64,000 nt of DNA. It comes from Verrucomicrobiota bacterium (lineage in GTDB: Bacteria > Verrucomicrobiota > Verrucomicrobiia > Verrucomicrobiales > DEV007). The translations under genes and the position numbers were made by a program. Under the pieces are notes generated by a model. It was given only the letters and a program-made list of their open reading frames with translations, was not told the origin of the DNA and did no database searches. Below are positions 1-64,000 of the stretch, piece by piece; positions within the stretch are counted from its first letter, which is position 1; the number at the start of each line of letters is the position of its first letter. Location: positions 232,399 through 296,398 of the forward strand of contig JAHDID010000002.1 in the NCBI GenBank assembly GCA_020630975.1. The letters run 5' to 3'.

Positions 1-1294
1 TGCGGGCGCTCTTGGCGTACACCGGCCACATGAGCAGACGCACTAGGATGGTGAGGATGATGATCGCCAGACCCCAGCTGTGACACCAGCTCTCGATCCA
101 GACCAGAGCTTTGGAGAGGTATTTGGCCAGTGGGCTGATCGCCCAGCCGAAGATCTTGCCAAAGATCGGGATGGCGGAGTAGTTCATCACTTCGCCGCGC
201 TCGACTTCTTTCGGGTCTTTCAGGATGGCTTCCTCCTTGGGTCCCATGTAGACGGAGTAGCTGATGGTGCGCTGGCCGCCGGGATTCATCGATGCCTCTG
301 GTAGGCTGACAGCTAGCTCACAGCCACGGATCTTTTTCTGGCGAGATTTGGTCTCGTCGCCGTGGATGGTTGCCTTGTAGTCGGCGGCCCATACTTGGCC
401 ATCGGCAGGCTCCTTGGCCTCGATGATAGTGGCGAAAAACTGGTTGTTCACACCAGCGTAGATCAGATTATCGGCGACTTCTTTCTTCGGCAGGATAGCG
501 TGTGGCTTGTAGCTGTGGCCAAAGATGCCCATGACTTTGCCTTTGCCGCCGAAGTAATCGACGGTCTTTTTGAAGTACTGGCTCTTCTGCTCTTTGATAA
601 AGAGGCCCATCTGCATGGACCACTCATTCCACTCCATGGGCTCGGCACCGCCGGCGTAGACGTACTTGGCAGAGCTCTTGTCGATGTCGATCGGGTTACC
701 GCTGTCGTTGCGGATGGTGATGTCCATATCCACCTCGTAGGGGCGACCATGATCGGGGATGCTAAAGGTTTTCTCGATGTGTAGACCGTCTGGGGTATCG
801 GCGGCGAATGTGACGCTAGCGTCGGATTGGCTTTTGATCGACCACAGCGAGGTATCCAGCTTCTCTGGCTCTGAGGAGAGGGCGCCTACGGGAGCAGGGC
901 GGCTGGCATTGAGAGAGACATACTCGCCCTCTGAGTCCAGGCTGCGCTTGTGCTCGAGTAGCTCAGCCGACTTGATACCACCACCTTGGTTGGTCAGTGT
1001 GAGGCGGAATTTCTCGGTAGAGAGCTGTACTTCCTCGGCTGCTACAGCGGCAGGCTGTGCTGCGGCGGTAGGAGCGGGTGTGGCAGCAGTGTCTCCAGCG
1101 GCTGCCGCGGGGACAGGTGCATCAGAGGCGATAGCGGCTTCTTTTTCTGCTTTTTCCGCGTCGGCTTCAGCCTGCGCTGCTGCTAGGCGCTCAGCTTCGG
1201 CGATCCGTTGTTTGCCCGAGTATATCGTACCGCCGATGAGCAGTACTATGCAGGCGAGGATACCGAGCCATCCGGTGAGATCTAACTTCTTCAA
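1..1294 (-). CDS. yidC: Membrane protein insertase YidC, C-terminus cut by window edge
   Basis: YidC inserts and folds inner-membrane proteins, alone or with SecYEG. The visible part has an N-terminal membrane anchor (LTGWLGILACIVLLIGG), an Ala/Glu/Pro-rich linker, the large periplasmic beta-domain typical of Gram-negative YidC, and the beginning of the conserved C-terminal membrane domain (ALVWIESWCHSWGLAIIIL, then LVRLLMWPVYAKS) at the left edge. The frame is open from the edge to 1294. I chose the TTG at 1292-1294 (product starting MKKLDLTGW) because no ATG lies nearby in frame; ATT just upstream is an alternative. It follows yidD and rnpA on the same strand, the usual rnpA-yidD-yidC order. 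Identification is firm; the start is uncertain. Confidence 0.93.
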   Translation of the reverse strand, partial: MKKLDLTGWLGILACIVLLIGGTIYSGKQRIAEAERLAAAQAEADAEKAEKEAAIASDAPVPAAAAGDTAATPAPTAAAQPAAVAAEEVQLSTEKFRLTLTNQGGGIKSAELLEHKRSLDSEGEYVSLNASRPAPVGALSSEPEKLDTSLWSIKSQSDASVTFAADTPDGLHIEKTFSIPDHGRPYEVDMDITIRNDSGNPIDIDKSSAKYVYAGGAEPMEWNEWSMQMGLFIKEQKSQYFKKTVDYFGGKGKVMGIFGHSYKPHAILPKKEVADNLIYAGVNNQFFATIIEAKEPADGQVWAADYKATIHGDETKSRQKKIRGCELAVSLPEASMNPGGQRTISYSVYMGPKEEAILKDPKEVERGEVMNYSAIPIFGKIFGWAISPLAKYLSKALVWIESWCHSWGLAIIILTILVRLLMWPVYAKSAR

Positions 1295-1322
1295 AATTAA
1301 GTGAGATTTGAGTAAAAAAGTA

Positions 1323-1673
1323 TCAGTGGGGGTGGTCGTGACCACCTGGCATCGCCCCTCGGTCTATGCCGTGACGATCGCGACGGCCTATATAAGCGGC
1401 GGTTTGGTTTTTTTCCACATATTCTTCCCATCCGGGCACCAAGTCTTCGCCGCAGCCTCCCCATGGATTGCAGCGGCAGACCCGCCATAGTCCCATGCAG
1501 GCCCCCTTGATCGGGCCGTGTACGAGCACTGCCTCGATGAAATACTGCGAGCAGGTGGGGTAAAACCGGCACCCAGCGCCCAGGGGCTTGGTGATGTAGT
1601 GGATCGGCGTGGAGATACCGATCTGGTAGACCCGCGCGGCAAAGATGAGCAATACGGTGAGAAAGCGTCTCAT
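1323..1673 (-). CDS. yidD: Membrane protein insertion efficiency factor YidD
   Basis: This is a 116-residue member of the YidD (DUF37) family, a small amphipathic inner-membrane-associated protein thought to help YidC-dependent insertion. The family signature is clear: GCRFYPTCSQYFIEAV with its conserved cysteines, followed by GACMGLWRVCRCNPWGGCGEDLVP. An N-terminal hydrophobic stretch (RFLTVLLIFAARVYQI) matches the amphipathic helix. The ATG overlaps the rnpA stop by 4 bp, so the two are probably translationally coupled. The tail after the core is His/Gly/Asp-rich (DRHGIDRGAMPGGHDHPH) and longer than in many homologues. Confidence 0.93.
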   Translation of the reverse strand: MRRFLTVLLIFAARVYQIGISTPIHYITKPLGAGCRFYPTCSQYFIEAVLVHGPIKGACMGLWRVCRCNPWGGCGEDLVPGWEEYVEKNQTAAYIGRRDRHGIDRGAMPGGHDHPH

Positions 1674-2050
1674 GCGGCAGCGGCCTCCTCGCTACTTTTG
1701 GTCTCGAGATGTAGGCCGGACTTGCGCAGCATCCATTTCCACTCTTTCTCCAGCTGGGTGGAGGTGGCATCGCCCGCATTGTGCCGGGCGATCAGCACCA
1801 TCCAGTGGCCGGGACGCACTCGGTGCCCCTCGCGCTGTAGGATGGCACGCAGGCGGCGGCGCACTCGATTTCGCACCACAGCATTGCCGATCTTTTTGGT
1901 GGTGATCAGGCCGAGCTTGAAGGGCTCGTCCATGGCATCGTCGGCCAGATAGCCCATCACCAGAAAACGGCCGCTGATCGACTGGCCTTGGTTCCGGACT
2001 CGGGCGAATTCCGAGCGCGTACGGATACGTCTGGTGCGTGGTAGCTTCAT
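1670..2050 (-). CDS. rnpA: Ribonuclease P protein component
   Basis: RnpA is the protein subunit of RNase P, which trims the 5' ends of pre-tRNAs. The 126-residue product has the N-terminal start LPRTRRIRTRSEFARV and the signature RNR block (GNAVVRNRVRRRLRAILQ) at about residues 55-72. A C-terminal Ala/Glu-rich tail extends past the domain. It overlaps yidD by 4 bp. In most bacteria rpmH lies directly upstream; here only 88 bp separate rnpA from the end of transaldolase, and they hold a palindrome and a 21-bp tandem repeat but no rpmH. Confidence 0.95.
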   Translation of the reverse strand: MKLPRTRRIRTRSEFARVRNQGQSISGRFLVMGYLADDAMDEPFKLGLITTKKIGNAVVRNRVRRRLRAILQREGHRVRPGHWMVLIARHNAGDATSTQLEKEWKWMLRKSGLHLETKSSEEAAAA

Positions 2051-2058
2051 GTACAGTC

Positions 2059-2077
2059 GATTCGACCAAGTCGAATC
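2059..2077. promoter_or_regulatory. Perfect 8-bp inverted repeat upstream of rnpA
   Basis: Arms GATTCGAC and GTCGAATC pair perfectly around CAA, starting 8 bp upstream of the rnpA ATG. No T-tract follows on either strand, so it does not look like an intrinsic terminator. It could be an operator or a 5'UTR hairpin controlling rnpA; this is inference from position only. Confidence 0.5.
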
Positions 2078-2091
2078 TACGATTTCGCGGG

Positions 2092-2129
2092 ATTGTACCC
2101 TATTGAGTCAAAATTGTACCCTATTGAAT
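2092..2129 (-). repeat. 21-bp tandem repeat (2 copies), locus 1
   Basis: Two copies of a motif reading ATTCAATAGGGTACAAT on the minus strand, 21 bp apart, lie between the transaldolase stop and rnpA. Other copies lie at 17503, 27864 and 61171, always in this orientation and upstream of a minus-strand gene. Confidence 0.85.
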
Positions 2130-2138
2130 TTGGCCTTT

Positions 2139-3098
2139 TCAGCCGAGTTTTTCGGCGATCAGCTGCTCGAGTTTTACGATATCGGCTGAGAAAGCGCGTA
2201 TGCCCTGAGCCGTCTTCTCGGTGGCCATGGCATCTTCATTCAGCATGAAGCGGAAGGCTTTTTCATCGAGCTCGATTTTGTCGATGTCCATGGCTGCAGC
2301 GGCATCGGCATCCAGCTTTTTCTCGATCGGGGCATCGGCATTCTGCAGCTGCTCGAGGAGCTTGGGCGAGATGGTCAGCAGATCGCAGCCTGCTAGCTCG
2401 ATGATCTGGCCGATATTGCGGAAGGAGGCACCCATCACCTCGGTTTGGTGGCCGTGTTTTTTGTAGTAGTGGTAGATGCCCTGCACCGACTGCACGCCGG
2501 GGTCCTCGGCACCCTGGTAGTCGATGCCGGTGTCTTTCTTATACCAGTCGTAGATGCGGCCGACGAATGGCGAGATCAGTTTCACCTGGGCATCGGCACA
2601 GGCTACGGCTTGGGCCATGGAGAAAAGTAGGGTCAGATTGCAGTGGATGCCTTCTTTCTCGAGCGTCTCAGCGGCTTTGATGCCCTCCCAGGTGGAGGCG
2701 ATCTTGATGAGCACTCGCTGGCGATCGACGCCGTCGGCCTCGTACATAGCGATCAGTTGTTTGGCCTTGGCGATGGTGCCCTCGGTATCGAAGGACAGGC
2801 GCGCATCGACCTCGGTGGAGACGCGACCTGGCACGATGGCGAGGATCTCTTTGCCAAAGATGATCAGCAGTCGGTCGATGATCGCCTCGATAAGCGCAGC
2901 GCCGGTCAGGTCGGAGTCGGCTAGAGCGGTCACAGCCTGGTCGACGAGGTCGGCATACTCTGCCTTATTGGCAGCCTGCAGGATCAGCGAAGGATTGGTC
3001 GTCGCATCTTGCGGCAGGTACTCCTGCATCGACTGAAAGTCCCCTGTGTCGGCGACGACAGTGGTGAACTGCTTGAGTTGATCTAGCTGGTTGCTCAT
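2139..3098 (-). CDS. tal: Transaldolase
   Basis: Transaldolase moves a dihydroxyacetone unit between sugar phosphates in the non-oxidative pentose phosphate pathway. The 319-residue length and sequence fit the classical TalA/TalB class. Visible motifs are ATTNPSLI near residue 33 and the Schiff-base lysine in [13 protein letters not shown] near residue 130, followed by the sugar-phosphate loop [17 protein letters not shown] chose the ATG at 3098 ([12 protein letters not shown]), which gives the usual N-terminus, rather than the one three codons upstream. The 21-bp repeat begins 9 bp after its stop. Confidence 0.96.
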
Positions 3099-3197
3099 GG
3101 CGAGCAAGTTAGGCGAGATCTGGGGAAAGGAAAGCAGCCAGTCGATTGCGGTCTTTTTTGAAAGAAAGCTTCAATTGGCGACGAAGACTCGATAAGA

Positions 3198-6100
3198 ATG
3201 ATGAAGATGAAGTATAGCAACCACTCGAGGCAGATGATCATTTTTATCTTTTGCTGGGTGCTAGGGCTGCTGGCGGTATACGTGCCAGATGCGAAAGCGC
3301 AGTCCGATGATGCAATAGCTAAGCCTGTTTCGATATCCCCTTCTTCATCATCATCTAAGCCGACTTTGCCTGCGGCTCTGGAAGACTGGGTCGACTGGGT
3401 GCAGTGGGGCGATGCAAAAGCGCCTAAGGTATTTGATCAGTTGGATCGCAGGCTGCCGTACTGGCCGTCGCAGTTGGATCTCGATATCACAGATACGGGT
3501 GGTGAGTTTTCTATAGCGATCCGGGCCTACGATGAGGCGCGCTTTTCACTACCTGGTAGTGCAGAGAATTGGCCATTGGATGTGTCGATCGATCGTATGC
3601 CTGTACCGGTGATCCATAAAGGGCAGACACCATCGATAGCCTTGCCCGAGGGGGATGTGATCGTGCGCGGGACATTCCGCTGGCAGGAGATGCCGCAGAC
3701 CCTATCGATCCCGAGCGAGGTAGGTATACTGCGCCTCTCGGTGAATGGTGAGGCGGTAGCCGATCCCAACTGGGATAGTCGAGGCAAGCTATGGCTAAAG
3801 CGTACTGGCGAGACGGCTAAGAAAAACCTGTGCGATATCAAGATCTATCGCAATCTGATGGATGGCTCGCCCATGTGGCTGATGACGGATGTGGAGCTGA
3901 CGGTGAGCGGCAAGAGTCGCGAGGAAGACCTAGGAGCGATCCTGCCAGAGGGCTGGAGTATCGCCTCGCTGAGCGCACCGATACCATGCGCTCTGGATGA
4001 TGATGGGCTGCTGAAAGCTCAGGTGCGTGCGGGTAAATGGGTGGTCTCGGTGGCGGCATTTAGCACCAGTCCGCAGGCCAGCTTTCGGTATGCAGAAGGT
4101 ATGAGCCCGGCTGTCGAGCAGGAGTTGGTCTCGCTGCAGAACAGTGCCAACTTTCGTGTGATCGAGTTTGTCGGCGTACCATCGATCGATGCCGCTCAGA
4201 CTACCTTTCCGGATAAGTGGCGCAAGTTTCCGCTACACGAATGGCGGAACGCTACGCCTTTTCAGATCAATGAAAAGATGCGCGGCATGGGGCAGAAGAA
4301 AGCTGCGGGGATCAATATCAAACGACAGTTCTGGCTGGATGAGGATGGTCGGGAGCTGACCTATCGAGACACGATCACCGGCAATGGCCTGCAAATCTGG
4401 CGACTCGATGCGGCGGAGGGTCAGCGGCTGGGCGGCTCGAAGATCGGCAGTGAGAGCCAACTCATCACACACAATCCCGAGACGGGCGCTGTGGGGGTAG
4501 AGATACGCACGCGCAATCTATCGCTCGACTCAGTCGGCCGCATGGATCGACGCGCGGATTTACCGGCTACAGGGTGGCGAAAAGATGCCGAGAATCTATC
4601 TGGCACACTATATCTGCCGCCGGGGTGGCGAGCGTTGGCGATCTGGGGTGCTGACTACAGTCAGGGCGATTGGGTGAGTGCGTGGAGCTTGTTAGATGTC
4701 TTCCTCGTAGTGGTCTTTGTGGTGGCTGTGTTTCGCTGCTGTGGCTGGCAGATGGGCGTGATCGCTATCTTTGCCAGTCTGCTCAACTACCAGGAATCGG
4801 GATCGCCGAGGGCTGTCCTCGTCTTGCTATTGATCGCCTTCATTCTTTGTCGTGTGGTGCCTGCTGGCAAGGTGAAGCGGGTGCTATACCTATCGACCTA
4901 TGCGGCTTTGCTGCTGGCAGTGGTCGTCTTTCTACCCTATGCCCGACAGCAGTTGCAGCAGGCGATTTACCCCCAGTTTGAAACTCACCAATCTATGGGC
5001 ACGCGCAACTGGGTGAGTAACAGCAGCAGCGCTCCGAGGGGGCCTATACAGGCGATACAATCCCGGAAGAAGAAGGTCTACGAAAAATCGAACCTGAAGC
5101 AGAGGAGTGAGGCAAAGATCCAGACAGGGCCTGCTGTGCCAGAGTGGTCGTGGCGTTCGGTTTCATTCAATTGGTCGGGACCAGTGACCGAGAGCGAGAC
5201 GATGACTTTTGCGTTGGTCCCATCCTGGCTGCAGCGGATCCTGACAGTGGTGAAGATCCTGCTACTGGTTGTTTTGTTTTATGGATTTGTGCGGCTGCTA
5301 CGGCGTGAGAAGTCCCTAGAAAGCGAAATGCTGCACCCGCTCTTTGCCCAGTCTGCGGCTGCGAAGCTACTCATCGCAACTCTGTTGGTCGGCAGTGTGC
5401 TCGCCGGAGCCGCATCTAGCCTGCATGCTACGACTCCAGATCCGCAGCTGCTCAAGGCGCTAAGGGAACGGCTGAATGATGAGCCGGAGGGGATCGCTCA
5501 GTATGCGGAGATACCCTCTGTCGATCTATCGATAGACGGGCAAGAGATCACGATCGACTCGGAGATCCACACCGCTGCCCTCACAGCTGTGCCACTGCCG
5601 GGCCGGCTGCCGACTTGGTCGCCGGTATCCGTCTCGAAGGATAATGGCAAGTCGCTGCCCACGATTCGGCACGAGGGATTTTTGTGGGTCGTCCTGGAGC
5701 CAGGGACTCACGATGTATCGGTGAAGGGTCGCATCCCGACTGGGGACTGGGAGTGGTCGTTTCGGCTCAAGCCTCGCTATGTATCGATCGATGCGCCCGG
5801 CTGGACGATCACGGGAGTGAAGCCCAATGGCATGCCCGAAGATCAGGTGTTTTTTGTAGAGAACGACCGGCGCGCCGATTCGGAGGTGGAGTACGATCGC
5901 AAAGACTTTGATCCGATCGTGGAGATCAGCCGCTCGCTAGAGCTGGGGCTAAACTGGGAGTCTCGCACCACAGTCGTCAGGCTATCGCCGCTGGGGAAAG
6001 CGGTGTCGATGACGGTCCCGCTCATGCCGGGTGAGCGGGTGCTGACGCCGGGCTTTTCGGTAGAGGATGGGCAAGTCGAGGTGCGGCTGAGTGCTCAGCA

Positions 6101-7322
6101 GAAAGAGCTAGTCTGGGAGAGCCAGCTCAGCCAGAGCGATCAGATCGAGCTAGTGGCGGGCGATGATCCATCGTGGGTCGAAAGGTGGTCCGTGCTGGCC
6201 TCGCCGAACTGGAATCTATCGATCCAAGGGTTGGCGCCACTGTTCGAGCCGCAGGCATCTGCCATCATGCCGTTTTGGAAGCCGTGGCCAGGCGAGTCGG
6301 CGACACTGCTGCTGTCTCGCCCCGAGGCTATCGATGGCGATACGCTGACGATCCGCCAGGCTGTCCACCGGATGAATCTGGGCATGCGCCAGCGATCATC
6401 ATCTCTGCGGCTATCGGTGCAGACGAGCCTGGGGGAAGAGGTCGCTATCGGTCTGGGCGAGGAGGCGGCTATCACCTCCTTTCGGCTGAATGGTAAGGAA
6501 TCTAATGTCCGGCAGGAGGGTGCCAATGTATTGGTCTCTCTATCGCCCGGGGAGCAGGTGATCGATCTGCAGTGGACCACTCCCGAAGGCTACGCCACCG
6601 TTGCTCGCGCGGATCGAGTCGAGCTGCCGGCCGAGGCGGCCAATGTGAGCACAGTCATGAAACTCTCTACCGCTAGGAGGTGGGTGCTGTGGGCCGATGG
6701 ACCACAGCGAGGGCCCGTGGTCAGGACTTGGGCGCTATTGATTATTGTCTTGGCCTGCGGTTTTGCTTTGGGGAAAGTCTCTTGGTCGCCGCTGCGCTCC
6801 TACCAGTGGATGCTTCTACTGGCGGGGTTGACTCAGATCCCAGTGATCGCTGCTTTCTGTATCGTCGCCTATCTGTTTTGGGTTTCATTGAAGGGGTTTG
6901 AGTTTATGGAGCGAGTGCCCAATCCGCTCTACAATCTCAATCAGCTCATCACCATCATGGGAGTGTTGCCATTTGCGATCATCCTGATCTGGGCGCTCAA
7001 TCAGGGGCTGATGGGATCTCCAGATATGCGAGTGTCTGGCGAGGGATCGTATCGCGAGACCTTTCAGTGGTTCCAAGCTCGCAGCGAGACGAATATCTTG
7101 CCAGATACCAGCATCGTATCGGTATCGATCTGGTATTACCGCGCGATGATGCTGCTATGGGCAGCGTGGCTAGCGGTATCTGTGGTTAGCTGGTCGAAGT
7201 GGGGTTGGAAGCAGCTGCTGTTGGGTGGTTTTTGGCGGACTGCTGGTAATGGCAATCAGCCGCCACCGCTGCAGCCTAGGCAGTCAGATGTTGCGGAGAA
7301 AAAGGACCATAATAATAAATAA
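3198..7322 (+). CDS. Very large membrane-anchored protein of unknown function
   Basis: A 1374-residue protein that I cannot assign to a named family. It begins with a signal peptide or anchor (MIIFIFCWVLGLLAVYV, cut likely after AKA). A long extracytoplasmic beta-rich part follows, then hydrophobic helices at about residues 500-580 (LLDVFLVVVFVVAVF; AVLVLLLIAFILCRVV; LLLAVVVFLPYA) and single helices near 685 (VVKILLLVVLFYGFV) and 720. A second beta-rich part of about 400 residues precedes C-terminal helices at about 1180-1350. The two-module arrangement suggests an envelope machine or sensor rather than an enzyme; no catalytic motif is visible. It stands alone, with transaldolase divergent on the left and an IS66 remnant on the right. 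Confidence 0.85.
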   Translation: MMKMKYSNHSRQMIIFIFCWVLGLLAVYVPDAKAQSDDAIAKPVSISPSSSSSKPTLPAALEDWVDWVQWGDAKAPKVFDQLDRRLPYWPSQLDLDITDTGGEFSIAIRAYDEARFSLPGSAENWPLDVSIDRMPVPVIHKGQTPSIALPEGDVIVRGTFRWQEMPQTLSIPSEVGILRLSVNGEAVADPNWDSRGKLWLKRTGETAKKNLCDIKIYRNLMDGSPMWLMTDVELTVSGKSREEDLGAILPEGWSIASLSAPIPCALDDDGLLKAQVRAGKWVVSVAAFSTSPQASFRYAEGMSPAVEQELVSLQNSANFRVIEFVGVPSIDAAQTTFPDKWRKFPLHEWRNATPFQINEKMRGMGQKKAAGINIKRQFWLDEDGRELTYRDTITGNGLQIWRLDAAEGQRLGGSKIGSESQLITHNPETGAVGVEIRTRNLSLDSVGRMDRRADLPATGWRKDAENLSGTLYLPPGWRALAIWGADYSQGDWVSAWSLLDVFLVVVFVVAVFRCCGWQMGVIAIFASLLNYQESGSPRAVLVLLLIAFILCRVVPAGKVKRVLYLSTYAALLLAVVVFLPYARQQLQQAIYPQFETHQSMGTRNWVSNSSSAPRGPIQAIQSRKKKVYEKSNLKQRSEAKIQTGPAVPEWSWRSVSFNWSGPVTESETMTFALVPSWLQRILTVVKILLLVVLFYGFVRLLRREKSLESEMLHPLFAQSAAAKLLIATLLVGSVLAGAASSLHATTPDPQLLKALRERLNDEPEGIAQYAEIPSVDLSIDGQEITIDSEIHTAALTAVPLPGRLPTWSPVSVSKDNGKSLPTIRHEGFLWVVLEPGTHDVSVKGRIPTGDWEWSFRLKPRYVSIDAPGWTITGVKPNGMPEDQVFFVENDRRADSEVEYDRKDFDPIVEISRSLELGLNWESRTTVVRLSPLGKAVSMTVPLMPGERVLTPGFSVEDGQVEVRLSAQQKELVWESQLSQSDQIELVAGDDPSWVERWSVLASPNWNLSIQGLAPLFEPQASAIMPFWKPWPGESATLLLSRPEAIDGDTLTIRQAVHRMNLGMRQRSSSLRLSVQTSLGEEVAIGLGEEAAITSFRLNGKESNVRQEGANVLVSLSPGEQVIDLQWTTPEGYATVARADRVELPAEAANVSTVMKLSTARRWVLWADGPQRGPVVRTWALLIIVLACGFALGKVSWSPLRSYQWMLLLAGLTQIPVIAAFCIVAYLFWVSLKGFEFMERVPNPLYNLNQLITIMGVLPFAIILIWALNQGLMGSPDMRVSGEGSYRETFQWFQARSETNILPDTSIVSVSIWYYRAMMLLWAAWLAVSVVSWSKWGWKQLLLGGFWRTAGNGNQPPPLQPRQSDVAEKKDHNNK

Positions 7323-7513
7323 TACGTAATACTCAGGTTTACGATATGCAACAAAGCCACAAAGCCACAAAAGGAGAGGCGTTCCATTGCGCCATGGCTG
7401 AAAGCGATCGTATGGCGTGAGGATCAGGGCGCGAACAGGAATCTCTTGCGAGGCCGTGACGGCGAAAACGTGGTAGGCGAAAACAACAAAAAGTCCTTTT
7501 TAAAAGAAACATT

Positions 7514-8278
7514 GTAAGCGTCAAACCTACCCCGGCTTTCGGTTGTTGCAGGAGGGGTGAGGGTCTCGGGTATGATGATTACACCACTCGATCCGAAAAG
7601 TCCTATTCTGCAGCCACTTGCCCCATTACCTGGGAAAAGGATTCAAAGATCTCGCGAGGAGCGGGATGCCATTCTTGATGCATTTGAGAGCAGCGGTTTG
7701 TCTGCTCCAGATTTTGCAGCTTATCACCATCTCAACTATCAGACATTCGCAGCTTGGCGACGACGGCGTAGACACGAGGCAGCTCAAACTGAAAGCGCCG
7801 AGTTCACCTTTGTTGAGATGACTCATAGTCAGCAGTCAGAGCCGCCACAGGCCGGGGTCTCAATTAGTCTTGCAGGAGGAGCTCAGGCAGTCTTCGACTC
7901 AGAGGACCAAGTGCCACTAGTAGCCGCTCTCATCAAAGCCCTGGTATGATTACTTTCCCCAACTCACTCCGAGTCATGGTAGCTCTGGAGCCATGTGATA
8001 TGCGCAAAAGCTTCAACGGACTGGCAGGCATCGTCGCCAGCCAGCTCCCGACCAAGCTAGGAGCGAAAAACTGGTTATTTATCGGCAGTGCGGCTGCAGG
8101 CTGGCGCAGTGCGGTGATCTACTCGATCATCGCCAGCTGTCGATCTCATGGCATCGAGCCTTTTGCCTATATACACGATGTCCTGCAAAGGCTGCCGAGT
8201 ATGACCATCGATCAGATCAAAGAAATACTACCTCGCAACTGGCAGCCAAACGCTGCACGGGGACGATTTGACGCTTAC
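7514..8278 (+). mobile_element. Internally deleted IS66-family element with intact ends and target duplication
   Basis: The ends are 21-bp inverted repeats (left GTAAGCGTCAAACCTACCCC..., right end on the complementary strand GTAAGCGTCAAATCGTCCCC...), matching at 18 of 21 positions and starting GTAAGCG as is usual for IS66. The element is flanked on both sides by the identical 8-bp sequence GAAACATT (7506-7513 and 8279-8286), the target-site duplication length known for IS66. Full IS66 elements are about 2.5 kb with tnpA, tnpB and tnpC; this one is 765 bp and keeps tnpA plus a tnpB/tnpC fusion. Confidence 0.93.
7572..7949 (+). CDS. IS66 accessory protein TnpA
   Basis: A product of about 125 residues resembling the small IS66 first-ORF protein: a helix-turn-helix-like N-terminal region (SREERDAILDAFESSGLSAPDFAAYHHLNYQTFAAWRRRRR, read in parts) and the typical C-terminal end VPLVAALIKAL. 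The first ORFs of IS66 are thought to bind the element ends. The ATG at 7572 was preferred to the GTG at 7557, which sits directly on the AGGAGG-like sequence. It overlaps the next frame by ATGA. Probably intact, but useless without a functional TnpC unless helped in trans. Confidence 0.8.
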   Translation: MMITPLDPKSPILQPLAPLPGKRIQRSREERDAILDAFESSGLSAPDFAAYHHLNYQTFAAWRRRRRHEAAQTESAEFTFVEMTHSQQSEPPQAGVSISLAGGAQAVFDSEDQVPLVAALIKALV

Positions 8279-8293
8279 GAAACATTACTCTAA
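7946..8293 (+). pseudogene. Fused remnant: TnpB N-terminus joined to IS66 transposase C-terminus
   Basis: Residues 1 to about 38 (VMVALEPCDMRKSFNGLAGI) are the start of IS66 TnpB. From about residue 40 the sequence becomes the extreme C-terminus of the IS66 TnpC transposase (KNWLFIGSAAAGWRSAVIY ... HDVLQRLPSM). The middle of tnpB and nearly all of tnpC, including the catalytic core, are gone, and the junction is in frame. The frame leaves the element at 8278 and ends on a stop in flanking DNA, so the last residues are not IS-encoded. Confidence 0.88.
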
Positions 8294-8417
8294 TCTCCAA
8301 TTACATCAAATTGTCAAATGAGTTAACTGTTTGCATGCACCCTGTTTCGGGTTTTACTAACGTTTTGACATTATCAATTAAATTAGTCTGATTTAACATC
8401 TAACGATGTTATGCTAG
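8287..8417. other. Gene-free AT-rich stretch between IS remnant and small operon
   Basis: Very AT-rich DNA with no frame of note. It lies downstream of the minus-strand operon; a clear hairpin plus T-tract is not visible. Confidence 0.5.
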
Positions 8418-8618
8418 TTATTTTGGGCTCCAAGTTTCAGGAGGAGCATCGGCATAAAATTCAGGGTTTGATATTGCGTCAAGCAGATCAAGGTAATCAT
8501 GAATTTCAAACAAAACCCCAGTCAGCTCTGATGGAGTATTTTTTTTGAGGGTTTTGTTAATTGTTTTAATACGAGGATCTATATCGTGTTCAAGCTGTCT
8601 ATTGATTTGATTATTCAT
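8418..8618 (-). CDS. Small hypothetical protein, third gene of the kinase-like operon
   Basis: A 66-residue, soluble, mainly helical protein that I do not recognise. The N-terminal half is polar and basic (RQLEHDIDPRIKTINKTLKK); the C-terminal half carries an acidic/hydrophobic helix (LTGVLFEIHDYLDLLDAIS). No signal peptide or membrane segment. It lies 75 bp downstream of the 126-residue protein on the same strand and shares its AT-rich composition. It could be a small regulatory or immunity partner, but nothing in the sequence proves it. Confidence 0.55.
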   Translation of the reverse strand: MNNQINRQLEHDIDPRIKTINKTLKKNTPSELTGVLFEIHDYLDLLDAISNPEFYADAPPETWSPK

Positions 8619-8693
8619 GCCATGTTGTATCCAACTTTAATGAAGACTGTGATACAATACTAGAGAAAGTCATGAAAGCTTGCTTTAGGAATT

Positions 8694-9074
8694 TTAATTA
8701 CTGCCTTTAGAATTCTTAATATCACTCATATCACTCACAAAAACGTAGATTGTAAGGCCGAATCTTTCAAACTTGACATCAGAAATTTGAAGGGTTGCAG
8801 CGGTATCGATCGAGTCGTAAGTAGGTATTTCTACACCAAGCCAGTCTCTTATTGCGACTTTCGATCCGGCAACCTTCCACTCTGGTTGGTAATTCACCCA
8901 TGTTTGTTTTAGTGGTTCTGCGCCTAGGGCATTGGAAGGAATTCTTATGAGGAAGTCGCGAAGTAAATCTTCATTATTAAAAATACCCTTGATTGAAAAG
9001 TTGGCGCAATCGACGCTGAAGATATAGGATTTATCGCCTGTTCTGCAACACAGTCTAATTGAATTATTGTTCAT
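8694..9074 (-). CDS. Hypothetical protein, second gene of the kinase-like operon
   Basis: A 126-residue soluble protein without recognisable family motifs. Predicted mostly beta (IRLCCRTGDKSYIFSVDC; LQISDVKFERFGLTIYVFVS). It overlaps the end of the upstream kinase-like gene by 11 bp, so the two are very likely co-translated and functionally linked. The composition is AT-rich relative to the housekeeping genes on either side, consistent with horizontal acquisition. Confidence 0.65.
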   Translation of the reverse strand: MNNNSIRLCCRTGDKSYIFSVDCANFSIKGIFNNEDLLRDFLIRIPSNALGAEPLKQTWVNYQPEWKVAGSKVAIRDWLGVEIPTYDSIDTAATLQISDVKFERFGLTIYVFVSDMSDIKNSKGSN

Positions 9075-10194
9075 TAGTCAAAAATTGTTTTAGGCTTGGG
9101 ATTATTGCTCTTCGGGTGTCCTCAATCCCAGCTTGGTACTCAAGGTTTTGCACTCGGATATAATTTTCGTCTAGATTTAAAGATTTAAGATCTTCAAAGT
9201 CTTGTTGAATTGAAGCTACGCGTTGATGTCTTTCTGTGTGAGATATATCAAATCGAATTCGCGCCCGCCGTACTGCGACTTCTTCAGGGACTTCAATAAA
9301 GTAGGATTGAGTTTTTACCTTAAGGCTTTTTAACTGGATTTGGCACTTAGGGACTTCGGTAAAGTGTGTAAAAACTGCAAACAGGTGGCGCCCAAATAAA
9401 GCCGCGTCTTTAAACTCGTCAGCGTCAAACCCATAAAAATAGTCGCGTTTTTCATATGGAAAGATAATTTTTCCTAATTGAACTAATTTCCAGAACTCGT
9501 CTTCATCTATCCCTGCACTACAATAGTTCCATTCTCTGTTTCTTTCAGGTCGTGTTGTGTATTTTTTTAAAATTGTGGCACTAGGTATACTTTCGCAAAC
9601 GGAAGCGAGAATTGTATCTTTTCCGGCAGAGCTAACTCCTGAAAAAGTTATAAACCTAAAGCTGTTGCAAAGCCCGGTTAGCTTTAACGGAGGGGGTGGT
9701 GTATTTCTGGTTCGAATCTCAATTGATGGGCCAAGCCATTTTGCTTTTTTGAGGATTTGGTCGGACAGGTGTATAATGTCTTCGGCAAATTGTTTCCTGC
9801 CATTCAATGTTATCTGAATGCTAGAGGGGGTAAGTACGTCGTAATTCAGACCTAAAACATAGATATTACTGCCCTTATGTGCCCTGGTTTGGAATGTGAA
9901 AATCTCGCTTGCAGCATCTCCTAATACATCACGTACCCATCTGTTAGTTTCTTTCTTGAAAGCACCTTCTAAAGAGGAGCGTAACGAGTTGACTGGTCCT
10001 TCGTTAGTTAATTCAAATTGCTGACATGGATCAGTGATAGAGGCGCGGAGTAGAACGTAGCAAAGTGCGCGAACTCCACTTGACCACATGAACGAAAGTT
10101 CACCTGTCCCTCCTCTTTCTATTACAAGTCCGTCCCTTGTTATTGATTCTAACCGAACCTCTTTGTTCTGGCTGAATTCTAAGTTTAAGTTCAT
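9064..10194 (-). CDS. Protein with unknown N-terminal domain and guanylate-kinase-like P-loop domain
   Basis: 376 residues. The C-terminal half resembles guanylate kinase or PhnN-type nucleotide kinases: a P-loop FSGVSSAGKDTI at about 184-195, the GMP-binding-type motif YTTRPERNRE at about 212-221, and a later GK-like segment (KIIFPYEKRDYFYGFDADEF). An Arg-rich lid-like stretch (VAVRRARIRF) follows. GKDT rather than GKST is as in PhnN. The N-terminal 175 residues have no family I know and end in a Pro-rich linker (NTPPPPLKL), so this is a two-domain architecture rather than a housekeeping Gmk (about 200 residues). First gene of a three-gene AT-rich operon. Substrate unknown. Confidence 0.75.
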   Translation of the reverse strand: MNLNLEFSQNKEVRLESITRDGLVIERGGTGELSFMWSSGVRALCYVLLRASITDPCQQFELTNEGPVNSLRSSLEGAFKKETNRWVRDVLGDAASEIFTFQTRAHKGSNIYVLGLNYDVLTPSSIQITLNGRKQFAEDIIHLSDQILKKAKWLGPSIEIRTRNTPPPPLKLTGLCNSFRFITFSGVSSAGKDTILASVCESIPSATILKKYTTRPERNREWNYCSAGIDEDEFWKLVQLGKIIFPYEKRDYFYGFDADEFKDAALFGRHLFAVFTHFTEVPKCQIQLKSLKVKTQSYFIEVPEEVAVRRARIRFDISHTERHQRVASIQQDFEDLKSLNLDENYIRVQNLEYQAGIEDTRRAIIPSLKQFLTNEQ

Positions 10195-10476
10195 TCAAAT
10201 TGAAGGGTAGTACGATGATGGCGAAATGTCATTTGGGGGAAATTCTTGACTGCAAAGTGAAAATTCCAAACCTTAAAGGTTGGCATAAAAAATGCTGAAA
10301 AATGATTTTAGGTGGCGACCGTTGCTTGAATATGATTTTCACTCAAGCAGAAATTAACGGAAACGTGATTTTGGCCAGCTCGTTAGCAGGCATAGTTTTT
10401 CTTAGGTTCCTTCAATGGACTATAGATTATAATAGTAGATTAGGCTCTTAGTGGGGTTAAATTTCGTCTTGAAACG
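10195..10476. other. AT-rich intergenic region upstream of the kinase-like operon
   Basis: No coding frame is convincing. It must hold the promoter of the minus-strand operon starting at 10194. Its right end abuts the terminator of the sigma factor gene. Confidence 0.5.
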
Positions 10477-10508
10477 CAAAAAAACCCAGCTCTTGCGAGC
10501 TGGGTTTG
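10477..10508 (-). terminator. Rho-independent terminator after the sigma factor gene
   Basis: On the minus strand, arms AACCCAGCTC and GAGCTGGGTT enclose GCAA and are followed by a run of T. It lies 41 bp past the stop of the sigma factor. Confidence 0.9.
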
Positions 10509-10548
10509 TGCCTTTTTAAAAAGTTGGTTGCTGAGAAGAGAGCTGGTT

Positions 10549-11451
10549 TTACAGCATGATCTCTTCGCGGTCGGCGAAGAAAGCTTCGTCTTCTTCTTGC
10601 TTGGAGCCGCGTAGTGGGCGTGGGCCGGGGTCCTCTTTCTTCTGGAGGGCGCGGCGTAGTTTCTTCAGTGCGATGTTTTGCAGCTGTCGGATACGCTCGC
10701 GAGTCACGCCAAATTCTTGGCCGACTTCCTCGAGGGTCTTGGGCTTCTGACCGGCTAGGCCAAAGCGGGCATCGATGATCTTGCGCTCACGCTCGTCGAG
10801 GACCTCGAGGAGGTCATCGAGCTGCATGTGCATGTTCTTGTGGCTGAGTAGCTCCAGAGGGTTCTGAGCACGCTCGTCACCGATGATCTCGCCAAACTCG
10901 GTGTTGTCGTCGTCGCTGATCGGCGCATCGAGAGAGGCCGGGCGCAGCGCTGCGGACTTGAGGTGAGATAGCTTGGCACGATCGATACCGATCTCTTCGG
11001 CCAGCTCCTCGTCGGTAGGCTCGCGGCCTAGCTCCTCGCTGAGCACCATGGCGACACGGCGCATTTTGGAAATCTTGTCGACCATGTGCACCGGTAGGCG
11101 GATGGTCTTACTCTGGTTGGCCAGAGCTCGCTTGATAGACTGCTTGATCCACCAGGCTGCGTAGGTAGAGAGCTTACCACCCTTGTTGGGATCGAAACGC
11201 TCCACAGCCTTCATCAGGCCGATGTTGCCCTCGGAGATGAGGTCGAGCAGAGGTAGGCCGTAGTTGGCGTAGTCCTGTGCGATCTTCACGACCAGACGCA
11301 GATTGGCCTTGATCATGTGAGCGCGGGCTTCTTTGTCGCCGTTTTTGATGCGCTCTGCTAGTTCCACTTCTTCCTCGCGAGTGAGGAGAGGAGTCTTACC
11401 AATTTCGCGGAGGTAGATCTTGATACCTCCATCCATTTCTAAATTTGCCAT
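10549..11451 (-). CDS. RNA polymerase sigma-70 family factor, primary/RpoS-like
   Basis: 300 residues covering regions 1.2, 2, 3 and 4 of sigma-70 factors and lacking region 1.1. Visible landmarks are region 1.2 (IKIYLREIGKTPLLTREEEVE), region 2 (LISEGNIGLMKAVERFDP; KLSTYAAWWIKQSIKRAL), region 3 (MVDKISKMRRV) and the region 4 helix-turn-helix (TLEEVGQEFGVTRERIRQLQ). It is close to the housekeeping sigma class, but the short N-terminus would also fit a group 2 sigma such as RpoS. I left the symbol blank for that reason. A strong terminator follows it, so it appears monocistronic. Confidence 0.92.
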   Translation of the reverse strand: MANLEMDGGIKIYLREIGKTPLLTREEEVELAERIKNGDKEARAHMIKANLRLVVKIAQDYANYGLPLLDLISEGNIGLMKAVERFDPNKGGKLSTYAAWWIKQSIKRALANQSKTIRLPVHMVDKISKMRRVAMVLSEELGREPTDEELAEEIGIDRAKLSHLKSAALRPASLDAPISDDDNTEFGEIIGDERAQNPLELLSHKNMHMQLDDLLEVLDERERKIIDARFGLAGQKPKTLEEVGQEFGVTRERIRQLQNIALKKLRRALQKKEDPGPRPLRGSKQEEDEAFFADREEIML

Positions 11452-11862
11452 CGATTGTTGTTGCTGTAAGGTTGTTGTTTTTTAAGGGTATAACACCAGG
11501 CGGTTCCTCTGTGACAGTTTAGAGCCACAGGTCGTTTGGATCAGTGTGTGTAGCGGATGTTTGAGCGAGGCCAGCCTGGTCGCCTTTGTGCGTTTGTTGG
11601 TATTAGACGCACGTGAGTGGCTTTGTTTAATTGGAATTTCGATGGCCGGTTTTGGGAGCCTCAGTTACTCGGTAACAGCGCTGTTAGATTTAACGTAGTT
11701 TAATGTCTTTGGTTTTAAATAAGTTCAAAAATATTTCAAGATAAAAACGAAGTTGTAAAAATACTTAAAATTTATGAAATTTCAAGTTAAATGGAGCAAT
11801 TTCGTCTATTTATACGGTAGGAGAGCATGTTTTCTGCCAAATGAAACGTCAAAATCGCCAAT
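11452..11862. other. 411-bp divergent intergenic region between sigma factor and rtcB
   Basis: Holds the promoters of both divergent genes. The left part has TTGTTG runs; the right 150 bp is strongly AT-rich. A perfect 14-bp palindrome lies at 11673-11686. No convincing frame or RNA gene was seen. Confidence 0.5.
11673..11686. promoter_or_regulatory. Perfect 14-bp palindrome TAACAGCGCTGTTA
   Basis: An uninterrupted 14-bp palindrome in the shared upstream region of the sigma factor gene and rtcB. The form is typical of a dimeric repressor operator. The binding protein is unknown. Confidence 0.45.
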
Positions 11863-13404
11863 ATGTTGGATCAAGATGATTTGATGGAGGCTGGCTGGCC
11901 TCGTGCTGCGGGGTATAAGGAGCTGATCGCAGCTGCCCGCGACTATGAAGAGCGGGGAATTCACGACAAAGCCTACATCCTGAAGCTGCTGGAGCGGGAT
12001 TTCGATAAACCGGATCCTCGTATGCAGCTGCGTGCCGAGCCGACGGCGTGGTCGGAGGCGATCGAGGCGACTTGTCCCGAGGATGAGGAAAATATCGCCG
12101 GTGTGCGCCGCTACATGAGGCAGCTGATGCGGGTGCCGATCATCGAGGCGGGAGCCATCATGCCAGACTCATGTCCAGCAGGCACAGCAGAGGCGACGAT
12201 CCCTGTGGGTGGCGCGATCTCTGTGGAGCGGGCGATCATCCCATCGGCGCACAGTGCAGATATCTGCTGCTCGATGTATGCGACTGTCTTTGAGTCGGAG
12301 CAGTCGGTCGGTGAGATGCTCGATGCGCTGATGGCATCGACTCGCTTTGGGCCGGGTGGGCGCGAGCGCGAGGATATCGTGCCCGATCCTGTGGTGGAAG
12401 AGGATGTCTGGGACAATCGGTTTCTCTCCGGGCTGCAGCAGCACGCTGCGATCCATATAGCGGACCAGGGCGACGGCAATCACTTTGCTTACGTAGGCAA
12501 GCTGTCGGTGAGTGGCGCATTTATCGATCAGCTGGAGTCGGCTGGGCACGGCGATATCGCGAAAACGATGGAGGCAGGGCGCGACTACTATGTACTGGTG
12601 ACGCACCATGGATCGCGCGGTCTGGGGGCGCATGTGTACAAGCGCGGCCAGAAAGCAGCCATCCGCGAGACCGAAAAGATCGCCGAGGGGGTGCCCGATG
12701 CTGCGGCCTGGCTAGACTACGATACCGAGCTGGGAGCCGAGTACTGGGAGGCTCTGCAGTATGTGAGCCGCTGGACGCTGGCCAATCACCGGGCGATTCA
12801 TCGACTGTTTCTGGAGAAATCCGCTAGCCATCGCGTGACGGAGTTTGGCAATGAACACAACTTCGTCTGGAAGCGGGGCGATCGATTTCTACATGGCAAA
12901 GGTGCGACCCCTGCTTGGAAAGATGAGGAGGGGCGCCCAGTGCTGGGGCTGATCCCGCTGAATATGGGCGAGCCGATCTTGCTCACACTGGGGCGGGACA
13001 ATGAGGAGTATCTGAGCTTTGCCCCGCATGGGGCGGGGAGAAATCTATCGCGCCGGGCGCTGAAGCGAAGCTACCTAGGTAGGGACGACTACCATGACCA
13101 AAAGAAGATCGATCAGATCGTGGCGAAGCATACCAAGGGGCTAGATATCCGCTGGTTTCGAGGGCGCGCAGATCTGTCTGAGAGTCCTGTGGCCTACAAG
13201 CCGGCCGAGCAGGTGCGCGCTCAGATCGAGGCATTTGATCTGGCCGATGTGATCGCAGAGATCACGCCGCTAGGCTGTGTGATGGCAGGGGAGTCGGCGC
13301 GGCCCAATGAAAAACCGCTGACGCCCAAGCAAAAGCGCCAGATGCAGCACCGAGCCGATCGCCGGAAAAGCCGCCAGCGTGGTTGGGATGAGTGGGAGGA
13401 CTAG
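11863..13404 (+). CDS. RtcB family RNA ligase
   Basis: RtcB joins RNA 2',3'-cyclic phosphate or 3'-phosphate ends to 5'-OH ends using GTP and Mn2+. The 513-residue protein has recognisable metal and nucleotide motifs: ADICCSMYA near residue 138 (Cys ligand), QGDGNHFAYVG near 205, VTHHGSRGLGAHV near 246, and PHGAGRNLSRR near 390, where the His is the guanylylated residue. It is longer than E. coli RtcB (408), mostly through an N-terminal extension and a basic C-terminal tail (KPLTPKQKRQMQHRADRRKSR in parts). No archease or RtcA lies nearby. RNA repair is the likely role. Confidence 0.88.
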   Translation: MLDQDDLMEAGWPRAAGYKELIAAARDYEERGIHDKAYILKLLERDFDKPDPRMQLRAEPTAWSEAIEATCPEDEENIAGVRRYMRQLMRVPIIEAGAIMPDSCPAGTAEATIPVGGAISVERAIIPSAHSADICCSMYATVFESEQSVGEMLDALMASTRFGPGGREREDIVPDPVVEEDVWDNRFLSGLQQHAAIHIADQGDGNHFAYVGKLSVSGAFIDQLESAGHGDIAKTMEAGRDYYVLVTHHGSRGLGAHVYKRGQKAAIRETEKIAEGVPDAAAWLDYDTELGAEYWEALQYVSRWTLANHRAIHRLFLEKSASHRVTEFGNEHNFVWKRGDRFLHGKGATPAWKDEEGRPVLGLIPLNMGEPILLTLGRDNEEYLSFAPHGAGRNLSRRALKRSYLGRDDYHDQKKIDQIVAKHTKGLDIRWFRGRADLSESPVAYKPAEQVRAQIEAFDLADVIAEITPLGCVMAGESARPNEKPLTPKQKRQMQHRADRRKSRQRGWDEWED

Positions 13405-13466
13405 CTAGGGCGGATCGGAATAATAGGTCGTATATGACCTATAGGACCTATTGCGCCTCCAGGGGA

Positions 13467-13501
13467 TAAAAAAGGCCCCACACCACAGGGGTGTAGGGCC
13501 T
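13467..13501 (-). terminator. Rho-independent terminator after aspartate aminotransferase
   Basis: Minus-strand arms AGGCCCTACACC and GGTGTGGGGCCT (one G-T pair) are followed by six T. It sits 25 bp past the aminotransferase stop. Confidence 0.88.
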
Positions 13502-13526
13502 ATTGCGGAAAGTTTTTCCTCACTGA

Positions 13527-14693
13527 TTAATGCGCGCGGCAGAAGTCCTCGAAGCGGTCGAGGCCTTTTTTGATGATGTCGAGGCTGGTAGCGTAGCTGA
13601 AGCGCACGGACATATCGTAACCGAAAGCACAACCTGGCACCGCTGCTACTTGGTAGCGAGACAGGAGCTTCTCGGTGAGGTTCATGGAGTTGAGACCCAT
13701 CTTGGTGGTGTCGACTAGGAAGTAAAAAGCACCATCTGGCTCGACCACATCGATGTTATTGATCGACTTGAAGCGGCTCAGCATATACTGGCGGCGCATG
13801 TCATACTCCTCGACCATGTCTTGGATGATACTCTGCTCACCGTGCAGAGCGGCTAGTGCACCATACTGGGCGAAGCTGGTAGGATTCGAAGTGGTGTGGC
13901 TCTGGATCTTGGAGATAGCACCGGCGATCTCCTCTGGAGCTGCGGTGTAGCCGAGACGCCAGCCAGTCATCGAGTAGACTTTGGAAAAGCCATTGATGGT
14001 GATGGTCAGATTCTTTGCCGCTTCGTTGACGGCTGCTGTGCTGATGTGCTTCTTGCCATTGTAGGTCAGCTTTTCGTAGATCTCGTCGGAGAGGATGATG
14101 ATGTCCTCCTGCTCGGCTACCTCGACTAGGGCTTTGATCTCGTCCTCGGTGTAGACAGCACCAGTTGGGTTGTTCGGCGAGTTGAGGATCAGCATGCGAG
14201 TGCGGCCGCTGATGGACTCTTCGAATTCTTCAGCAGTGATTTTCCAGCCATTCTCGCGCTTGGTCTCCACCACGTATGGCTCAGCACCAGCTAGACGCAC
14301 CATCTCTGGGTAGCTGGTCCAGTAGGGTGCTGGGATGATCACTTCGTCCTCAGGATCGCAGGTGGCGAGGATCGCATTGTAGCAGGAGTGCTTGGCACCA
14401 CAGTTGATGGAGATCTGGCTGGTGTCATACTCGATGCCATTCTCGGTGAGTAGCTTAGCCTGGATGGCTTCTTTCAGCTCTGGGATACCAGTAGCAGGTG
14501 TGTACTTGGTGTGGCCCTCCTGCAGAGCCTCGATGGCAGCGTCTTTGATGAACTGTGGGGTGTCGAAATCTGGCTCACCAGCTCCAAAGCTAGTGATATC
14601 CTGGCCCTCAGACCTCATTTTCTTCGCTGCTGCGGTGATGGCTAGCGTCTGCGAAGGTAGAATCGACTCGAATTTACTGGCGATTAAGCTCAT
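13527..14693 (-). CDS. Class I pyridoxal-phosphate aminotransferase (aspartate type)
   Basis: 388 residues of the aspartate aminotransferase Ib-gamma type, which transfers amino groups between aspartate and 2-oxoglutarate. Motifs: SFGAGEPDFDTP near residue 36, ILNSPNNPTGAVY near 168, the PLP-binding lysine in NGFSKVYSMTGWRLGY near 230, and the C-terminal Arg in MSVRFSYA that binds the substrate carboxylate. Some members also act as prephenate aminotransferase, which the sequence alone cannot exclude. Monocistronic with its own terminator. Confidence 0.93.
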   Translation of the reverse strand: MSLIASKFESILPSQTLAITAAAKKMRSEGQDITSFGAGEPDFDTPQFIKDAAIEALQEGHTKYTPATGIPELKEAIQAKLLTENGIEYDTSQISINCGAKHSCYNAILATCDPEDEVIIPAPYWTSYPEMVRLAGAEPYVVETKRENGWKITAEEFEESISGRTRMLILNSPNNPTGAVYTEDEIKALVEVAEQEDIIILSDEIYEKLTYNGKKHISTAAVNEAAKNLTITINGFSKVYSMTGWRLGYTAAPEEIAGAISKIQSHTTSNPTSFAQYGALAALHGEQSIIQDMVEEYDMRRQYMLSRFKSINNIDVVEPDGAFYFLVDTTKMGLNSMNLTEKLLSRYQVAAVPGCAFGYDMSVRFSYATSLDIIKKGLDRFEDFCRAH

Positions 14694-14898
14694 ATCAATC
14701 AGTTGGAAAAGTTACTTACACACTCCCGCACTTACCGGGAGCACTGGTTGATGAGAAGTCTCGACCGAGATCCGAGGAAAATGCGGCCCGTCAGTTACCG
14801 GCATCTCGGGCCGTATTCAAGCGAAAGCTGACTGGCAAAATGACTTTTTCCCAGTCGCGGGTTGAGTGGTTAGCAGATCTCGATAATCTGCTCTGTCC

Positions 14899-16047
14899 AT
14901 GCCTGCCAAAAAGACCACAAGAAAGAAAAAAACAGCCTCAAAAAAGGCTGCTGCATCGGCGGGTAGTGATCAGCTCTACCTTTTCTACGGCACCGACGAG
15001 GCCAAGGTAAAAGAGGCGGCTCTCAAACTGTCGCAGAAGATCGCGCCTAAGGATGATGAATTCGGTCTGGAAATCGTCAATGGAGCCGCAGAGAATAGCG
15101 ACCACGCCACGCGTATCCTGGCTCAGGCCCACGAGGCGATCCAGACGATCCCTTTCTTTGGTGGGGATAAGGTGGTCTGGCTACAGAGCACCAACATCTT
15201 TGGCACCAACCAAACAGCCAAGTCTGAGACGACTCTAAAGGCGGTCGAAAGTTTTTCCGAGCAACTGCAGACGACCATACCGCCCGATGTGAAGGTGATC
15301 ATCAGTGCGGTGGAGATGGATAAAAGCCGCCGTTTTTTTAAACAGATTTCGAAATTCGCCACCACTCAGGCCTTCGATAAGGTCGACATCTCTAAGGATG
15401 GCTGGGAGGCGCAAGTGATGGCGGTGGTCTCGAAGCGGGCTGAAAAGATGGGGCTCACCTTTGGGTATGGCGTGCTAGATCGATTCGTGATGACGGCGGG
15501 GGCCGATACCTCGGTGCTGAATAGCGAGCTGGAAAAGCTATCGCTGTACTGCGGTAGCCGCGAGGTCACGGAGCAAGATGTCATCGATATGGTCACCGCG
15601 ACTCATGCGGGAGTGATCTTTGAGATCGGCGAGGCGATCACTCGCAAGGATCTGCCGCGCACGCTGGATCTCATCGAGCGACAGTTGCGTCGTGGCGAGG
15701 GGCCTATCGGCATCCTGCGAGCGGCGATCATCCCCAAGATCCGAGGACTGCTACACGCTAAAGATCTAGTGACTCGGCACAATCTATCAGTGGGGCGCAA
15801 TTTTCGCTCCTTTGAGGCGGATGTGGCTAGGCTGCCCGAGGCTGAGACGGCACACCTGCCTCGCAAGAAAGATGGCAATCTATCCGTCTATCCGATCTTT
15901 CTCAGCGCTCAGGCGACGCGGAAATTCTCTGTGCCAGAGCTGGTGCAGGCACTCGAGGCCTGCCTCGAGGCAGATTTACGACTGGTGACCACGCAGCTAG
16001 ATCATCGCTTGGTGCTTTGCCAGCTAGTTACTAAAATTTTAGCATAA
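14899..16047 (+). CDS. holA: DNA polymerase III subunit delta
   Basis: HolA is the clamp-opening subunit of the clamp loader. The 382-residue product begins with a Lys-rich tail (PAKKTTRKKKTASKKAAA), then the family start LYLFYGTDEAKVKEAALKL, the collar-domain region FEIGEAITRKDLPRTLDLIERQL read in parts, and the closing domain DLRLVTTQLDHRLVLCQLV. The basic N-terminal tail is unusual and may contact DNA. A good terminator follows at 16200. Confidence 0.9.
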   Translation: MPAKKTTRKKKTASKKAAASAGSDQLYLFYGTDEAKVKEAALKLSQKIAPKDDEFGLEIVNGAAENSDHATRILAQAHEAIQTIPFFGGDKVVWLQSTNIFGTNQTAKSETTLKAVESFSEQLQTTIPPDVKVIISAVEMDKSRRFFKQISKFATTQAFDKVDISKDGWEAQVMAVVSKRAEKMGLTFGYGVLDRFVMTAGADTSVLNSELEKLSLYCGSREVTEQDVIDMVTATHAGVIFEIGEAITRKDLPRTLDLIERQLRRGEGPIGILRAAIIPKIRGLLHAKDLVTRHNLSVGRNFRSFEADVARLPEAETAHLPRKKDGNLSVYPIFLSAQATRKFSVPELVQALEACLEADLRLVTTQLDHRLVLCQLVTKILA

Positions 16048-16199
16048 ATATAGTCTGTATATATTTTATCACTTGTCCAATTTGCTTTAGGACAGTTCCC
16101 CCAAAAATCGCCGATAAAATGCAATTTTATTGCAAAAAGGCGTTGCGAGAATTGGAAGCTATGACATCATGAGGTCCCATTATTTGGGGGGGGAATAAC

Positions 16200-16237
16200 A
16201 GCCTCACTTGGTTTCGGCCAGGTGGGGCTCTTTTTTT
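16200..16237 (+). terminator. Rho-independent terminator downstream of holA
   Basis: Arms AGCCTCACTTGG and CCAGGTGGGGCT (with G-T pairs) around TTTCGG, followed by CTTTTTTT. It lies 152 bp past the holA stop. Confidence 0.85.
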
Positions 16238-16252
16238 GCCCAGTTCCCTGAG

Positions 16253-17431
16253 TTAGCGATTTCGGTAGGCTAGTCGTCGCCAAAGACTTTCCAATGGCCC
16301 GCGATGAAAATGCTTCAGCCACAGGGTGGAGACGACGATCTGTAGCAGCCAGATGGCGGGGCAGATCATCAGCACCTGATGGAAGCTGAGCTGGTCGCGC
16401 CATCCTAGGCCCGATCCATAGAAGAGTAAGCTAAACAAAATGGTCTGGCTGATGTAGTTGGTAAATGCCATCTTGCCGACCGATGTCAGCCAGCCTTTTA
16501 GGCGATTGAGTATTGAGCTTTGCGACCAGAGGATCATCGCCGTCGCGTAGGCGAGGGTGAGGCAAGGCGTCGCAGGGAATAACCAGACTGAGTTTTTCAG
16601 CAGCGATGTGTTTACCCAGCCGTCTCGATAGGTGAGCCAGACTCCGATCGCCGATAGCGCGATACCCACAGAGGCTGATATCAGCAGTGTGGCTCGGTAT
16701 CGTGATGGTGCCCATTGGCCCTGAAAGAAACCGCTCTTAACTAGAGCCATACCGACTAGGAATAGGCTGCCGACTCCAGGCAGGTAGAAGAAAGGCAAAA
16801 TGAAGAAGTGGCTGAGCAGTACCATAGTCGAGCGGAGCGGCATCTGATCGAGCCACGAGCCGGCAAAAGCGGCCTCCATATCCCAAAAGGTGCCTTTTTC
16901 GCTGTCCTGGTATGAGGCGAGTGCCTCGGCAGTCTGCTCGCCACCACCTAGTAGAAAAATGAGGCTGATCAAAGCCGCGAAAAATAGCAGAAAGCTCATC
17001 TGGATCGCACCTCCCACCCAGGCCAGAACTTTGGCAGACCAGCGTCGGCAGCAGTAGGCTAGGGCACCGACCAGAGCATAGATCACTAGGATGTCGCCAT
17101 ACCATACTAGGTACGCGTGTAGCAGGCCAAATACCCAAAGCCAGCCCAGACGGGGTAGATAGGTCCTGGCCACCGGTAGGCCCTGGCTCTCGATCCGGCT
17201 GGTCTGCAGCCAGATACCTGCGCCGAAGAGTAGCGAGAAAAGCGAGACAAACTTGCTAAAACCAAACACCGACAAGGCTGACCAGAGAGGCCGATCTATG
17301 CCATCGAGATTGGTGGGCATAAAGAACCAATCAGTGGAAGAGGCAAAGTCGAGAATATTGATCGGGACCAATCCACAGATGGCGACTCCGCGGATGAGGT
17401 CCATAGAGGCGATTCGATTGGTGGACTCCAT
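16253..17431 (-). CDS. DUF418 family membrane protein
   Basis: 392 residues, polytopic, with the family's start (ASMDLIRGVAICGLVPINIL) and the typical C-terminal DUF418 block (MAFTNYISQTILFSLLFYG ... WRDQLSFHQVLMICPAIWLLQ). About ten hydrophobic helices are visible. DUF418 proteins are inner-membrane proteins of unclear function, often suspected of transport or acyl transfer. The gene is divergent from the EamA transporter, and a 21-bp tandem repeat lies 71 bp upstream of its start. Confidence 0.9.
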   Translation of the reverse strand: MESTNRIASMDLIRGVAICGLVPINILDFASSTDWFFMPTNLDGIDRPLWSALSVFGFSKFVSLFSLLFGAGIWLQTSRIESQGLPVARTYLPRLGWLWVFGLLHAYLVWYGDILVIYALVGALAYCCRRWSAKVLAWVGGAIQMSFLLFFAALISLIFLLGGGEQTAEALASYQDSEKGTFWDMEAAFAGSWLDQMPLRSTMVLLSHFFILPFFYLPGVGSLFLVGMALVKSGFFQGQWAPSRYRATLLISASVGIALSAIGVWLTYRDGWVNTSLLKNSVWLFPATPCLTLAYATAMILWSQSSILNRLKGWLTSVGKMAFTNYISQTILFSLLFYGSGLGWRDQLSFHQVLMICPAIWLLQIVVSTLWLKHFHRGPLESLWRRLAYRNR

Positions 17432-17502
17432 GCTCCGTGATGTTAGGCTCCGCGCGGGTTGATTGGCGATTACAAAACAATGGGCGTCGTGTAAAGCTAG
17501 CT

Positions 17503-17540
17503 ATTGTACCCTATTGAATGAAAATTGTACCCTATTTAAA
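17503..17540 (-). repeat. 21-bp tandem repeat (2 copies), locus 2
   Basis: Two copies 21 bp apart, the right one degenerate (CTATTTAAA instead of CTATTGAAT on the plus strand). It lies between the divergent DUF418 and EamA genes in the same orientation as the other three loci. Confidence 0.8.
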
Positions 17541-17554
17541 ATGAGGCTATCTCG

Positions 17555-18469
17555 ATGGCTATAGGTGATATGGATTGGCTACTGCTATCGATACTATCGG
17601 CTCTATGTCTGGGCGGGTATGACTTACTGAAGAAACACGCGCTGCGGGACAATGCGGTGCCGCCTGTGCTCTTTTATGGCATCGTAGCAAAGGTGCTGGT
17701 GTGGCTGCCCTTTGTCGTATTGTCTAGTGTCGCGCCAGATGCTGTACCGGTTGATTATCTGCGGCTGCCTGATATTTCACAGCGGGATCACCTCTGTCTG
17801 ATCGCCAAGTCTGCGCTGGTGTCGTTTTCGTGGATCTTTGGGTACTTCGCGCTGAAGCACCTGCCGCTATCTACAGCTGGGCCGATCCGGTCTACGGGGC
17901 CTCTGTGGACGATAGTGCTGGCCGTTGTTCTTTTTGGTGAGCAGCCTAGTGCTCGACAGTGGGGCGGAGTCGTGATTATCCTGAGTGCTTTCTACGCATT
18001 CGCCTGGATGGGCAAACGCGAGGGGATCCACTTTGGGCGCAACCGATGGGTCTGGTATATGTTAGGCGCCACTATCCTAGGGGCGTGTAGCTCGATCTAC
18101 GACAAGTATTTACTCCAGCGTCTCGGGCTGGAGCCGACTACGGTTCAGGCATGGTTTTCGATGTATTTGGTCGTGGTGTTATTGCCTTTCTACATCGGCT
18201 GGAAGTGTCGCTGGTGGAGTCGAGGTCACAGCTTTACCTGGAAGTGGTCGGTGCCGCTGGTGGGCATAGGCCTCCTGGTCGCGGATATGCTCTACTTTAC
18301 TGCGATCCGCCATCCCGAGGCATTGATCTCAGTGATCTCGCCGGTGCGGCGCATGTCGGTGGTGATCACGTTTTTGGCAGGGGTAATTTTCCACAAGGAG
18401 AGGAGTAATGTGCGCTGGAAGCTCTGCTGCCTAGTGGTGTTGCTAGTTGGCGTGTTTTTGCTGCGGTGA
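17555..18469 (+). CDS. EamA/DMT-superfamily transporter
   Basis: 304 residues with about ten hydrophobic helices in two five-helix halves, the EamA (DMT) layout. The first half ends with LPLSTAGPIRSTGPLWTIVLAVVLFGEQPS (read in parts), the second with a matching SVISPVRRMSVVITFLAGVIFHKE. Members export metabolites or amino acids; the substrate is not inferable. Starts 124 bp from the divergent DUF418 gene. Confidence 0.88.
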   Translation: MAIGDMDWLLLSILSALCLGGYDLLKKHALRDNAVPPVLFYGIVAKVLVWLPFVVLSSVAPDAVPVDYLRLPDISQRDHLCLIAKSALVSFSWIFGYFALKHLPLSTAGPIRSTGPLWTIVLAVVLFGEQPSARQWGGVVIILSAFYAFAWMGKREGIHFGRNRWVWYMLGATILGACSSIYDKYLLQRLGLEPTTVQAWFSMYLVVVLLPFYIGWKCRWWSRGHSFTWKWSVPLVGIGLLVADMLYFTAIRHPEALISVISPVRRMSVVITFLAGVIFHKERSNVRWKLCCLVVLLVGVFLLR

Positions 18470-18470
18470 A

Positions 18471-19148
18471 TCACCAAAATAGGTCGTCATAGCGACTGTT
18501 GAAGTTAGAGATGATGGTTTCTCTATTATCGCGCCACTGCTGAAGTAAGTTCTCTCGCTCTCGATTAACGAGACTCCAGGCAGCCCTAGCCTCAGGGCTG
18601 CCCATTTCATAGAAGTCGCGAGTGTAACTCCAAATGGGATCGCCAGTAGGAGTGCCGTTGGGAGAGCGATCTCGATATAAGCTGATCCCGAATAATTTCC
18701 CATCTACGGTGCCGTAAACGTTATCAGGTGTGCCTTCATAGATGTTGTAGAAGAAGAGCTTGATACCGTCTTCCTCGACTACTGGTGCTAGCGTAGGGAT
18801 ATAGGTGTCGATCGCCTCTTGTCGCCATAGATCTCGCCAGTCGACAGGCTGTTTCTCGATGATGTCATTGTATGTGATTTGTCGCGCCTCTTTTGATTCG
18901 CCTATTAATGTTAGCTTGGTTGTCCGGTAGAGCTTTAGGTTCGGTTTTTTACGATATGTCTTGTACCTTTCGAAGTATCGTAAAACCTCAGAAGTCGGTC
19001 GCTTAAAACTACTAAACTCGACGAAGCCACCATCTTCGCTAACATATTCATGAGACCGTTCACCAAGCAATCCTCCTATGATTTCCTCTGGGAAGCACAT
19101 AAAGAAAATGACAAGGACTAAGGTTAAGGCTGGTAAGTAGCGCTTCAT
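18471..19148 (-). CDS. Secreted or membrane-anchored hypothetical protein
   Basis: 225 residues of unknown family with an N-terminal hydrophobic segment (YLPALTLVLVIFFMCFP) acting as signal or anchor, then a soluble domain rich in Tyr, Arg and Glu. The ATG at 19148 lies just past the sulfatase stop, so the two are probably co-transcribed and translationally coupled. It could be an accessory to the sulfatase, but no motif supports this. The AT content is higher than that of the sulfatase. Confidence 0.7.
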   Translation of the reverse strand: MKRYLPALTLVLVIFFMCFPEEIIGGLLGERSHEYVSEDGGFVEFSSFKRPTSEVLRYFERYKTYRKKPNLKLYRTTKLTLIGESKEARQITYNDIIEKQPVDWRDLWRQEAIDTYIPTLAPVVEEDGIKLFFYNIYEGTPDNVYGTVDGKLFGISLYRDRSPNGTPTGDPIWSYTRDFYEMGSPEARAAWSLVNRERENLLQQWRDNRETIISNFNSRYDDLFW

Positions 19149-19150
19149 GA

Positions 19151-21193
19151 TCACGGGGTGTATTCTGCGATTATCTTATTACCGTCTTTCTTCAGCTTCC
19201 AGTTGGGGAATGTGGCCTCGGGATCGAGGTCGCCGATCAAAGTTTCCGCTTCGAGTAGGGTGTAGTTGCGCTGTCCATTTGGAACGATGGTCGAGCCCGG
19301 TAGTAGGTGCGCGGTGCCTGTGACCTCGATGGTGCCGTTGGCGATCAGTTTACCAGCGAGATACAGATCGCAGTCTACAGTGCCTCGTCCTACCAGCCTA
19401 CCCTTGGGCTCTACCTCTAGCCATCGAGCAGAGGTGGCTTTGCCACCTGCGATGCGTAGCACTCCTCTCGGGGCGACACGCAGCTCGTTTCTACCGCTGA
19501 GGGTGGCCGATTTTCCAATGGTCATTTCGCCGGCTATATCGAGACTCAGTAGCTCTGCCGAGGCAGAGGTTTTTGCCTTTGTCTTGGCTGGGATGGTCGC
19601 GGTCCAGTGGTCTGCAGGCGGGCCGGTCTCCTCGATGTAGGTGATGTCGGCATTTATATAGGTGTAGTCTGACCAATTCGCCGCATCGAGGAAGTCGCTG
19701 GTCTTATCGCCCTGCCAGTGGTGGTAAGTATTGGTGAAGCCTTTGGGCTGATCCGTCTTTTCTGCGAGCAGGATCTCTGCGAGTTGCTCGACTAGCTCTG
19801 GATGGTCGGCTGCGACATCGGTGGACTCACTACGGTCCTCTGCTAACGAGTATAGGCGTTGACCGTTTTTACTACTATTTACCAATTTCCAGTCGCCGTG
19901 GATGACGGATTGCCCACTTTTACTAGCTTCGTGGATGACATAAGGTCGAGGCCGTGGATCTCCCTCGCCAGTGAGCACCGGAGCGATCGATACACCATCT
20001 AGTCCTACGGGGCGGCGGACTCCAGCGAGATCGCAGAAGGTAGGTAGAAGGTCAGTCACATCGATCACCTTATCACTACTCGAGCTGGCTTCGATCTTTC
20101 CGGGCCAGCGCATCATCGTAGGCACACGGATGCCACCTTCTTGGACACTACCTTTATTGCCACTCAATCCGCCGTTGGCATCAAACTCTTTATTGTTGTG
20201 CCCTCCAGGACCGCCATTGTCGGACTGAAAAATGATCAACGTGTCCTCTGCTACGGAGTCTGAGGTATCACCATCGGCATTGGGATCTTCTAGAGCGGCC
20301 AGTAGATTGCCGATATGGCCATCGATACGAGTGATCATAGCGGCCCATTGTTTGGACTGGTCCTGTAGCTCTGCAAACCAGGGAAACTCGCGATAGTCTC
20401 TATCCCACTCGGGTAGCTGCTCGACTTCGTCGAATGGCGAGTGGGGCACCTGCAGAGCGAGCAGGGCGAAAAAGGGATCATCGGTCTGCGCCTGCTCGCG
20501 TATGAAGTCGAGCGCGGCGAAGGCGTAGACATCGTCGCAGTAAGCGACCTCTGGATAATCGGCATGACTTTGCAGAGCTGGCTCCTGCGGGTAGTCATCG
20601 GAGAGGTAGTCGGACATCGAGTTGGGTACCAGTTTTAGCCCTTTTCTCGAGTCGGCCCAGAGAGTAGGCTGGAAGAAAGTGTGGGCACGCACATGGTGGA
20701 GCTCGGCGAGGATCTCTTGGTAGCCATGGGAGTTGGGTAGGGTCTGGATATTGTCGATGGTCGGCGCCTCCATATCCTTGGAGCCACCATAGCCCCACTT
20801 GCCCCAGTAGGCGGTGGCGTAGCCAGCCTCGCTGAGCACATCACCCATCGTCACATCCTCTGCGCGGATGGCTTTCTTGGCATTATCGGGATCATTGCGA
20901 TCGGCAAAGGTGTGCCCTTGGTGAAAACCTGTCTGCTGCGAGGAGCGTGCTGGCGAGCAGACTGGTGCCCCGTAACCGCGCCGAAAGTTCATGCCCTGGC
21001 GAGCAATCTGGTCGAGGTGAGGTGTGACCAGGTGTGGCTGCCCAGCCTCTTTGCGCTCCCACTGTCCATTAGGCCCCAGCGATCCCCAGCCCATGTCATC
21101 GACGTAGATGTAAAGGATATTTGGCCGATCGGCTGCGAGCAGCGGTAGCGAGGCGCTGATTGCAATCAGTGTGAGCAAGAAGCGAGTGATCAT
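19151..21193 (-). CDS. Secreted arylsulfatase with C-terminal beta-rich domain
   Basis: 680 residues: a signal peptide (FLLTLIAISASLPLLAA), a type I sulfatase domain (about 20-480) and a C-terminal beta-helix-like domain (about 490-680). The domain starts RPNILYIYVDDMGWG with metal-binding Asp residues, carries the formylglycine site CSPARS near residue 80, and has the second metal site FQSDNGGPGGHN. It would desulfate a polysaccharide or other sulfate ester outside the cytoplasm after maturation by a formylglycine-generating enzyme. The C-terminal domain has repeated ladder-like segments (GEMTIGKSATLSG; GRLVGRGTVDCDLYLAGKL) resembling autotransporter-associated strands. The ATG at 21193 gives a clean signal peptide. 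Confidence 0.92.
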   Translation of the reverse strand: MITRFLLTLIAISASLPLLAADRPNILYIYVDDMGWGSLGPNGQWERKEAGQPHLVTPHLDQIARQGMNFRRGYGAPVCSPARSSQQTGFHQGHTFADRNDPDNAKKAIRAEDVTMGDVLSEAGYATAYWGKWGYGGSKDMEAPTIDNIQTLPNSHGYQEILAELHHVRAHTFFQPTLWADSRKGLKLVPNSMSDYLSDDYPQEPALQSHADYPEVAYCDDVYAFAALDFIREQAQTDDPFFALLALQVPHSPFDEVEQLPEWDRDYREFPWFAELQDQSKQWAAMITRIDGHIGNLLAALEDPNADGDTSDSVAEDTLIIFQSDNGGPGGHNNKEFDANGGLSGNKGSVQEGGIRVPTMMRWPGKIEASSSSDKVIDVTDLLPTFCDLAGVRRPVGLDGVSIAPVLTGEGDPRPRPYVIHEASKSGQSVIHGDWKLVNSSKNGQRLYSLAEDRSESTDVAADHPELVEQLAEILLAEKTDQPKGFTNTYHHWQGDKTSDFLDAANWSDYTYINADITYIEETGPPADHWTATIPAKTKAKTSASAELLSLDIAGEMTIGKSATLSGRNELRVAPRGVLRIAGGKATSARWLEVEPKGRLVGRGTVDCDLYLAGKLIANGTIEVTGTAHLLPGSTIVPNGQRNYTLLEAETLIGDLDPEATFPNWKLKKDGNKIIAEYTP

Positions 21194-21363
21194 GCGGCAG
21201 TGTAGCCGAAAATCTCCGAGCGTCACTAGGCATGATCTCGGGTGGGTTTACTCGATGCTAATGCGCTGAGTCGATTGAAATGAGTATTTGGCGACAGAGA
21301 TGAGTTGGAAACAATAATTGCCAATTTCGGGTTGGCCGTGCTACAAATTTTACCGCTCATGCC

Positions 21364-21993
21364 ATGAATCGTTCCCTGCCCATTTTTCTGTTAATCCTGT
21401 TTCTAGGGTTTATTTCGGTCTCGCCCGCTTCGGAAAGGGTGTGGACCAGTGGTGATGGTAGACAAATCACGGGCGAACCGGTGAATAAGACTACAGAATC
21501 GGTCACCATCCGAGTGGCTAATGGTGATAGGCACACCATACCGGTAAAACAGTTGATCGAAGCCGATCGAAAATTTGTCGAAGGGTGGCTGCCGAAGCGT
21601 CCTTTTAATGTGCCTGAAGATGCTGTGTTTCACGAAGGTAGCTGGTTCGCGATCTTCCGTAATCATAAAGTATCTAGACCCGTAGCGGCAGCTCATGCCA
21701 AACGTATGGGTGGTCATTTGGCTTACGTAAAGACAATAGAGATCCAGAAAGTCGTCCAGAAACTGGCGGGAGGTTCGCAAGTGTGGATCGGTGGTTCTGA
21801 TCGAGAGGTGGAGGGACTGTGGAAATGGGGCGATGGTGAGAAGTTTGATTTCACCTACTGGTCAAAAGGGGAGCCAACGAATTACCGTGGTCGAGAGGAT
21901 TATGTCCATTTATTGAAGAGCGGCCGCTGGAATGACAACGATGAGCACTCCGGGACTGCTTTGGTCGGCTATATCGTCCAGTGGCAGCTCTGA
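21364..21993 (+). CDS. Secreted SHD1 plus C-type-lectin-like protein
   Basis: 209 residues. A signal peptide (LPIFLLILFLGFISVSPA) is followed by an SHD1-like domain at about 25-75 (RVWTSGDGRQITGEPV ... TIPVKQLIEADRKFVEGW), a small beta domain common in Planctomycetes and Verrucomicrobia. A C-type-lectin fold follows at about 90-205: AAHAKRMGGHLAYV, WIGGSDREVEGLWKWGDG, the EPTN calcium/sugar motif and WNDND. EPTN resembles EPN-type sugar-binding loops. It probably binds carbohydrate in the envelope or outside the cell. Confidence 0.85.
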   Translation: MNRSLPIFLLILFLGFISVSPASERVWTSGDGRQITGEPVNKTTESVTIRVANGDRHTIPVKQLIEADRKFVEGWLPKRPFNVPEDAVFHEGSWFAIFRNHKVSRPVAAAHAKRMGGHLAYVKTIEIQKVVQKLAGGSQVWIGGSDREVEGLWKWGDGEKFDFTYWSKGEPTNYRGREDYVHLLKSGRWNDNDEHSGTALVGYIVQWQL

Positions 21994-22010
21994 GCTGGAG
22001 TGCTCCTGCC

Positions 22011-24710
22011 TTACCTGCGTCGTTTCGCTCGCTGGTAGCGACTCTGGCGCTCGGCTTGAGTGGTAGTAGTGGGTGGCTCGGGCTCTGGCTCTGGAGTGGG
22101 CTCGGGCTTTGGCTCCGGTGCTTGCTTCTTTTTAGCCGCCGGCTTTTTCTTGGGCTTCTGGCGTGGGGCACGCTGTGGACGCTTGAGCGACGGTAGCTTC
22201 CAGCCGGTGCGGGTGAGCAGGGCCTCGAGTAGAAATAGGACAATCAGAGGGATGAGTAGCCAGAGCTGGATACCGGCCATCTCGCGGCCTTCGGGTTTCA
22301 GCCAAGCATCGCCGAGGTCGAGTAGCTCTCTACCGCCAGAGGTCTCGGAGGTTTGGCGGAGCTCTTTGACGCGCTCCCCATCGAATGCCCACTCGCGGCT
22401 ACTACCGAGGACTACGGGGCCAAAGGGGATGGCGCTGGCACCGATCTTGGCCGAGCCACGGATCAGCTCACCATCGCGCAGCTCAGTCCTGGCTGAGTAG
22501 CGGCCGGGCGCGATGCGCTCCCACTGGAGCTCACGTACCTCTGGGCGCTGCTGGCCTATACCTAGAGCTAGCTCGGGCGGCAGCTTGGCAAAGCGCTGCG
22601 ACCAGGGATCGTCCTCGTAGAGTAGGTCGATAGACAGGTCGGTGCCGTCTACCTGGTAGCGTAGACCGATGCCCGGCGGCACGCTCTCGCCCATCAGCCA
22701 GCGGTTGAGCGTCTGCATGAAGTCGCCTGCCTGTGCCCACTGCCGGGTCTGCTCGGAAAACTCGCCACCCAGTGGGAAGGATACCGCAGCAGTCCGGCCG
22801 ACTCCGCGACGGCCAAAAGCGACGAGGGGGGCTTTGTACTCATCGGTCGAGATCAGAGCCGCGCGGTCGCCCTCGCGGATGTAGCTCAGATTGTAGCCGC
22901 CCACTTGGTCGAGCCAGTCGAGGTCGCGATTGGATAGCTCGTACCAGTTGCCTGTAGCTTGAGCGCCGATGGGCTCCTCGATAAAGGTCGATCTAGCTAC
23001 GGTGACAGTCTCTTGGGCAAAGATATTGGGCAGATCGCCAGGGACATCGGAGAAGAACATACGGCCAGCACCGCGTTTGGCGATATCCTCGAGAAAGGCG
23101 GCATCCACATCGCCGCGCTTGCCGAGACCGATCACACTCACCGTGGCATCCTCGGCCTGCATCTCTTTGAGCAGTTGCTTGTACTGCCCAGGTTGCTCGG
23201 AGTCATTGGTATCGGAGAATAGGATGATGTGGCGCTGGCCGAGTTCGGATTCTTTCAGCACATCCCAGGCGGCTTTCAGACCATTGTAGACAAAGATACC
23301 ACCGCCCATGGACTGGATGCGGCGAGCCCGGTCGGATAGGTCGCCACGGTATTTGCCGACATTCAGCAGGGGGGCGATCTCGTGGGCGCTGCTATCTACA
23401 GCATAGAGTGTCACGGCATCGCTAGCACCGAGTAGCTCGATGGCACGGGCTGCTCCCTCGGCGGCCAGGCTCATCTTGGTGTCGCCGCTGGATACTGTCA
23501 TACCCATCGAGCCAGAGCGATCCATGACGATGGCCATGGCTACGGCTAGCTTGCGGTGCTCGCTTTTCAGCTCCATCGAGACGGGGAGCAGCGGATCGAT
23601 CGCCGACTCGAAGTAGCCGCCAGCACCAAAGCTGTAGTTACCCCCAGCCATGAGCAGACCGCCGCCCTGCTCGCGCACGTAGAAGTCGATCGCATGCAGA
23701 AAATCATTGGGTATCTCGTAGGCGGGCACATTATTCAGGATCACCGCGCGGGTGCCGGTGAGCTGGCCAGGCTTGAGAGATAGCGAGTCGGTGACCACGA
23801 TCACGTCGAATCCCTGTGCCTGCAGGATACCGACCATGGGATCGTCATCGTAGTTGGTCACCAGCAGGATGCGTGGGCCGCTGACGATCTCTACCCAGCT
23901 CTCGAAGCTATTGTTGCCATCGTGAGCATCGCTCTCCGGGGCGATGCGCACCTCGTAGCGGTGCGCTCCGGGCGCCATCACTCGATCGCTGAGCCTGAGC
24001 TGCCCTAGGCCAGAGGTGATCTGCACCGTCGTATCGGTGATCTTTTTCTCGCCGCGATAGATCGATAGTGGCACCTCGGTATCTGCAGATCCGGATACGG
24101 AGATGTTTAGGATAAATGGCTCGCCTAGCTGGACTCTGGAGGGGATCTGAAAGTCGCTCACCTGGTAGTCCTCCAGTTCGTCGCTTTTCAGGATACGGCA
24201 GTCGAGCGGCACGCCCATCTTGGTGAGTTTTTCCGCGACGCCGGTGAGTGGCTCGGTGCTGTGCCCATCTGAGAATACCAGTAGGCGACTGTGGCGATCG
24301 GCTTTCACCTGGGCGAGTGCATCCTGTATGGCTAGGCCGGTGCGAGTGAGACCACGGTTGCCGGGGTAGACAGCGGTTTCGTTGCTCGGATTAGTCACCA
24401 CCTCGTCGGCGTAGTCGATGTAGTGGATCTCATCGTGCTCCGATGGCTGAGAGCGCTCGAGGAGCCCGCGCCACTCGGGTAGATCGCGGTCTACGATGTC
24501 ACGTGCTGAGCTGGAGCGGTCGATTAGCACCCATAGATCCATGCCGCGCTGCAGTCGGCGGATGGAGGGATCTGCTAGTAACAGGACGAAAAGCAGCAGG
24601 ATGATGATCCGGAGAGGCTGCCACAGCCGGAGTGACCGGAAAGACCAGCCAAGCAGGGCTAGTAGCGGTATCAGCAGAAAGAAATGGGGTGCTCCGAAAG
24701 AAAGCGGCAT
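22011..24710 (-). CDS. Large VWA-domain membrane protein
   Basis: About 899 residues. Two N-terminal helices (FFLLIPLLALLGW; IIILLLFVLLLADP) anchor a long extracytoplasmic region. A first VWA-like segment starts at LWVLIDRSSSARD. A glutamine-amidotransferase-like segment follows (GGGLLMAGGNYSFGAGGY), then a classic VWA domain with MIDAS motif MDRSGSMGM at about 410. A C-terminal helix (IQLWLLIPLIVLFLLEALL) precedes a cytoplasmic-type Pro/Lys/Glu-rich tail. The arrangement matches BatA-like or UPF0104-neighbour VWA proteins of PVC bacteria. The start is uncertain: the ATG at 24764 would add 18 residues. Confidence 0.85.
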   Translation of the reverse strand: MPLSFGAPHFFLLIPLLALLGWSFRSLRLWQPLRIIILLLFVLLLADPSIRRLQRGMDLWVLIDRSSSARDIVDRDLPEWRGLLERSQPSEHDEIHYIDYADEVVTNPSNETAVYPGNRGLTRTGLAIQDALAQVKADRHSRLLVFSDGHSTEPLTGVAEKLTKMGVPLDCRILKSDELEDYQVSDFQIPSRVQLGEPFILNISVSGSADTEVPLSIYRGEKKITDTTVQITSGLGQLRLSDRVMAPGAHRYEVRIAPESDAHDGNNSFESWVEIVSGPRILLVTNYDDDPMVGILQAQGFDVIVVTDSLSLKPGQLTGTRAVILNNVPAYEIPNDFLHAIDFYVREQGGGLLMAGGNYSFGAGGYFESAIDPLLPVSMELKSEHRKLAVAMAIVMDRSGSMGMTVSSGDTKMSLAAEGAARAIELLGASDAVTLYAVDSSAHEIAPLLNVGKYRGDLSDRARRIQSMGGGIFVYNGLKAAWDVLKESELGQRHIILFSDTNDSEQPGQYKQLLKEMQAEDATVSVIGLGKRGDVDAAFLEDIAKRGAGRMFFSDVPGDLPNIFAQETVTVARSTFIEEPIGAQATGNWYELSNRDLDWLDQVGGYNLSYIREGDRAALISTDEYKAPLVAFGRRGVGRTAAVSFPLGGEFSEQTRQWAQAGDFMQTLNRWLMGESVPPGIGLRYQVDGTDLSIDLLYEDDPWSQRFAKLPPELALGIGQQRPEVRELQWERIAPGRYSARTELRDGELIRGSAKIGASAIPFGPVVLGSSREWAFDGERVKELRQTSETSGGRELLDLGDAWLKPEGREMAGIQLWLLIPLIVLFLLEALLTRTGWKLPSLKRPQRAPRQKPKKKPAAKKKQAPEPKPEPTPEPEPEPPTTTTQAERQSRYQRAKRRR

Positions 24711-24854
24711 CGAGAAAAGGTCCGAGAAAGTGTGACACTGTCGCAGCATTTGGATCAAGCGCATTCTCTCAGATTCAAGAAAATGAGAGAAAGTTGCACT
24801 TTTTTATGAAAAATATATTTATTTATTATAATTATCGATTATGGTATTTCTATC

Positions 24855-25160
24855 ATGAAGGCAATCACCGTTCTAGCTCTCTTAGTTTTGACCCTGGTTT
24901 TCGCAAACCTCGAGGGTGCCCCCCCTACAGCGGATTTCCCTGTGATCTCGCAGAATAGCGAAGATTCCAAAAATCTGATCCGCAATCAGATAGAACTCAG
25001 TTCTGGCATGCAATCAGAGGGATTCGAAGACTACGCCGAGGGACTTAGCCGCACATTGAGTGCATTCGACCCTGCCACTCAGGCACGTATCCTAGAGCGA
25101 GTCGAGGTGAATAAGCCACAGAAGGAAGAGAAGACCTTGCTGCTCTCGTTTCTGTTCTAA
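24855..25160 (+). CDS. Small secreted hypothetical protein
   Basis: 101 residues with a signal peptide (ITVLALLVLTLVFANLEG) and a short polar domain ending in a hydrophobic tip (TLLLSFLF). No family is recognised. A Lys/Glu-rich segment (ERVEVNKPQKEEK) precedes the end. It begins 145 bp from the divergent VWA protein gene and is followed by the SDR gene. Confidence 0.65.
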   Translation: MKAITVLALLVLTLVFANLEGAPPTADFPVISQNSEDSKNLIRNQIELSSGMQSEGFEDYAEGLSRTLSAFDPATQARILERVEVNKPQKEEKTLLLSFLF

Positions 25161-25244
25161 TTCGCGAAAGAATTGTCTCTTTGCGTCCCCTCTCCCCTAA
25201 AGTCGAATTTGACAATCAACACAGCCCTACCCGACAGATGAGGT

Positions 25245-26006
25245 ATGGCAAAACTAGAAAACAAAGTCGCGATCGTCACTGGAGGTGCAGCTGGCATCGG
25301 TCGTGCAATCTGCGAAGCTTTCGCAGCGGAGGGGGCAAAAGTAGCCCTACTCGATTTCGATGAAACTGGCGGCACGGCTGCTGCCGATGACATAGATGGG
25401 GCGACCTTTCACCGCTGCGACGTCTCAGATCTCAGCTCTGTGCAGGAGGCTTTTCAGGCGGTCGTGGCGCAGCATGGGAGCATCGACATCCTCGTCAATA
25501 ATGCCGGTATCGCTCACATCGGCACGGCATCGAGCACTTCGGCAGAGGACTTTGGCCGGATCCTGGATGTGAATGTGAAGGGTGTCTACCACTGCCTGCA
25601 CACCGCGCTGCCGACCATGGTCGAGCAGCAGAGCGGCGCGATCCTGAATCTCTCCAGCATCGCAGCGATCACCGGTATCCCCGATCGATTTGCCTACTCC
25701 ACGGCCAAGGGGGCAGTGCATACTATGACTTTCTCGGTGGCGACCGACTACATCAATGATGGGATCCGCTGCAATTGTGTCTGCCCAGCTCGAGTGCACA
25801 CGCCATTCGTCGATGGCTATCTGGAGAAAAACTACCCAGACAATCGCGATGAGATGTTTGCCAAGCTATCGGCCGCTCAGCCGATCGGTCGCATGGGGCA
25901 GCCAGAGGAGATCGCCGAGCTGGCACTCTATCTCTGCTCCGAGTCATCCAGCTTCATCACGGGCCAGGCTTTCCCTATCGATGGAGGCTTTATGAACGTC
26001 CGCTAG
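25245..26006 (+). CDS. Short-chain dehydrogenase/reductase
   Basis: 253 residues of classical SDR. The cofactor motif is TGGAAGIG near residue 12; an acidic LLDFDE after beta-2 suggests NAD rather than NADP. NNAGIAHIG lies near 87, the catalytic Ser in NLSSIAAITG near 139, and YSTAK (Tyr, Lys) near 152. The C-terminal SSFITGQAFPIDGGF is standard. Overall similarity recalls sugar-acid dehydrogenases such as 2-keto-3-deoxy-fuconate dehydrogenase, but the substrate is not defined. The glutathione peroxidase gene follows after 3 bp. Confidence 0.92.
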   Translation: MAKLENKVAIVTGGAAGIGRAICEAFAAEGAKVALLDFDETGGTAAADDIDGATFHRCDVSDLSSVQEAFQAVVAQHGSIDILVNNAGIAHIGTASSTSAEDFGRILDVNVKGVYHCLHTALPTMVEQQSGAILNLSSIAAITGIPDRFAYSTAKGAVHTMTFSVATDYINDGIRCNCVCPARVHTPFVDGYLEKNYPDNRDEMFAKLSAAQPIGRMGQPEEIAELALYLCSESSSFITGQAFPIDGGFMNVR

Positions 26007-26009
26007 AGT

Positions 26010-26579
26010 ATGAAAGGCTTACTTCTACTTACCGTTGTGGTTTCGCTCATAGGCTGGGTATCCGCCGAGGATGAGCAAGGTCAGTTGGACGATGCCTATG
26101 GCTACCAGGGCACCAGTATCGATGGTGAGACCGTCGACTTTGAGCAGTATCGGGGCAAAGCCCTACTCATCGTGAATGTGGCGTCGCACTGTGGGGCTAC
26201 CGATCAGTATGTGGGGCTGCAGGCGCTGAGCACGCACTTTGCCAAACACGGTCTGGTGGTGATGGCTTTTCCGACCAACGACTTCGGTGAGCAGGAGCCC
26301 GGGACCGATGCCGAGATCAAAGCCTTTTGCACGGACAACTATCGGGTGAGTTTTCCGATGTTTTCGAAAAGCCCGGTGAAGGGCGAGAAGCAGTGCGATC
26401 TATTCCGCTACCTGACTACGGCTGAAAACCCTGATCACGTCGGCGACGTGCGATGGAATTTCGAAAAATTCCTAGTCGGCAAGGATGGCAAGCTGAAGCG
26501 GCGCTTTTCCACCAGTGTCGAGCCGGTCGATACTGAGCTGGTCGATGCGATCGAGGATGAGCTGGCGGAGGGTGAGTAG
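26010..26579 (+). CDS. Secreted glutathione peroxidase family protein
   Basis: 189 residues with a signal peptide (LLLLTVVVSLIGWVSA), so likely periplasmic. The peroxidatic motif is NVASHCGATDQYVGLQAL with the active Cys near residue 57. The second motif, normally NQFG, reads TNDFGEQEPG, so the usual catalytic Gln is Asp here. The Trp/Asn motif is present as RWNFEKFLV. It would reduce hydrogen or lipid peroxides, probably with a thioredoxin-like donor. It starts 3 bp after the SDR stop, hence likely the same operon. Confidence 0.9.
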   Translation: MKGLLLLTVVVSLIGWVSAEDEQGQLDDAYGYQGTSIDGETVDFEQYRGKALLIVNVASHCGATDQYVGLQALSTHFAKHGLVVMAFPTNDFGEQEPGTDAEIKAFCTDNYRVSFPMFSKSPVKGEKQCDLFRYLTTAENPDHVGDVRWNFEKFLVGKDGKLKRRFSTSVEPVDTELVDAIEDELAEGE

Positions 26580-26731
26580 CCTGGTATTTTAAAGTAGAAA
26601 TAAGGGGTGGCAGCGTAGTAAAATAAGCTGGCGGATAGCCTACCCCCGAGCGGTCTCGTGACAGCATAGTGAAAGGTAGGCTATGACTGGCTCGGGTTGC
26701 AATCAGTTACATTCACCATAAATTGAAGAGT

Positions 26732-26986
26732 ATGTCGATCACATTAGACATTCCTCGCGAATTAGAATTGCGGCTGGAGCCTTTGTCGCCACAGGAGCGA
26801 GAGCAATTGCTTACCCAAGCTCTTGTAGGGCATTTTGCTATGGAGAAAATCCTTGAGCGTCGTGAGAATGTTAGCAATCGAATTGAGCGTGCTCGTCAAA
26901 AAGCTCAGGCGATGAAGGCAAAAGGGGGGAACCGTGAAGATGCTTTCGATTCACTTCGTAGCCTGTTGGATCGGATTAATTCCTAG
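26732..26986 (+). CDS. Putative antitoxin of PIN toxin pair
   Basis: 84 residues. A short beta strand at the N-terminus (MSITLDIPRELELRLE) is followed by helical, basic sequence (RRENVSNRIERARQKAQAMKAKG). This layout, with a DNA-binding-like N-terminal strand and a helical C-terminus, fits antitoxins paired with PIN ribonucleases. The stop is 9 bp before the toxin ATG. A TTG three codons upstream (26723) is a possible alternative start. Confidence 0.75.
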   Translation: MSITLDIPRELELRLEPLSPQEREQLLTQALVGHFAMEKILERRENVSNRIERARQKAQAMKAKGGNREDAFDSLRSLLDRINS

Positions 26987-26995
26987 ATTGGACCG

Positions 26996-27418
26996 ATGAG
27001 CCGAGTTGTCCTCGACACCAATGTCTTAATCGCGGCTAATCTCACCAAGCACGATTCAAGTCCAAACAAGCAGCTCCTTGAGCGATGGCAAAAAGGGGAT
27101 TTTACCTTCCTTTTTTCCCTGGATATTCTAGCTGAATACGAGGAGAAGCTGGTGGAAAAGGGCGTATGCGATGAAGATATCGAAGAGTTGTTCACACTCA
27201 TATTCTTTCTGGGCGAGGAGGTTTCCATCGACTTCTATCATCTGAAAATTTATCCCACAGATATCGACGATATCGTCTTTTTACTCTGTGCCCTCAATGG
27301 TACAGCGACCCATCTCGTTAGCTACGACGATCATCTGCTATCCTTGCGTGAGTCTTATCTGATGGAGCTAGACATCACAACCGTGAGCGCTTTCCTAAGG
27401 CATCTCAACTCACTCTAA
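26996..27418 (+). CDS. PIN-domain toxin (COG1569 type)
   Basis: 140 residues of the PIN ribonuclease fold, in the group annotated as predicted nucleic-acid-binding protein COG1569. The first acidic site is VVLDTNVLIAANL (Asp at about 6); the middle Glu is ILAEYEEKL; the C-terminal acids are DIDDIVFLLCAL and VSYDDHLL. PIN toxins cleave RNA when released from their antitoxin. Second gene of a toxin-antitoxin pair. Confidence 0.85.
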   Translation: MSRVVLDTNVLIAANLTKHDSSPNKQLLERWQKGDFTFLFSLDILAEYEEKLVEKGVCDEDIEELFTLIFFLGEEVSIDFYHLKIYPTDIDDIVFLLCALNGTATHLVSYDDHLLSLRESYLMELDITTVSAFLRHLNSL

Positions 27419-27437
27419 TCAAGTTCACTTATTACAG

Positions 27438-27836
27438 TCAAAGATATTTGGCAAGAGAGCGCAGCACCGACTGAGCCAGATCTTCCGACTGAGTCAGAGC
27501 TTGGTGAAAGTCCTGGTGAGGGATCTTGAGGGCAGAGATCTCCTCCAGTGCTAGCACAGTAGCGGTGGCGGCAGTGTGCGAGACGGCGCTGATCTCGCCG
27601 AGGATGGTGCCGGGCGAGTCGAGCGAGTGTGACATATCGCCATCTACGATGATGGCGACGCTGCCGCTGAGCAGCACCCAGACGGCTTCGCCGAGCTTGC
27701 CCTGCTCGATCATGAGGGTATCCACCTCGATGGTCTCGACCGAGCCATGATCGACCAAGTAACCGAGCAGCTCCGGCGAGGCACCGGCAAAGAGCTGCCG
27801 GTCTGCCATGAGGTCGATGATGACTTGGCGATCCAT
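27438..27836 (-). CDS. Cyclic nucleotide-binding-like domain protein
   Basis: 132 residues forming a single CNB beta-roll with no DNA-binding or kinase domain attached. The fold elements are visible: LFAGASPELLGYLVDHGS, TLMIEQGKLGEAVWVLLSGSV and the phosphate-binding cassette region GTILGEISAVSHTAATATV. In true cAMP binders the cassette ends in an Arg (RAATV); here that position is Thr or Ala, so cyclic nucleotide binding is doubtful. A three-copy 21-bp repeat lies 27 bp upstream of its ATG. Confidence 0.85.
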   Translation of the reverse strand: MDRQVIIDLMADRQLFAGASPELLGYLVDHGSVETIEVDTLMIEQGKLGEAVWVLLSGSVAIIVDGDMSHSLDSPGTILGEISAVSHTAATATVLALEEISALKIPHQDFHQALTQSEDLAQSVLRSLAKYL

Positions 27837-27863
27837 GAGTGAGGAGGATGGCTAAAACGGCGG

Positions 27864-27922
27864 ATTGTACCCTATTCAGTCTGGATTGTACCCTATTGAA
27901 TCCGGACTGTACCCTATTGAAT
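27864..27922 (-). repeat. 21-bp tandem repeat (3 copies), locus 3
   Basis: Three copies with exact 21-bp periodicity, separated by TCTGG and CCGG-type linkers. The array starts 2 bp past the rseP stop and ends 27 bp before the CNB-domain gene, in the common orientation. Confidence 0.88.
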
Positions 27923-27924
27923 CG

Positions 27925-29409
27925 CTATGATTTCGGCAGGGGTTCCCAGCGTACGTCGTATTTTTCCTTCTGGCCAGGTAGGCGATCGCCGACATCCTTG
28001 AGACTGATGAAGATCATGAAGCCGAAGAGCAGCATGACAAAGGTCGTCTGCAGGATCTCGAGTAGCTTCACCGGTGTTGGCTTACGGCGAATCCACTCGG
28101 TAGTGGCCATCACGATGTGACCACCGTCCAGCACTGGAAAGGGCATCAGGTTGAGGATCGCGAGGTTCACATTGAGCAGGGCGCCGAATAGAAGCACGGT
28201 GCGCCAGCCATCTTCCTGCATGAGGAAATCCATGAGAATACCGACGATACCGACTGGACCGCTGAGATGGCCACCAGACACGCCGGACTTGGTGTTAAAG
28301 ACTTTCTGTAGCGTGCGATAGATCGACAGGGCGCTGTCTTTGATGATCTTGGCCGGGCTCTCGGAGGTCAGCCAGTGCTCACCGCGGTAGTCGAAAGAGA
28401 TACCGACCATGGGTGGCTTTTCATTGAAGGCCGCTAGGGCTTCTTCGTTTTCGATCTCGACATGCTCCGGCGGTCTAGGGGTGAATTTGACATCGATGGT
28501 CTCCTCGCCGCGCTTGATGCCGAGGATGGTCACTTTACCCTGTTCCCAAGGGTAGGCTTGCACTTCATCCGAGTATTTCACAGGTTTGCCATCGATTGAT
28601 ATGATGCGGTCGCCGCCTTGTAGGCCTGCTACTTCACCAGGACCATTAGGCGACACTTTATCGACGATAGCTGTCGTGCGTGGGCCGATGCCGATCGTTG
28701 GTAGCGGCGGCCTATTGAATATAGCGCCTAGTACTTTGGCCCCTCCACCTTCAGCTTTTTTCGGTTTGGGTTTTTCGATGGGCACCTGGACGGTTATTTC
28801 CTTTCCGTCGCGCTCGAGCACGAGATCAGTCATGCCAAACTCCGAGGACATGATCTGCCACTGCACGGAGCGGCCCATACCGCCGAATTTTTCGATCTCG
28901 GTGCCGCCGACAGCTTTGATTTTATCGCCCACTTTGATTCCCGCTTTCTCGGCTATGCTGCCTTCCACCACTCGGCCGACCATAGTAGTCATCTCGCGCT
29001 CAGTTTTGGGATACTTCACACCCCATGCGATTACCGCGAAGACTACGGCGAGCAGAAAGCTGAATAGCGGACCAGCTGCGGCTACGATGATCTTGTCGAG
29101 AGGGGAGATGGGTGGCAGCTCCTCTTTCACATCGTCGTCCACTTTGCCCTCGATGCTCTCCATGGTGACCATCTGTGGCAGCGAGACAAAGCCGCCCGCA
29201 GGGATAGAGCCTAGGCCGTACTGCACGCCATTGACGGTCTTTTTCCAGATGGGCTTGCCGAACCAGATCTGAAAGCGATCTACCACCAAGCCGCGCCAGC
29301 GAGCTGCGATGTAGTGGCCGTACTCGTGTACGAGGATCATGAAGTTGAAAATCATCAGGACCAGGAAGAGAACTCCGATGAACCTGAGGACGACTAGTAC
29401 GGTATCCAT
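27925..29409 (-). CDS. rseP: Site-2 protease RseP (RIP metalloprotease)
   Basis: 494 residues. RseP cuts membrane-embedded anti-sigma factors and leftover signal peptides. The zinc site HEYGHY lies near residue 28 and the third ligand region LNLMPFPVLDGGH near 427. Two PDZ-like domains lie between them (about 130-215 and 230-310: GRVVEGSIAEKAGIKVGDKI; VSPNGPGEVAGLQGGDRI). At least four membrane helices are visible. The ends of the family are complete. Confidence 0.94.
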   Translation of the reverse strand: MDTVLVVLRFIGVLFLVLMIFNFMILVHEYGHYIAARWRGLVVDRFQIWFGKPIWKKTVNGVQYGLGSIPAGGFVSLPQMVTMESIEGKVDDDVKEELPPISPLDKIIVAAAGPLFSFLLAVVFAVIAWGVKYPKTEREMTTMVGRVVEGSIAEKAGIKVGDKIKAVGGTEIEKFGGMGRSVQWQIMSSEFGMTDLVLERDGKEITVQVPIEKPKPKKAEGGGAKVLGAIFNRPPLPTIGIGPRTTAIVDKVSPNGPGEVAGLQGGDRIISIDGKPVKYSDEVQAYPWEQGKVTILGIKRGEETIDVKFTPRPPEHVEIENEEALAAFNEKPPMVGISFDYRGEHWLTSESPAKIIKDSALSIYRTLQKVFNTKSGVSGGHLSGPVGIVGILMDFLMQEDGWRTVLLFGALLNVNLAILNLMPFPVLDGGHIVMATTEWIRRKPTPVKLLEILQTTFVMLLFGFMIFISLKDVGDRLPGQKEKYDVRWEPLPKS

Positions 29410-29529
29410 AAAAACGAAAAAACTAATGTGAGCTAAGAGGCGCCAGAAAAGCGCCGGAAACTATAACACTCTGCCAGCTAGTAGCGACTTGAATTCACTA
29501 CGATTTCTAGGGAAGCTAAGAGGCTAAGA

Positions 29530-29982
29530 ATGAGGGTGCTTTTGCAAAGAGTCAGCCGTGCTGAGGTGACAGTGGCTGGAGAAACGAAGGGAAAGATCGA
29601 TGCTGGGCTACTGATCTTGCTCGGCATCGAGGCTGCAGATACGGCTGAGGATATCGAGTGGCTGGTGCGCAAAATCCTGTCTCTGCGGATCTTTGAGGAT
29701 GCGGATGGCAAGATGAACGCCTCGGTGATGGATACCGATGGTGAGCTACTAGTGGTCAGCCAATTCACCCTACATGCTCGGGTGAAAAAGGGCACGCGGC
29801 CCAGCTTTGATAAGGCCGCTCGGCCAGAGATCGCCATTCCGCTGTATGAGGCATTTGTCGCAGCGCTGGAAAAGCAGTCGGGCAAGCCGGTGCCCACGGG
29901 CGAATTTGGCGCGCACATGGAGGTGGCACTGGTCAATGATGGCCCGGTGACGATCTGGATCGATTCGCAGAATCGGGAGTGA
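29530..29982 (+). CDS. dtd: D-aminoacyl-tRNA deacylase
   Basis: 150 residues. Dtd hydrolyses D-aminoacyl-tRNAs and Gly-tRNA(Ala). It starts with the family sequence [15 protein letters not shown] and has the two active-site motifs, VVSQFTLHA near residue 77 and NDGPVTIWI near 136 (Gly-cisPro). The length matches the family exactly. Divergent from rseP, with 120 bp between the starts. Confidence 0.95.
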
Positions 29983-30039
29983 TATCGAGTGGCGGGGCTT
30001 TTTTCTAAGAGTGCGATGCGTCAGTTCGTTATGCCTTGA

Positions 30040-30303
30040 GTGAGAACCCACTCAACATCTCTCGCACTGGTAGCCCCTCTGGGCCTAGCTCTGGCTATGG
30101 TCAGCTGTGGCTCGACGTCGACTCAGGCCCCGCTGCCGACGAAAAGCTACCCTGCCGACACCGAGCGTGTGGTAGAGGTGCTAGATCCCTACGGCACGAC
30201 TGGGCCGACGTGGAAGAAGGAAGGCACGATAGTGGTGAAGCCGCTACCGGCTAATAAGCGTGAGCTAGAAGATCCAGCCGTGATCGTGAAGCCTCTGCGC
30301 TAA
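30040..30303 (+). CDS. Small lipoprotein
   Basis: 87 residues starting at a GTG. The signal sequence ends in a lipobox (LALAMVSCGS, Cys near residue 23), followed by a short Pro/Lys-rich tail with repeated VVKPL elements (GTIVVKPLPANK; AVIVKPLR). No family is recognised. It starts 57 bp past dtd and could be in its transcript. Confidence 0.7.
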   Translation: MRTHSTSLALVAPLGLALAMVSCGSTSTQAPLPTKSYPADTERVVEVLDPYGTTGPTWKKEGTIVVKPLPANKRELEDPAVIVKPLR

Positions 30304-30375
30304 AAAGAAACTTTAGGGCAAGAAAGTGGTGGCAAGTGGCCAACGAGGGCCTAAACTCTCCACCCGATCTATTTC

Positions 30376-30450
30376 GCGCGGTTAGCTCAGGGGTAGAGCG
30401 CATGCTTCACACGCATGATGTCACTGGTTCAAATCCAGTATCGCGCACCA
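30376..30450 (+). tRNA. tRNA-Val (CAC)
   Basis: 75 nt. Acceptor arms GCGCGGT and ATCGCGC pair (one G-T); D arm TAGCTCAGGGGTAGAGC; anticodon stem CATGC/GCATG with loop TTCACAC, anticodon CAC; T arm GGTTCAAATCC. The 3' CCA is encoded, unlike in the other three tRNAs of the window. A terminator follows at once. Confidence 0.96.
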
Positions 30451-30455
30451 TTTTT

Positions 30456-30488
30456 CCTCTGCCCCGAGGTTGAGACAGAGGTTTTTTC
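30456..30488 (+). terminator. Terminator downstream of tRNA-Val
   Basis: Arms CCTCTG and CAGAGG with a 14-nt loop are followed by six T, starting 6 bp past the tRNA end. Confidence 0.75.
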
Positions 30489-30571
30489 TGTGTTCTGTTT
30501 TTTTATTCCTGAGACGTAGCTGAACTGTAGCTAAACTCAAATTGGTCGTAGCTACAGTTCCACCAGACGCT

Positions 30572-31000
30572 CTAGATACTGCGATGGCGCTCTCTGTCGC
30601 CACCACCTTTGCGGGAGCCTTTGCCGCCACCGCCGCCGCGACGATTGTTGTCGTAGCCGCCACCGCCGCCTCTGCGACCGCCGCCACCACCACCACCGTA
30701 GCCACCGCCGCCGTAGCCGCCGCCACCGTAGCCACCACCACCGCCTGAGTTGCGTGGTGGGCGGTCCTCTGCCTCGCTGATGCGAAGTGGACGACCATTG
30801 AAATCGCAGCCATCGAGAGCTGCGATCGCAGCTTCGCCGAGGTCTCTAGAAGCCATCTCTACGAAGGCAAATCCTCTGGTCTCGCCTGTCTCTCGATCGA
30901 GGGGCATGTGGATGTTGGCGATGGGTTCGAATTCGACCAAGATTTCTCTTAGCTCTGCCTCATTGGTTCCGTATGGCATATTGCCGATGTATAACTTCAT
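30572..31000 (-). CDS. Glycine-rich RRM RNA-binding protein
   Basis: 142 residues. An RRM domain occupies about 1-80, with RNP2 LYIGNM at residues 3-8 and RNP1 RGFAFVEM at about 43-50. A Gly/Arg/Tyr-rich tail (repeats of YGGGG, then RRGGGGG) makes up the last 60 residues. This is the common bacterial cold-inducible RbpA-like layout, likely an RNA chaperone. The ATG at 31000 was chosen because it starts exactly at the RRM; longer frames upstream lack similarity. Confidence 0.93.
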   Translation of the reverse strand: MKLYIGNMPYGTNEAELREILVEFEPIANIHMPLDRETGETRGFAFVEMASRDLGEAAIAALDGCDFNGRPLRISEAEDRPPRNSGGGGGYGGGGYGGGGYGGGGGGGRRGGGGGYDNNRRGGGGGKGSRKGGGDRERHRSI

Positions 31001-31431
31001 TGATGTCTTTTTCTGAATGTTGGTGTGCAGCGGGCGGGGCGCCCAAAACTGCTCTCTCGTCGGGAAATTCAGAAAAGATGCCAATCAAATACAAATCACC
31101 GTTGGAAAGGAAGGGCCACAGACGCCCTTCGGAGCCAATAGAGTGCGCTACCTTTGGCGATTGCCCAAACGGTTTTTTCGTAGGGTTGCGCTGGGAGTGC
31201 CCGAATAAAGAAGCCGAGAGAGCAGGATTCCAAACCCATGGGTCGGTTTTCAAGACTATGTGTAGACCGCCGAGGGCAAAAATAGCTCAAGCTACCAAAC
31301 AGCTCGTAGCCGGCACCTCAACAATCAAAAATAGCCTGTTCGCCAATCGCCATTCCACTCTACCCGCCGCCAAAACCCAAGCAGATTGTCGAATGCTGAT
31401 CGACTAGTGCTGATTGTTGAAATCGTAAAAG
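31001..31431. other. 431-bp intergenic region with a possible tRNA relic
   Basis: Frames here are short and do not resemble proteins. At about 31209-31245 the sequence GGATTCCAAACCCATGGG looks like a decayed T-arm of a minus-strand tRNA, resembling the GGATTCGAACCCA of the tRNA-Ser 220 bp away; the rest of a cloverleaf is not evident. The region includes the 5' leader of the RRM gene. Confidence 0.35.
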
Positions 31432-31521
31432 CAGAGAGAGTGGGATTCGAACCCACGGTAGGGTATTAGCCTACACTCGATTTCGAATCGAGCGCCTTCA
31501 ACCGGACTCAGCCATCTCTCC
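31432..31521 (-). tRNA. tRNA-Ser (CGA)
   Basis: 90 nt with the long variable arm of class II tRNAs. Acceptor GGAGAGA/TCTCTCT; anticodon stem CTCGA/TCGAG with loop TTCGAAA, anticodon CGA; T arm GGGTTCGAATCCC; discriminator G as expected for serine. CCA is not encoded. Confidence 0.95.
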
Positions 31522-31627
31522 TTTTCGTGAGGGGCGATGAATCTAGCGCCTATCGGCATCGCATGCAACGGGAATGCGCTGTCAGCTGGGTTTGACCTCG
31601 GCTACCGATCGGATCAGTCTTTCTATC

Positions 31628-32323
31628 ATGAAGACGTTTCAGCCCTTTTTTCTCGTTGTTTTGATCACTCTCACCTCGGCTACTAGCCAAGCTGGCGAGT
31701 GGCGTTCGATCTTTGATGGTGAAACTCTGGATGGCTGGTCCTGCATCCAAGAGGGTGTCTTTCAGGTAGAGGATGGGGCGATCGTAGCGACCAATACGGA
31801 AGCCGATCCGATACCCGACAATCGCTTTTTGATCTGGCAGGGTGGTAAACCTGGGGATTTCGATTTGAAACTGAAATTCAAAATCGAAGGACCAGATCGC
31901 GCCAACTCAGGCATCCAGTTTCGCGGTACCACGGATGACACTGGGCACCTGATCGGCTATCAGGCAGATATCGACCGAGCCGGTAAATGGCTGGGCGCTC
32001 TCTACGATGAGCACACAGGTCGCAAAGCTCTGGCCAAGCGTGGCGAAAGGACCGTCATCAGCTACGAAGGCGATCGCGAGACTACCGAGCTAGCGGATGC
32101 CGCAGAGCTGATGGCCGGTGTGGATCTGGATGGATGGAATGAATATCACATCTCAGCTCGCGGGCACCGCATCACTCTACGCATCAATGGGGTGGTGATG
32201 TGTGAGGTCATCGACGAGGAGCAGGGCGAGTTCGACCCCGCAGGGCTTCTGGCGTTGCAGATTCACAAAGGGCCACCGATGGTGATCCGCTTTAAAGATA
32301 TCCAAATCCTCGAAGACAAATAA
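31628..32323 (+). CDS. Secreted DUF1080 (3-keto-disaccharide hydrolase-like) protein
   Basis: 231 residues with a signal peptide (PFFLVVLITLTSATSQAG) and one DUF1080 domain, a concanavalin-like beta-sandwich very common in PVC bacteria. The domain start is SIFDGETLDGWS; the central GPDRANSGIQFRG and the end GLLALQIHKGPPMVIRFKDI are typical. DUF1080 members are annotated as 3-keto-disaccharide hydrolases, acting on oxidised sugars outside the cytoplasm. The ATG at 31628 fits the signal peptide. Confidence 0.92.
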   Translation: MKTFQPFFLVVLITLTSATSQAGEWRSIFDGETLDGWSCIQEGVFQVEDGAIVATNTEADPIPDNRFLIWQGGKPGDFDLKLKFKIEGPDRANSGIQFRGTTDDTGHLIGYQADIDRAGKWLGALYDEHTGRKALAKRGERTVISYEGDRETTELADAAELMAGVDLDGWNEYHISARGHRITLRINGVVMCEVIDEEQGEFDPAGLLALQIHKGPPMVIRFKDIQILEDK

Positions 32324-32328
32324 GACAA

Positions 32329-32853
32329 ATGAAAATACTAGCATTCGGTGGCTCCACCAGCTCAGCTTCGATCAACCGTGTCTTTGCCAACTATGTAGCG
32401 GGCCTAGTGCCTGAGGCTGAGGTGACGGATCTGGATCTCCGCCAGTATCAGATACCGATCTACAGTATCGACGAGGAAGAGGAGAATGGTATACCTGCTG
32501 TGATAAAAGACTTCATCGCTCTGGTCGCGGCGCACGATGCTCTGGTGATATCGCTGGCCGAGCACAATGGCTCCTACGCCGCTGCCTATAAAAACCTAGT
32601 CGACTGGGCGACTCGTGAGGAATACCAAGTCTGGGCCAATAAACCGATGCTACTGCTAGCCACCTCTCCGGGAGGGCGTGGTGGCGCCTCCGTGCTAGCC
32701 GCTGCCGAGTCCAGTTACCCTAGGCTCGGTGCCGATCTCAAAGCGACGTTTTCACTGCCATCGTTCAACGATAATTTTTCTACGGAAGAGGGGGTGCTAG
32801 ATGCAGATTTGCAGAAACAATTGAGCGACGCTGTGGCAGCGCTGCTGGGTTGA
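32329..32853 (+). CDS. NADPH-dependent FMN reductase family protein
   Basis: 174 residues of flavodoxin-like fold. FMN-phosphate loop near the N-terminus (FGGSTSSASINR), the middle ISLAEHNGSYAAAYKNLVDW with the family PEYNGS-like loop (AEHNGSY here), and ATSPGGRGGASVL. It would reduce quinones, chromate or azo compounds, or supply reduced flavin. Starts 5 bp after the DUF1080 stop, so an operon is likely. Confidence 0.92.
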   Translation: MKILAFGGSTSSASINRVFANYVAGLVPEAEVTDLDLRQYQIPIYSIDEEEENGIPAVIKDFIALVAAHDALVISLAEHNGSYAAAYKNLVDWATREEYQVWANKPMLLLATSPGGRGGASVLAAAESSYPRLGADLKATFSLPSFNDNFSTEEGVLDADLQKQLSDAVAALLG

Positions 32854-32899
32854 TAAACAATCAACAATCCCCTCAGTCTTTGTGACGGCGGAGGTAGAG

Positions 32900-33230
32900 T
32901 CTTTTGGCTGTTTTCAACTGCCTAGCTAGCCCAACACACACTACCCAGCTGATCCAACGTAGCGGCATTTCTAAAAATGCCGACCATCATGCCCTAAGAA
33001 AAAGCCGACGAAGACATCGGCGCTCCCAGGAGCCACTACCTTACTACCCCAGCCACAAAGCATCCCGACTGGGAGGGGCTGTTTTCAACTGCCCGGCAAC
33101 CCCAGCCATCATCACCCAGCCTAAAAAAAGTGGCGGCGAGCGTCAGCGAGTGCTCCCCCCACATCCCTGCGCTACAAAACTCCTCAGACCCCCCGCCACC
33201 ATCCACCCGAGACCGCCGACGTCTCCGTCT
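32900..33230. repeat. Dispersed palindromic repeat cluster including one copy of the 129-bp unit
   Basis: From left to right: a diverged GGCTGTTTTCAACTGCC hairpin, an inverted GGCATTT-type hairpin (GCATTTCTAAAAATGC), a GCCGACG-type hairpin with GCTCCCAGG tail (about 33004-33030), then one full copy of the unit that is tandemly repeated at 34131-34640. Frames through it are artefacts of the repeat. Confidence 0.8.
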
Positions 33231-33248
33231 GCTATCAATACCAGTAGG

Positions 33249-33959
33249 CTAGAAAAAAGACTTCTCCCACAGGGTTATCATGGCCCGAGTGGGCACAAAA
33301 ATAGCCACATCGATAGGATGGATGCCGCCGTCTTCTGTTTCGATGAAATTAGCTGGCTTAGTATCGGTTATCGCGACGGTTCGCTTTTGGCTATACCAAA
33401 AGCCATCGGCCATTTTTTCAAAGCCGATGCGGCGCACAAATTGATTGGTACGGTAGCGCGCAGGGATCGCTCCCCGGATGTAGGGCTGAGAAATGATCAA
33501 TGAATTACGCGAGGCACTGATTCCTTCGAGGTACACCTGATCTCCGAACACCTCATTATGTAGTTGCATCCTTTCTAGATACTCAGCTGGAGTTGCGTCG
33601 TCGGTGGCCACACGGATCTCACCGTCGACTCGGACTACTGCGCGCCCGTATTGACCAGCATGATCAGGATGCGTTTCCTTATAGATTCGCCAATTACCTT
33701 TGGTCGATATGTCCTCGGCCAGGTAAACTTCGTGTTCGCCACCTCCGTCTAGTCTACGACCGAAACGGGTGCGATCAAAAATGGGAACTCTTCCGTTCTC
33801 TCCGATAATTCGGAATTGCTCTTGGATGGCTGCTTGATTTCCTCTGAGAGTCTCGCTAGGCGGTTCCTCTCGAATTGTGCCACAACTTCCTCCAAAGAGG
33901 TCGAGGGCTGATTCAAGCGAATCTCGCGAACCTGATCTGGTGTTAGCACTTTCATCCAC
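33249..33959 (-). CDS. Putative polyvalent-protein-type kinase-like domain protein
   Basis: 236 residues. The conserved run GGGEHEVYLAED ... WRIYKETHPDHAGQYG (Lys after a glycine-rich loop), then ATPAEYLERMQLHNEVFGDQVYLEG and the catalytic-loop-like TDTKPANFIETEDGGIHPIDVAI with Asp, Asn and a second Asp. This arrangement resembles the kinase-like domain found in phage and plasmid polyvalent proteins. Here it is stand-alone; it may be a residue of a larger mobile-element protein. The AT-rich sequence and the repeats on both sides support foreign origin. The family assignment is from memory of motifs, not a search. Confidence 0.6.
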   Translation of the reverse strand: MDESANTRSGSRDSLESALDLFGGSCGTIREEPPSETLRGNQAAIQEQFRIIGENGRVPIFDRTRFGRRLDGGGEHEVYLAEDISTKGNWRIYKETHPDHAGQYGRAVVRVDGEIRVATDDATPAEYLERMQLHNEVFGDQVYLEGISASRNSLIISQPYIRGAIPARYRTNQFVRRIGFEKMADGFWYSQKRTVAITDTKPANFIETEDGGIHPIDVAIFVPTRAMITLWEKSFF

Positions 33960-34130
33960 CTGCGAAATTAAGTTATAAAATCTGAACTTACAAATAGCAA
34001 GGCGAACAGCACTTAGCTTCTAGCCGTAAGCCCATCACCCTTTCTACGAGACAAACCCATACCATTCCCCAAACTTCAGCTCGCTCGCAGGAGCTTTAGC
34101 TGAGGAGAGTGCGCCGCCAGGCCATTCACC

Positions 34131-34640
34131 CCCAGCCACAAAGCATCCCGACTGGGAAGGACTGTTTTCAACTGCCCGGCAACCCCAGCCATCATCCCCC
34201 AGCCAAAAAAGTGGCGGCGAGCATCAGCGAGTGCTCCCACATCCCTTCGCCCACAACCCCAGCCACAAAGCATCCCGACTGGGAGGGGCTGTTTTCAACT
34301 GCCCGACAACCCCAGCCATCATCACCCAGCCCAAAAAAAGTGGCGGCGAGCATCAGCGAGTGCCCCCACATCCCTTCGCCCACTACCCCAGCCACAAAGC
34401 ATCCCGACTGGGAGGGGCTGTTTTCAACTGCCCGGCAACCCCAGCCATCATCACCCAGCCCAAAAAAAGTGGCGGCGAGCATCAGCGAGTGCCCCCACAT
34501 CCCTTCGCCCACTACCCCAGCCACAAAGCATCCCGACTGGGAGGGGCTGTTTTCAACTGCCCGGCAACCCCAGCCATCATCACCCAACCCAAAAAAGTGG
34601 CGGCGAGCATCAGCGAGTGCTCCCCCCACATCCCTGCGCG
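34131..34640 (+). repeat. Tandem array of a 127-129-bp unit (4 copies)
   Basis: The start of each unit (AGCCACAAAGCATCCCGACT) recurs at 34134, 34261, 34390 and 34519, i.e. spacings of 127, 129 and 129 bp. The last three copies are almost identical. Each unit holds a hairpin (arms GGGCTGTT/AACTGCCC around TTC, one mismatch) and a GAGCA/TGCTC hairpin. Single copies occur at 33051 (same strand), 46800 and 47885 (opposite strand). Confidence 0.93.
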
Positions 34641-34679
34641 ATCCCCCAGGAGTTCCGCGTTCCACCGCCGCTCCCCCAC

Positions 34680-35315
34680 CTAAAACGTCCCCACCAAAGG
34701 CACACGAGTCTCCGAAAGCGGCAGCACATCAGCCAGCTCATAGACATTCTTATACCCATAGCCGCTCAGATTGATAAACGTCGGGATATTCAGCGCCAAC
34801 GGCGGTGCCTTCGAGACCAACGCCGCCATCTCCGTGCCCGGCTGATCAGCCACGAAGTTATTGTTACAGTAGATCAAGATCCGCGTCTCCTTACTGGGGA
34901 TCACTTCAGCCAGCTTCTTCTCGGTGAAATCCGAGAAATTCAGATGCACCGCCCCTTCGATATGCACCTCATCAAAGGCCGCCTTCGATCGGGTATCCAG
35001 CACCATCGTTCCCTTCTGCTTCGCCATCTCTAGAAACCGCTCCACCGACACCAGTCGACTCTGCCGCTCCTCAAACACCTCTCCCGACAGATCGAGAAAC
35101 TGATCAAACCGAATCTGCGGATTGATAGACGACGAAAGCAGCACCGAGGCTGAAGCCGATCCACGCTTCGATCTCACCCACTCCTCTCCACCCACGAGCC
35201 AGCTCGTAGCAGTAAATAGGATAGCGGCGCCTGCAGCCACCAACCCCAATCCCCCAGCCACACCGATCTTAGCCCTGACTCTACGCACTCCAAATCTGAC
35301 AATATCTTTTTTCAT
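34680..35315 (-). CDS. Membrane-anchored rhodanese-like protein
   Basis: 211 residues: an N-terminal membrane helix (GVAGGLGLVAAGAAILFTATSW), then a linker and a rhodanese domain (about 95-200) with MVLDTRSKAAFDEVHIEGAVHLN and the sulfur-carrying Cys in ILIYCNNNFVAD. Rhodaneses transfer sulfane sulfur. It lies only 253 bp from the phosphorothioation locus but is divergent, so a role in supplying sulfur there is possible but unproven. The ATG at 35315 was chosen over one at 35357 because it gives a basic start (MKKDIVRFGVRRVR) directly before the helix. Confidence 0.85.
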   Translation of the reverse strand: MKKDIVRFGVRRVRAKIGVAGGLGLVAAGAAILFTATSWLVGGEEWVRSKRGSASASVLLSSSINPQIRFDQFLDLSGEVFEERQSRLVSVERFLEMAKQKGTMVLDTRSKAAFDEVHIEGAVHLNFSDFTEKKLAEVIPSKETRILIYCNNNFVADQPGTEMAALVSKAPPLALNIPTFINLSGYGYKNVYELADVLPLSETRVPLVGTF

Positions 35316-35451
35316 ACCCCAAACCCTACCGGCCTCACCCGAGAATGTGTCAGCCACTCGTCAAAGGATTGTAAGAAAAATGTAAATAGGCGAGAGCCAC
35401 CGGGATAACCAACGCCCCCGGTCGGCTATCCCAGCCCCTGCCAAAAAAACA

Positions 35452-35490
35452 GCCGACGAGGACGTCAGCGCTCCCAGGTCGGATCCACTC
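35452..35490 (+). repeat. Single GCCGACG-type hairpin with GCTCCCAGG tail
   Basis: Arms GCCGACG and CGTCAGC around AGGA (one mismatch), followed by GCTCCCAGG. It belongs to the same hairpin series as at 33004, 46724, 49184 and elsewhere, and sits between the rhodanese gene and the phosphorothioation locus. Confidence 0.75.
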
Positions 35491-35568
35491 CCCCTCTCAA
35501 ATATATCAAAGCCCCCTTTGCGTCCTTACTTACTGGCAAAACCGACTTTCTACACTTTATGTTCAGCC

Positions 35569-37641
35569 ATGCCATTACTAGAGGTGAATCTAGAAAGCTA
35601 CCAATCAGCTTTACGTGAACTCACGTTTGGAAAGACTCTTCCTGATGCGATTTACATTCATTGGGACTCGTCATATCCGATCCCAGCGCTTTTAAACAAA
35701 ATTACTTCAGAACTCAAAGCAGACTTTGATCCAAAGAATGAATTCAATGTCATTAAATTTCAACGCAAACAGCTAAAACTCTCTCTGCTCTGCTACCCCG
35801 ATTTCTCTTCCCACGCCCACCCGTGCCTTAGTCACTCGATCTCGATCGACCTTGCTTCCAACAAACAACGTAAAAGCAATTTCAAAGAACGGCTCAACCC
35901 ACCAATACTCCATCGTAAAGAAACCTTTATCCCTGCAGATCATCCAGATTATTACAAATTTAAAAAACTAACTGAACAAGAGCAAGATGCAGGACTTTAT
36001 AAAAACACATCGACAATCGGTTTCCTAGAAAACTGGAACCAATTACTAGCTGATAAAGGGCTCGCCATAAAAGGGCACCAGCTCACACAAAGGGAGCCTT
36101 CAAATCCGGCTACTGAGACTACCCAGACCATTCGAGTTCCTACCGATGGCCCGGAAATCTATCGGCATAAAACAGCTATTTCTAGACCTGACTTATCAAA
36201 ACCTGTTAAAACTCTTTTAGATTATGGGCAGCTAGATCTTACATCTTCCTTTTTTGACTACGGCTGCGGGCTAGGCGACGACATAGGAGGTCTTACCGAG
36301 CTCGGTTATTCCGCTAGAGGCTGGGATCCGCACTTCGCCCCTCATCGAGAGATCGTGCCCTCCGACGTGGTGAATTTGGGCTTCATTCTCAATGTCATTG
36401 AAGACGCTAAAGAGAGGGTAGAAGTGCTCACACAAGCTTGGAATATCACTGAAAAACTTCTTGTTGTTTCGGTGCTGGTAGCTGGCCAAGAGACCTACAC
36501 ATCGGTTAAACCCTTCCGCGACGGGGTCATCACCAACAAAAACACCTTCCAAAAGCATTTCGAGCAGGATGAGTTTATCGCCCTGGTAGAGACAGCTCTA
36601 GGAGCCGATCCCGTCCCCGTAGGTTTAGGGATCTGCTACGTTTTCCGCGATGTCGCTGACCAGCAGGATTTTATCTCGCAGAGAACGAAGCGGGCAATCA
36701 ATTGGGAAAAGGTTAACCAGCGTCTTCGTGCGCTTCGGCCCAAGCGCCTCAAATTAGCCGTCTACGATAGGGATCCAGAACTGCTTGATGACTATTGGAG
36801 GAGGGTCATTGATTTGGGTCGTACGCCACGCCCAGATGAGTACGACCGCTCAGATGAGATTCGTTCACTTTGTGGTTCGGTAAACAAGGCTACAGACTTA
36901 TTTGTCGATAAGTATGGTCCTGAGCTGTTAGAGGCCGCGCATAGGAGTCGGAGGGAAGATCTTTTGGTTTACCTGGCTGCTGGAGAGTTCCAAAAGCGGC
37001 GTACACCTCAGACTCAGCTGTCTAAGCATTTGCGCACAGACCTCAAGGTTTTCTTTGGCAGTTACGCAGCGGCTTGCGATGAGGCGCGTTGCTTGCTCTT
37101 TTCGGCAGGTGATAGCGACATTATCGAAGAGATGGTTTCAGATTTAGAGTTTGGTTGGTTTGATGCCGCAGAGGGCCACTTCACCATTCACCGGTCCCTT
37201 ATTAGTCACTTACCCCCAGTTCTGCGGATGTACATTGAGGCGGGCGCTAGACTATTTGGCGATCCTAGCGAAGCCGATTTGATCAAGATTCACGCTTACT
37301 CTGGGAAGCTCACTTTTCTCCACTATGAAAAATTTGAGACGGAGTGGACCCCTATTCTCTTGATGCGTATCAAAATTGATCTGCGCCGGCAGTTTACCAA
37401 CGTGTTCGATTACCAAAGGTCAGAAAAGCAGCAGGTCCTGTTTTTCAAAGAACGCTTCCTTGGATCGGATTTTCCGGATCGCCAGAAAATGGAAAACTAC
37501 TCCACACGACTTAGAAAGTTAGGCATCAATGAATCCATGCTCGGGTCGAATGATCGCTTCGCTCCCAATTTGTCAGATTTCTCAGAAGCGGTTGAAAGAC
37601 TGGGGTTAACGAAGGGACTCAACCCTAAACGAAAAGGCTGA
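35569..37641 (+). CDS. DNA phosphorothioation-associated putative methyltransferase
   Basis: 690 residues matching the family named dnd-related methyltransferase (TIGR04096 type). The central class I methyltransferase carries the SAM-binding motif FFDYGCGLGDD at about 228-238 and LGFILNVIEDAKER further on. The N-terminal 190 residues and the C-terminal 330 residues are family-specific. It is regularly found next to dnd or ssp phosphorothioation genes; its substrate is not established. The ATG at 35569 (MPLLEVNLESYQ) is preferred over one 51 bp upstream. Codon use and AT content differ from the flanking core genes. First gene of the locus, 122 bp before sspA. Confidence 0.85.
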   Translation: MPLLEVNLESYQSALRELTFGKTLPDAIYIHWDSSYPIPALLNKITSELKADFDPKNEFNVIKFQRKQLKLSLLCYPDFSSHAHPCLSHSISIDLASNKQRKSNFKERLNPPILHRKETFIPADHPDYYKFKKLTEQEQDAGLYKNTSTIGFLENWNQLLADKGLAIKGHQLTQREPSNPATETTQTIRVPTDGPEIYRHKTAISRPDLSKPVKTLLDYGQLDLTSSFFDYGCGLGDDIGGLTELGYSARGWDPHFAPHREIVPSDVVNLGFILNVIEDAKERVEVLTQAWNITEKLLVVSVLVAGQETYTSVKPFRDGVITNKNTFQKHFEQDEFIALVETALGADPVPVGLGICYVFRDVADQQDFISQRTKRAINWEKVNQRLRALRPKRLKLAVYDRDPELLDDYWRRVIDLGRTPRPDEYDRSDEIRSLCGSVNKATDLFVDKYGPELLEAAHRSRREDLLVYLAAGEFQKRRTPQTQLSKHLRTDLKVFFGSYAAACDEARCLLFSAGDSDIIEEMVSDLEFGWFDAAEGHFTIHRSLISHLPPVLRMYIEAGARLFGDPSEADLIKIHAYSGKLTFLHYEKFETEWTPILLMRIKIDLRRQFTNVFDYQRSEKQQVLFFKERFLGSDFPDRQKMENYSTRLRKLGINESMLGSNDRFAPNLSDFSEAVERLGLTKGLNPKRKG

Positions 37642-37763
37642 TTTATGGGATAACTCTTGACAAAAGTCGAAAACAGTTCAAATAAACACTTATTTATCCA
37701 AATTACGAATGCTGAAAGCTCTTTGAGACACAGGCATTTTTAAGCTAAGTAGAATTCACCACC

Positions 37764-38918
37764 TTGAGCGCCATTTTCCTAGACAACAATGCGACCACTC
37801 AGCCTCTTCCAGAGGTTATCGAGGAGGTTACACGCACGTTGGCAGAAAGTTGGGGGAATCCAGGGTCAAACCACACATCAGGCGAGCAAGCGCGCTCACT
37901 GTTGGCAGATTCTCGGGCCTTTGTGGCAGAGCTTAGTGGAACTATTCCCGAGCGAGTGCATTTCACGAGTGGAGGGACGGAGGCCAATAACCTTGCTATC
38001 CGAGCGATGCTTGGTCTGGGGCGCGGCAGCCAGATTTTGACGTCTTCTGTGGAGCATGCATCCATTCGTTCAGCCCGTACCCTGGTCGAGCACAGCGGAT
38101 TCAGTCTTGTAGAGCTGCCTGTCGATCGATCTGGTTTGATCGATCTGCCGTGCTTGTCAGACGCGCTAGCTCAGGGAGAGGTAGCAGGAGTGTCGATACA
38201 GTGGGTGAACAATGAAACCGGGGTGATTCAGCCGATAGCGGAGATCTCTCAGCTTTGCAGGCAGCATTCGATTCCTTTGCACACCGATGCCTGTCAGGCG
38301 CTTGGTAAGATCGATTTTGCAGCGCATAGTCACCTTTTCGATTTCATTACCATTACCGCGCACAAGCTCCATGGCCCTAAAGGGGCGGGGGCTATTATTG
38401 CGCCGCCGAGGTTGCTGACACCGATTTTTTACGGTGGCGATCAGGAGGTCGGAGTCAGGCCGGGCACTGAGAATCTACCTGGCATTGCAGGATTTGGCCG
38501 AGCCTGTCAGATCAGGCAGGATAGCTTTCAGCAGCATACTCAGCACCTTGCCAGTCTCAGAGACCGTTTTGAAAGCGGTATTCTAGCTGGTATCCCAGGA
38601 ACAAAGATTAATGGCGCCGAAGCCCATCGGGTTTCGAATACATCTAACGTTAGGTTCCCCGGTATCGATGCCGTGCCGCTGACATTGCGTTTGGATCTTG
38701 CCGGTATTGAATGTTCGCAGACATCTGCTTGCACCTCGGCACGTCCAGAGCCTAGCCATGTACTTACCGCTATGGGACTGACAGAGGATGATGCTTATGC
38801 CAGCATACGATTCGGTTTCTCTGTGCTGAACACTGCTACCCAGGTCGATACTGCGGTCGAGATAATTAAAGACGAATTTCAGAGGCTTCACCGCCTTAGC
38901 CAAACTCTAGTTCACTGA
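37764..38918 (+). CDS. sspA: Cysteine desulfurase of phosphorothioation system (SspA/DndA-like)
   Basis: 384 residues of class V aminotransferase fold. It takes sulfur from cysteine onto its own Cys for DNA modification. The start is IFLDNNATTQPLPEV; the PLP lysine is in ITITAHKLHGPKGAGAI near residue 205; the sulfur-carrying Cys is in ECSQTSACTSARPEPS near 330. The start is TTG at 37764, since no ATG lies before the conserved N-terminus. It could be an IscS relative, but the neighbourhood points to the phosphorothioation role. sspB follows 4 bp later. Confidence 0.9.
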   Translation: MSAIFLDNNATTQPLPEVIEEVTRTLAESWGNPGSNHTSGEQARSLLADSRAFVAELSGTIPERVHFTSGGTEANNLAIRAMLGLGRGSQILTSSVEHASIRSARTLVEHSGFSLVELPVDRSGLIDLPCLSDALAQGEVAGVSIQWVNNETGVIQPIAEISQLCRQHSIPLHTDACQALGKIDFAAHSHLFDFITITAHKLHGPKGAGAIIAPPRLLTPIFYGGDQEVGVRPGTENLPGIAGFGRACQIRQDSFQQHTQHLASLRDRFESGILAGIPGTKINGAEAHRVSNTSNVRFPGIDAVPLTLRLDLAGIECSQTSACTSARPEPSHVLTAMGLTEDDAYASIRFGFSVLNTATQVDTAVEIIKDEFQRLHRLSQTLVH

Positions 38919-38922
38919 CACC

Positions 38923-39867
38923 ATGAAATTTGGAGGACACGAAACATTCCACATCCGAGACAGCTGGCTGTATCGGGGGCTCAAACTTTTAAATGAAGAT
39001 TCCCAGAGCTTTGCTCAAGATATTGCCGCGGACCGCTTAGGTGTGGGCGGTAATATGGCCAAATCGATACGACACTGGATGCTAGCTACCGGTCTTGCCG
39101 ACAAGGTTGGCACGAGCAAAGACTACACCTATCGGCTTTCCAAGTTAGGTGGTCTCATTGCTGAGTACGATCCCTATTTTACCAATTTATCGACTTGGTG
39201 GGTGTTACACATCAATCTCGTCAATAACCCCACATACGCCCTGTCATGGGATTGGATGTTCAATCACTTCGGTCAGCAGCGCTTCGAAAAAGGCGTCGCC
39301 GTTGAAAATCTGAAACGGCACCTGACTTACAATACCAATCATCGAGCACCTGCTCAGAAAACATTAGAGCGAGACTTGGGTGTTTTACTAAATACTTACT
39401 CGATCACGATACCCGGCGATAAATCGGATCCCGAAGATTCCAAAGATTGCCCCTTTCAGGCACTTGGCATTATGAACTTTCTCAAAGAGTCGGGCAGCTA
39501 CCGCATTTCTTATGCTGAGAAAAACATTCAGCCAGAGGTTTTAGGTTACGCCCTAGTGAAAGCGCTGCCAGATGAGGTAACCGGTCAGAATGATCTAGCC
39601 GTCGAGATCGGTCAAGCCTCCACCGCGCCCAATGGGCCGGGCAAAGTCTTTTGTTTACGGCCAGAGTCCGTATTCGATTTAGCACAGCGAGCCGAGCGAG
39701 ACCTTGAAAAAGGCTGGATTTCTATCACTGGATTAGCCGGTAGTCGCAGCATCAATTTCCGTGCGTGGCAGCCTACCCAATGGCTGGAAGCCCTTTACCA
39801 AAGAGAAACCGAACAGGAAGAATTATGGCAAACCGAGGACCCGAGACCACTGCTGGCAGCCTACTAG
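38923..39867 (+). CDS. sspB: DUF4007 protein, SspB-like
   Basis: 314 residues with the DUF4007 start FGGHETFHIRDSWLYRGLKLL and conserved GGNMAKSIRHWMLATGL (helix-turn-helix-like), then ETERD-type helical regions (NHRAPAQKTLERDLGVLLNTY). In the Ssp system SspB is described as a DNA-nicking component that acts with SspC and SspD to place single-strand phosphorothioates. I link DUF4007 to SspB from knowledge of such loci, not from a search. It overlaps sspC by 43 bp. Confidence 0.82.
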   Translation: MKFGGHETFHIRDSWLYRGLKLLNEDSQSFAQDIAADRLGVGGNMAKSIRHWMLATGLADKVGTSKDYTYRLSKLGGLIAEYDPYFTNLSTWWVLHINLVNNPTYALSWDWMFNHFGQQRFEKGVAVENLKRHLTYNTNHRAPAQKTLERDLGVLLNTYSITIPGDKSDPEDSKDCPFQALGIMNFLKESGSYRISYAEKNIQPEVLGYALVKALPDEVTGQNDLAVEIGQASTAPNGPGKVFCLRPESVFDLAQRAERDLEKGWISITGLAGSRSINFRAWQPTQWLEALYQRETEQEELWQTEDPRPLLAAY

Positions 39868-42800
39868 ATAGCGACAACTTTCTGCGGTCGATTAATATCG
39901 TCTTCGATGCAGATCAGGCAGAGCGGATTGCGCACTATTACCCGACTGAGAAGTCTGCCGATCTCATCAATAAATTGATCGGCAACGAGGATCAGCGTGC
40001 ATTTTTGGTCGTGGCACCCTATGGCTCTGGCAAGTCCATGGCAGGCGCCTATGCCCTGCACTCCATTGAGAACACCAAAGAAAGCCGCCCAGTTCTCAAA
40101 GAACTGAATGAACGGCTCTCAGGCGTTAACGCCAACCTTGGGGAGCAGCTTACCGACAGAGTGCGAAAATACAGCCAGCAGGGCCTCACGCTCGCGCTTC
40201 ATGGGCATAGCGAGCACTTAGTTCGCGACCTACTAGAGGCTGCCATCAGCGCCTTTGAGCGCCTAGAGATTTCAGGCCCCACCCTCAAGGCGCTCAAAGA
40301 CGCCGCCAAAGAAGCTGAGCAGATCGACATTTACGATGCCTTGCAGACCCTCAAGTCGCTCGCGCAGAAAGAAAAGATCGACCGTATTTTGGTGCTATGG
40401 GACGAATTCGGCCGCCATCTCGAGACATTGATTGCCGAGGGCCGCGCTTCGGAGTTGCTCGATATTCAGACCCTAGCGGAGTTTGTATCTCGCCAAAAGT
40501 CCATCACCACTACCATGGCCCTGTTTCTACACCAGGGTCTTCTCAATTACGCCGACAATTTGCCTCAGACCGTTCGCCGCGAATGGAAAAAAATTGAAGG
40601 TCGATTTTTATCGATCGATTACGTCGAGGATAGCAAAGAGATCTACCGCCTTATCGGTGAGATCATCGCATCTCGGACTGGAGCCGATGACAAACCTGAG
40701 ACTTTCGTGAAAGAAAAGGCCAAGCAGCTTATTACTGAGGGCCGTTTCAAAGGCTTTAAGGAGCGCGAGCTCAGCAAGATACTGCACAAAGCGTGTCCTC
40801 TCTCACCGGCTGCACTCGAGCTGCTGCCGCGCATCTCTGCTCGCGTCTCGCAGAATGAGCGCACCCTGTTCAGCTTCTTATACCAGGTCGACTTAGATCA
40901 CGACGACGAGGTTGGCGCCGATGCCCTCTTTGATTACTTTAGCGATCAGATGCAAGCCGATGTCGAGGTCGGTGGCACCCATCGCCAGTGGCTGGAGACT
41001 CGGAGTGCGCTTAGCAAGGTTACCGGTGATCACTACTTGGAGAAAGCACTCAAAATCGCCTGCTTGATGGGGCTAGGCCTAGCAGGTGAGCGCTCAAAAG
41101 CTAGCTACGAGCAAACTATCCTCGCTCTGGCAGGCTATGGAGACATGGAGGATGCCGCCGCTACTGTTGATTCTCTTGTCGAGCGCAAGCTACTGCTCCA
41201 CCGCAAGCATAGCAATGAGGTGGCGATTTGGCATGGCACCGATCTTGATCTCCGCGGCCGGCTCGAAGAGGCCAAAGCAGATCGAGTCAATGGTTTCGAT
41301 CTCGTTTCCTTCCTAGCCAAAGAAGTCGCCGCCCCAGTGTGGAAACCCCTCGAGTACAATGCGGATTACTCGATTCGTCGCTACTTCACTAGTGAGTTCA
41401 TTGTCATCTCTCAGTTCGAGGATCAGTTTGCTCAGATACAGAACAGTATCAGCAATCTTGAGCCGGGTGACGATGGGCGTATCTTCTATGTCATTCCGAC
41501 TAGTGCCGACGAGCGCAAGCGCGCTAAAGAGCTCATTCAGTCACTTTGGCAGGAAGAGTTATTTACTGATAGCCTTACCAATTTCGAGCGAGTTGTCTTC
41601 TGCCTACCTGCGGAGCCGATTCCGATTTTAGAGGCTGCATTAGAGGTGGCCTGTATTTTGGATTTACGGGGTGATTCTGACCTCACTTCAGAGGATCCGT
41701 TGGTCATCCCGGAGTTACAGCAGATGCTCGACGATGCGCGCACTCATCTCCAGGCACTTATTCAGCGCCTTACCGATGCTCAATCTAGCGATACCGACTG
41801 GGTGTATCAGAGTGAGTCCTACCAGATTGATTCCCCTCGCAAGCTTAGCCGCTTCCTTTCGAATATCTCTCGAGCCGTATACCCGCATACCCCCAAGATT
41901 CGGAGCGAAGTTATCGTCCGCAAAAAAGCTTCTGGTCCAGTCGTCAATTCGCGCAAGAAGCTAGTGCTCGCCATGATGGAGCGCTACGGTACTGAAAACT
42001 TCGAGATTCAGGGCAATTTTCCCGATGCCTCCATGTTTCGTACGGTATTGCTCGAGACCGGGCTCTACCGTTTCGATGAAAAGCTGCAGACCTGGGGCTT
42101 TGCGAGCCCGCATGCGCTAGAGGACGAAGGGCTTCGACACCTATGGCAGATGGTTCAGGATTTCTTCACCGACCCTACAGATACAGGTCGCAGCCCGCAG
42201 GAGCTGTTCGATAAGCTTACGGCTACGCCGTTTGGCATTAGACCTGCTATGTTCCCGATCATCTTTGCAGCAGGTTACAAAGCTTTCGCCTTCACCACGA
42301 GTTTGTCTATCGATGGGCAATACATTGCAGATGTATTGCCTAGCGATATCGAATTACTATGTCGCGAGCCCAAGCGCCACCTGCTAAAGGTTTTAGAGCT
42401 ATCAGACGAGCAAAAGACATTCGTGGAATTTATCCGCAAGACATTCAGCGGACAGCCCACGCCTGGTAACGATCAAGATCTCATCCGCAATGCTCACGAA
42501 GCGATTCAGAATTGGCGGTTTCAGCTGCCGCCAGCCTCTCTCAGCTCTCGATCTATTGCGAAAGCCGCTATCGATTTCCGCAAACTGATCACGCGCGCAC
42601 ACGATCCTGCAGAACTCTTACTCAATCGTATACCTGGTTTGCTTGGCGTAAAGAAACAGCAACTCAATAAAAAACCAGTTCAGCAGCGACTCTCTCAGAT
42701 CAAACAGGAGATTGAGGAGGTAGTAAATACCTACAAAAAAGACGCCAGACGTGCAGTTAGCAATGCACTCCAGACTTCTACTAACGAGACAAATCTACGG

Positions 42801-43205
42801 GAAGCAGCTCAGCAGTGGGCTACCGCCTTCGAGCCGATGCTCCCCAAAAAACACGAGGCTAGACCACTACTTTTCCGTCTGACATCAGATTATGAGAGCG
42901 ATGATAAGCTGATCGAGTCCATCGCAGCGCTTCCACAGGTAAGTCGAGTATCGATAGCTAGGTGGGAAGATGCCGATGCCAAGAACTTTGCCGTCACTTT
43001 CGATAATTTAGTGAAGAAAGTAGAAAGCGATATTTTTCGCAATGGTATCACGGAAGTTTCTGATTCCGAACAGAAGGCAAAGATTGCGAGTGTGCTAAGT
43101 GATCGTATCGACGACTACTTGGATAATTTGCAACAGATCATGCCCAAAGAAGATTTCGAGAACTGGTTGACAGAAAAACTAGAAAAAGTTACTAACAAAG
43201 CGTAA
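39825..43205 (+). CDS. sspC: Large P-loop ATPase, SspC-like
   Basis: 1126 residues. The P-loop is APYGSGKS (about 64-71) and the Walker B-like strand ILVLWDEFG lies at about 188-196, so an ATPase domain fills the first 300 residues. The rest is helical with no family motif I recognise. In Ssp loci SspC is the ATPase working with SspB and SspD on DNA. The start at 39825 (MANRGPETTAGS) has AGGAAG 9 bp upstream and overlaps the end of sspB, a sign of tight coupling. BrxC-type ATPases are the main alternative family, but the neighbours are not BREX. Confidence 0.8.
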   Translation: MANRGPETTAGSLLDSDNFLRSINIVFDADQAERIAHYYPTEKSADLINKLIGNEDQRAFLVVAPYGSGKSMAGAYALHSIENTKESRPVLKELNERLSGVNANLGEQLTDRVRKYSQQGLTLALHGHSEHLVRDLLEAAISAFERLEISGPTLKALKDAAKEAEQIDIYDALQTLKSLAQKEKIDRILVLWDEFGRHLETLIAEGRASELLDIQTLAEFVSRQKSITTTMALFLHQGLLNYADNLPQTVRREWKKIEGRFLSIDYVEDSKEIYRLIGEIIASRTGADDKPETFVKEKAKQLITEGRFKGFKERELSKILHKACPLSPAALELLPRISARVSQNERTLFSFLYQVDLDHDDEVGADALFDYFSDQMQADVEVGGTHRQWLETRSALSKVTGDHYLEKALKIACLMGLGLAGERSKASYEQTILALAGYGDMEDAAATVDSLVERKLLLHRKHSNEVAIWHGTDLDLRGRLEEAKADRVNGFDLVSFLAKEVAAPVWKPLEYNADYSIRRYFTSEFIVISQFEDQFAQIQNSISNLEPGDDGRIFYVIPTSADERKRAKELIQSLWQEELFTDSLTNFERVVFCLPAEPIPILEAALEVACILDLRGDSDLTSEDPLVIPELQQMLDDARTHLQALIQRLTDAQSSDTDWVYQSESYQIDSPRKLSRFLSNISRAVYPHTPKIRSEVIVRKKASGPVVNSRKKLVLAMMERYGTENFEIQGNFPDASMFRTVLLETGLYRFDEKLQTWGFASPHALEDEGLRHLWQMVQDFFTDPTDTGRSPQELFDKLTATPFGIRPAMFPIIFAAGYKAFAFTTSLSIDGQYIADVLPSDIELLCREPKRHLLKVLELSDEQKTFVEFIRKTFSGQPTPGNDQDLIRNAHEAIQNWRFQLPPASLSSRSIAKAAIDFRKLITRAHDPAELLLNRIPGLLGVKKQQLNKKPVQQRLSQIKQEIEEVVNTYKKDARRAVSNALQTSTNETNLREAAQQWATAFEPMLPKKHEARPLLFRLTSDYESDDKLIESIAALPQVSRVSIARWEDADAKNFAVTFDNLVKKVESDIFRNGITEVSDSEQKAKIASVLSDRIDDYLDNLQQIMPKEDFENWLTEKLEKVTNKA

Positions 43206-43226
43206 TTCATAAAACTTCACCCAAAA

Positions 43227-44045
43227 ATGGTTACCCTCCAAGAAGCAGTAGACTCCATCGAGAGCGATCCGGATAGGCGGCACATCGTCAATATTAGCGG
43301 GGGAAAGGATTCGGCTGCGCTTGCCATTTACCTCAAGCAACAATATCCCGAATTACCAGCGGAGTACGTGTTTTGCGATACCAAATGCGAGCTGCCAGAG
43401 ACATACGATTTCCTCGACAATTTACAAACCTTGTTAGGCAAACCTATACAGAGAATCAATGCGTTTAACACTCTGAACGTTCGGGAAGTGGGTGGAGACG
43501 ACCGTAATCCCTTCGAAATCTTTCTCGACGAACTCTACACCGGCTTTCTCCCTAGCCCGAGAAACCGTTGGTGTACTAGGGAGTTAAAGATTCGACCTTT
43601 AGAGAAATACCTCGAAGAGTCAACAGCCTATTCTTATATTGGTATACGTGGAGATGAGAGCCGAGATGGGTATCAATCGAAAAAGCCACCCAGTTTTTCT
43701 CAGAAGCCATCAATCATACCTGTTTACCCCTTTAAAGATGACGATCTAGGTTACGAAGATGTTCAAGATTTACTTGAGGATTCGGGCCTCGGTATGCCAA
43801 AATATTACCAGTGGCGCTCACGTTCTGGATGCTACTTTTGTTTCTACCAACAAATTGGTGAGTGGCAAGGCTTAAAGGAAAATCATCCCGAGTTCTTTGA
43901 TAAGGCAAAGGCATACGAGAAAGAAGTGGGGGGTAAAAAATTTACTTGGGTAGACGGGAAAACCCTAGATGAAATCGCTAACTCCCCTCGCCGTGCTATC
44001 CAAGATCTGGACGAGACAGCAGGATGTGCAATTTGTCACTTATAA
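43227..44045 (+). CDS. sspD: PAPS-reductase-like ATP pyrophosphatase, SspD/DndC-like
   Basis: 272 residues of the adenine-nucleotide alpha-hydrolase fold. The PP-loop SGGKDS is at residues 24-29, RNRWCTRELKIRPLE near 112 and IGIRGDESRDG near 133. Cysteines in RSGCYFCFYQQ and at the C-terminus (GCAICHL) could bind an Fe-S cluster, as DndC does. The enzyme would activate the DNA backbone for sulfur insertion. It follows sspC after 21 bp and faces the convergent sspE, 43 bp away. Confidence 0.88.
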   Translation: MVTLQEAVDSIESDPDRRHIVNISGGKDSAALAIYLKQQYPELPAEYVFCDTKCELPETYDFLDNLQTLLGKPIQRINAFNTLNVREVGGDDRNPFEIFLDELYTGFLPSPRNRWCTRELKIRPLEKYLEESTAYSYIGIRGDESRDGYQSKKPPSFSQKPSIIPVYPFKDDDLGYEDVQDLLEDSGLGMPKYYQWRSRSGCYFCFYQQIGEWQGLKENHPEFFDKAKAYEKEVGGKKFTWVDGKTLDEIANSPRRAIQDLDETAGCAICHL

Positions 44046-44088
44046 ATGTGACCATCAAGATTCGGTCTAGCACTCAGCTGCTACACTG

Positions 44089-46404
44089 TTAACTTTCCAA
44101 AAAGCGGTAGAGTTGATCGTAAGCTAGCTCTGCAATCCTAATTGATCGGTTATTTACGTGATTCAGGTTCCATTCACCATTGAAATTTGCCAAGCTTTCA
44201 CACATCGGGAGATATTGAGTGTTTCCTAGGACCACATCTGCTGATGCACTCAGAGATAGACCCACCTTGGAGCACGAATTTTTCGCCGTCTCAAAAGACA
44301 CGCTATCTTTTGAAGATAAGAGGCAATACATTTTCTGTTTATGCTCCCAACTTTTCGCACCCAAAACACTATTCACTTCCTGCGGAACCAAAATTAAGTT
44401 ACCCAATCTATGAACGGTTGTGTCAGATTCATAGAGATCATCCTGCCATGAATTATTTTTAGATTGAGGGGCAATATGCTCGACTGTAAAGTAGTTATCG
44501 TTTTTCCAAACGCTTGGCAACAAGACATGATTTACGCCATCCCTCCCAACTTTCACTAAACCAGTCCCCTCTTCAGCTACAGAATTATGTGAGGCCGCCA
44601 TCAATAGCAGCCTGGCTACTTCTCTACTAGCATGATTATAAACGTCTAATTGTGCAGCTTTCGAAACCCAATCTTCTCTATCTTGGATTCGCTCCTTATC
44701 TAACAAAGATCTTAACATCCTCTTATAACTAACTAAAGAGAGCTCCCCTGAACCTGACTGGTAGCAGAACGGGCCAATCCCCAATGATTCACTCCCTGAA
44801 GACATTATATCTCGATATTTTTGATCTATATTCTCGGTACCACCGAATGCACCTCTCCATAAACAAGAAAACGCCATAGTAGCCTTGAGGGCACCCTTGA
44901 ACCAGTCTAGCTTTTCTTGGCCATCGTCCTTTCCACATGTTGATACGGCTTCATCGTAGAATCTGCATAACGGGGCGATCGTTATGTTATGTTTCATCTT
45001 TCTTAGAAAGAGAATGGAAAGATTCGCTATATCATCAGATATCTCGAGAGGAGAAAAATTTACATTGGCATCATCTTTCGGGGACCAAGCAAACCGGACA
45101 AATTCACTTAACATTGCGAGGCGATTTGTCATCGCTCGCTTATCATCAATACCCTCCAACTCGGCGTAACGATCTCGAATATATCTACGCTGATCGTTTA
45201 AACGTTTGGATAGCTTGTATCCAGTTTCAATTAAGGCGAATGGGATCAAGAGCTCTGCCGTAGCTCTTTGCTTTTGTTCCGATTTAGTGTAACTATCGAG
45301 ATATTTATCTACCTTTCTTAGATGATTGTTTGAAAGCGAATTTTCAAATTTCTCCAAGGTTTCAGCTTCGAGCACTTTGGGTTTAAATGTTTCGTATGCA
45401 GTTAGAGGTTCACCAGTGGTGTTTAAAGCTTCAAACATATCAAAAGCATCATCTTCGTTATCTGCAGTAACAACTGTGAATGCCATTCTCTGATTCGTGT
45501 ACTTAGCAAGAACTAACAATCTGAACAATATGCAAAACGACTCATATCCTTCACTGTCTTTCTGGTTTAAAATAAAATCTTCGACTTCTATGGGTGCCCC
45601 ATATCCGAATATTGCTTCGCTCACCTTTTCATCGCGCAGTAATTCAGATAAATTAAGAAATTGAATTTCTTTATGCCTCTCTTCACAAATCCTCTTCAAT
45701 TCTAACTTGATGTGTTTGAATGCTTCCACAACTGTCTTATGCTCTTCCAATAAATTACCAGAGGGGTCTTTAGGTTCGTACTTAAATTCACCTTCTACTT
45801 TAGTTTTTTCAAAGTTGATATATTCCCAAATTAGGCGTGTAAGCGGGCTTTTGTATCTTGCTTGGGACTCTTTGCTCGACCACGCATCGATATAAGCTCT
45901 AACCATTCTAGGGTAGTACCTGTGGCAATCATCACCTGTTCTCATATCAATCATGAAAGAGTCTTCTAGGTCAGGCCTAAAACGCTCCACCAGTTCAAGT
46001 ATCCACTTAGAATGAGGCTCTTCTGGCGATTTTATTTTTTGAGAATAATTTAATATTAAGTTGTGAAATGCAATATTCACCATAAGGATCGATGATAACC
46101 TTTGTTGGCCATCGATAATTGTCATCACCCTAGAAGGGACTTCGCCTTGGAAGATTGGTTTTATCGTTTTGTAATTTGTGTCGTGAATAGCTATCACAGT
46201 CCCTAGAAACGTCACCGACTCTTGCCTTTCTGGTAATTTCGATATACCGTGAACTGAGTCCTCAAAAATTCGACTTATGTTGGCTTTACCCCAAGAAAAT
46301 GGTCTTTGATAAGGAGGCATGTAGCATCCTTGGCCGTTTTCTACTAAGAATGCCCATGCACTTCGGGCTTTAGCTTTAAATAATTTCTCAATGTCAACTG
46401 GCAT
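44089..46404 (-). CDS. sspE: DUF262/DUF1524 nuclease, SspE-like effector
   Basis: 771 residues. The N-terminal DUF262 domain has PPYQRPFSW (30-38) and the catalytic-type motif IIDGQQRLSS (97-105). The C-terminal DUF1524 HNH-type nuclease has FTVEHIAPQSKNNSW and HRLGNLILVPQEVNS with a trailing Lys-rich helix. SspE of the Ssp system has this two-domain form and uses NTP hydrolysis, stimulated by phosphorothioate DNA, to damage unmodified phage DNA. It is convergent to sspD. A GmrSD-type type IV restriction enzyme is the alternative, but the context favours SspE. Confidence 0.82.
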   Translation of the reverse strand: MPVDIEKLFKAKARSAWAFLVENGQGCYMPPYQRPFSWGKANISRIFEDSVHGISKLPERQESVTFLGTVIAIHDTNYKTIKPIFQGEVPSRVMTIIDGQQRLSSILMVNIAFHNLILNYSQKIKSPEEPHSKWILELVERFRPDLEDSFMIDMRTGDDCHRYYPRMVRAYIDAWSSKESQARYKSPLTRLIWEYINFEKTKVEGEFKYEPKDPSGNLLEEHKTVVEAFKHIKLELKRICEERHKEIQFLNLSELLRDEKVSEAIFGYGAPIEVEDFILNQKDSEGYESFCILFRLLVLAKYTNQRMAFTVVTADNEDDAFDMFEALNTTGEPLTAYETFKPKVLEAETLEKFENSLSNNHLRKVDKYLDSYTKSEQKQRATAELLIPFALIETGYKLSKRLNDQRRYIRDRYAELEGIDDKRAMTNRLAMLSEFVRFAWSPKDDANVNFSPLEISDDIANLSILFLRKMKHNITIAPLCRFYDEAVSTCGKDDGQEKLDWFKGALKATMAFSCLWRGAFGGTENIDQKYRDIMSSGSESLGIGPFCYQSGSGELSLVSYKRMLRSLLDKERIQDREDWVSKAAQLDVYNHASREVARLLLMAASHNSVAEEGTGLVKVGRDGVNHVLLPSVWKNDNYFTVEHIAPQSKNNSWQDDLYESDTTVHRLGNLILVPQEVNSVLGAKSWEHKQKMYCLLSSKDSVSFETAKNSCSKVGLSLSASADVVLGNTQYLPMCESLANFNGEWNLNHVNNRSIRIAELAYDQLYRFLES

Positions 46405-46490
46405 AGCTTAATGAACGTATGTTCGGATAGCTCAAAGGCAATTTAGATCTATAATTAAATAAGAGTCTCTGCTTGAGCCCACTTGCTTGA

Positions 46491-46703
46491 GGCACTTTTG
46501 ATCTGGCGTTTGATCGGCATTTCATTACGCTAGATGAGGACCTGCGGCTGGTGCTATCGCCAGCGATCAAAGATCGCTTCGCGACATCGGCTGCAGTGGA
46601 GGCCTTGTTTGCTCGGTATGAGGGTAAGGCGATCGAAACTGGCGTGTGGTACCGGCCTAAAGAGACGTACCTGTGCCAGCATCGGGAGAAGCTGGTGAGG
46701 TGA
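46491..46703 (+). pseudogene. C-terminal fragment of an HNH restriction endonuclease
   Basis: An open frame of 70 codons without start, preceded by a stop at 46488-46490, translates to a tail resembling the ends of HNH-type predicted restriction endonucleases: LAFDRHFITLDEDLRLVLSP, then FARYEGKAIETG and RPKETYLCQHREKLVR. The HNH core itself is missing upstream. It is a remnant of a second restriction gene beside the Ssp locus. Confidence 0.65.
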
Positions 46704-46723
46704 GTGGGGTGTTGGGGTAGATA

Positions 46724-46905
46724 GCCGACGGGGACGTCGGCGGTCCCGGGGGCGGCATTTTGGGAAATGCCGCTACGGTGGATGGCGAGGGTAGTGTGCC
46801 GGGGTTGCTGGGCAGTTGAAAACAGCCCCTCCCAGTCGGGAGGCTTTGCGGCTGGGGTAGTTGGGTGATAGCTCCTGGGAGCGCCGATGTCCTCGTCGGC
46901 TTTTC
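46724..46905. repeat. Hairpin repeat cluster on the right side of the Ssp locus
   Basis: Contains GCCGACG/CGTCGGC around GGGA with tail GGTCCCGGG (46724-46750), GGCATTT/AAATGCC around TGGG with tail GCTAC (46754-46776), then the reverse complement of part of the 129-bp unit (about 46800-46860), then a reversed GCCGACG-type hairpin. It is the mirror image of the clusters at 33.0-34.6 kb. Confidence 0.85.
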
Positions 46906-46922
46906 TCAGGGCGCGGTGGACT

Positions 46923-47380
46923 TCATGACTCTTCTTCTGACGAAAGGCTGTTAAGAGAGTCTATATCGGCCAAATCTTGTGGACGATTAGCTGTCTCTTT
47001 TGCTTTAATCAGATCGCTTTTCCCAACGTAGTGAACAGCAAAACCTTCGCTATCAGTGGTTTCACGGTTTGCCCACGCGGAATCAAATTCGAGACCAGGA
47101 ATCGTAGTAAGAAAGTCTAGCTCTGAAGGCGAAACTCCTATGCTAAACTGGGTCCCAGGGGTGGCGAAATCTGCCTCGGTCACACCTAGGAGAGGTATGC
47201 CGAACTCGCTAAAGCTTTGCAAAACACGTTTGGCGTTTTCTTCGCTAGGCTCCAACCAGAGATCGAGATCTTTAGTGAATCGAGGGCGGGCATAATGAAT
47301 ATCGGCATAGCCACCAACAATCAAATAGCGAACTCATGCTCGGCGAAGATTTGTAACAGTTCTTTGAAGTCGGAGTTCAT
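46923..47380 (-). pseudogene. Frameshifted nucleotidyltransferase (DUF6036-like)
   Basis: The C-terminal 133 codons encode IVGGYADIHYARPRFTKDLDLWLEP, read in parts, with the GG and DLD signature of minimal nucleotidyltransferases. The natural start (ATG at 47380, MNSDFKELLQIFAEHE) is in a different frame and hits TGA; a single missing base near 47335 (GAGTTCGCTAT where GAGGTTCGCTAT would read EVRY) restores EVRYLIVGGY. Such proteins often pair with a small partner, present just upstream. It is a broken gene unless the base is a sequencing error. Confidence 0.75.
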
Positions 47381-47546
47381 CGGGGTCTCGTTTTAAATGC
47401 TCGGTCCAGTATTCAACAACCATCTCCCAAGCTGCAGTTCGACGTTCGGCGTCTGATACGGCCTGCCAGTCTCGGATTTGTTGTTTGCGAATGTCATCGT
47501 GATTTTGGAATTTTCGGATTACCCATTGGCTGCGGTCTTTTTTCAT
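47334..47546 (-). CDS. Small partner protein of the nucleotidyltransferase
   Basis: 70 residues, very polar and helical (KKDRSQWVIRKFQNHDDIRKQQIRDWQAV in parts, then WEMVVEYWTEHLKRDPDELR). It overlaps the beginning of the downstream nucleotidyltransferase by 47 bp, a strong sign of a coupled pair. No family name is known to me; a toxin-antitoxin-like role is only a guess from the arrangement. Confidence 0.6.
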   Translation of the reverse strand: MKKDRSQWVIRKFQNHDDIRKQQIRDWQAVSDAERRTAAWEMVVEYWTEHLKRDPDELRLQRTVTNLRRA

Positions 47547-47568
47547 CGTTTGTTAATGTAACGTAATT

Positions 47569-47745
47569 TCAATTAGTACCATGGCTTTGATCTACGAGCT
47601 TTTTGATGCTCGGTAACCGTTGAGCGAATCGGGGGGGGGCGTCCTCAAGTACATAGTTAACACCTGCTCTAGAAAGGCTGACCAACAATTTTTCAAACCA
47701 GGGTTCCATCATCTTTTCCACGCCAGCTACGACCAAGCACAGCAT
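47569..47745 (-). CDS. Possible short or decayed gene
   Basis: A frame of 58 residues reading MLCLVVAGVEKMMEPWFEK and ending LPSIKKLVDQSHGTN, just upstream of the 70-residue protein. The frame passes a run of nine G (47629-47637) and is open for about ten codons upstream of the ATG, until a stop. It could be the tail of a longer gene disrupted at the G-run. The protein-like look is the only support. Confidence 0.3.
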   Translation of the reverse strand: MLCLVVAGVEKMMEPWFEKLLVSLSRAGVNYVLEDAPPRFAQRLPSIKKLVDQSHGTN

Positions 47746-47849
47746 CGGCGTTTCTTTGCTCTGTAGGGCCCTCTAAGCGCCCCTTGTCTGATTTAAGGAT
47801 AGTCTAACGGTGTGACTGAAACAAGGGTTTTGGGGTGGGCTAGCGGATG

Positions 47850-48045
47850 GTCGGCATTTTTGGGAAATGCCGCTACTGGTGGATGGCTGGGGTAGTGTGC
47901 CGGGGTTGCCGGGCAGTTGAAAACAGCCCCTCCCAGTCGGGATGCTTTGCGGGGTAGTTGGGTGGTGCTCCTGGGAGCGCCGATGTCCTCGTCGGCTTTT
48001 TTCAGGGCACGGTGGTCGGCATTTTGGGAAATGCCGCTACGGTGG
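47850..48045. repeat. Hairpin repeat cluster with two GGCATTT-type hairpins
   Basis: GGCATTT/AAATGCC hairpins with GCTAC tails at 47853-47876 (one extra T in the loop) and 48018-48040 flank a reverse copy of part of the 129-bp unit (about 47885-47950) and a reversed GCCGACG-type hairpin (about 47970-48000). Confidence 0.85.
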
Positions 48046-48135
48046 GTGGCTGATGCTTAGGTATGACTTACTGAACTTAGGTGAGTCAGACGTTTGCTCT
48101 CTCCCTAGAAGAAAAAAGAAGGGAGGGAAGAGAGG

Positions 48136-48208
<73 letters not shown>

Positions 48209-48329
48209 TTTTGAATAAACCTCTGTCCGCGCTGTTGCCAGTGCGGACGGGAATTAACGATGGAGTGAGGGGAAACTCAAATGAAAAATTGGGCAATTTT
48301 TCATTTCGTATGCGAGATCAGCCGATGGC

Positions 48330-48352
48330 GGAACTCTGGGGAGTTCCGCTAC
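48330..48352 (+). repeat. GGAACTC-type hairpin with GCTAC tail
   Basis: Perfect arms GGAACTC (48330-48336) and GAGTTCC (48341-48347) around TGGG, followed by GCTAC. It lies 20 bp past the stop of the minus-strand DUF1080 gene and could act as a transcript-end hairpin. Confidence 0.85.
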
Positions 48353-48371
48353 ACGCTGATGCCTGCGAATC

Positions 48372-49100
48372 TTAGTCGAGGACTTTGACGCGGATGTGCT
48401 GGTAGTGGACCTCGCTGTCGGGATCGTGGGCCTGGATGGCGAAGGTGCCGGTGGAGAGGCGACGGTTTTTGAAGTTGGTGGTGGTCTCGGGGCCGCCCTC
48501 GGGCTCGGTGTAGTCAACGGTGACTTGGCCGTTGACCTTGACGAGGATGCGGCGGCCTTGGACGGTGATGTGGTAGTCGAACCACTCGCCATCGGTGCTG
48601 GGTGCGGTCTCGCGGACGTCGTTGTCGCCCTTTGGCTCTTTCTGGCCTTCTTTGAGGACGATGATGTTTTTCACCCCATAGAGGCTGCCGGTCTTTTTGG
48701 GGTCTTTGTGGGTGGAGTTGACCTGGCACTCGTAGCCGTGGTCTGGCCAGCCTTCGGCCTGATATTTGGTGTGGATGTAGAAGCCGCTATTGGCTCCGGG
48801 AAAGGTCTTGGCACGGACTTTGACCTCGAAGTTTTTGAAGTCGGCGCCGGCTACATCGCCGCTGTAGAAAATGTGGCTGCGGCCGCCTTTGACGATCATG
48901 AGCCCGTCTTTGACGGAGTAGGAGTCGGGGTGCTCTTCGGAGATGGTCCAGCCGCTTAGGTCTTTGCCGTTGAAGAGGTCGACGAAGTCTTTTTCATCGG
49001 CGGTCTCTGCTTCGCCATCGGCGGCTGGGCTGATGATGGTGCTGATAGAGAATGCTGTGAAGCAGGCTAGGAATGTGAGCAGGTGCTTGGATAATTTCAT
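48372..49100 (-). CDS. Secreted DUF1080 protein
   Basis: 242 residues with a signal peptide (LLTFLACFTAFSISTIISPA) and a DUF1080 domain: FVDLFNGKDLSGWTISE, FPGANSGFYIHTKY, EGWPDHGYECQVNSTHKDP and a terminal HYQHIRVKVLD. This is the variant with the YECQV strand, a beta-sandwich related to 3-keto-disaccharide hydrolases. Extracellular or periplasmic sugar metabolism is the likely role. The second DUF1080 protein of the window (31628) is only distantly similar. Confidence 0.92.
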   Translation of the reverse strand: MKLSKHLLTFLACFTAFSISTIISPAADGEAETADEKDFVDLFNGKDLSGWTISEEHPDSYSVKDGLMIVKGGRSHIFYSGDVAGADFKNFEVKVRAKTFPGANSGFYIHTKYQAEGWPDHGYECQVNSTHKDPKKTGSLYGVKNIIVLKEGQKEPKGDNDVRETAPSTDGEWFDYHITVQGRRILVKVNGQVTVDYTEPEGGPETTTNFKNRRLSTGTFAIQAHDPDSEVHYQHIRVKVLD

Positions 49101-49139
49101 GATGGGTAAGGGTGGGGTGATGTGGGCAGGGTGACAATG

Positions 49140-49560
49140 GCGGCTTTGAGGTGGTGGGGAGTTCCGCTACGAGTGGCTGGGCTTGATAGCCGACGGGGAC
49201 GTCGGCGGTCCCGGGGCAGGGCTAGTTCGGCTTGGGATGAGCTGAATAGAGAATGACGAGTTGGATTTTTGAATTTTGATTTGGCTCAGGTTCGGCGCCG
49301 AAAGGTGGTTTGATTCCAAATGATTCTTGGGGCGACACTCGGAGAAATTCAAAAATCAAACCTCACTAATCGGGAATCCTAAATCAGCTCTTCCCGCTGC
49401 TTGAGGCACTGGTCCTAGGTAGCGGCACGTGCCTCTGCGGACCACTCGCTGATGCTCGCCTCCACTTTTGCTGGGGGCTTTGGGTTGTGGGGGGAACTCT
49501 GGGGAGTTCTGCTACGGGGGGGCTAGCCGACGGGGACGTCGGCGTTCCCGGGTGGGCTCT
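49140..49560. repeat. Composite repeat block 1 (hairpins plus 94-bp inverted-ended core)
   Basis: Order: half of a GGAACTC-type hairpin (49155-49170), GCCGACG-type hairpin (about 49184-49210), the about 190-bp repeat (49229-49424), the CCACTCGCTGATGCTCGCC segment, a GGAACTC-type hairpin (49493-49515) and another GCCGACG-type hairpin (about 49530). The same order recurs at 52190-52600 and 55370-55770. No gene is supported here. Confidence 0.88.
49264..49357. repeat. 94-bp element with perfect 13-bp inverted ends, copy 1
   Basis: Starts GATTTTTGAATTT and ends AAATTCAAAAATC, an exact inverted repeat. The core is not protein-coding. It is nearly identical to the copy at 55474-55567. Confidence 0.88.
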
Positions 49561-49571
49561 CCAGGGCTGCA

Positions 49572-49609
49572 CAAAAAAAGACCCTGGCGCTTTTCGCGAC
49601 AGGGTCTTT
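49572..49609 (-). terminator. Rho-independent terminator after the LysM lipoprotein gene
   Basis: Minus-strand arms AAAGACCCTG and CAGGGTCTTT, loop of 12 nt, followed by T-rich sequence. It sits 58 bp past the stop. Confidence 0.88.
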
Positions 49610-49666
49610 GTTTTGATTAACTGACCACGTTAATGAAAAAGTTGGTCGGCCGGGGCTGTGCTCGCG

Positions 49667-50242
49667 CTATGGGATGCGGAGGACTTGGCCGGGGTGAATG
49701 GTGTTTCCATTCAGACCGTTTGCCTGCTGAATGGCGCTGACGGATGTGCCGTAGCGGAGGCTGATGCGGTAGAGATTCTCGCCTTTCATCACGGTGTGTG
49801 ATGTGCTGCCCGCCATCGGAGCCGCTGTGGGCGATGGCGATGGGATAGGTGGCAGTGCCTGGGTGGCGTAGGGATCGCTGTAAGTACCGTAGGTCTGCGG
49901 AGCTGGTGCCGGAGCCGGTGTGTAGGCGGGTGCTGGCGCTGGAGTCGCAGCCGCTCCGCCTGAGTACGTCGGGTACTCGATAGGTGGCTCCACCGCGATC
50001 GGCGGCGATGCTGGATACTGGGCGCTAGCAGGCACCTCGTAGGTGGCTGCACCTGTAGACGATGGCGTAGCACTAGTGCCACTACCACTGCCTGAGTAGT
50101 ACGGATTGCTGGTGTAGGGGTTGTCACCTACGCCTGCGGTCTTTCTACCCTTGTTGGCACACGAAATCGTCAATGATGCCGTAAGGGCAAACAGACCTGA
50201 TATCTTTATAAGATTTAATAATCGATTCTGTTTGTTTCTCAT
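49667..50242 (-). CDS. LysM-domain lipoprotein
   Basis: 191 residues. The signal sequence ends in a lipobox (LTASLTISCANK, Cys near residue 28). A low-complexity Pro/Ala/Ser/Tyr linker fills about 45-145, and a single LysM domain ends the protein (SHTVMKGENLYRISLRYGTS ... NGNTIHPGQVLRIP). LysM binds peptidoglycan, so this likely tethers the outer membrane or another protein to the wall. Own terminator; divergent from purH. Confidence 0.9.
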   Translation of the reverse strand: MRNKQNRLLNLIKISGLFALTASLTISCANKGRKTAGVGDNPYTSNPYYSGSGSGTSATPSSTGAATYEVPASAQYPASPPIAVEPPIEYPTYSGGAAATPAPAPAYTPAPAPAPQTYGTYSDPYATQALPPIPSPSPTAAPMAGSTSHTVMKGENLYRISLRYGTSVSAIQQANGLNGNTIHPGQVLRIP

Positions 50243-50548
50243 GTTTGCAAAAACCTAGGCTAAGTTTATAAATTTTTCCAACAAAATTTTAAAATTCCGT
50301 GGAGCTTAACTTCCAAGATTGGCTCGGGGTTCACTCTCTAGGACGGGCGAGAGGGCTTCTTATTCGGGCTTTTTCACAGGAAAATGCCGCCGATGATGAT
50401 GGTCGGCTCGCGAGTTTCAAAAAAATCGCCGAGCTATTTTCTCCCTTGCGGAGCGGTGGGCTGGGGATTAACGGGTGGGCTCTCTATCACCACCACTATC
50501 TACTACGACGTTTAGTTTTCTTTAACCCGACTAGCTGAATCAATCATC
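50243..50548. other. 306-bp divergent intergenic region upstream of purH
   Basis: A 79-codon frame starting with GTG at 50299 is present but lacks any protein-like pattern and is probably not coding. The region must hold promoters for the LysM gene (minus) and purH (plus). No riboswitch fold was recognised. Confidence 0.45.
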
Positions 50549-52087
50549 ATGAAGATCGAGCGCGCACTGATCTCCGTCTCTGATAAGAGCGGACTGGAGG
50601 AGCTGGCCAAAGGCCTCTCTGAGCATGGAGTCGAGATACTCTCGACCGGCGGCACCGCCAAAGCCATCGCCGACCTCGGCATACCTGTAAAGGAAGTCTC
50701 TGACTTCACAGGATTTCCCGAGCTATTCGACGGCCGTGTGAAGACCCTACACCCGAAGATCCACGGCGGGCTGCTGCACCGCCGCGATGTGGATGAGCAT
50801 GTCTCGCAGGCGGAGGCGAATGACATCCAGCGGATCGATCTGGTGGTAGTGAATCTCTACCCTTTCGAAGAGACAGTCGCCAAGGAGGGCGTGACCATCT
50901 CTGAAGCGATCGAGCAGATCGACATCGGCGGTCCGAGCATGCTGCGCTCGGCGGCAAAGAATCGCGACGCGGTGACGGTAGTGGTCGATCCCGATGACTA
51001 CAGCTGCATCATCGAGGAGATGAATGAGCACGATGGCGCGACCACTCTGAAGACGCGCGAGCGCCTAGCGATCAAAGTCTTTCAGCGCACCTCGGAGTAT
51101 GATCGTGCGATCTCGCAGTATCTGAATGACGAGCAGGAGACTGAGAGCTCTTTCTCTATCTCTCTGCCACTCGCACAGGAGCTGCGCTACGGCGAGAATC
51201 CTCACCAGGAGGCAGCTCTCTATGGCAATTTTGACGATTGCTTCAAGCAGCTGCAGGGCAAAGGCCTGAGCTACACCAATGTGATCGACATCGCGGCTGC
51301 AGCGGAGCTGATCCACGAGTTTCGTCGTCCGGCAGTGGCGATCCTGAAACACACCAACCCCTGTGGTGTGGGTGTGGATGATGAGGAGCTACGCCTGGCA
51401 TGGGAGAAGGCATTCGAGACCGATCGCCAGGCTCCTTTTGGCGGGGTGATCGTGTGCAACCGCCCACTCGACGTGGGGCTGGCACGGGTGATCTCAGAGA
51501 TCTTTACCGATGTGATCATCGCACCTGAGTTTGAGACAGAGGCGCGTGCTCTGCTGCAGAAGAAAAAGAACCTGCGTCTGATCCAGGTGCTAGGTGGCTA
51601 CAAGAAGACTCTACAAGATCCAGTGATCACCTCGACGCCGGGTGGCATCATGGTGATGGATCGCGACACTGAGGCTCTCGGTCTGGATAATATCGAGGAG
51701 AAGGTGAAGACCAATCGCCCGCCGACCAAGGAAGAGATCGAGGCGATGCGCTTTGCTTGGCGCGTGGTGAAGCACGTGAAGTCGAATGCGATCGTGTTTG
51801 CGGATAAAGATCGGACTCTGGGTATCGGCGCTGGCCAGATGGCTCGAGTCGATTCCTGTCGCCTAGCGGTGTGGAAAGCGGAGCAGGCAGGGCTAGATCT
51901 GAAGGGTAGCGTGGTCGCTAGTGATGCGATGTTCCCCTTCCCCGATGGTCTCGTGAGTGCCATCGAGGCGGGTGCGACTGCAGCGATCCAGCCAGGTGGC
52001 TCGATCCGCGATGAGGAAGTGATCGCTGCGGCTAATGAGCACGATGCGGCGATGGTCTTTACTGGGCATAGGCACTTCTTGCATTGA
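50549..52087 (+). CDS. purH: Bifunctional AICAR transformylase/IMP cyclohydrolase
   Basis: 512 residues; catalyses the last two steps of de novo IMP synthesis. The N-terminal MGS-like cyclohydrolase part has ALISVSDKSGLEELAKGL, ILSTGGTAKAI and GRVKTLHPKIHGGLL. The transformylase part has LRYGENPHQ and ILKHTNPCGVG (catalytic Lys-His), APFGGVIVCN and the terminal FTGHRHFLH. Full family length. Confidence 0.97.
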   Translation: MKIERALISVSDKSGLEELAKGLSEHGVEILSTGGTAKAIADLGIPVKEVSDFTGFPELFDGRVKTLHPKIHGGLLHRRDVDEHVSQAEANDIQRIDLVVVNLYPFEETVAKEGVTISEAIEQIDIGGPSMLRSAAKNRDAVTVVVDPDDYSCIIEEMNEHDGATTLKTRERLAIKVFQRTSEYDRAISQYLNDEQETESSFSISLPLAQELRYGENPHQEAALYGNFDDCFKQLQGKGLSYTNVIDIAAAAELIHEFRRPAVAILKHTNPCGVGVDDEELRLAWEKAFETDRQAPFGGVIVCNRPLDVGLARVISEIFTDVIIAPEFETEARALLQKKKNLRLIQVLGGYKKTLQDPVITSTPGGIMVMDRDTEALGLDNIEEKVKTNRPPTKEEIEAMRFAWRVVKHVKSNAIVFADKDRTLGIGAGQMARVDSCRLAVWKAEQAGLDLKGSVVASDAMFPFPDGLVSAIEAGATAAIQPGGSIRDEEVIAAANEHDAAMVFTGHRHFLH

Positions 52088-52189
52088 TTGTGAAAAGTCG
52101 CACGCGGAGGCGCAGAGGCGCGGAGTGGGTGTGACTTGGTATTTTTTGAGGGCGAAGGCTGCAGTTGTGTGGCCTTCGCTTTTTTGTGC

Positions 52190-52600
52190 GTGGATGAGCT
52201 GGGACCACTCGCTGATGCTCGCCTCCACTTTGCTTGCTGTGGAACTCTGGGGAGTTCCGCTACTGGCGGCTTGGGATGAGCTGAATAGAGAATGACGAGT
52301 TGGATTTTTGAATTTTGATTTGGCTCAGGTTCGGCGCCGAAGGGTGGTGGCGGTTTCGAATGTTTCTTGGGGCGACAATCGGAGAAATTCAAAAATCAAA
52401 ACTCTCTAATCAGGAATCCTAAATCAGCTCTTCCCGCTGCTTGAGGCACTGGCTCTAGGTTAGCGGCTAGTGCTCTGCGGGACCACTCGCTGATGCTCGC
52501 CGCCACTTTTGCTGGGGCTTTGGGTTGTGAGTGGAACTCTGGGGAGCTCTGCTACGAGTGGCTTGGCTTGTTAGCCGACGGGGACGTCGGCGGTCCCGGG
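52190..52600. repeat. Composite repeat block 2
   Basis: CCACTCGCTGATGCTCGCC segment, GGAACTC-type hairpin (52241-52263), the about 190-bp repeat (52270-52462), a second such segment, a GGAACTC-type hairpin with partly changed arm (52533-52555, GAGCTCT) and a GCCGACG-type hairpin (about 52573-52600), next to the proA stop. No gene supported. Confidence 0.88.
52303..52397. repeat. 95-bp element with perfect 13-bp inverted ends, copy 2
   Basis: Same ends as copy 1 (GATTTTTGAATTT, AAATTCAAAAATC). The core has several substitutions and one extra base relative to copies 1 and 3. Confidence 0.86.
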
Positions 52601-52601
52601 G

Positions 52602-53876
52602 CTAGCCGCGTACTTGGCCGTCGCCGAAGACTAGGTATTTGTAGCTGGTGAGCTCTTCTAGGGCCATGGGGCCGCGGGCGTGGAGTTTGTCGGTGCTGAT
52701 GCCGATCTCGGCGCCGAAGCCGAACTCGCCGCCATCGCTGAAGCGGGTGGAGGCATTCCAGAAGACGGTGGCGGAGTCGCACTCTAGCTGGAAGCGCTCG
52801 GCTGCCTCGGTGTCGGTGGTGACGATGGTCTCGGTGTGGTGCGAGCCGTAGTGATTGATGTGGGCGATCGCAGCATCGAGATCGTCGACGACTTTGACGG
52901 CTAGGATGTAGTCGAGGTATTCCTCGCTCCAGTCGGACTCGGCGGCTTCTTTGATCTCTACGGCATCACCGACAGCGGCTCGGAAGTCGGCATCGCCACG
53001 CAGCTCTACGCCTTTGTCGGCTAGAGCCTGGGCGATGCGGGGCCCGTGGGCAACGGCTACGTCGCGGTGCAGCAGCAGGGTCTCCAGCGCATTGCAGACG
53101 GAGGGCTTTTGCACCTTGGAATTGATGGTCACATCGATGGCCATGTCGATATCGGCGGCTTTGTCGATGTAGGCGTGGCAGATGCCATCGTAGTGTTTGA
53201 TGACTGGCATACGGGCGAGGTCGACGACGGTCTCGATGAGGCCGGCTCCGCCGCGTGGGATGATCAAGTCGAGGTATTTATCCATCTCGGCCATGTGCTG
53301 GACGCTCTCGCGATCGGTGAACGGGATCAGCTGGATGGAGTCGTCTGGCAGGCCGGCGGGGGCGCCGCCCTCTTGGAGAGCTTTGGCGATGGCGCGATTC
53401 GAGTGGATGGCCTCTTTGCCCCCGCGTAGGATGGTGGCATTGCCGGTTTTGAAACACAGCACAGCGGCATCGCTAGTGACATTGGGACGGCTCTCAAAGA
53501 TGATGCCGATGACGCCGATGGGTGTGCGCTTTTTCTGAATGCGCAGGCCATTGGGGCGGGTCCACTCGCGGATGATCTCGCCGGTCGGGTCGTGCAGATC
53601 GGCCACCTCGCGGATACCCTGAGCGATGGCGGCTAGACGCGGGCCATCGAGACGCAGGCGATCTTTCATGGCATCGGTCAGACCTAGCTCGTCGGCCGAG
53701 GCTAGGTCTTTGGCATTGGCCTCGAGGATCTCGGCCTCGCTAGCGAGCACAGAGTCGGCCATCGCGTGGAGGATGGCGTTTTTGGTCTCGGTCGGCAGCT
53801 TGGTCAGGGCGTGGGCAGCGGCGCGTGCCTTCTGTCCCATAGCGAGTACCTGCTCTTTGATTTCGTCTGATGTCAT
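52602..53876 (-). CDS. proA: Glutamate-5-semialdehyde dehydrogenase
   Basis: 424 residues; second enzyme of proline synthesis (glutamyl phosphate to glutamate semialdehyde, NADPH). Motifs: RTPIGVIGIIFESRPNVTSD, ILRGGKEAIHSN, LIIPRGGAGLI and the active Cys in VQKPSVCNALETLL near residue 250. Ends SYKYLVFGDGQVRG as usual. The ATG at 53876 (MTSDEIKEQVLAMG) is the natural start. proB lies 519 bp upstream on the same strand, with a plus-strand membrane protein gene between them. Confidence 0.96.
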   Translation of the reverse strand: MTSDEIKEQVLAMGQKARAAAHALTKLPTETKNAILHAMADSVLASEAEILEANAKDLASADELGLTDAMKDRLRLDGPRLAAIAQGIREVADLHDPTGEIIREWTRPNGLRIQKKRTPIGVIGIIFESRPNVTSDAAVLCFKTGNATILRGGKEAIHSNRAIAKALQEGGAPAGLPDDSIQLIPFTDRESVQHMAEMDKYLDLIIPRGGAGLIETVVDLARMPVIKHYDGICHAYIDKAADIDMAIDVTINSKVQKPSVCNALETLLLHRDVAVAHGPRIAQALADKGVELRGDADFRAAVGDAVEIKEAAESDWSEEYLDYILAVKVVDDLDAAIAHINHYGSHHTETIVTTDTEAAERFQLECDSATVFWNASTRFSDGGEFGFGAEIGISTDKLHARGPMALEELTSYKYLVFGDGQVRG

Positions 53877-53964
53877 GTGGAAAGCGCACTGATAAACTTC
53901 TAGTCGGGAGGCGACAAGCGCCAATTATTAGCTAGTCTCCCTAAAAGTTTGAGATAGCTGCCAT

Positions 53965-54387
53965 ATGATAAACCTGAAAGCACGCACTTTGGATCTGAGC
54001 GCCTTCTCTCTGCTGCTATCAGTAAGTTACTCAACCCTAGTCTTGATTGCGGCTATTCTATTTATTCTTCCACCAGATCTCTTAACAGCGGCTGTTGTCT
54101 TTGGGCCCGGTATTTTTCTAAGTGTGGCGTTTGGGCTAATCTATGCGCTAAAGAATTTAAATCTGATGCGCCAAGGAACGCGAGAAATGAGGTCTAAACT
54201 CGAAGCTCTGAAATCAGGCCTAAAAATGGTGCTTATTCTCTGTGGCCTTCCTTCGATTCTCCACTTTCTGTCTATAAGCTCTTCCCTCGGGAAGGTGGAA
54301 AACCCTCTGCATGTAGTAATCGTAACGACCCCTATACTAGTAGCGGCTCCCATCAGCTTCTTGCTATCTTCCAAGGCCTACAAATAA
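53965..54387 (+). CDS. Hypothetical small membrane protein
   Basis: 140 residues with about four membrane helices (LLLSVSYSTLVLIAAILFIL; AAVVFGPGIFLSVAFGLIYAL; MVLILCGLPSILHFLSI; VVIVTTPILVAAPISFLL) and a basic cytoplasmic loop (RQGTREMRSKLEALKS). No family known. It sits between proA and proB on the opposite strand and is more AT-rich than both, as if inserted. Confidence 0.7.
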   Translation: MINLKARTLDLSAFSLLLSVSYSTLVLIAAILFILPPDLLTAAVVFGPGIFLSVAFGLIYALKNLNLMRQGTREMRSKLEALKSGLKMVLILCGLPSILHFLSISSSLGKVENPLHVVIVTTPILVAAPISFLLSSKAYK

Positions 54388-54395
54388 AAGCTTAC

Positions 54396-55172
54396 TTACT
54401 TCGCCGCAAAGCGAGTGCCCACGCCGTGGCCATTCACTAGCTCGCCGAGCTGCTCGGGTGTGAAGCCGCTGGCGATGATGGTCTCGATGCCGGACTCGAC
54501 GGCGGATTTTACGGCCTGGAGCTTGCTGCCCATGCCGCCTACGGAGAGGGTGCCGCTTTCGGCTTTGGCCAGATCCATGACGGAGTCGACATCGTCCACC
54601 GTCGGGATGACTTGGTCGTCGCTGTCGAGCAGACCGGGCACGGCGGTGAGTAGGATGAGCTGGTCGGCACCGATGAGCTGAGCGATCCGCGAGGAAAGGG
54701 TATCGTTGTCGCCGACCTTGAGCTCGAATGTGGCTACCGAGTCATTCTCATTGATGATGGGGATGATATTGGGGTAGCTGAGTAGTTTGCCGAGGGTGTT
54801 GGTGACATTGGTCAGGCGCTGCTCATCCTCGAAGTCGTAGTGAGTCAGCAGTAGCTGGGCGATCTTCAGCTGGTGGAGTAGGAACTGGCTCTCGTAGAGG
54901 TGCATGAGTGTGGCCTGCCCGGCGGCGGCGCAGGCCTGCAGCATCTCGATATCTGTGGGCCGGCGGTCGAGGCCGAAATGGACGACGCCTGCGCCGACAG
55001 CACCCGAGGAGACGACCACGCACTGGTGCCCGGCGTGGTTCAGATCGGCTATGGCCTGAGCCAGGCGAGCGATCATGGCGTGGTGGAGCTCGGCGGTATC
55101 GCCACGTGCGAGCACTCCGGTGCCGATCTTGATGACGATGCGCTTGCCTGCGCTATTGGTGACTGCTTCCAT
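54396..55172 (-). CDS. proB: Glutamate 5-kinase without PUA domain
   Basis: 258 residues; phosphorylates glutamate as the first step of proline synthesis. Motifs: KRIVIKIGTGVLARGD, VVVSSGAVGAG, PIINENDSVAT and LLTAVPGLLDSD, and GGMGSKLQAVKSAVESG. E. coli ProB (367) carries a C-terminal PUA domain, absent here; PUA-less forms are known. The ATG at 55172 is preceded by CTGGGAAAA. Confidence 0.94.
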   Translation of the reverse strand: MEAVTNSAGKRIVIKIGTGVLARGDTAELHHAMIARLAQAIADLNHAGHQCVVVSSGAVGAGVVHFGLDRRPTDIEMLQACAAAGQATLMHLYESQFLLHQLKIAQLLLTHYDFEDEQRLTNVTNTLGKLLSYPNIIPIINENDSVATFELKVGDNDTLSSRIAQLIGADQLILLTAVPGLLDSDDQVIPTVDDVDSVMDLAKAESGTLSVGGMGSKLQAVKSAVESGIETIIASGFTPEQLGELVNGHGVGTRFAAK

Positions 55173-55286
55173 TTTTCCCAGAAAGCTGGCACGATATTGC
55201 TTGCCAATAGGGGTGTAAAGGAACAGTTTACTCGGCTCCGGCAGTCGCCGCGAGCTATCTGTGCTCGCCTCGAGTCGGCGCACGAC

Positions 55287-55358
55287 GCACCCGTAGTAAA
55301 ATGGATATTACGTCGGTCTCCGGAACCGAAGGTCCAGGTTCGATTCCTGGCGGGTGTA
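55287..55358 (+). tRNA. tRNA-Arg (CCG)
   Basis: 72 nt. Acceptor GCACCCG/CGGGTGT (G1-T72 wobble), D arm TAGTAAAATGGATATTA, anticodon stem TCGGT/ACCGA with loop CTCCGGA, anticodon CCG, T arm CCAGGTTCGATTCCTGG. CCA is not encoded. It lies 114 bp from the divergent proB start. Confidence 0.94.
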
Positions 55359-55369
55359 TTTGCTTGGAT

Positions 55370-55830
55370 GGAGTGCCGCTACGGTGGCTTGTTAGATAGC
55401 CGACGGGGACGTCGGCGGTCCCGGGGGCGGAGTTAGTTCGGCGTGGATGAGCTGAATAGAGAATGACGAGTTGGATTTTTGAATTTTGATTTGGCTCAGG
55501 TTCGGCGCCGAAAGGTGGTTTGATTCCAAATGATTCTTGGGGCGACACTCGGAGAAATTCAAAAATCAAACCTCACTAATCGGGAATCCTAAATCAGCTC
55601 TTCCCGCTGCTTGAGGCACTGGCTCTAGGTAGCGGCAAGTACTCTGCGGGACCACTCGCTGACGCTCGCCTCCACTTTTGCTGATGGCTTTGGGTTGTGA
55701 GGGGAACTCTGGGGAGTTCTGCTATGGTGGCTTGGCTTGTTAGCCGACGGGGACGTCGGCGGTCCCGGGGGCTAGGGATTCGGTGATGCTTGCCTCCACT
55801 TTTGCTGGGGGCTTTTTGGGGAATCCTATC
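55370..55830. repeat. Composite repeat block 3
   Basis: GCCGACG-type hairpin (about 55397-55425), the about 190-bp repeat (55441-55635), CCACTCGCTGACGCTCGCC segment, GGAACTC-type hairpin (55703-55725, tail GCTAT) and another GCCGACG-type hairpin (about 55742-55770). The element order is as in blocks 1 and 2. No gene supported. Confidence 0.88.
55474..55567. repeat. 94-bp element with perfect 13-bp inverted ends, copy 3
   Basis: Same ends as the other copies, with a core nearly identical to copy 1. Confidence 0.88.
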
Positions 55831-55898
55831 CTGAAATTGTCGATTGTCGTAATGGTGAAGTGTGCCACGATAACGACAATTTTCTGAACATCAGTATC

Positions 55899-56267
55899 AT
55901 GACAGATCAAGACATCACAGCTCTCTTTGACGAATGGAACAGCGCTCTGCAGACCGGCGACCCCAAGCAGGTGGCAGCTCTGTATGAGACCAATGCAATC
56001 CTGCTGCCGACTGTGTCGAATCAGGTCCGCCACAACCACGCGGAGATCGAGGATTACTTCGTGCACTTCCTAGCTAAAGGACCTCAGGGCAAGATCGATG
56101 AGTCGAATGTCCGCACCTTTGGTGATCTGGCGATCAATTCTGGTGTCTACACTTTCACATTCTCAGATGGCGCTACTGTGCAGGCTCGCTTCACCTACGT
56201 CTACCGCTGGAATGGTCAGCGCTGGCTGATCGTGGAGCACCACTCTTCGGCGATGCCAGAGGGCTAA
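55899..56267 (+). CDS. SnoaL/NTF2-like protein (SgcJ/EcaC family)
   Basis: 122 residues of the cone-shaped NTF2-like fold: ITALFDEWNSALQTGDPKQVAALYETNAILLPT, read in parts, EDYFVHFLAKGPQG and the final strands FTYVYRWNGQRWLIVEHHSSAMPE. The form matches the SgcJ/EcaC or CaMKII-association-like group. Small-molecule binding or enzymatic role, not definable. The ATG at 55899 is preferred. Confidence 0.88.
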   Translation: MTDQDITALFDEWNSALQTGDPKQVAALYETNAILLPTVSNQVRHNHAEIEDYFVHFLAKGPQGKIDESNVRTFGDLAINSGVYTFTFSDGATVQARFTYVYRWNGQRWLIVEHHSSAMPEG

Positions 56268-56342
56268 ACCGGTGCCCCATCTCAAAAAAGGGCAGCCGAT
56301 TTAGTTGGCGATTTTTTTCTCAGAGGGCAAGTGGGCGCGAGC

Positions 56343-57455
56343 TTACTTGCCCTTTCCTTTACCCTTCCCTTTGCCTTTACCCTTGCTCTTACTTTTGCCT
56401 TTGCCGCCACGGCCATCGATCTCGCCGTCGCCATCGCGGTCTTCGCCGTAGGGCATACCATTCTCGAAGAAGACTCCCTCGCGGCGGCCAGCAGCGACAT
56501 GCTCGCTGTAGACTTTTCTCTCCTCAGAGGCCGCATAGGCATCGTTGGCAGCTAGCAGATCTTTCATCACCTGCTCGATAGGGGCAGACATCGAGACCGC
56601 TGTGATCACTTTGCCTTCCTGACCAAAGGTATCGGGCTGGATCACATAGAGAGTGGGGCTGGAGAGCTCGCTGTGCACACCTACTGCCTCGCGCCAGCCG
56701 GCGTCGGCATCGCCACTCGATAGATCGACGTGGAACTTTCCGATGATCGACTCGTGGCTAAAGACAGGCTTCAGCTTTTCCTGGGCAGCCGGCATCAGAT
56801 CGGCGGGGACATCGATGTAGGCGAGCAGCCGCTGGTCACCGGAGGATATATTTAGCGCTTGGCGAAAGGCATTAAAATCCTGTAGCTCTGCAGCGGATGG
56901 GTCGCCTTTTGGAGGGTAATCGGCGGCGATCTCATCGAGCCGCTCGATCAGCTCAGCATCACCGTCCTCAGGCATGGGGCCATTGCGCCCTAGCACGGAG
57001 GCAGGGCCGCGGCCACTGCGGGAGAGCCGCTTCTCGCCATCGGGACTGAGGATGCAGAATGCCGTATTGGCGAAGCTGCCGTTTAGGAACTTGCGCACCA
57101 TTTGCTGGTTTTCCTCGCTCTCGTAGGACTCGATGCGGATACAGACAAACTTGCGAGATAGGTCGATGAATTCTTTCTGTGAGAACAAACTGTTCTGCGT
57201 CTTGGCGTAGCCTGGTCAGAAGACGCCCGATATGCCCGAACAGGTGGCCGCTGCAGCCATGAAAAAGATCGGTCGCTGCGAGCGCTGCGCCTCAGCTAGG
57301 CCTGTCTCCCAGGTCGTGTACCAGGCGATACCAGCTTCGCCGATCGGCTGAGGATTAGCACCGAGCTCATCGGGGCGAGGACCCTGAGCATGAGCAGGGG
57401 AGAGTAGGAGGGTGGAGCAGGCTAGCGCTGCTGCGGCTAAGGCTATCGATCTCAT
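56343..57455 (-). CDS. Secreted thioredoxin-like selenoprotein (in-frame TGA as Sec)
   Basis: 371 codons including an internal TGA (57218-57216, codon 80). A signal peptide (ALAAAALACSTLLLSPAHA) precedes WYTTWETGLAEAQRSQRPIFF, a thioredoxin-like start. Then comes ATCSGISGVF, the TGA, and PGYAKTQNSLFSQKEFIDLS in the same frame. Homologues of this type that I recall carry Cys at the TGA position (GVWCPG-like), so a Cys-to-Sec swap in a redox motif is the best reading. The downstream part continues as one domain with no good start of its own. The tail has DRDGDGEIDG (Ca-binding-like) and a Gly-Lys repeat. It lies 49 bp after a lipoprotein gene. Confidence 0.75.
57182..57196 (-). promoter_or_regulatory. 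Candidate SECIS hairpin after the TGA
   Basis: Minus-strand arms AGAAC and GTTCT enclose AGTTT. The stem begins 19 nt after the TGA and the loop has a G in its first two positions; both fit the general form of bacterial SECIS elements. The stem is short (5 bp), so support is moderate. Confidence 0.5.
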
Positions 57456-57504
57456 GGAGGATGAAACCGCGCCGACGGAAGATGGTTGCGAGAAAAAACA
57501 GAGA

Positions 57505-57978
57505 CTACTGTGGTCGCTGCATCTCAAAGGCCCCCTGCTGACTGCCGGAGCGATTCGAGTAGGTCGCATCAAAGCGCTGCCCTTTGATCTTGCCATCGTG
57601 GTCGAAGCTGCCAAACGGGCCCAGCCCCTGCGAACCCTCTACCGCGTAGCCACCGTCGGTTGTGGGCTCCACATCGAAGTTCACTTTGTAGGCGCCGCTC
57701 AATACTTTGAAGTAAGTGGCGTGGTAGCGAAAGTCGTAGGCGCCTGCCTCTGGGCCAGGAGTCGCGATGCAGCGCAGCTTGCCTTTGTGGCCATTGGTAG
57801 CGGTCTCCCAAGTGCCTTTCCACGGGCCTGCCACAGGATCTTTACCGCCAGTGCCTGCCTGATGAGCGGCTACCGACTCTTGCCAGGCTTTTTCAAAACC
57901 GATGCCGGCGCAGCCTATGCTGCATAGTGCGAGTAGGCAGAGTGTGGTACGGAGCAAAGAACTGATGGTGGTCATCAT
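57505..57978 (-). CDS. Putative lipoprotein
   Basis: 157 residues. The signal sequence ends in a lipobox (LCLLALCSIGCAG, Cys near 23). A beta-rich domain follows (GPWKGTWETATNGHKGKLRC; GAYDFRYHATYFKVLSGAYKV), resembling small lipocalin-like or FABP-like barrels. No family name is certain. It is directly upstream of the selenoprotein gene, in the same direction, so likely one transcript. Confidence 0.8.
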   Translation of the reverse strand: MMTTISSLLRTTLCLLALCSIGCAGIGFEKAWQESVAAHQAGTGGKDPVAGPWKGTWETATNGHKGKLRCIATPGPEAGAYDFRYHATYFKVLSGAYKVNFDVEPTTDGGYAVEGSQGLGPFGSFDHDGKIKGQRFDATYSNRSGSQQGAFEMQRPQ

Positions 57979-58179
57979 GTTGTGCGTGCAATGAAGTCAG
58001 TTTTTACTAGGCGTCAACTGGCCTGAAACAAACGCTCCTAACCAATGCTGGGGCCTCGCGCAAATGCAAGGGGGCGCAATGCTTGAGCATTGCAGCTATT
58101 ACAAAAAACAGAACTACCCCGGCTTTGCGTTCTTTGCGGCTTTGCGCGAAGTTTTCTACAATCGACGACGACCTAGTCC
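57979..58179. other. 201-bp intergenic region with a GCAATGC hairpin
   Basis: Perfect arms GCAATGC and GCATTGC around TTGA (about 58076-58093), followed by AGCTATTAC. It has the stem-7/loop-4 form of the other hairpins but a different loop and tail. Confidence 0.5.
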
Positions 58180-59946
58180 GTGAGCCCTACCCGTCCATCC
58201 GCCCACCAGCCTGATCTGGGAGAGAAGTTTTTTGCGATCCAGTCGCAGCTGCTAGCTGTGCTGGAGGATCTCTGTGCGCTGTGCACCGATACCGATGTGG
58301 AGCCTGCCAGAGTCATCATGCTGCGCAATCTGATCTCCGATCTGCGCGAGCCATTTCTCTTCATCATCGCTGGCGGCGCTGGGTCGGGTAAGTCGATGCT
58401 GCTCAATGCACTGTTTGGGCAGGATTTCACCTCGCTGGATGTCGACGTGCAGCCCGGGCAGATCATTTCCTATCAGTATAGTCGCGAGGCGCATGAGTTT
58501 GGCCATGCCTCTGATGTGCTCGAGGTTTATCGCCCGCTGGACTTTCTGAAAAACTTCAACCTCGTCGATACCCAGGGCAACGATCCCGGCGATGAGAGGC
58601 ACCGACAGATCCGCGAGCGCTTTTTGCCACTCGCCGATGTGGTGTTGTTCACCTTTTCGGTGACGGAGCCCTGGGATAGCGCCACCTGGGATCTGCTAGA
58701 CACGATCCATGGCGACTACCGGAGCAAGGTAGTGATCGTACTGCAGCAGTGCGATCTACGCAGCTCAGAGGAAGTGGCGGCTATCCTCGAGCACCTGCAG
58801 AAGACTGCGCGGCATCGTTTTGGGATCGAGTTTCCGATCTACGCCGTATCGGCTCGCGAGGCCTATCAGCAGCGCAGCATGGGTGCGGTGCTCGGCCAGC
58901 AGACCGCATTTGGTAGTTTGTCAGGTTTGGAGTCCCACCTATCCAAGTTAGTCGACTCTTCGCCCGCCAAACAGCAGCGGCTCGTCGAGGCTGGGCGCAC
59001 GGCCAATGCCGTGCTGCGCGAGGTGAAAGGCAAACTGGGCAATGCCATACAAGTGGTCAAAGTCGATCGAGAGCTGCTCAGCGATCTCGACCCAGTCATC
59101 ACCGAGCAGAAAAACCGGACCATCAAAAAATGTGAACCGCTATTCAAAGCTCTCGACGACAATTTTCTAGCCGCCAGTCTGCAGGCTGCACCGATCCTAG
59201 AGGGGCAGCTGCACTTCATCTCGGCGCTATCGCCATCGGTGCGCGAGATCGGACAGATGGAGGATCTACTAGTGGCTACGACGATGAAGTCCGTGCGCCA
59301 CACCGTGAATACCGGTGCCAAGGTCGTCGAAGAGGATGTGAACCACCTCTACCAGCAGGTGTCCAATGAGATGCACCAGCACTACCATCTGGCTCTATCG
59401 GTAGAGGGCAGCGGCCAGCCCGACTGGAGCGAGTCCTGCCAGGCACTGGCCGATGGGGTGGAGCGCGCCTCTGGCGACGTGCTGGGCAAGCTGGATGTGA
59501 AGACTGAGCTCGCGCAGCGCCTACGTAGCCGCAGCCGAGTGATCTGGAGCTACCTGATCGCTAGCGGCCTAGCTGTGATGGCGGGCATCGCGCTGACGCT
59601 GCTCGGCCTAGGACCGTGGAATGCGATCGCATTTGGAGCGGCTGCGATACCGCTAATCATTGCCATCGTCTACGGGGCCAAGTCGACTCATAGCATCCGC
59701 CAATACTACACCGCGACGGTCAATGACTACCGAGCTGCAGTGGCCGATGCGCAGCGCGAGGCTTTTGGCATCGGGACCAATTACTTCTTCACCGATTTCA
59801 CCACCTTGTTTGATCCGATCCGAGAGCTATGCCAAGAGCATCGCGAGCGCTACGAGCCGCAAATGATAGGTATAGAAACCTGTGAAAAAGATCTAGCAGA
59901 TATGGCAGAAAGCTTAGCGCTGATTGAGTCGTCTCTAGATCGGTAG
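58180..59946 (+). CDS. Dynamin-like GTPase
   Basis: 588 residues starting with GTG. G1 is GGAGSGKSMLLNALFG near residue 66, G3 is LVDTQGND near 130, and the G4 position reads VLQQCDLRS instead of the usual T/NKxD. A long helical region with coiled-coil-like stretches follows, and two C-terminal helices (VIWSYLIASGLAVMAGIALTL; AIAFGAAAIPLIIAIVYGA) anchor it to the membrane. The form is that of bacterial dynamin-like proteins, which remodel or protect membranes. It stands alone. Confidence 0.85.
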   Translation: MSPTRPSAHQPDLGEKFFAIQSQLLAVLEDLCALCTDTDVEPARVIMLRNLISDLREPFLFIIAGGAGSGKSMLLNALFGQDFTSLDVDVQPGQIISYQYSREAHEFGHASDVLEVYRPLDFLKNFNLVDTQGNDPGDERHRQIRERFLPLADVVLFTFSVTEPWDSATWDLLDTIHGDYRSKVVIVLQQCDLRSSEEVAAILEHLQKTARHRFGIEFPIYAVSAREAYQQRSMGAVLGQQTAFGSLSGLESHLSKLVDSSPAKQQRLVEAGRTANAVLREVKGKLGNAIQVVKVDRELLSDLDPVITEQKNRTIKKCEPLFKALDDNFLAASLQAAPILEGQLHFISALSPSVREIGQMEDLLVATTMKSVRHTVNTGAKVVEEDVNHLYQQVSNEMHQHYHLALSVEGSGQPDWSESCQALADGVERASGDVLGKLDVKTELAQRLRSRSRVIWSYLIASGLAVMAGIALTLLGLGPWNAIAFGAAAIPLIIAIVYGAKSTHSIRQYYTATVNDYRAAVADAQREAFGIGTNYFFTDFTTLFDPIRELCQEHRERYEPQMIGIETCEKDLADMAESLALIESSLDR

Positions 59947-60045
59947 GTGTAGATCGAGGAGACTCCCGCCCGAAAATTCTCCCCACCAATACACCGTTTT
60001 TTCGAAAGCTATCCGTCGTTTCAGCAAAGCGGGAGAGGTAGTGTT

Positions 60046-60340
60046 GTGTTGATGGGTTTCACCCCGGGCTATCAGCTATTAGCCCCTCTGGGGCTTTATC
60101 GGTCCCGGAGGGACTCAAAGATAGTAGCCGGTGGTAAGCGTAGCGCAGCCACCGGATGGGGCGGGAGTGAAGCCGCACCCCGGCGGGGTGCTAGAAACTT
60201 TTGTTTACCTGCAGCGCCCCAGTGTCCGATAAGTCGAACTTAATAACGACATTAGCATCTGCGGGTTACTAAGCTTGAGGAATGAGGCTGTGTTGAGAGC
60301 TAATCCTGCGGCCGAGGTAGCCGGGCAGCTGAAGGCAGCC
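60046..60340. repeat. Chain of hairpins (dispersed PVC-type intergenic repeat)
   Basis: Four hairpins follow each other: AGCCCC/GGGGCT, GTCCC/GGGAC, CCGGTGG/CCACCGG and CACCCCG/CGGGGTG. Near the right end GGGCAGCTGAAGGCAGCCC is the same fold as GGGCAGTTGAAAACAGCCC of the 129-bp unit with changed stem bases. No gene is supported in 59947-60357. Confidence 0.75.
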
Positions 60341-60357
60341 CCTGGGCTTGAAAAATA

Positions 60358-61218
60358 TTACCTACCCTTCGCCTTTAGCGGAAAGGGTGGTGGGCGGTAG
60401 CCTTCGATGTGATCACACACGGCCTCGACGATGGCGGCGGCGCAGTCTTTACGTACTTGGTCTTTGGTCTTCGGATTCAGTAGCCAAGCTTCGACTCTGG
60501 GATTGTCGATGAACTCTACCTCTAGCAGGGTCATGACACTTTTGTACATATGGGTATCCATGCGGGCAAAGCCGAGGGTGCGGAGGCCGTCTTTGAGGTA
60601 GCCGCCATCGCCGCGTCGGTCGCCATGCACGGCAGCTTTGCTGGGATCGCCACCGTAGGGCTGTAGAGCTTTGGCTACCTTTTCGACGAGGCGGGCTGAG
60701 AAAGCTTTGTCGCGATCGGCGTAGGGATTATTGAAGTGCATATACTCCCAGTCGGGATGGGTCTCGGAGCTGACAAAAGCTTTGGTGCCGTGCGCGGTGC
60801 GATCGCGCGAGGCATTGAAGTGGATCGATATGAAAACAGCAGCACTATTCTCCACAGCAGTCGCGGCGCGAGATATAGCGGCCATGGATCGATCGGTAGT
60901 GCGAGTCTGCACACAGCGGATACCGAGCTGCTTGGCGCGTGCGCTGGCCTCGAAGGCGCGGCCTACCTCTAGGGCGTATTCCAGGGTCAGATCCTTTTCG
61001 ACATAGCGCTTGCTGGCGGAGTGGGCATTATTCGACGAGGCACCGTAGCCAGCCTGACTGCCATCGGTCTTGCCTTTCACATAGGAGCCGCCATGGCCTG
61101 CATCGATCACCACTACGCGCTCCTGAGATAGCGCGATGCCACAGATGGCTGATAGCAGTGCTACGGCGAGACTGTACCCTATTGAATGTTTTTTGTACCC
61201 TATTGAATTTGTCATCAC
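60358..61218 (-). CDS. N-acetylmuramoyl-L-alanine amidase (Amidase_3)
   Basis: 286 residues. It cleaves the amide bond between muramic acid and the peptide in peptidoglycan. Zinc ligands are in VVVIDAGHGG (His), RYVEKDLTLEYAL (Glu) and VFISIHFNAS (His); the catalytic Glu is in TLLEVEFIDNP. A signal peptide (SLAVALLSAICGIALSQ) makes it periplasmic. Its first 15 residues (MTNSIGYKKHSIGYS) are encoded by a 21-bp tandem repeat. Its ATGA overlaps the stop of the upstream dehydrogenase. Confidence 0.92.
   Translation of the reverse strand: MMTNSIGYKKHSIGYSLAVALLSAICGIALSQERVVVIDAGHGGSYVKGKTDGSQAGYGASSNNAHSASKRYVEKDLTLEYALEVGRAFEASARAKQLGIRCVQTRTTDRSMAAISRAATAVENSAAVFISIHFNASRDRTAHGTKAFVSSETHPDWEYMHFNNPYADRDKAFSARLVEKVAKALQPYGGDPSKAAVHGDRRGDGGYLKDGLRTLGFARMDTHMYKSVMTLLEVEFIDNPRVEAWLLNPKTKDQVRKDCAAAIVEAVCDHIEGYRPPPFPLKAKGR
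61171..61208 (-). repeat. 21-bp tandem repeat (2 copies), locus 4, inside amidase N-terminus
   Basis: Two copies 21 bp apart. Since 21 bp is seven codons, the amidase reads the same peptide twice (HSIGY and NSIGY). Confidence 0.9.
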
Positions 61219-64000
61219 AGTGTCTTGATATACGCCCAGAAGTCGGCCAGATCCTGATCGCTGGCACCTAGGAGTAGGTGGGCAGGCATGGGCGATTGGT
61301 CTAGCGGCTCTTCGAGGAGTAAATCTTTTTGCGCGATGTTGATGTGTTTGCCATCGGCCACTTCGATCAGTGTCTGGTCGGGCGAGCTATAGATTGGGGT
61401 GCCGATGTGGGTTTTGCCATTGGCGAGCCGGTAGCGTCGGGCGCGGTAGAGATCTGAAATAGCGAGATCCGGGTACTGCGTGTGGCGAAAGAAATCGGTG
61501 CGAGAAAAACGGGTCGACACTTTGCGCAGGCTGGGGCCGAGTCGATTTTGGCCTGAGTGGCAGGCGGCACAGCCTCTGGCGGTGTAGAAGGTTTTGCCTG
61601 GAGCAGCCTGGCCTATAGTCCAATCGATAGTGGCGAGGCGGTCGATCAGTGTTTGCTCTTCGGCATTACCGGTTAGCCTTTGTATGATAGGTGAGTCTGC
61701 ATAGACTGTTTTACCAATCTCTAGGATGACGTCGTTCTCAATCGAATGCCGCACCAGTGCGGCGATGGCGATTTCCATTTCTGATTGAGAGCAGAGATCG
61801 ACGTGAATGAGGTCGAGCGCAGCGACGGCTTGTTCACGAGTGATGGCAGATGCTAGCAGCTGGATGAACCGTTTGTGATCGGCTTTGGGGTCGCCCTGAT
61901 CCAGAAGCTGAGCCGCTAATGCAGGACGCAGCTCGGGCTGATCGTCCCAAAGCTGGAGTAACTGGTCGGTCTCGATAGGTGTCTCGGCCTCTAGCATCAG
62001 CCGGATGAAATCGGTGGTCCACGGCGCTTTTGACTGCGAGATACGCTGGTGCATCTTTTCGACCACGCGTTTCTTCAATGCCGGATCGGTGATGGTCTCG
62101 ACATAGCGGCTGTGCTCGATGGAGCTGCCGAAAAGGGTGTGCGACCACATCACGTCGGCCATCAGCTGGGGGCTGTGCTCGCAGTGGACCTGGAATAGCT
62201 CGCGCAGTCGCAGGGGCCAGTTGCGGCTGGGGTAGGCATCGGGCATAGCGACTAGCTTTTTGTCGACGCGGAGGAATGCGCCTGCGATGCGCCAGTTGGC
62301 CAGGGAGGTGCGCCCCGCAGGGATCTGTGCCAGGCAGAAGAGGAAATGCACATCATCGGTCGGGTGGGTATCCTCGCGCAGCACGGTGGTCAGATGCTCG
62401 AGCACTGGGGCAAACTCGGTCTGCACGCAGCCTAGGGTGCGGGCTAGCTCTTTGTGGCTATTCAGCCGCCAAGGCTCGATCTCGGCGGCTGGGCGATCGC
62501 TCTGCCAGTAGGCGGCTAGGTCGGCGGCGTCTTTAGTCAGGGCGTCTTCAGCTTTGAGATCCATCTCGACCAGCAGTTCGAGACCTGACTCGGCTTTGAT
62601 CTTTTCGGTTAGCTCGTAGGACTCCATGGTCGATACGGCATTGAAGTTGTAGCCGGCATCGATCGCACGCGGCTCGGGACGAAAGTTGATACCGCCGAAG
62701 GTGCGTTGAAAGGCATCGTATACCCGCAGCCGATCTTGTTCACTGGGATGAAAGAGCCGCACGGTGTGTGGGTGCTGCAGCGGCTCGGCAGGCAGCTGAC
62801 GGCCGACGAGAAATTTTGGCAAGCTCATCATCTGCCGCTGCTGACTATCTCCGGCACCGTCTGGAGGGACGATGCGGTAGACCCATCCACTGGTATCGCG
62901 ACCGCCACAGGCTACCCACAGCGCGCCGGTAGAGTCGATGGCGAGATCCACTGGGGCAAAGCCGCCGTCGGCATGGGGTTGCGCAAAGATCTCGGGCTGC
63001 TGGCGCAGGTAGCGGCGCTCCTGCATCAGCCCACCCTCGCTGGTGGGATCCCAGATGAGCGGTGAGTAGTAGATATGGCCAAAGGTCCAGCAGGCGTAGA
63101 ACAGACCTTTTCTGTATTTTTCCGGAAAGGCGGTGTGCCAGTAGTATTCCACCCCAGTAGGTGAGCCGCGCCGGTACTCGGCAAAGCGATCGACGGTGTA
63201 GTACTCGGGTGTGTTGTAGGATTGTTTGTGCCCAGGTAGCAGCCAGCCGTGGTGGCTACCAAAGGCGATGTCGAAAACGCGGGTCGGCGCGTACCAGGGT
63301 AGGTGGTGATCGCGCTCATTATCGGAGTCGTAGGTGAACAGGCGACCCTGATCGTCGAATGCGATGTCGTAGGGATTTCGAAAGCCGTGCGCGACGACCT
63401 CGGTCTCCGTGCCATCGGGTGAGATGCGTAGCACGCAGCCCTGGTCGGGCTCTTTCACTGGGGAGGCGTAGCCTGCGTGAGAATCGTCGACGCCGGAGGT
63501 ATTGCCGCAGATCACGTAGAGCCAGCCATCGGGGCCGCGGCGGATGCCATGCGGGCCATGCTCGCCACCTTTGCCAGTGAATGTGACTAGCTCCTCCGGC
63601 TCGCCATCGGCTACTAGGTCGCCATCGGTATCGGTGTAGCGGAGCACGGCGTTGGCCTCGACACTGTAGAGGTGCTCGCTCTCGATCAGTAGACCCATCG
63701 GGCCGCGGCGGACGCCGGTGGTGAAGGTAGTGGCTTTGTCTGCTGTACCGTCGCCATCGGTGTCGAGTAGGTATTTGATATAGCCGGGACCTCCGACACA
63801 GATGCGGTCTTTGGCGTCTATCGTCATGCACCAGATATCGTGGGCGAGATCGTCGGTCGCGTAGGTATCGATGGTAAAGCCGTCTGGTACGAGGAACGGT
63901 GTGTCAGCGGCTAGCGCAGAGCTGGGGGTGTAGAGAAAGCAGGAAAGTAGAGCGATAGCGAATAGCCAAATGCTGGAAGACTGGGGTCTTCCGCTACTGG
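61215..64000 (-). CDS. PVC-type membrane-bound dehydrogenase with haem-binding domain, 5' end beyond window
   Basis: At least 928 residues; the frame is open to the right edge, so the start lies outside. A signal sequence is visible (IWLFAIALLSCFLYTPSSALA), followed by a beta-propeller-type dehydrogenase region (VPDGFTIDTYATDDLAHDIW, RGPMGLLIESEHLYSVEANA, HGIRRGPDGWLYVICG; GFRNPYDIAFDDQGRLFTYD), a helical repeat region and a C-terminal cytochrome c-like domain (ARGCAACHSGQNRLGPSL with CxxCH at about 61562-61576). This is the Pirellula/Verrucomicrobium dehydrogenase family (TIGR02604-type N-terminus, TIGR02603-type haem domain), likely oxidising sugars or alcohols in the periplasm. It overlaps the amidase by 4 bp. 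Confidence 0.92.
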   Translation of the reverse strand, partial: SSGRPQSSSIWLFAIALLSCFLYTPSSALAADTPFLVPDGFTIDTYATDDLAHDIWCMTIDAKDRICVGGPGYIKYLLDTDGDGTADKATTFTTGVRRGPMGLLIESEHLYSVEANAVLRYTDTDGDLVADGEPEELVTFTGKGGEHGPHGIRRGPDGWLYVICGNTSGVDDSHAGYASPVKEPDQGCVLRISPDGTETEVVAHGFRNPYDIAFDDQGRLFTYDSDNERDHHLPWYAPTRVFDIAFGSHHGWLLPGHKQSYNTPEYYTVDRFAEYRRGSPTGVEYYWHTAFPEKYRKGLFYACWTFGHIYYSPLIWDPTSEGGLMQERRYLRQQPEIFAQPHADGGFAPVDLAIDSTGALWVACGGRDTSGWVYRIVPPDGAGDSQQRQMMSLPKFLVGRQLPAEPLQHPHTVRLFHPSEQDRLRVYDAFQRTFGGINFRPEPRAIDAGYNFNAVSTMESYELTEKIKAESGLELLVEMDLKAEDALTKDAADLAAYWQSDRPAAEIEPWRLNSHKELARTLGCVQTEFAPVLEHLTTVLREDTHPTDDVHFLFCLAQIPAGRTSLANWRIAGAFLRVDKKLVAMPDAYPSRNWPLRLRELFQVHCEHSPQLMADVMWSHTLFGSSIEHSRYVETITDPALKKRVVEKMHQRISQSKAPWTTDFIRLMLEAETPIETDQLLQLWDDQPELRPALAAQLLDQGDPKADHKRFIQLLASAITREQAVAALDLIHVDLCSQSEMEIAIAALVRHSIENDVILEIGKTVYADSPIIQRLTGNAEEQTLIDRLATIDWTIGQAAPGKTFYTARGCAACHSGQNRLGPSLRKVSTRFSRTDFFRHTQYPDLAISDLYRARRYRLANGKTHIGTPIYSSPDQTLIEVADGKHINIAQKDLLLEEPLDQSPMPAHLLLGASDQDLADFWAYIKTL
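63975..63997 (+). repeat. GGAAGAC-type hairpin with GCTAC tail at the window edge
   Basis: Perfect arms GGAAGAC (63975-63981) and GTCTTCC (63986-63992) around TGGG, then GCTAC. It lies at the very 5' side of the PVC dehydrogenase signal sequence, so it is in, or directly before, its coding start. Confidence 0.85.

Follow-up and report, generated by a model that had tools for sequence, protein, structure and literature searches.

A predicted selenoprotein with two thioredoxin-like domains and an in-frame UGA conserved in Verrucomicrobiota and Planctomycetota

A gene on the minus strand of the analysed stretch of DNA (64,000 nt, hereafter the window), running from position 57455 to 56343, most probably encodes a single selenoprotein in which the UGA at codon 80 is read as selenocysteine (Sec), and the family to which it belongs keeps this UGA in Verrucomicrobiota and Planctomycetota. 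We put the probability of this reading at about 0.92, and comparison of related loci indicates that Sec insertion is well supported. The whole gene (56343..57455, 370 codons followed by TAA) is one 370-residue frame with homology over nearly its whole length, and its sole interruption is the TGA at 57216–57218 (codon 80); the plus strand of 56343–57455 contains many stops in the same frame. The preliminary description of the locus, which did not give the strand, had joined two same-phase frames split only by this TGA into one protein, and the minus-strand frame agrees with that. All features given below lie on the same strand. The residues around the TGA read TCSGISGVF-U-PGYAKTQNSLFS. Residues 1–23 (MRSIALAAAALACSTLLLSPAHA; 57387..57455) form a predicted signal peptide, judged by eye; the structure model places a helix at residues 3–17, with low confidence there. 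On the strength of this signal-peptide-like N terminus the protein, initially called secreted, is predicted to be exported. At the other end, residues 339–347 (DRDGDGEID; 56415..56441) make up a calcium-loop-like acidic motif that is followed by a Gly/Lys-rich tail. D339, D343, G344, and D347 are invariant among the 30 members of an alignment of related loci (A1), and the EF-hand_5 and EF-hand_1 models each match 4 of the 30.

The read-through protein was used to search 114 genomes, comprising that of the window and relatives; the gene was found in 32, 31 of which belong to the window's own family as grouped there. TGA aligns with codon 80 in every one of the 30 loci examined from these genomes, a set that includes the window's locus. 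Identity to the window's protein is 44–59% among the 29 relatives in A1. Some rows of the genome search show a second TGA or TAG. As the frame beyond codon 80 continues in the 30 aligned loci for 259–291 codons until the next stop, these extra codons lie at or beyond the C-terminal end, outside the Sec region. Two matched genomes outside the 30 aligned loci (G053 and G066) show one TGA in the rows over codon 80. A scan of a collection of species genomes, described by the tool as covering 84,980 species, gave 82 relatives, of which 80 loci were kept. TGA was present in 79/79 loci that cover codon 80, the 80th beginning downstream, and no Cys form was detected among these 79 despite the fact that one of the two scan patterns was [SP]GVFCPGY translated with Cys codons. 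Pooling gave 109 loci, of which 82 are distinct (own included), and TGA stands at codon 80 in every one of the 82. The preliminary description had put Cys at this site in homologues and suggested aligning them to see Cys or TGA there; the homologues have TGA, and Cys was found in a single protein (P0150, described below).

According to record titles, the hosts comprise Verrucomicrobiota, including Roseibacillus persicicus, Rubritalea marina, and many metagenome bins, and Planctomycetota, represented by the complete genome of K23_9 and by Rhodopirellula, Mariniblastus, and Fuerstiella bins; one further bin carries the label Spirochaeta. The distribution is patchy: in a phylum-wide sample the family occurs in 3 of 387 genomes, namely that of the window plus two others from its order. 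A second conserved position is Cys72 (57240..57242), eight residues upstream of the Sec and a possible resolving cysteine. It is Cys in 80/82 distinct loci, in 30/30 members of A1 and in P0150. Two family members lack Cys at –8: in L105 a Cys lies two residues before the Sec, and in L084 one residue further upstream.

The genome carries the machinery expected for Sec decoding. A search for selA, selB, selC (tRNA-Sec), and selD had been suggested at the outset, with absence of the machinery from the genome named as evidence against the reading; all four were found, each with a match above the curated cut-off: selA at 522 bits, selB at 296.5 bits (summed over neighbouring pieces of one frame), selD at 301 bits, and tRNA-Sec at 58.6 bits vs. 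a cut-off of 47. Among the 114 genomes, selA was matched in 58 (55 over the cut-off), and all 32 gene-bearing genomes are among these, 31 of them over the cut-off; the remaining one has a selA piece of 245 bits that starts at base 2 of its contig. The hypergeometric probability of this co-occurrence is 1.1e-12, uncorrected for kinship. We chose selA for the comparison since the tRNA-Sec model also matches ordinary tRNAs and genomes lacking selA: at E 0.001 it gave matches in 14/14 controls, over the cut-off in 5, and its cut-off was exceeded in 68/114 relatives, some of them without selA. In a reduced search with 33 candidates scored per genome, tRNA-Sec reached the cut-off in 23 of the 32 gene-bearing genomes. 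The selB and selD models match 14/14 controls as well, over the cut-off in 2, and the matches counted here are all over the cut-off. For 50 of the 80 scan hosts the genome was searched; selA exceeds its cut-off in 43 and is represented by a contig-end piece in another. Of the remaining six, three have a tRNA-Sec above the cut-off, and the last three, which are perhaps incomplete assemblies, show neither selA nor tRNA-Sec. Both are present in K23_9, Rubritalea marina, and Roseibacillus persicicus.

A small hairpin with a loop G 19 nt after the TGA, noticed at the outset, was recovered by folding. It reads AGAACA-GUU-UGUUCU (57182..57196, i.e., 57196–57182 in the direction of the gene), begins 19 nt past the TGA and has a loop that opens with G. 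The SECIS model presented in PMC13188914 places a G in the first two positions of a 3–9-nt loop lying 16–37 nt after the UGA, with the loop pattern N1-G-[G/U]-N-N2 in which N1 and N2 are paired and an energy limit of –7.5 kcal/mol. The GUU loop of the window lies 25 nt after the UGA and falls within these loop and distance ranges; the conserved hairpin sequence has its GU loop 24–25 nt after the UGA, and the pair formed around it by nt27 and nt30 fits the N1-G-[G/U]-N-N2 pattern. Folding a 42-nt stretch gave –6.7 kcal/mol, vs. the limit of –7.5, for which the section of PMC13188914 states no reference stretch. With the same proviso on the reference stretch, 51/82 distinct loci reach this limit and 31/82, own included, miss it. 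The stability is unremarkable (z –0.22, with 78 of 200 shuffles as good), and a 19-nt fold gave z –1.81. The tested hairpin pairs are within the minimum-energy fold of 75/82 distinct loci. Support for the hairpin is comparative rather than energetic, and the comparison is decisive.

Comparison of the loci showed that the codons spanning the hairpin (+6 to +11) are mostly ACG CAG AAC AGT/GGT/CGT TTG/CTG TTC, with hardly any synonymous change; among 317 codon columns their ranks by synonymous conservation are 2, 5, 3, 1, 7, and 4. When residues +4 to +14 were left out of the protein tree, they had 2, 0, 0, 0, 0, and 1 third-position changes, vs. 15–32 for flanking codons. The loop GU is invariant in 82/82 distinct loci. 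The bases flanking it, nt27 and nt30, covary: they form A-U in 48, G-C in 28, and C-G in 2 loci, the others being A-C (3) and A-G (1). All seven inferred changes of nt27 yield a Watson-Crick pair. Since both bases change on only one branch of the tree, and A-C or A-G results from four of the ten nt30 changes, the exchange looks stepwise. When position +9 is Gly (GGT), nt30 is C in 28/28 loci, CTG replacing TTG, and this silent change alongside GGT is unexplained by protein constraint. Taken from these substitution patterns, the hairpin is evidently under RNA-level selection. In three Rubritalea-type loci (L112, L114, L125) EISL replaces QNSL; the lower-stem bases differ and the GU loop is kept.

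The protein was originally described as thioredoxin-like, and the structure model upholds this with two thioredoxin folds. Residues 39–181 (56913..57341), which bear the Sec, are modelled as a thioredoxin fold of the DsbD-gamma/Thioredoxin_7 type, and residues 189–307 (56535..56891) form a second thioredoxin-like domain without a conserved Cys. We took the fold from the model because an alignment search of solved structures returned no thioredoxin match (5 matches at E up to 1, the best at 0.56). In Foldseek the TM-scores of the 50 rows were low (0.20–0.28 by query length), and hence the domain-wise VIA-align result was used. Sec80 aligns with the first Cys of the CxxC motif in Thioredoxin_7 proteins of the same genome. 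The active-site motif reads U-P-G-Y, preceded at a distance of eight residues by a Cys (C-x7-U), and the second Cys of CxxC is missing. At the site that we take to be the expected cis-proline position, assigned by eye and from the usual motif, the family has Thr or Ser.

The protein of the window (P0001) matched several NCBIfam and Pfam families, in each case with a score under the cut-off. It shares its fold over residues 39–181, and the placement of Sec at the first-Cys position, with DsbD gamma, DsbH, and Thioredoxin_7 (PF13899), and differs from these in having no second Cys. Its PF13899 score is 17.9 bits vs. a gathering cut-off of 27, and at E up to 1 this model matches 30/30 members (best E 0.00035). 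The VPGUxxT selenoproteins (NF041382, NF041383) likewise have a Thioredoxin_7-like domain, and the TGA of the one found in the same genome (L133) is also at the first-Cys place of CxxC. In contrast, the window family has the C-x7-U-P-G-Y motif, carries an insertion ahead of the Sec, and possesses a further thioredoxin domain. P0001 scored 11.3 bits against VPGUxxT type 1 (cut-off 350), and type 2 was not among its matches; among the 30 members the lowest E-value was 0.0004 with the type 1 model and 0.0065 with that of type 2. The Trx7/PDZ domain selenoprotein (NF041199) is another selenoprotein with a Thioredoxin_7 domain. P0001 reached 10.7 bits vs. its cut-off of 300, and the best E-value among the 30 members was 0.0086. 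Deiodinases carry a U-P-P-F motif, which resembles U-P-G-Y; at E up to 1 the 30 members matched 12 Pfam families, and that of iodothyronine deiodinases and deiodinase-like proteins (PF00837) is not one of them. No description of this family appeared in the titles or abstract starts among the literature matches listed. Table 1 of PMC13188914 (a 2026 review of 119 families), in which some entries give no motif, lists CxxU for NF041199, unlike the motif of the window family, and among the motifs it gives U-P-G-Y is absent. A supplementary table in PMC4807772 covers the selenoproteins of a Rhodopirellula genome, and it is possible that the family is listed there unnamed. By these family tests it is classified as a new family of a known kind, thioredoxin-fold selenoproteins.

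The same genome contains other frames with an in-frame TGA. L133:1408–2349 (contig C93) has the motif VPGUAGC and scores 365 bits to NF041383 (cut-off 275), which by this match makes it a true VPGUxxT type 2 member. L134:1324–2577 (contig C57) is a Thioredoxin_7-like frame whose motif reads HPCGETUNNGV; downstream of the TGA a hairpin with a GGUC loop is predicted. No NCBIfam family was matched over its cut-off, and the frame is a candidate for a second unnamed selenoprotein. L131:553–1854 (contig C157) is DsbD-like, with DWULQCK and the TGA at the first Cys of CxxC, and matched the DsbD and TsoB models below their cut-offs.

According to the proposed mechanism, SelB carrying Sec-tRNA-Sec would bind the hairpin and decode the UGA, and the protein would then be exported and fold into its two thioredoxin-like domains; in the first of these, Sec80 is predicted to stand where CxxC has its nucleophile. 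As the CxxC partner is Tyr (U-P-G-Y), a selenenyl intermediate would probably be resolved either by Cys72, in the C-x7-U arrangement, or by an external thiol. A Tyr partner and resolution of this kind point to an extracytoplasmic thiol/peroxide oxidoreductase as the most likely activity, a guess from fold and motif. A rival that we regard as a serious competitor, at somewhat below even odds, is that the protein is a selenoprotein whose Sec reduces or isomerizes disulfides of exported proteins, in the manner of PDI or DsbD, rather than serving in a peroxidase-like role; the lack of a second Cys at the CxxC place and the Thr/Ser at the supposed cis-proline, assigned as above, speak against it. 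The genomic neighbours gave no functional hint when the flank ORFs of the 80 scan loci were clustered. The gene and frames that overlap it make up the largest clusters, and the largest non-overlapping ones include 18, 12, and 9 of the 80 loci, at varying distance and strand.

Protein databases were found to hold the family mainly as fragments. A protein search restricted to residues 30–110 gave 2 matches among 12 candidates, and the one full-length database protein found is the Cys form, P0150 (365 aa), a database prediction. It has Cys at the TGA place (GMFCPGY) and is 44% identical to the window's protein over 331 residues. Two wider searches gave 188 and 225 matches; 148 homologues were examined from the best 120 of each. 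None of these 148 spans the Sec and the G-x-F-x-P-G-Y stretch is missing from all of them, which confirms, within these best-120 lists, the expectation that gene callers split the gene. In the same set, 107/148 start with MFS, LFS, MFA, or LFA, which corresponds to the Leu codon within the hairpin. The readable source names among the matches listed are hypothetical or uncharacterized protein.

These annotations correspond to a different reading of the locus, in which the UGA is an ordinary stop and the gene yields a short exported peptide plus a separate C-terminal protein through re-initiation at the TTG in the hairpin, perhaps as a selenium-dependent attenuation. The list of open reading frames, like the database callers, does open the second part at this TTG (57186..57188, the start being listed at 57188), and a regulatory role is conceivable for a conserved hairpin that follows a stop. 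The view of the preliminary description that the second part has no plausible start thus stands in part: a start is listed, yet its codon lies inside the hairpin and is TTG in only 48/82 distinct loci, the other 34 having CTG (31), GTG (2), or GAG (1). The variable start codon also counts against re-initiation, as do three further observations: termination would cut the first thioredoxin domain through its active site, P0150 reads through as one protein, and gene presence follows selA. We consider this explanation very improbable.

An in-frame stop most often reflects a nonsense mutation, a decaying gene, or a sequencing error. Here, close and distant relatives keep the TGA, which speaks against such an origin: it is identical in all 82 distinct loci, including the 29 relatives in A1 with identities of only 44–59%, and codon choice around it is frozen. 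The judgement that selenocysteine is likelier than a nonsense mutation is borne out by this conservation together with the RNA-level selection on the hairpin, and we regard mutation or error as refuted, with a chance close to nil. Reading of the UGA as another residue, through a changed code or simple readthrough, would likewise leave the frame open and is just as improbable, since other members of the family terminate on TGA, presence follows selA, the SECIS-like hairpin is under selection, and the non-UGA form found has Cys.

Reading of the UGA as Sec adds a predicted selenoprotein family with more than 80 distinct loci in two phyla, truncated by gene callers. The hairpin energy, which by the 42-nt fold falls just short of the limit in the window and misses it in 31/82 loci in all, may let such genes escape predictors. 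According to their records, Rubritalea marina, Roseibacillus persicicus, and planctomycete K23_9 carry the gene, so direct tests in cultures are possible. The near absence of Cys forms makes the family well suited to testing which abilities of Sec are beyond Cys. Our broader interpretation is tentative, and we would sooner bet against it than for it: the family would be new, almost Sec-only, and confined to no single phylum of the PVC bacteria. Its enzyme would be exported, with two thioredoxin domains and a C-x7-U-P-G-Y centre, and would have neither the resolving Cys of CxxC nor the usual cis-proline. It may carry out a one-selenium chemistry (reduction of peroxide or of an outside substrate) in which Cys seldom replaces Sec, and would help to keep the Sec machinery in these genomes.
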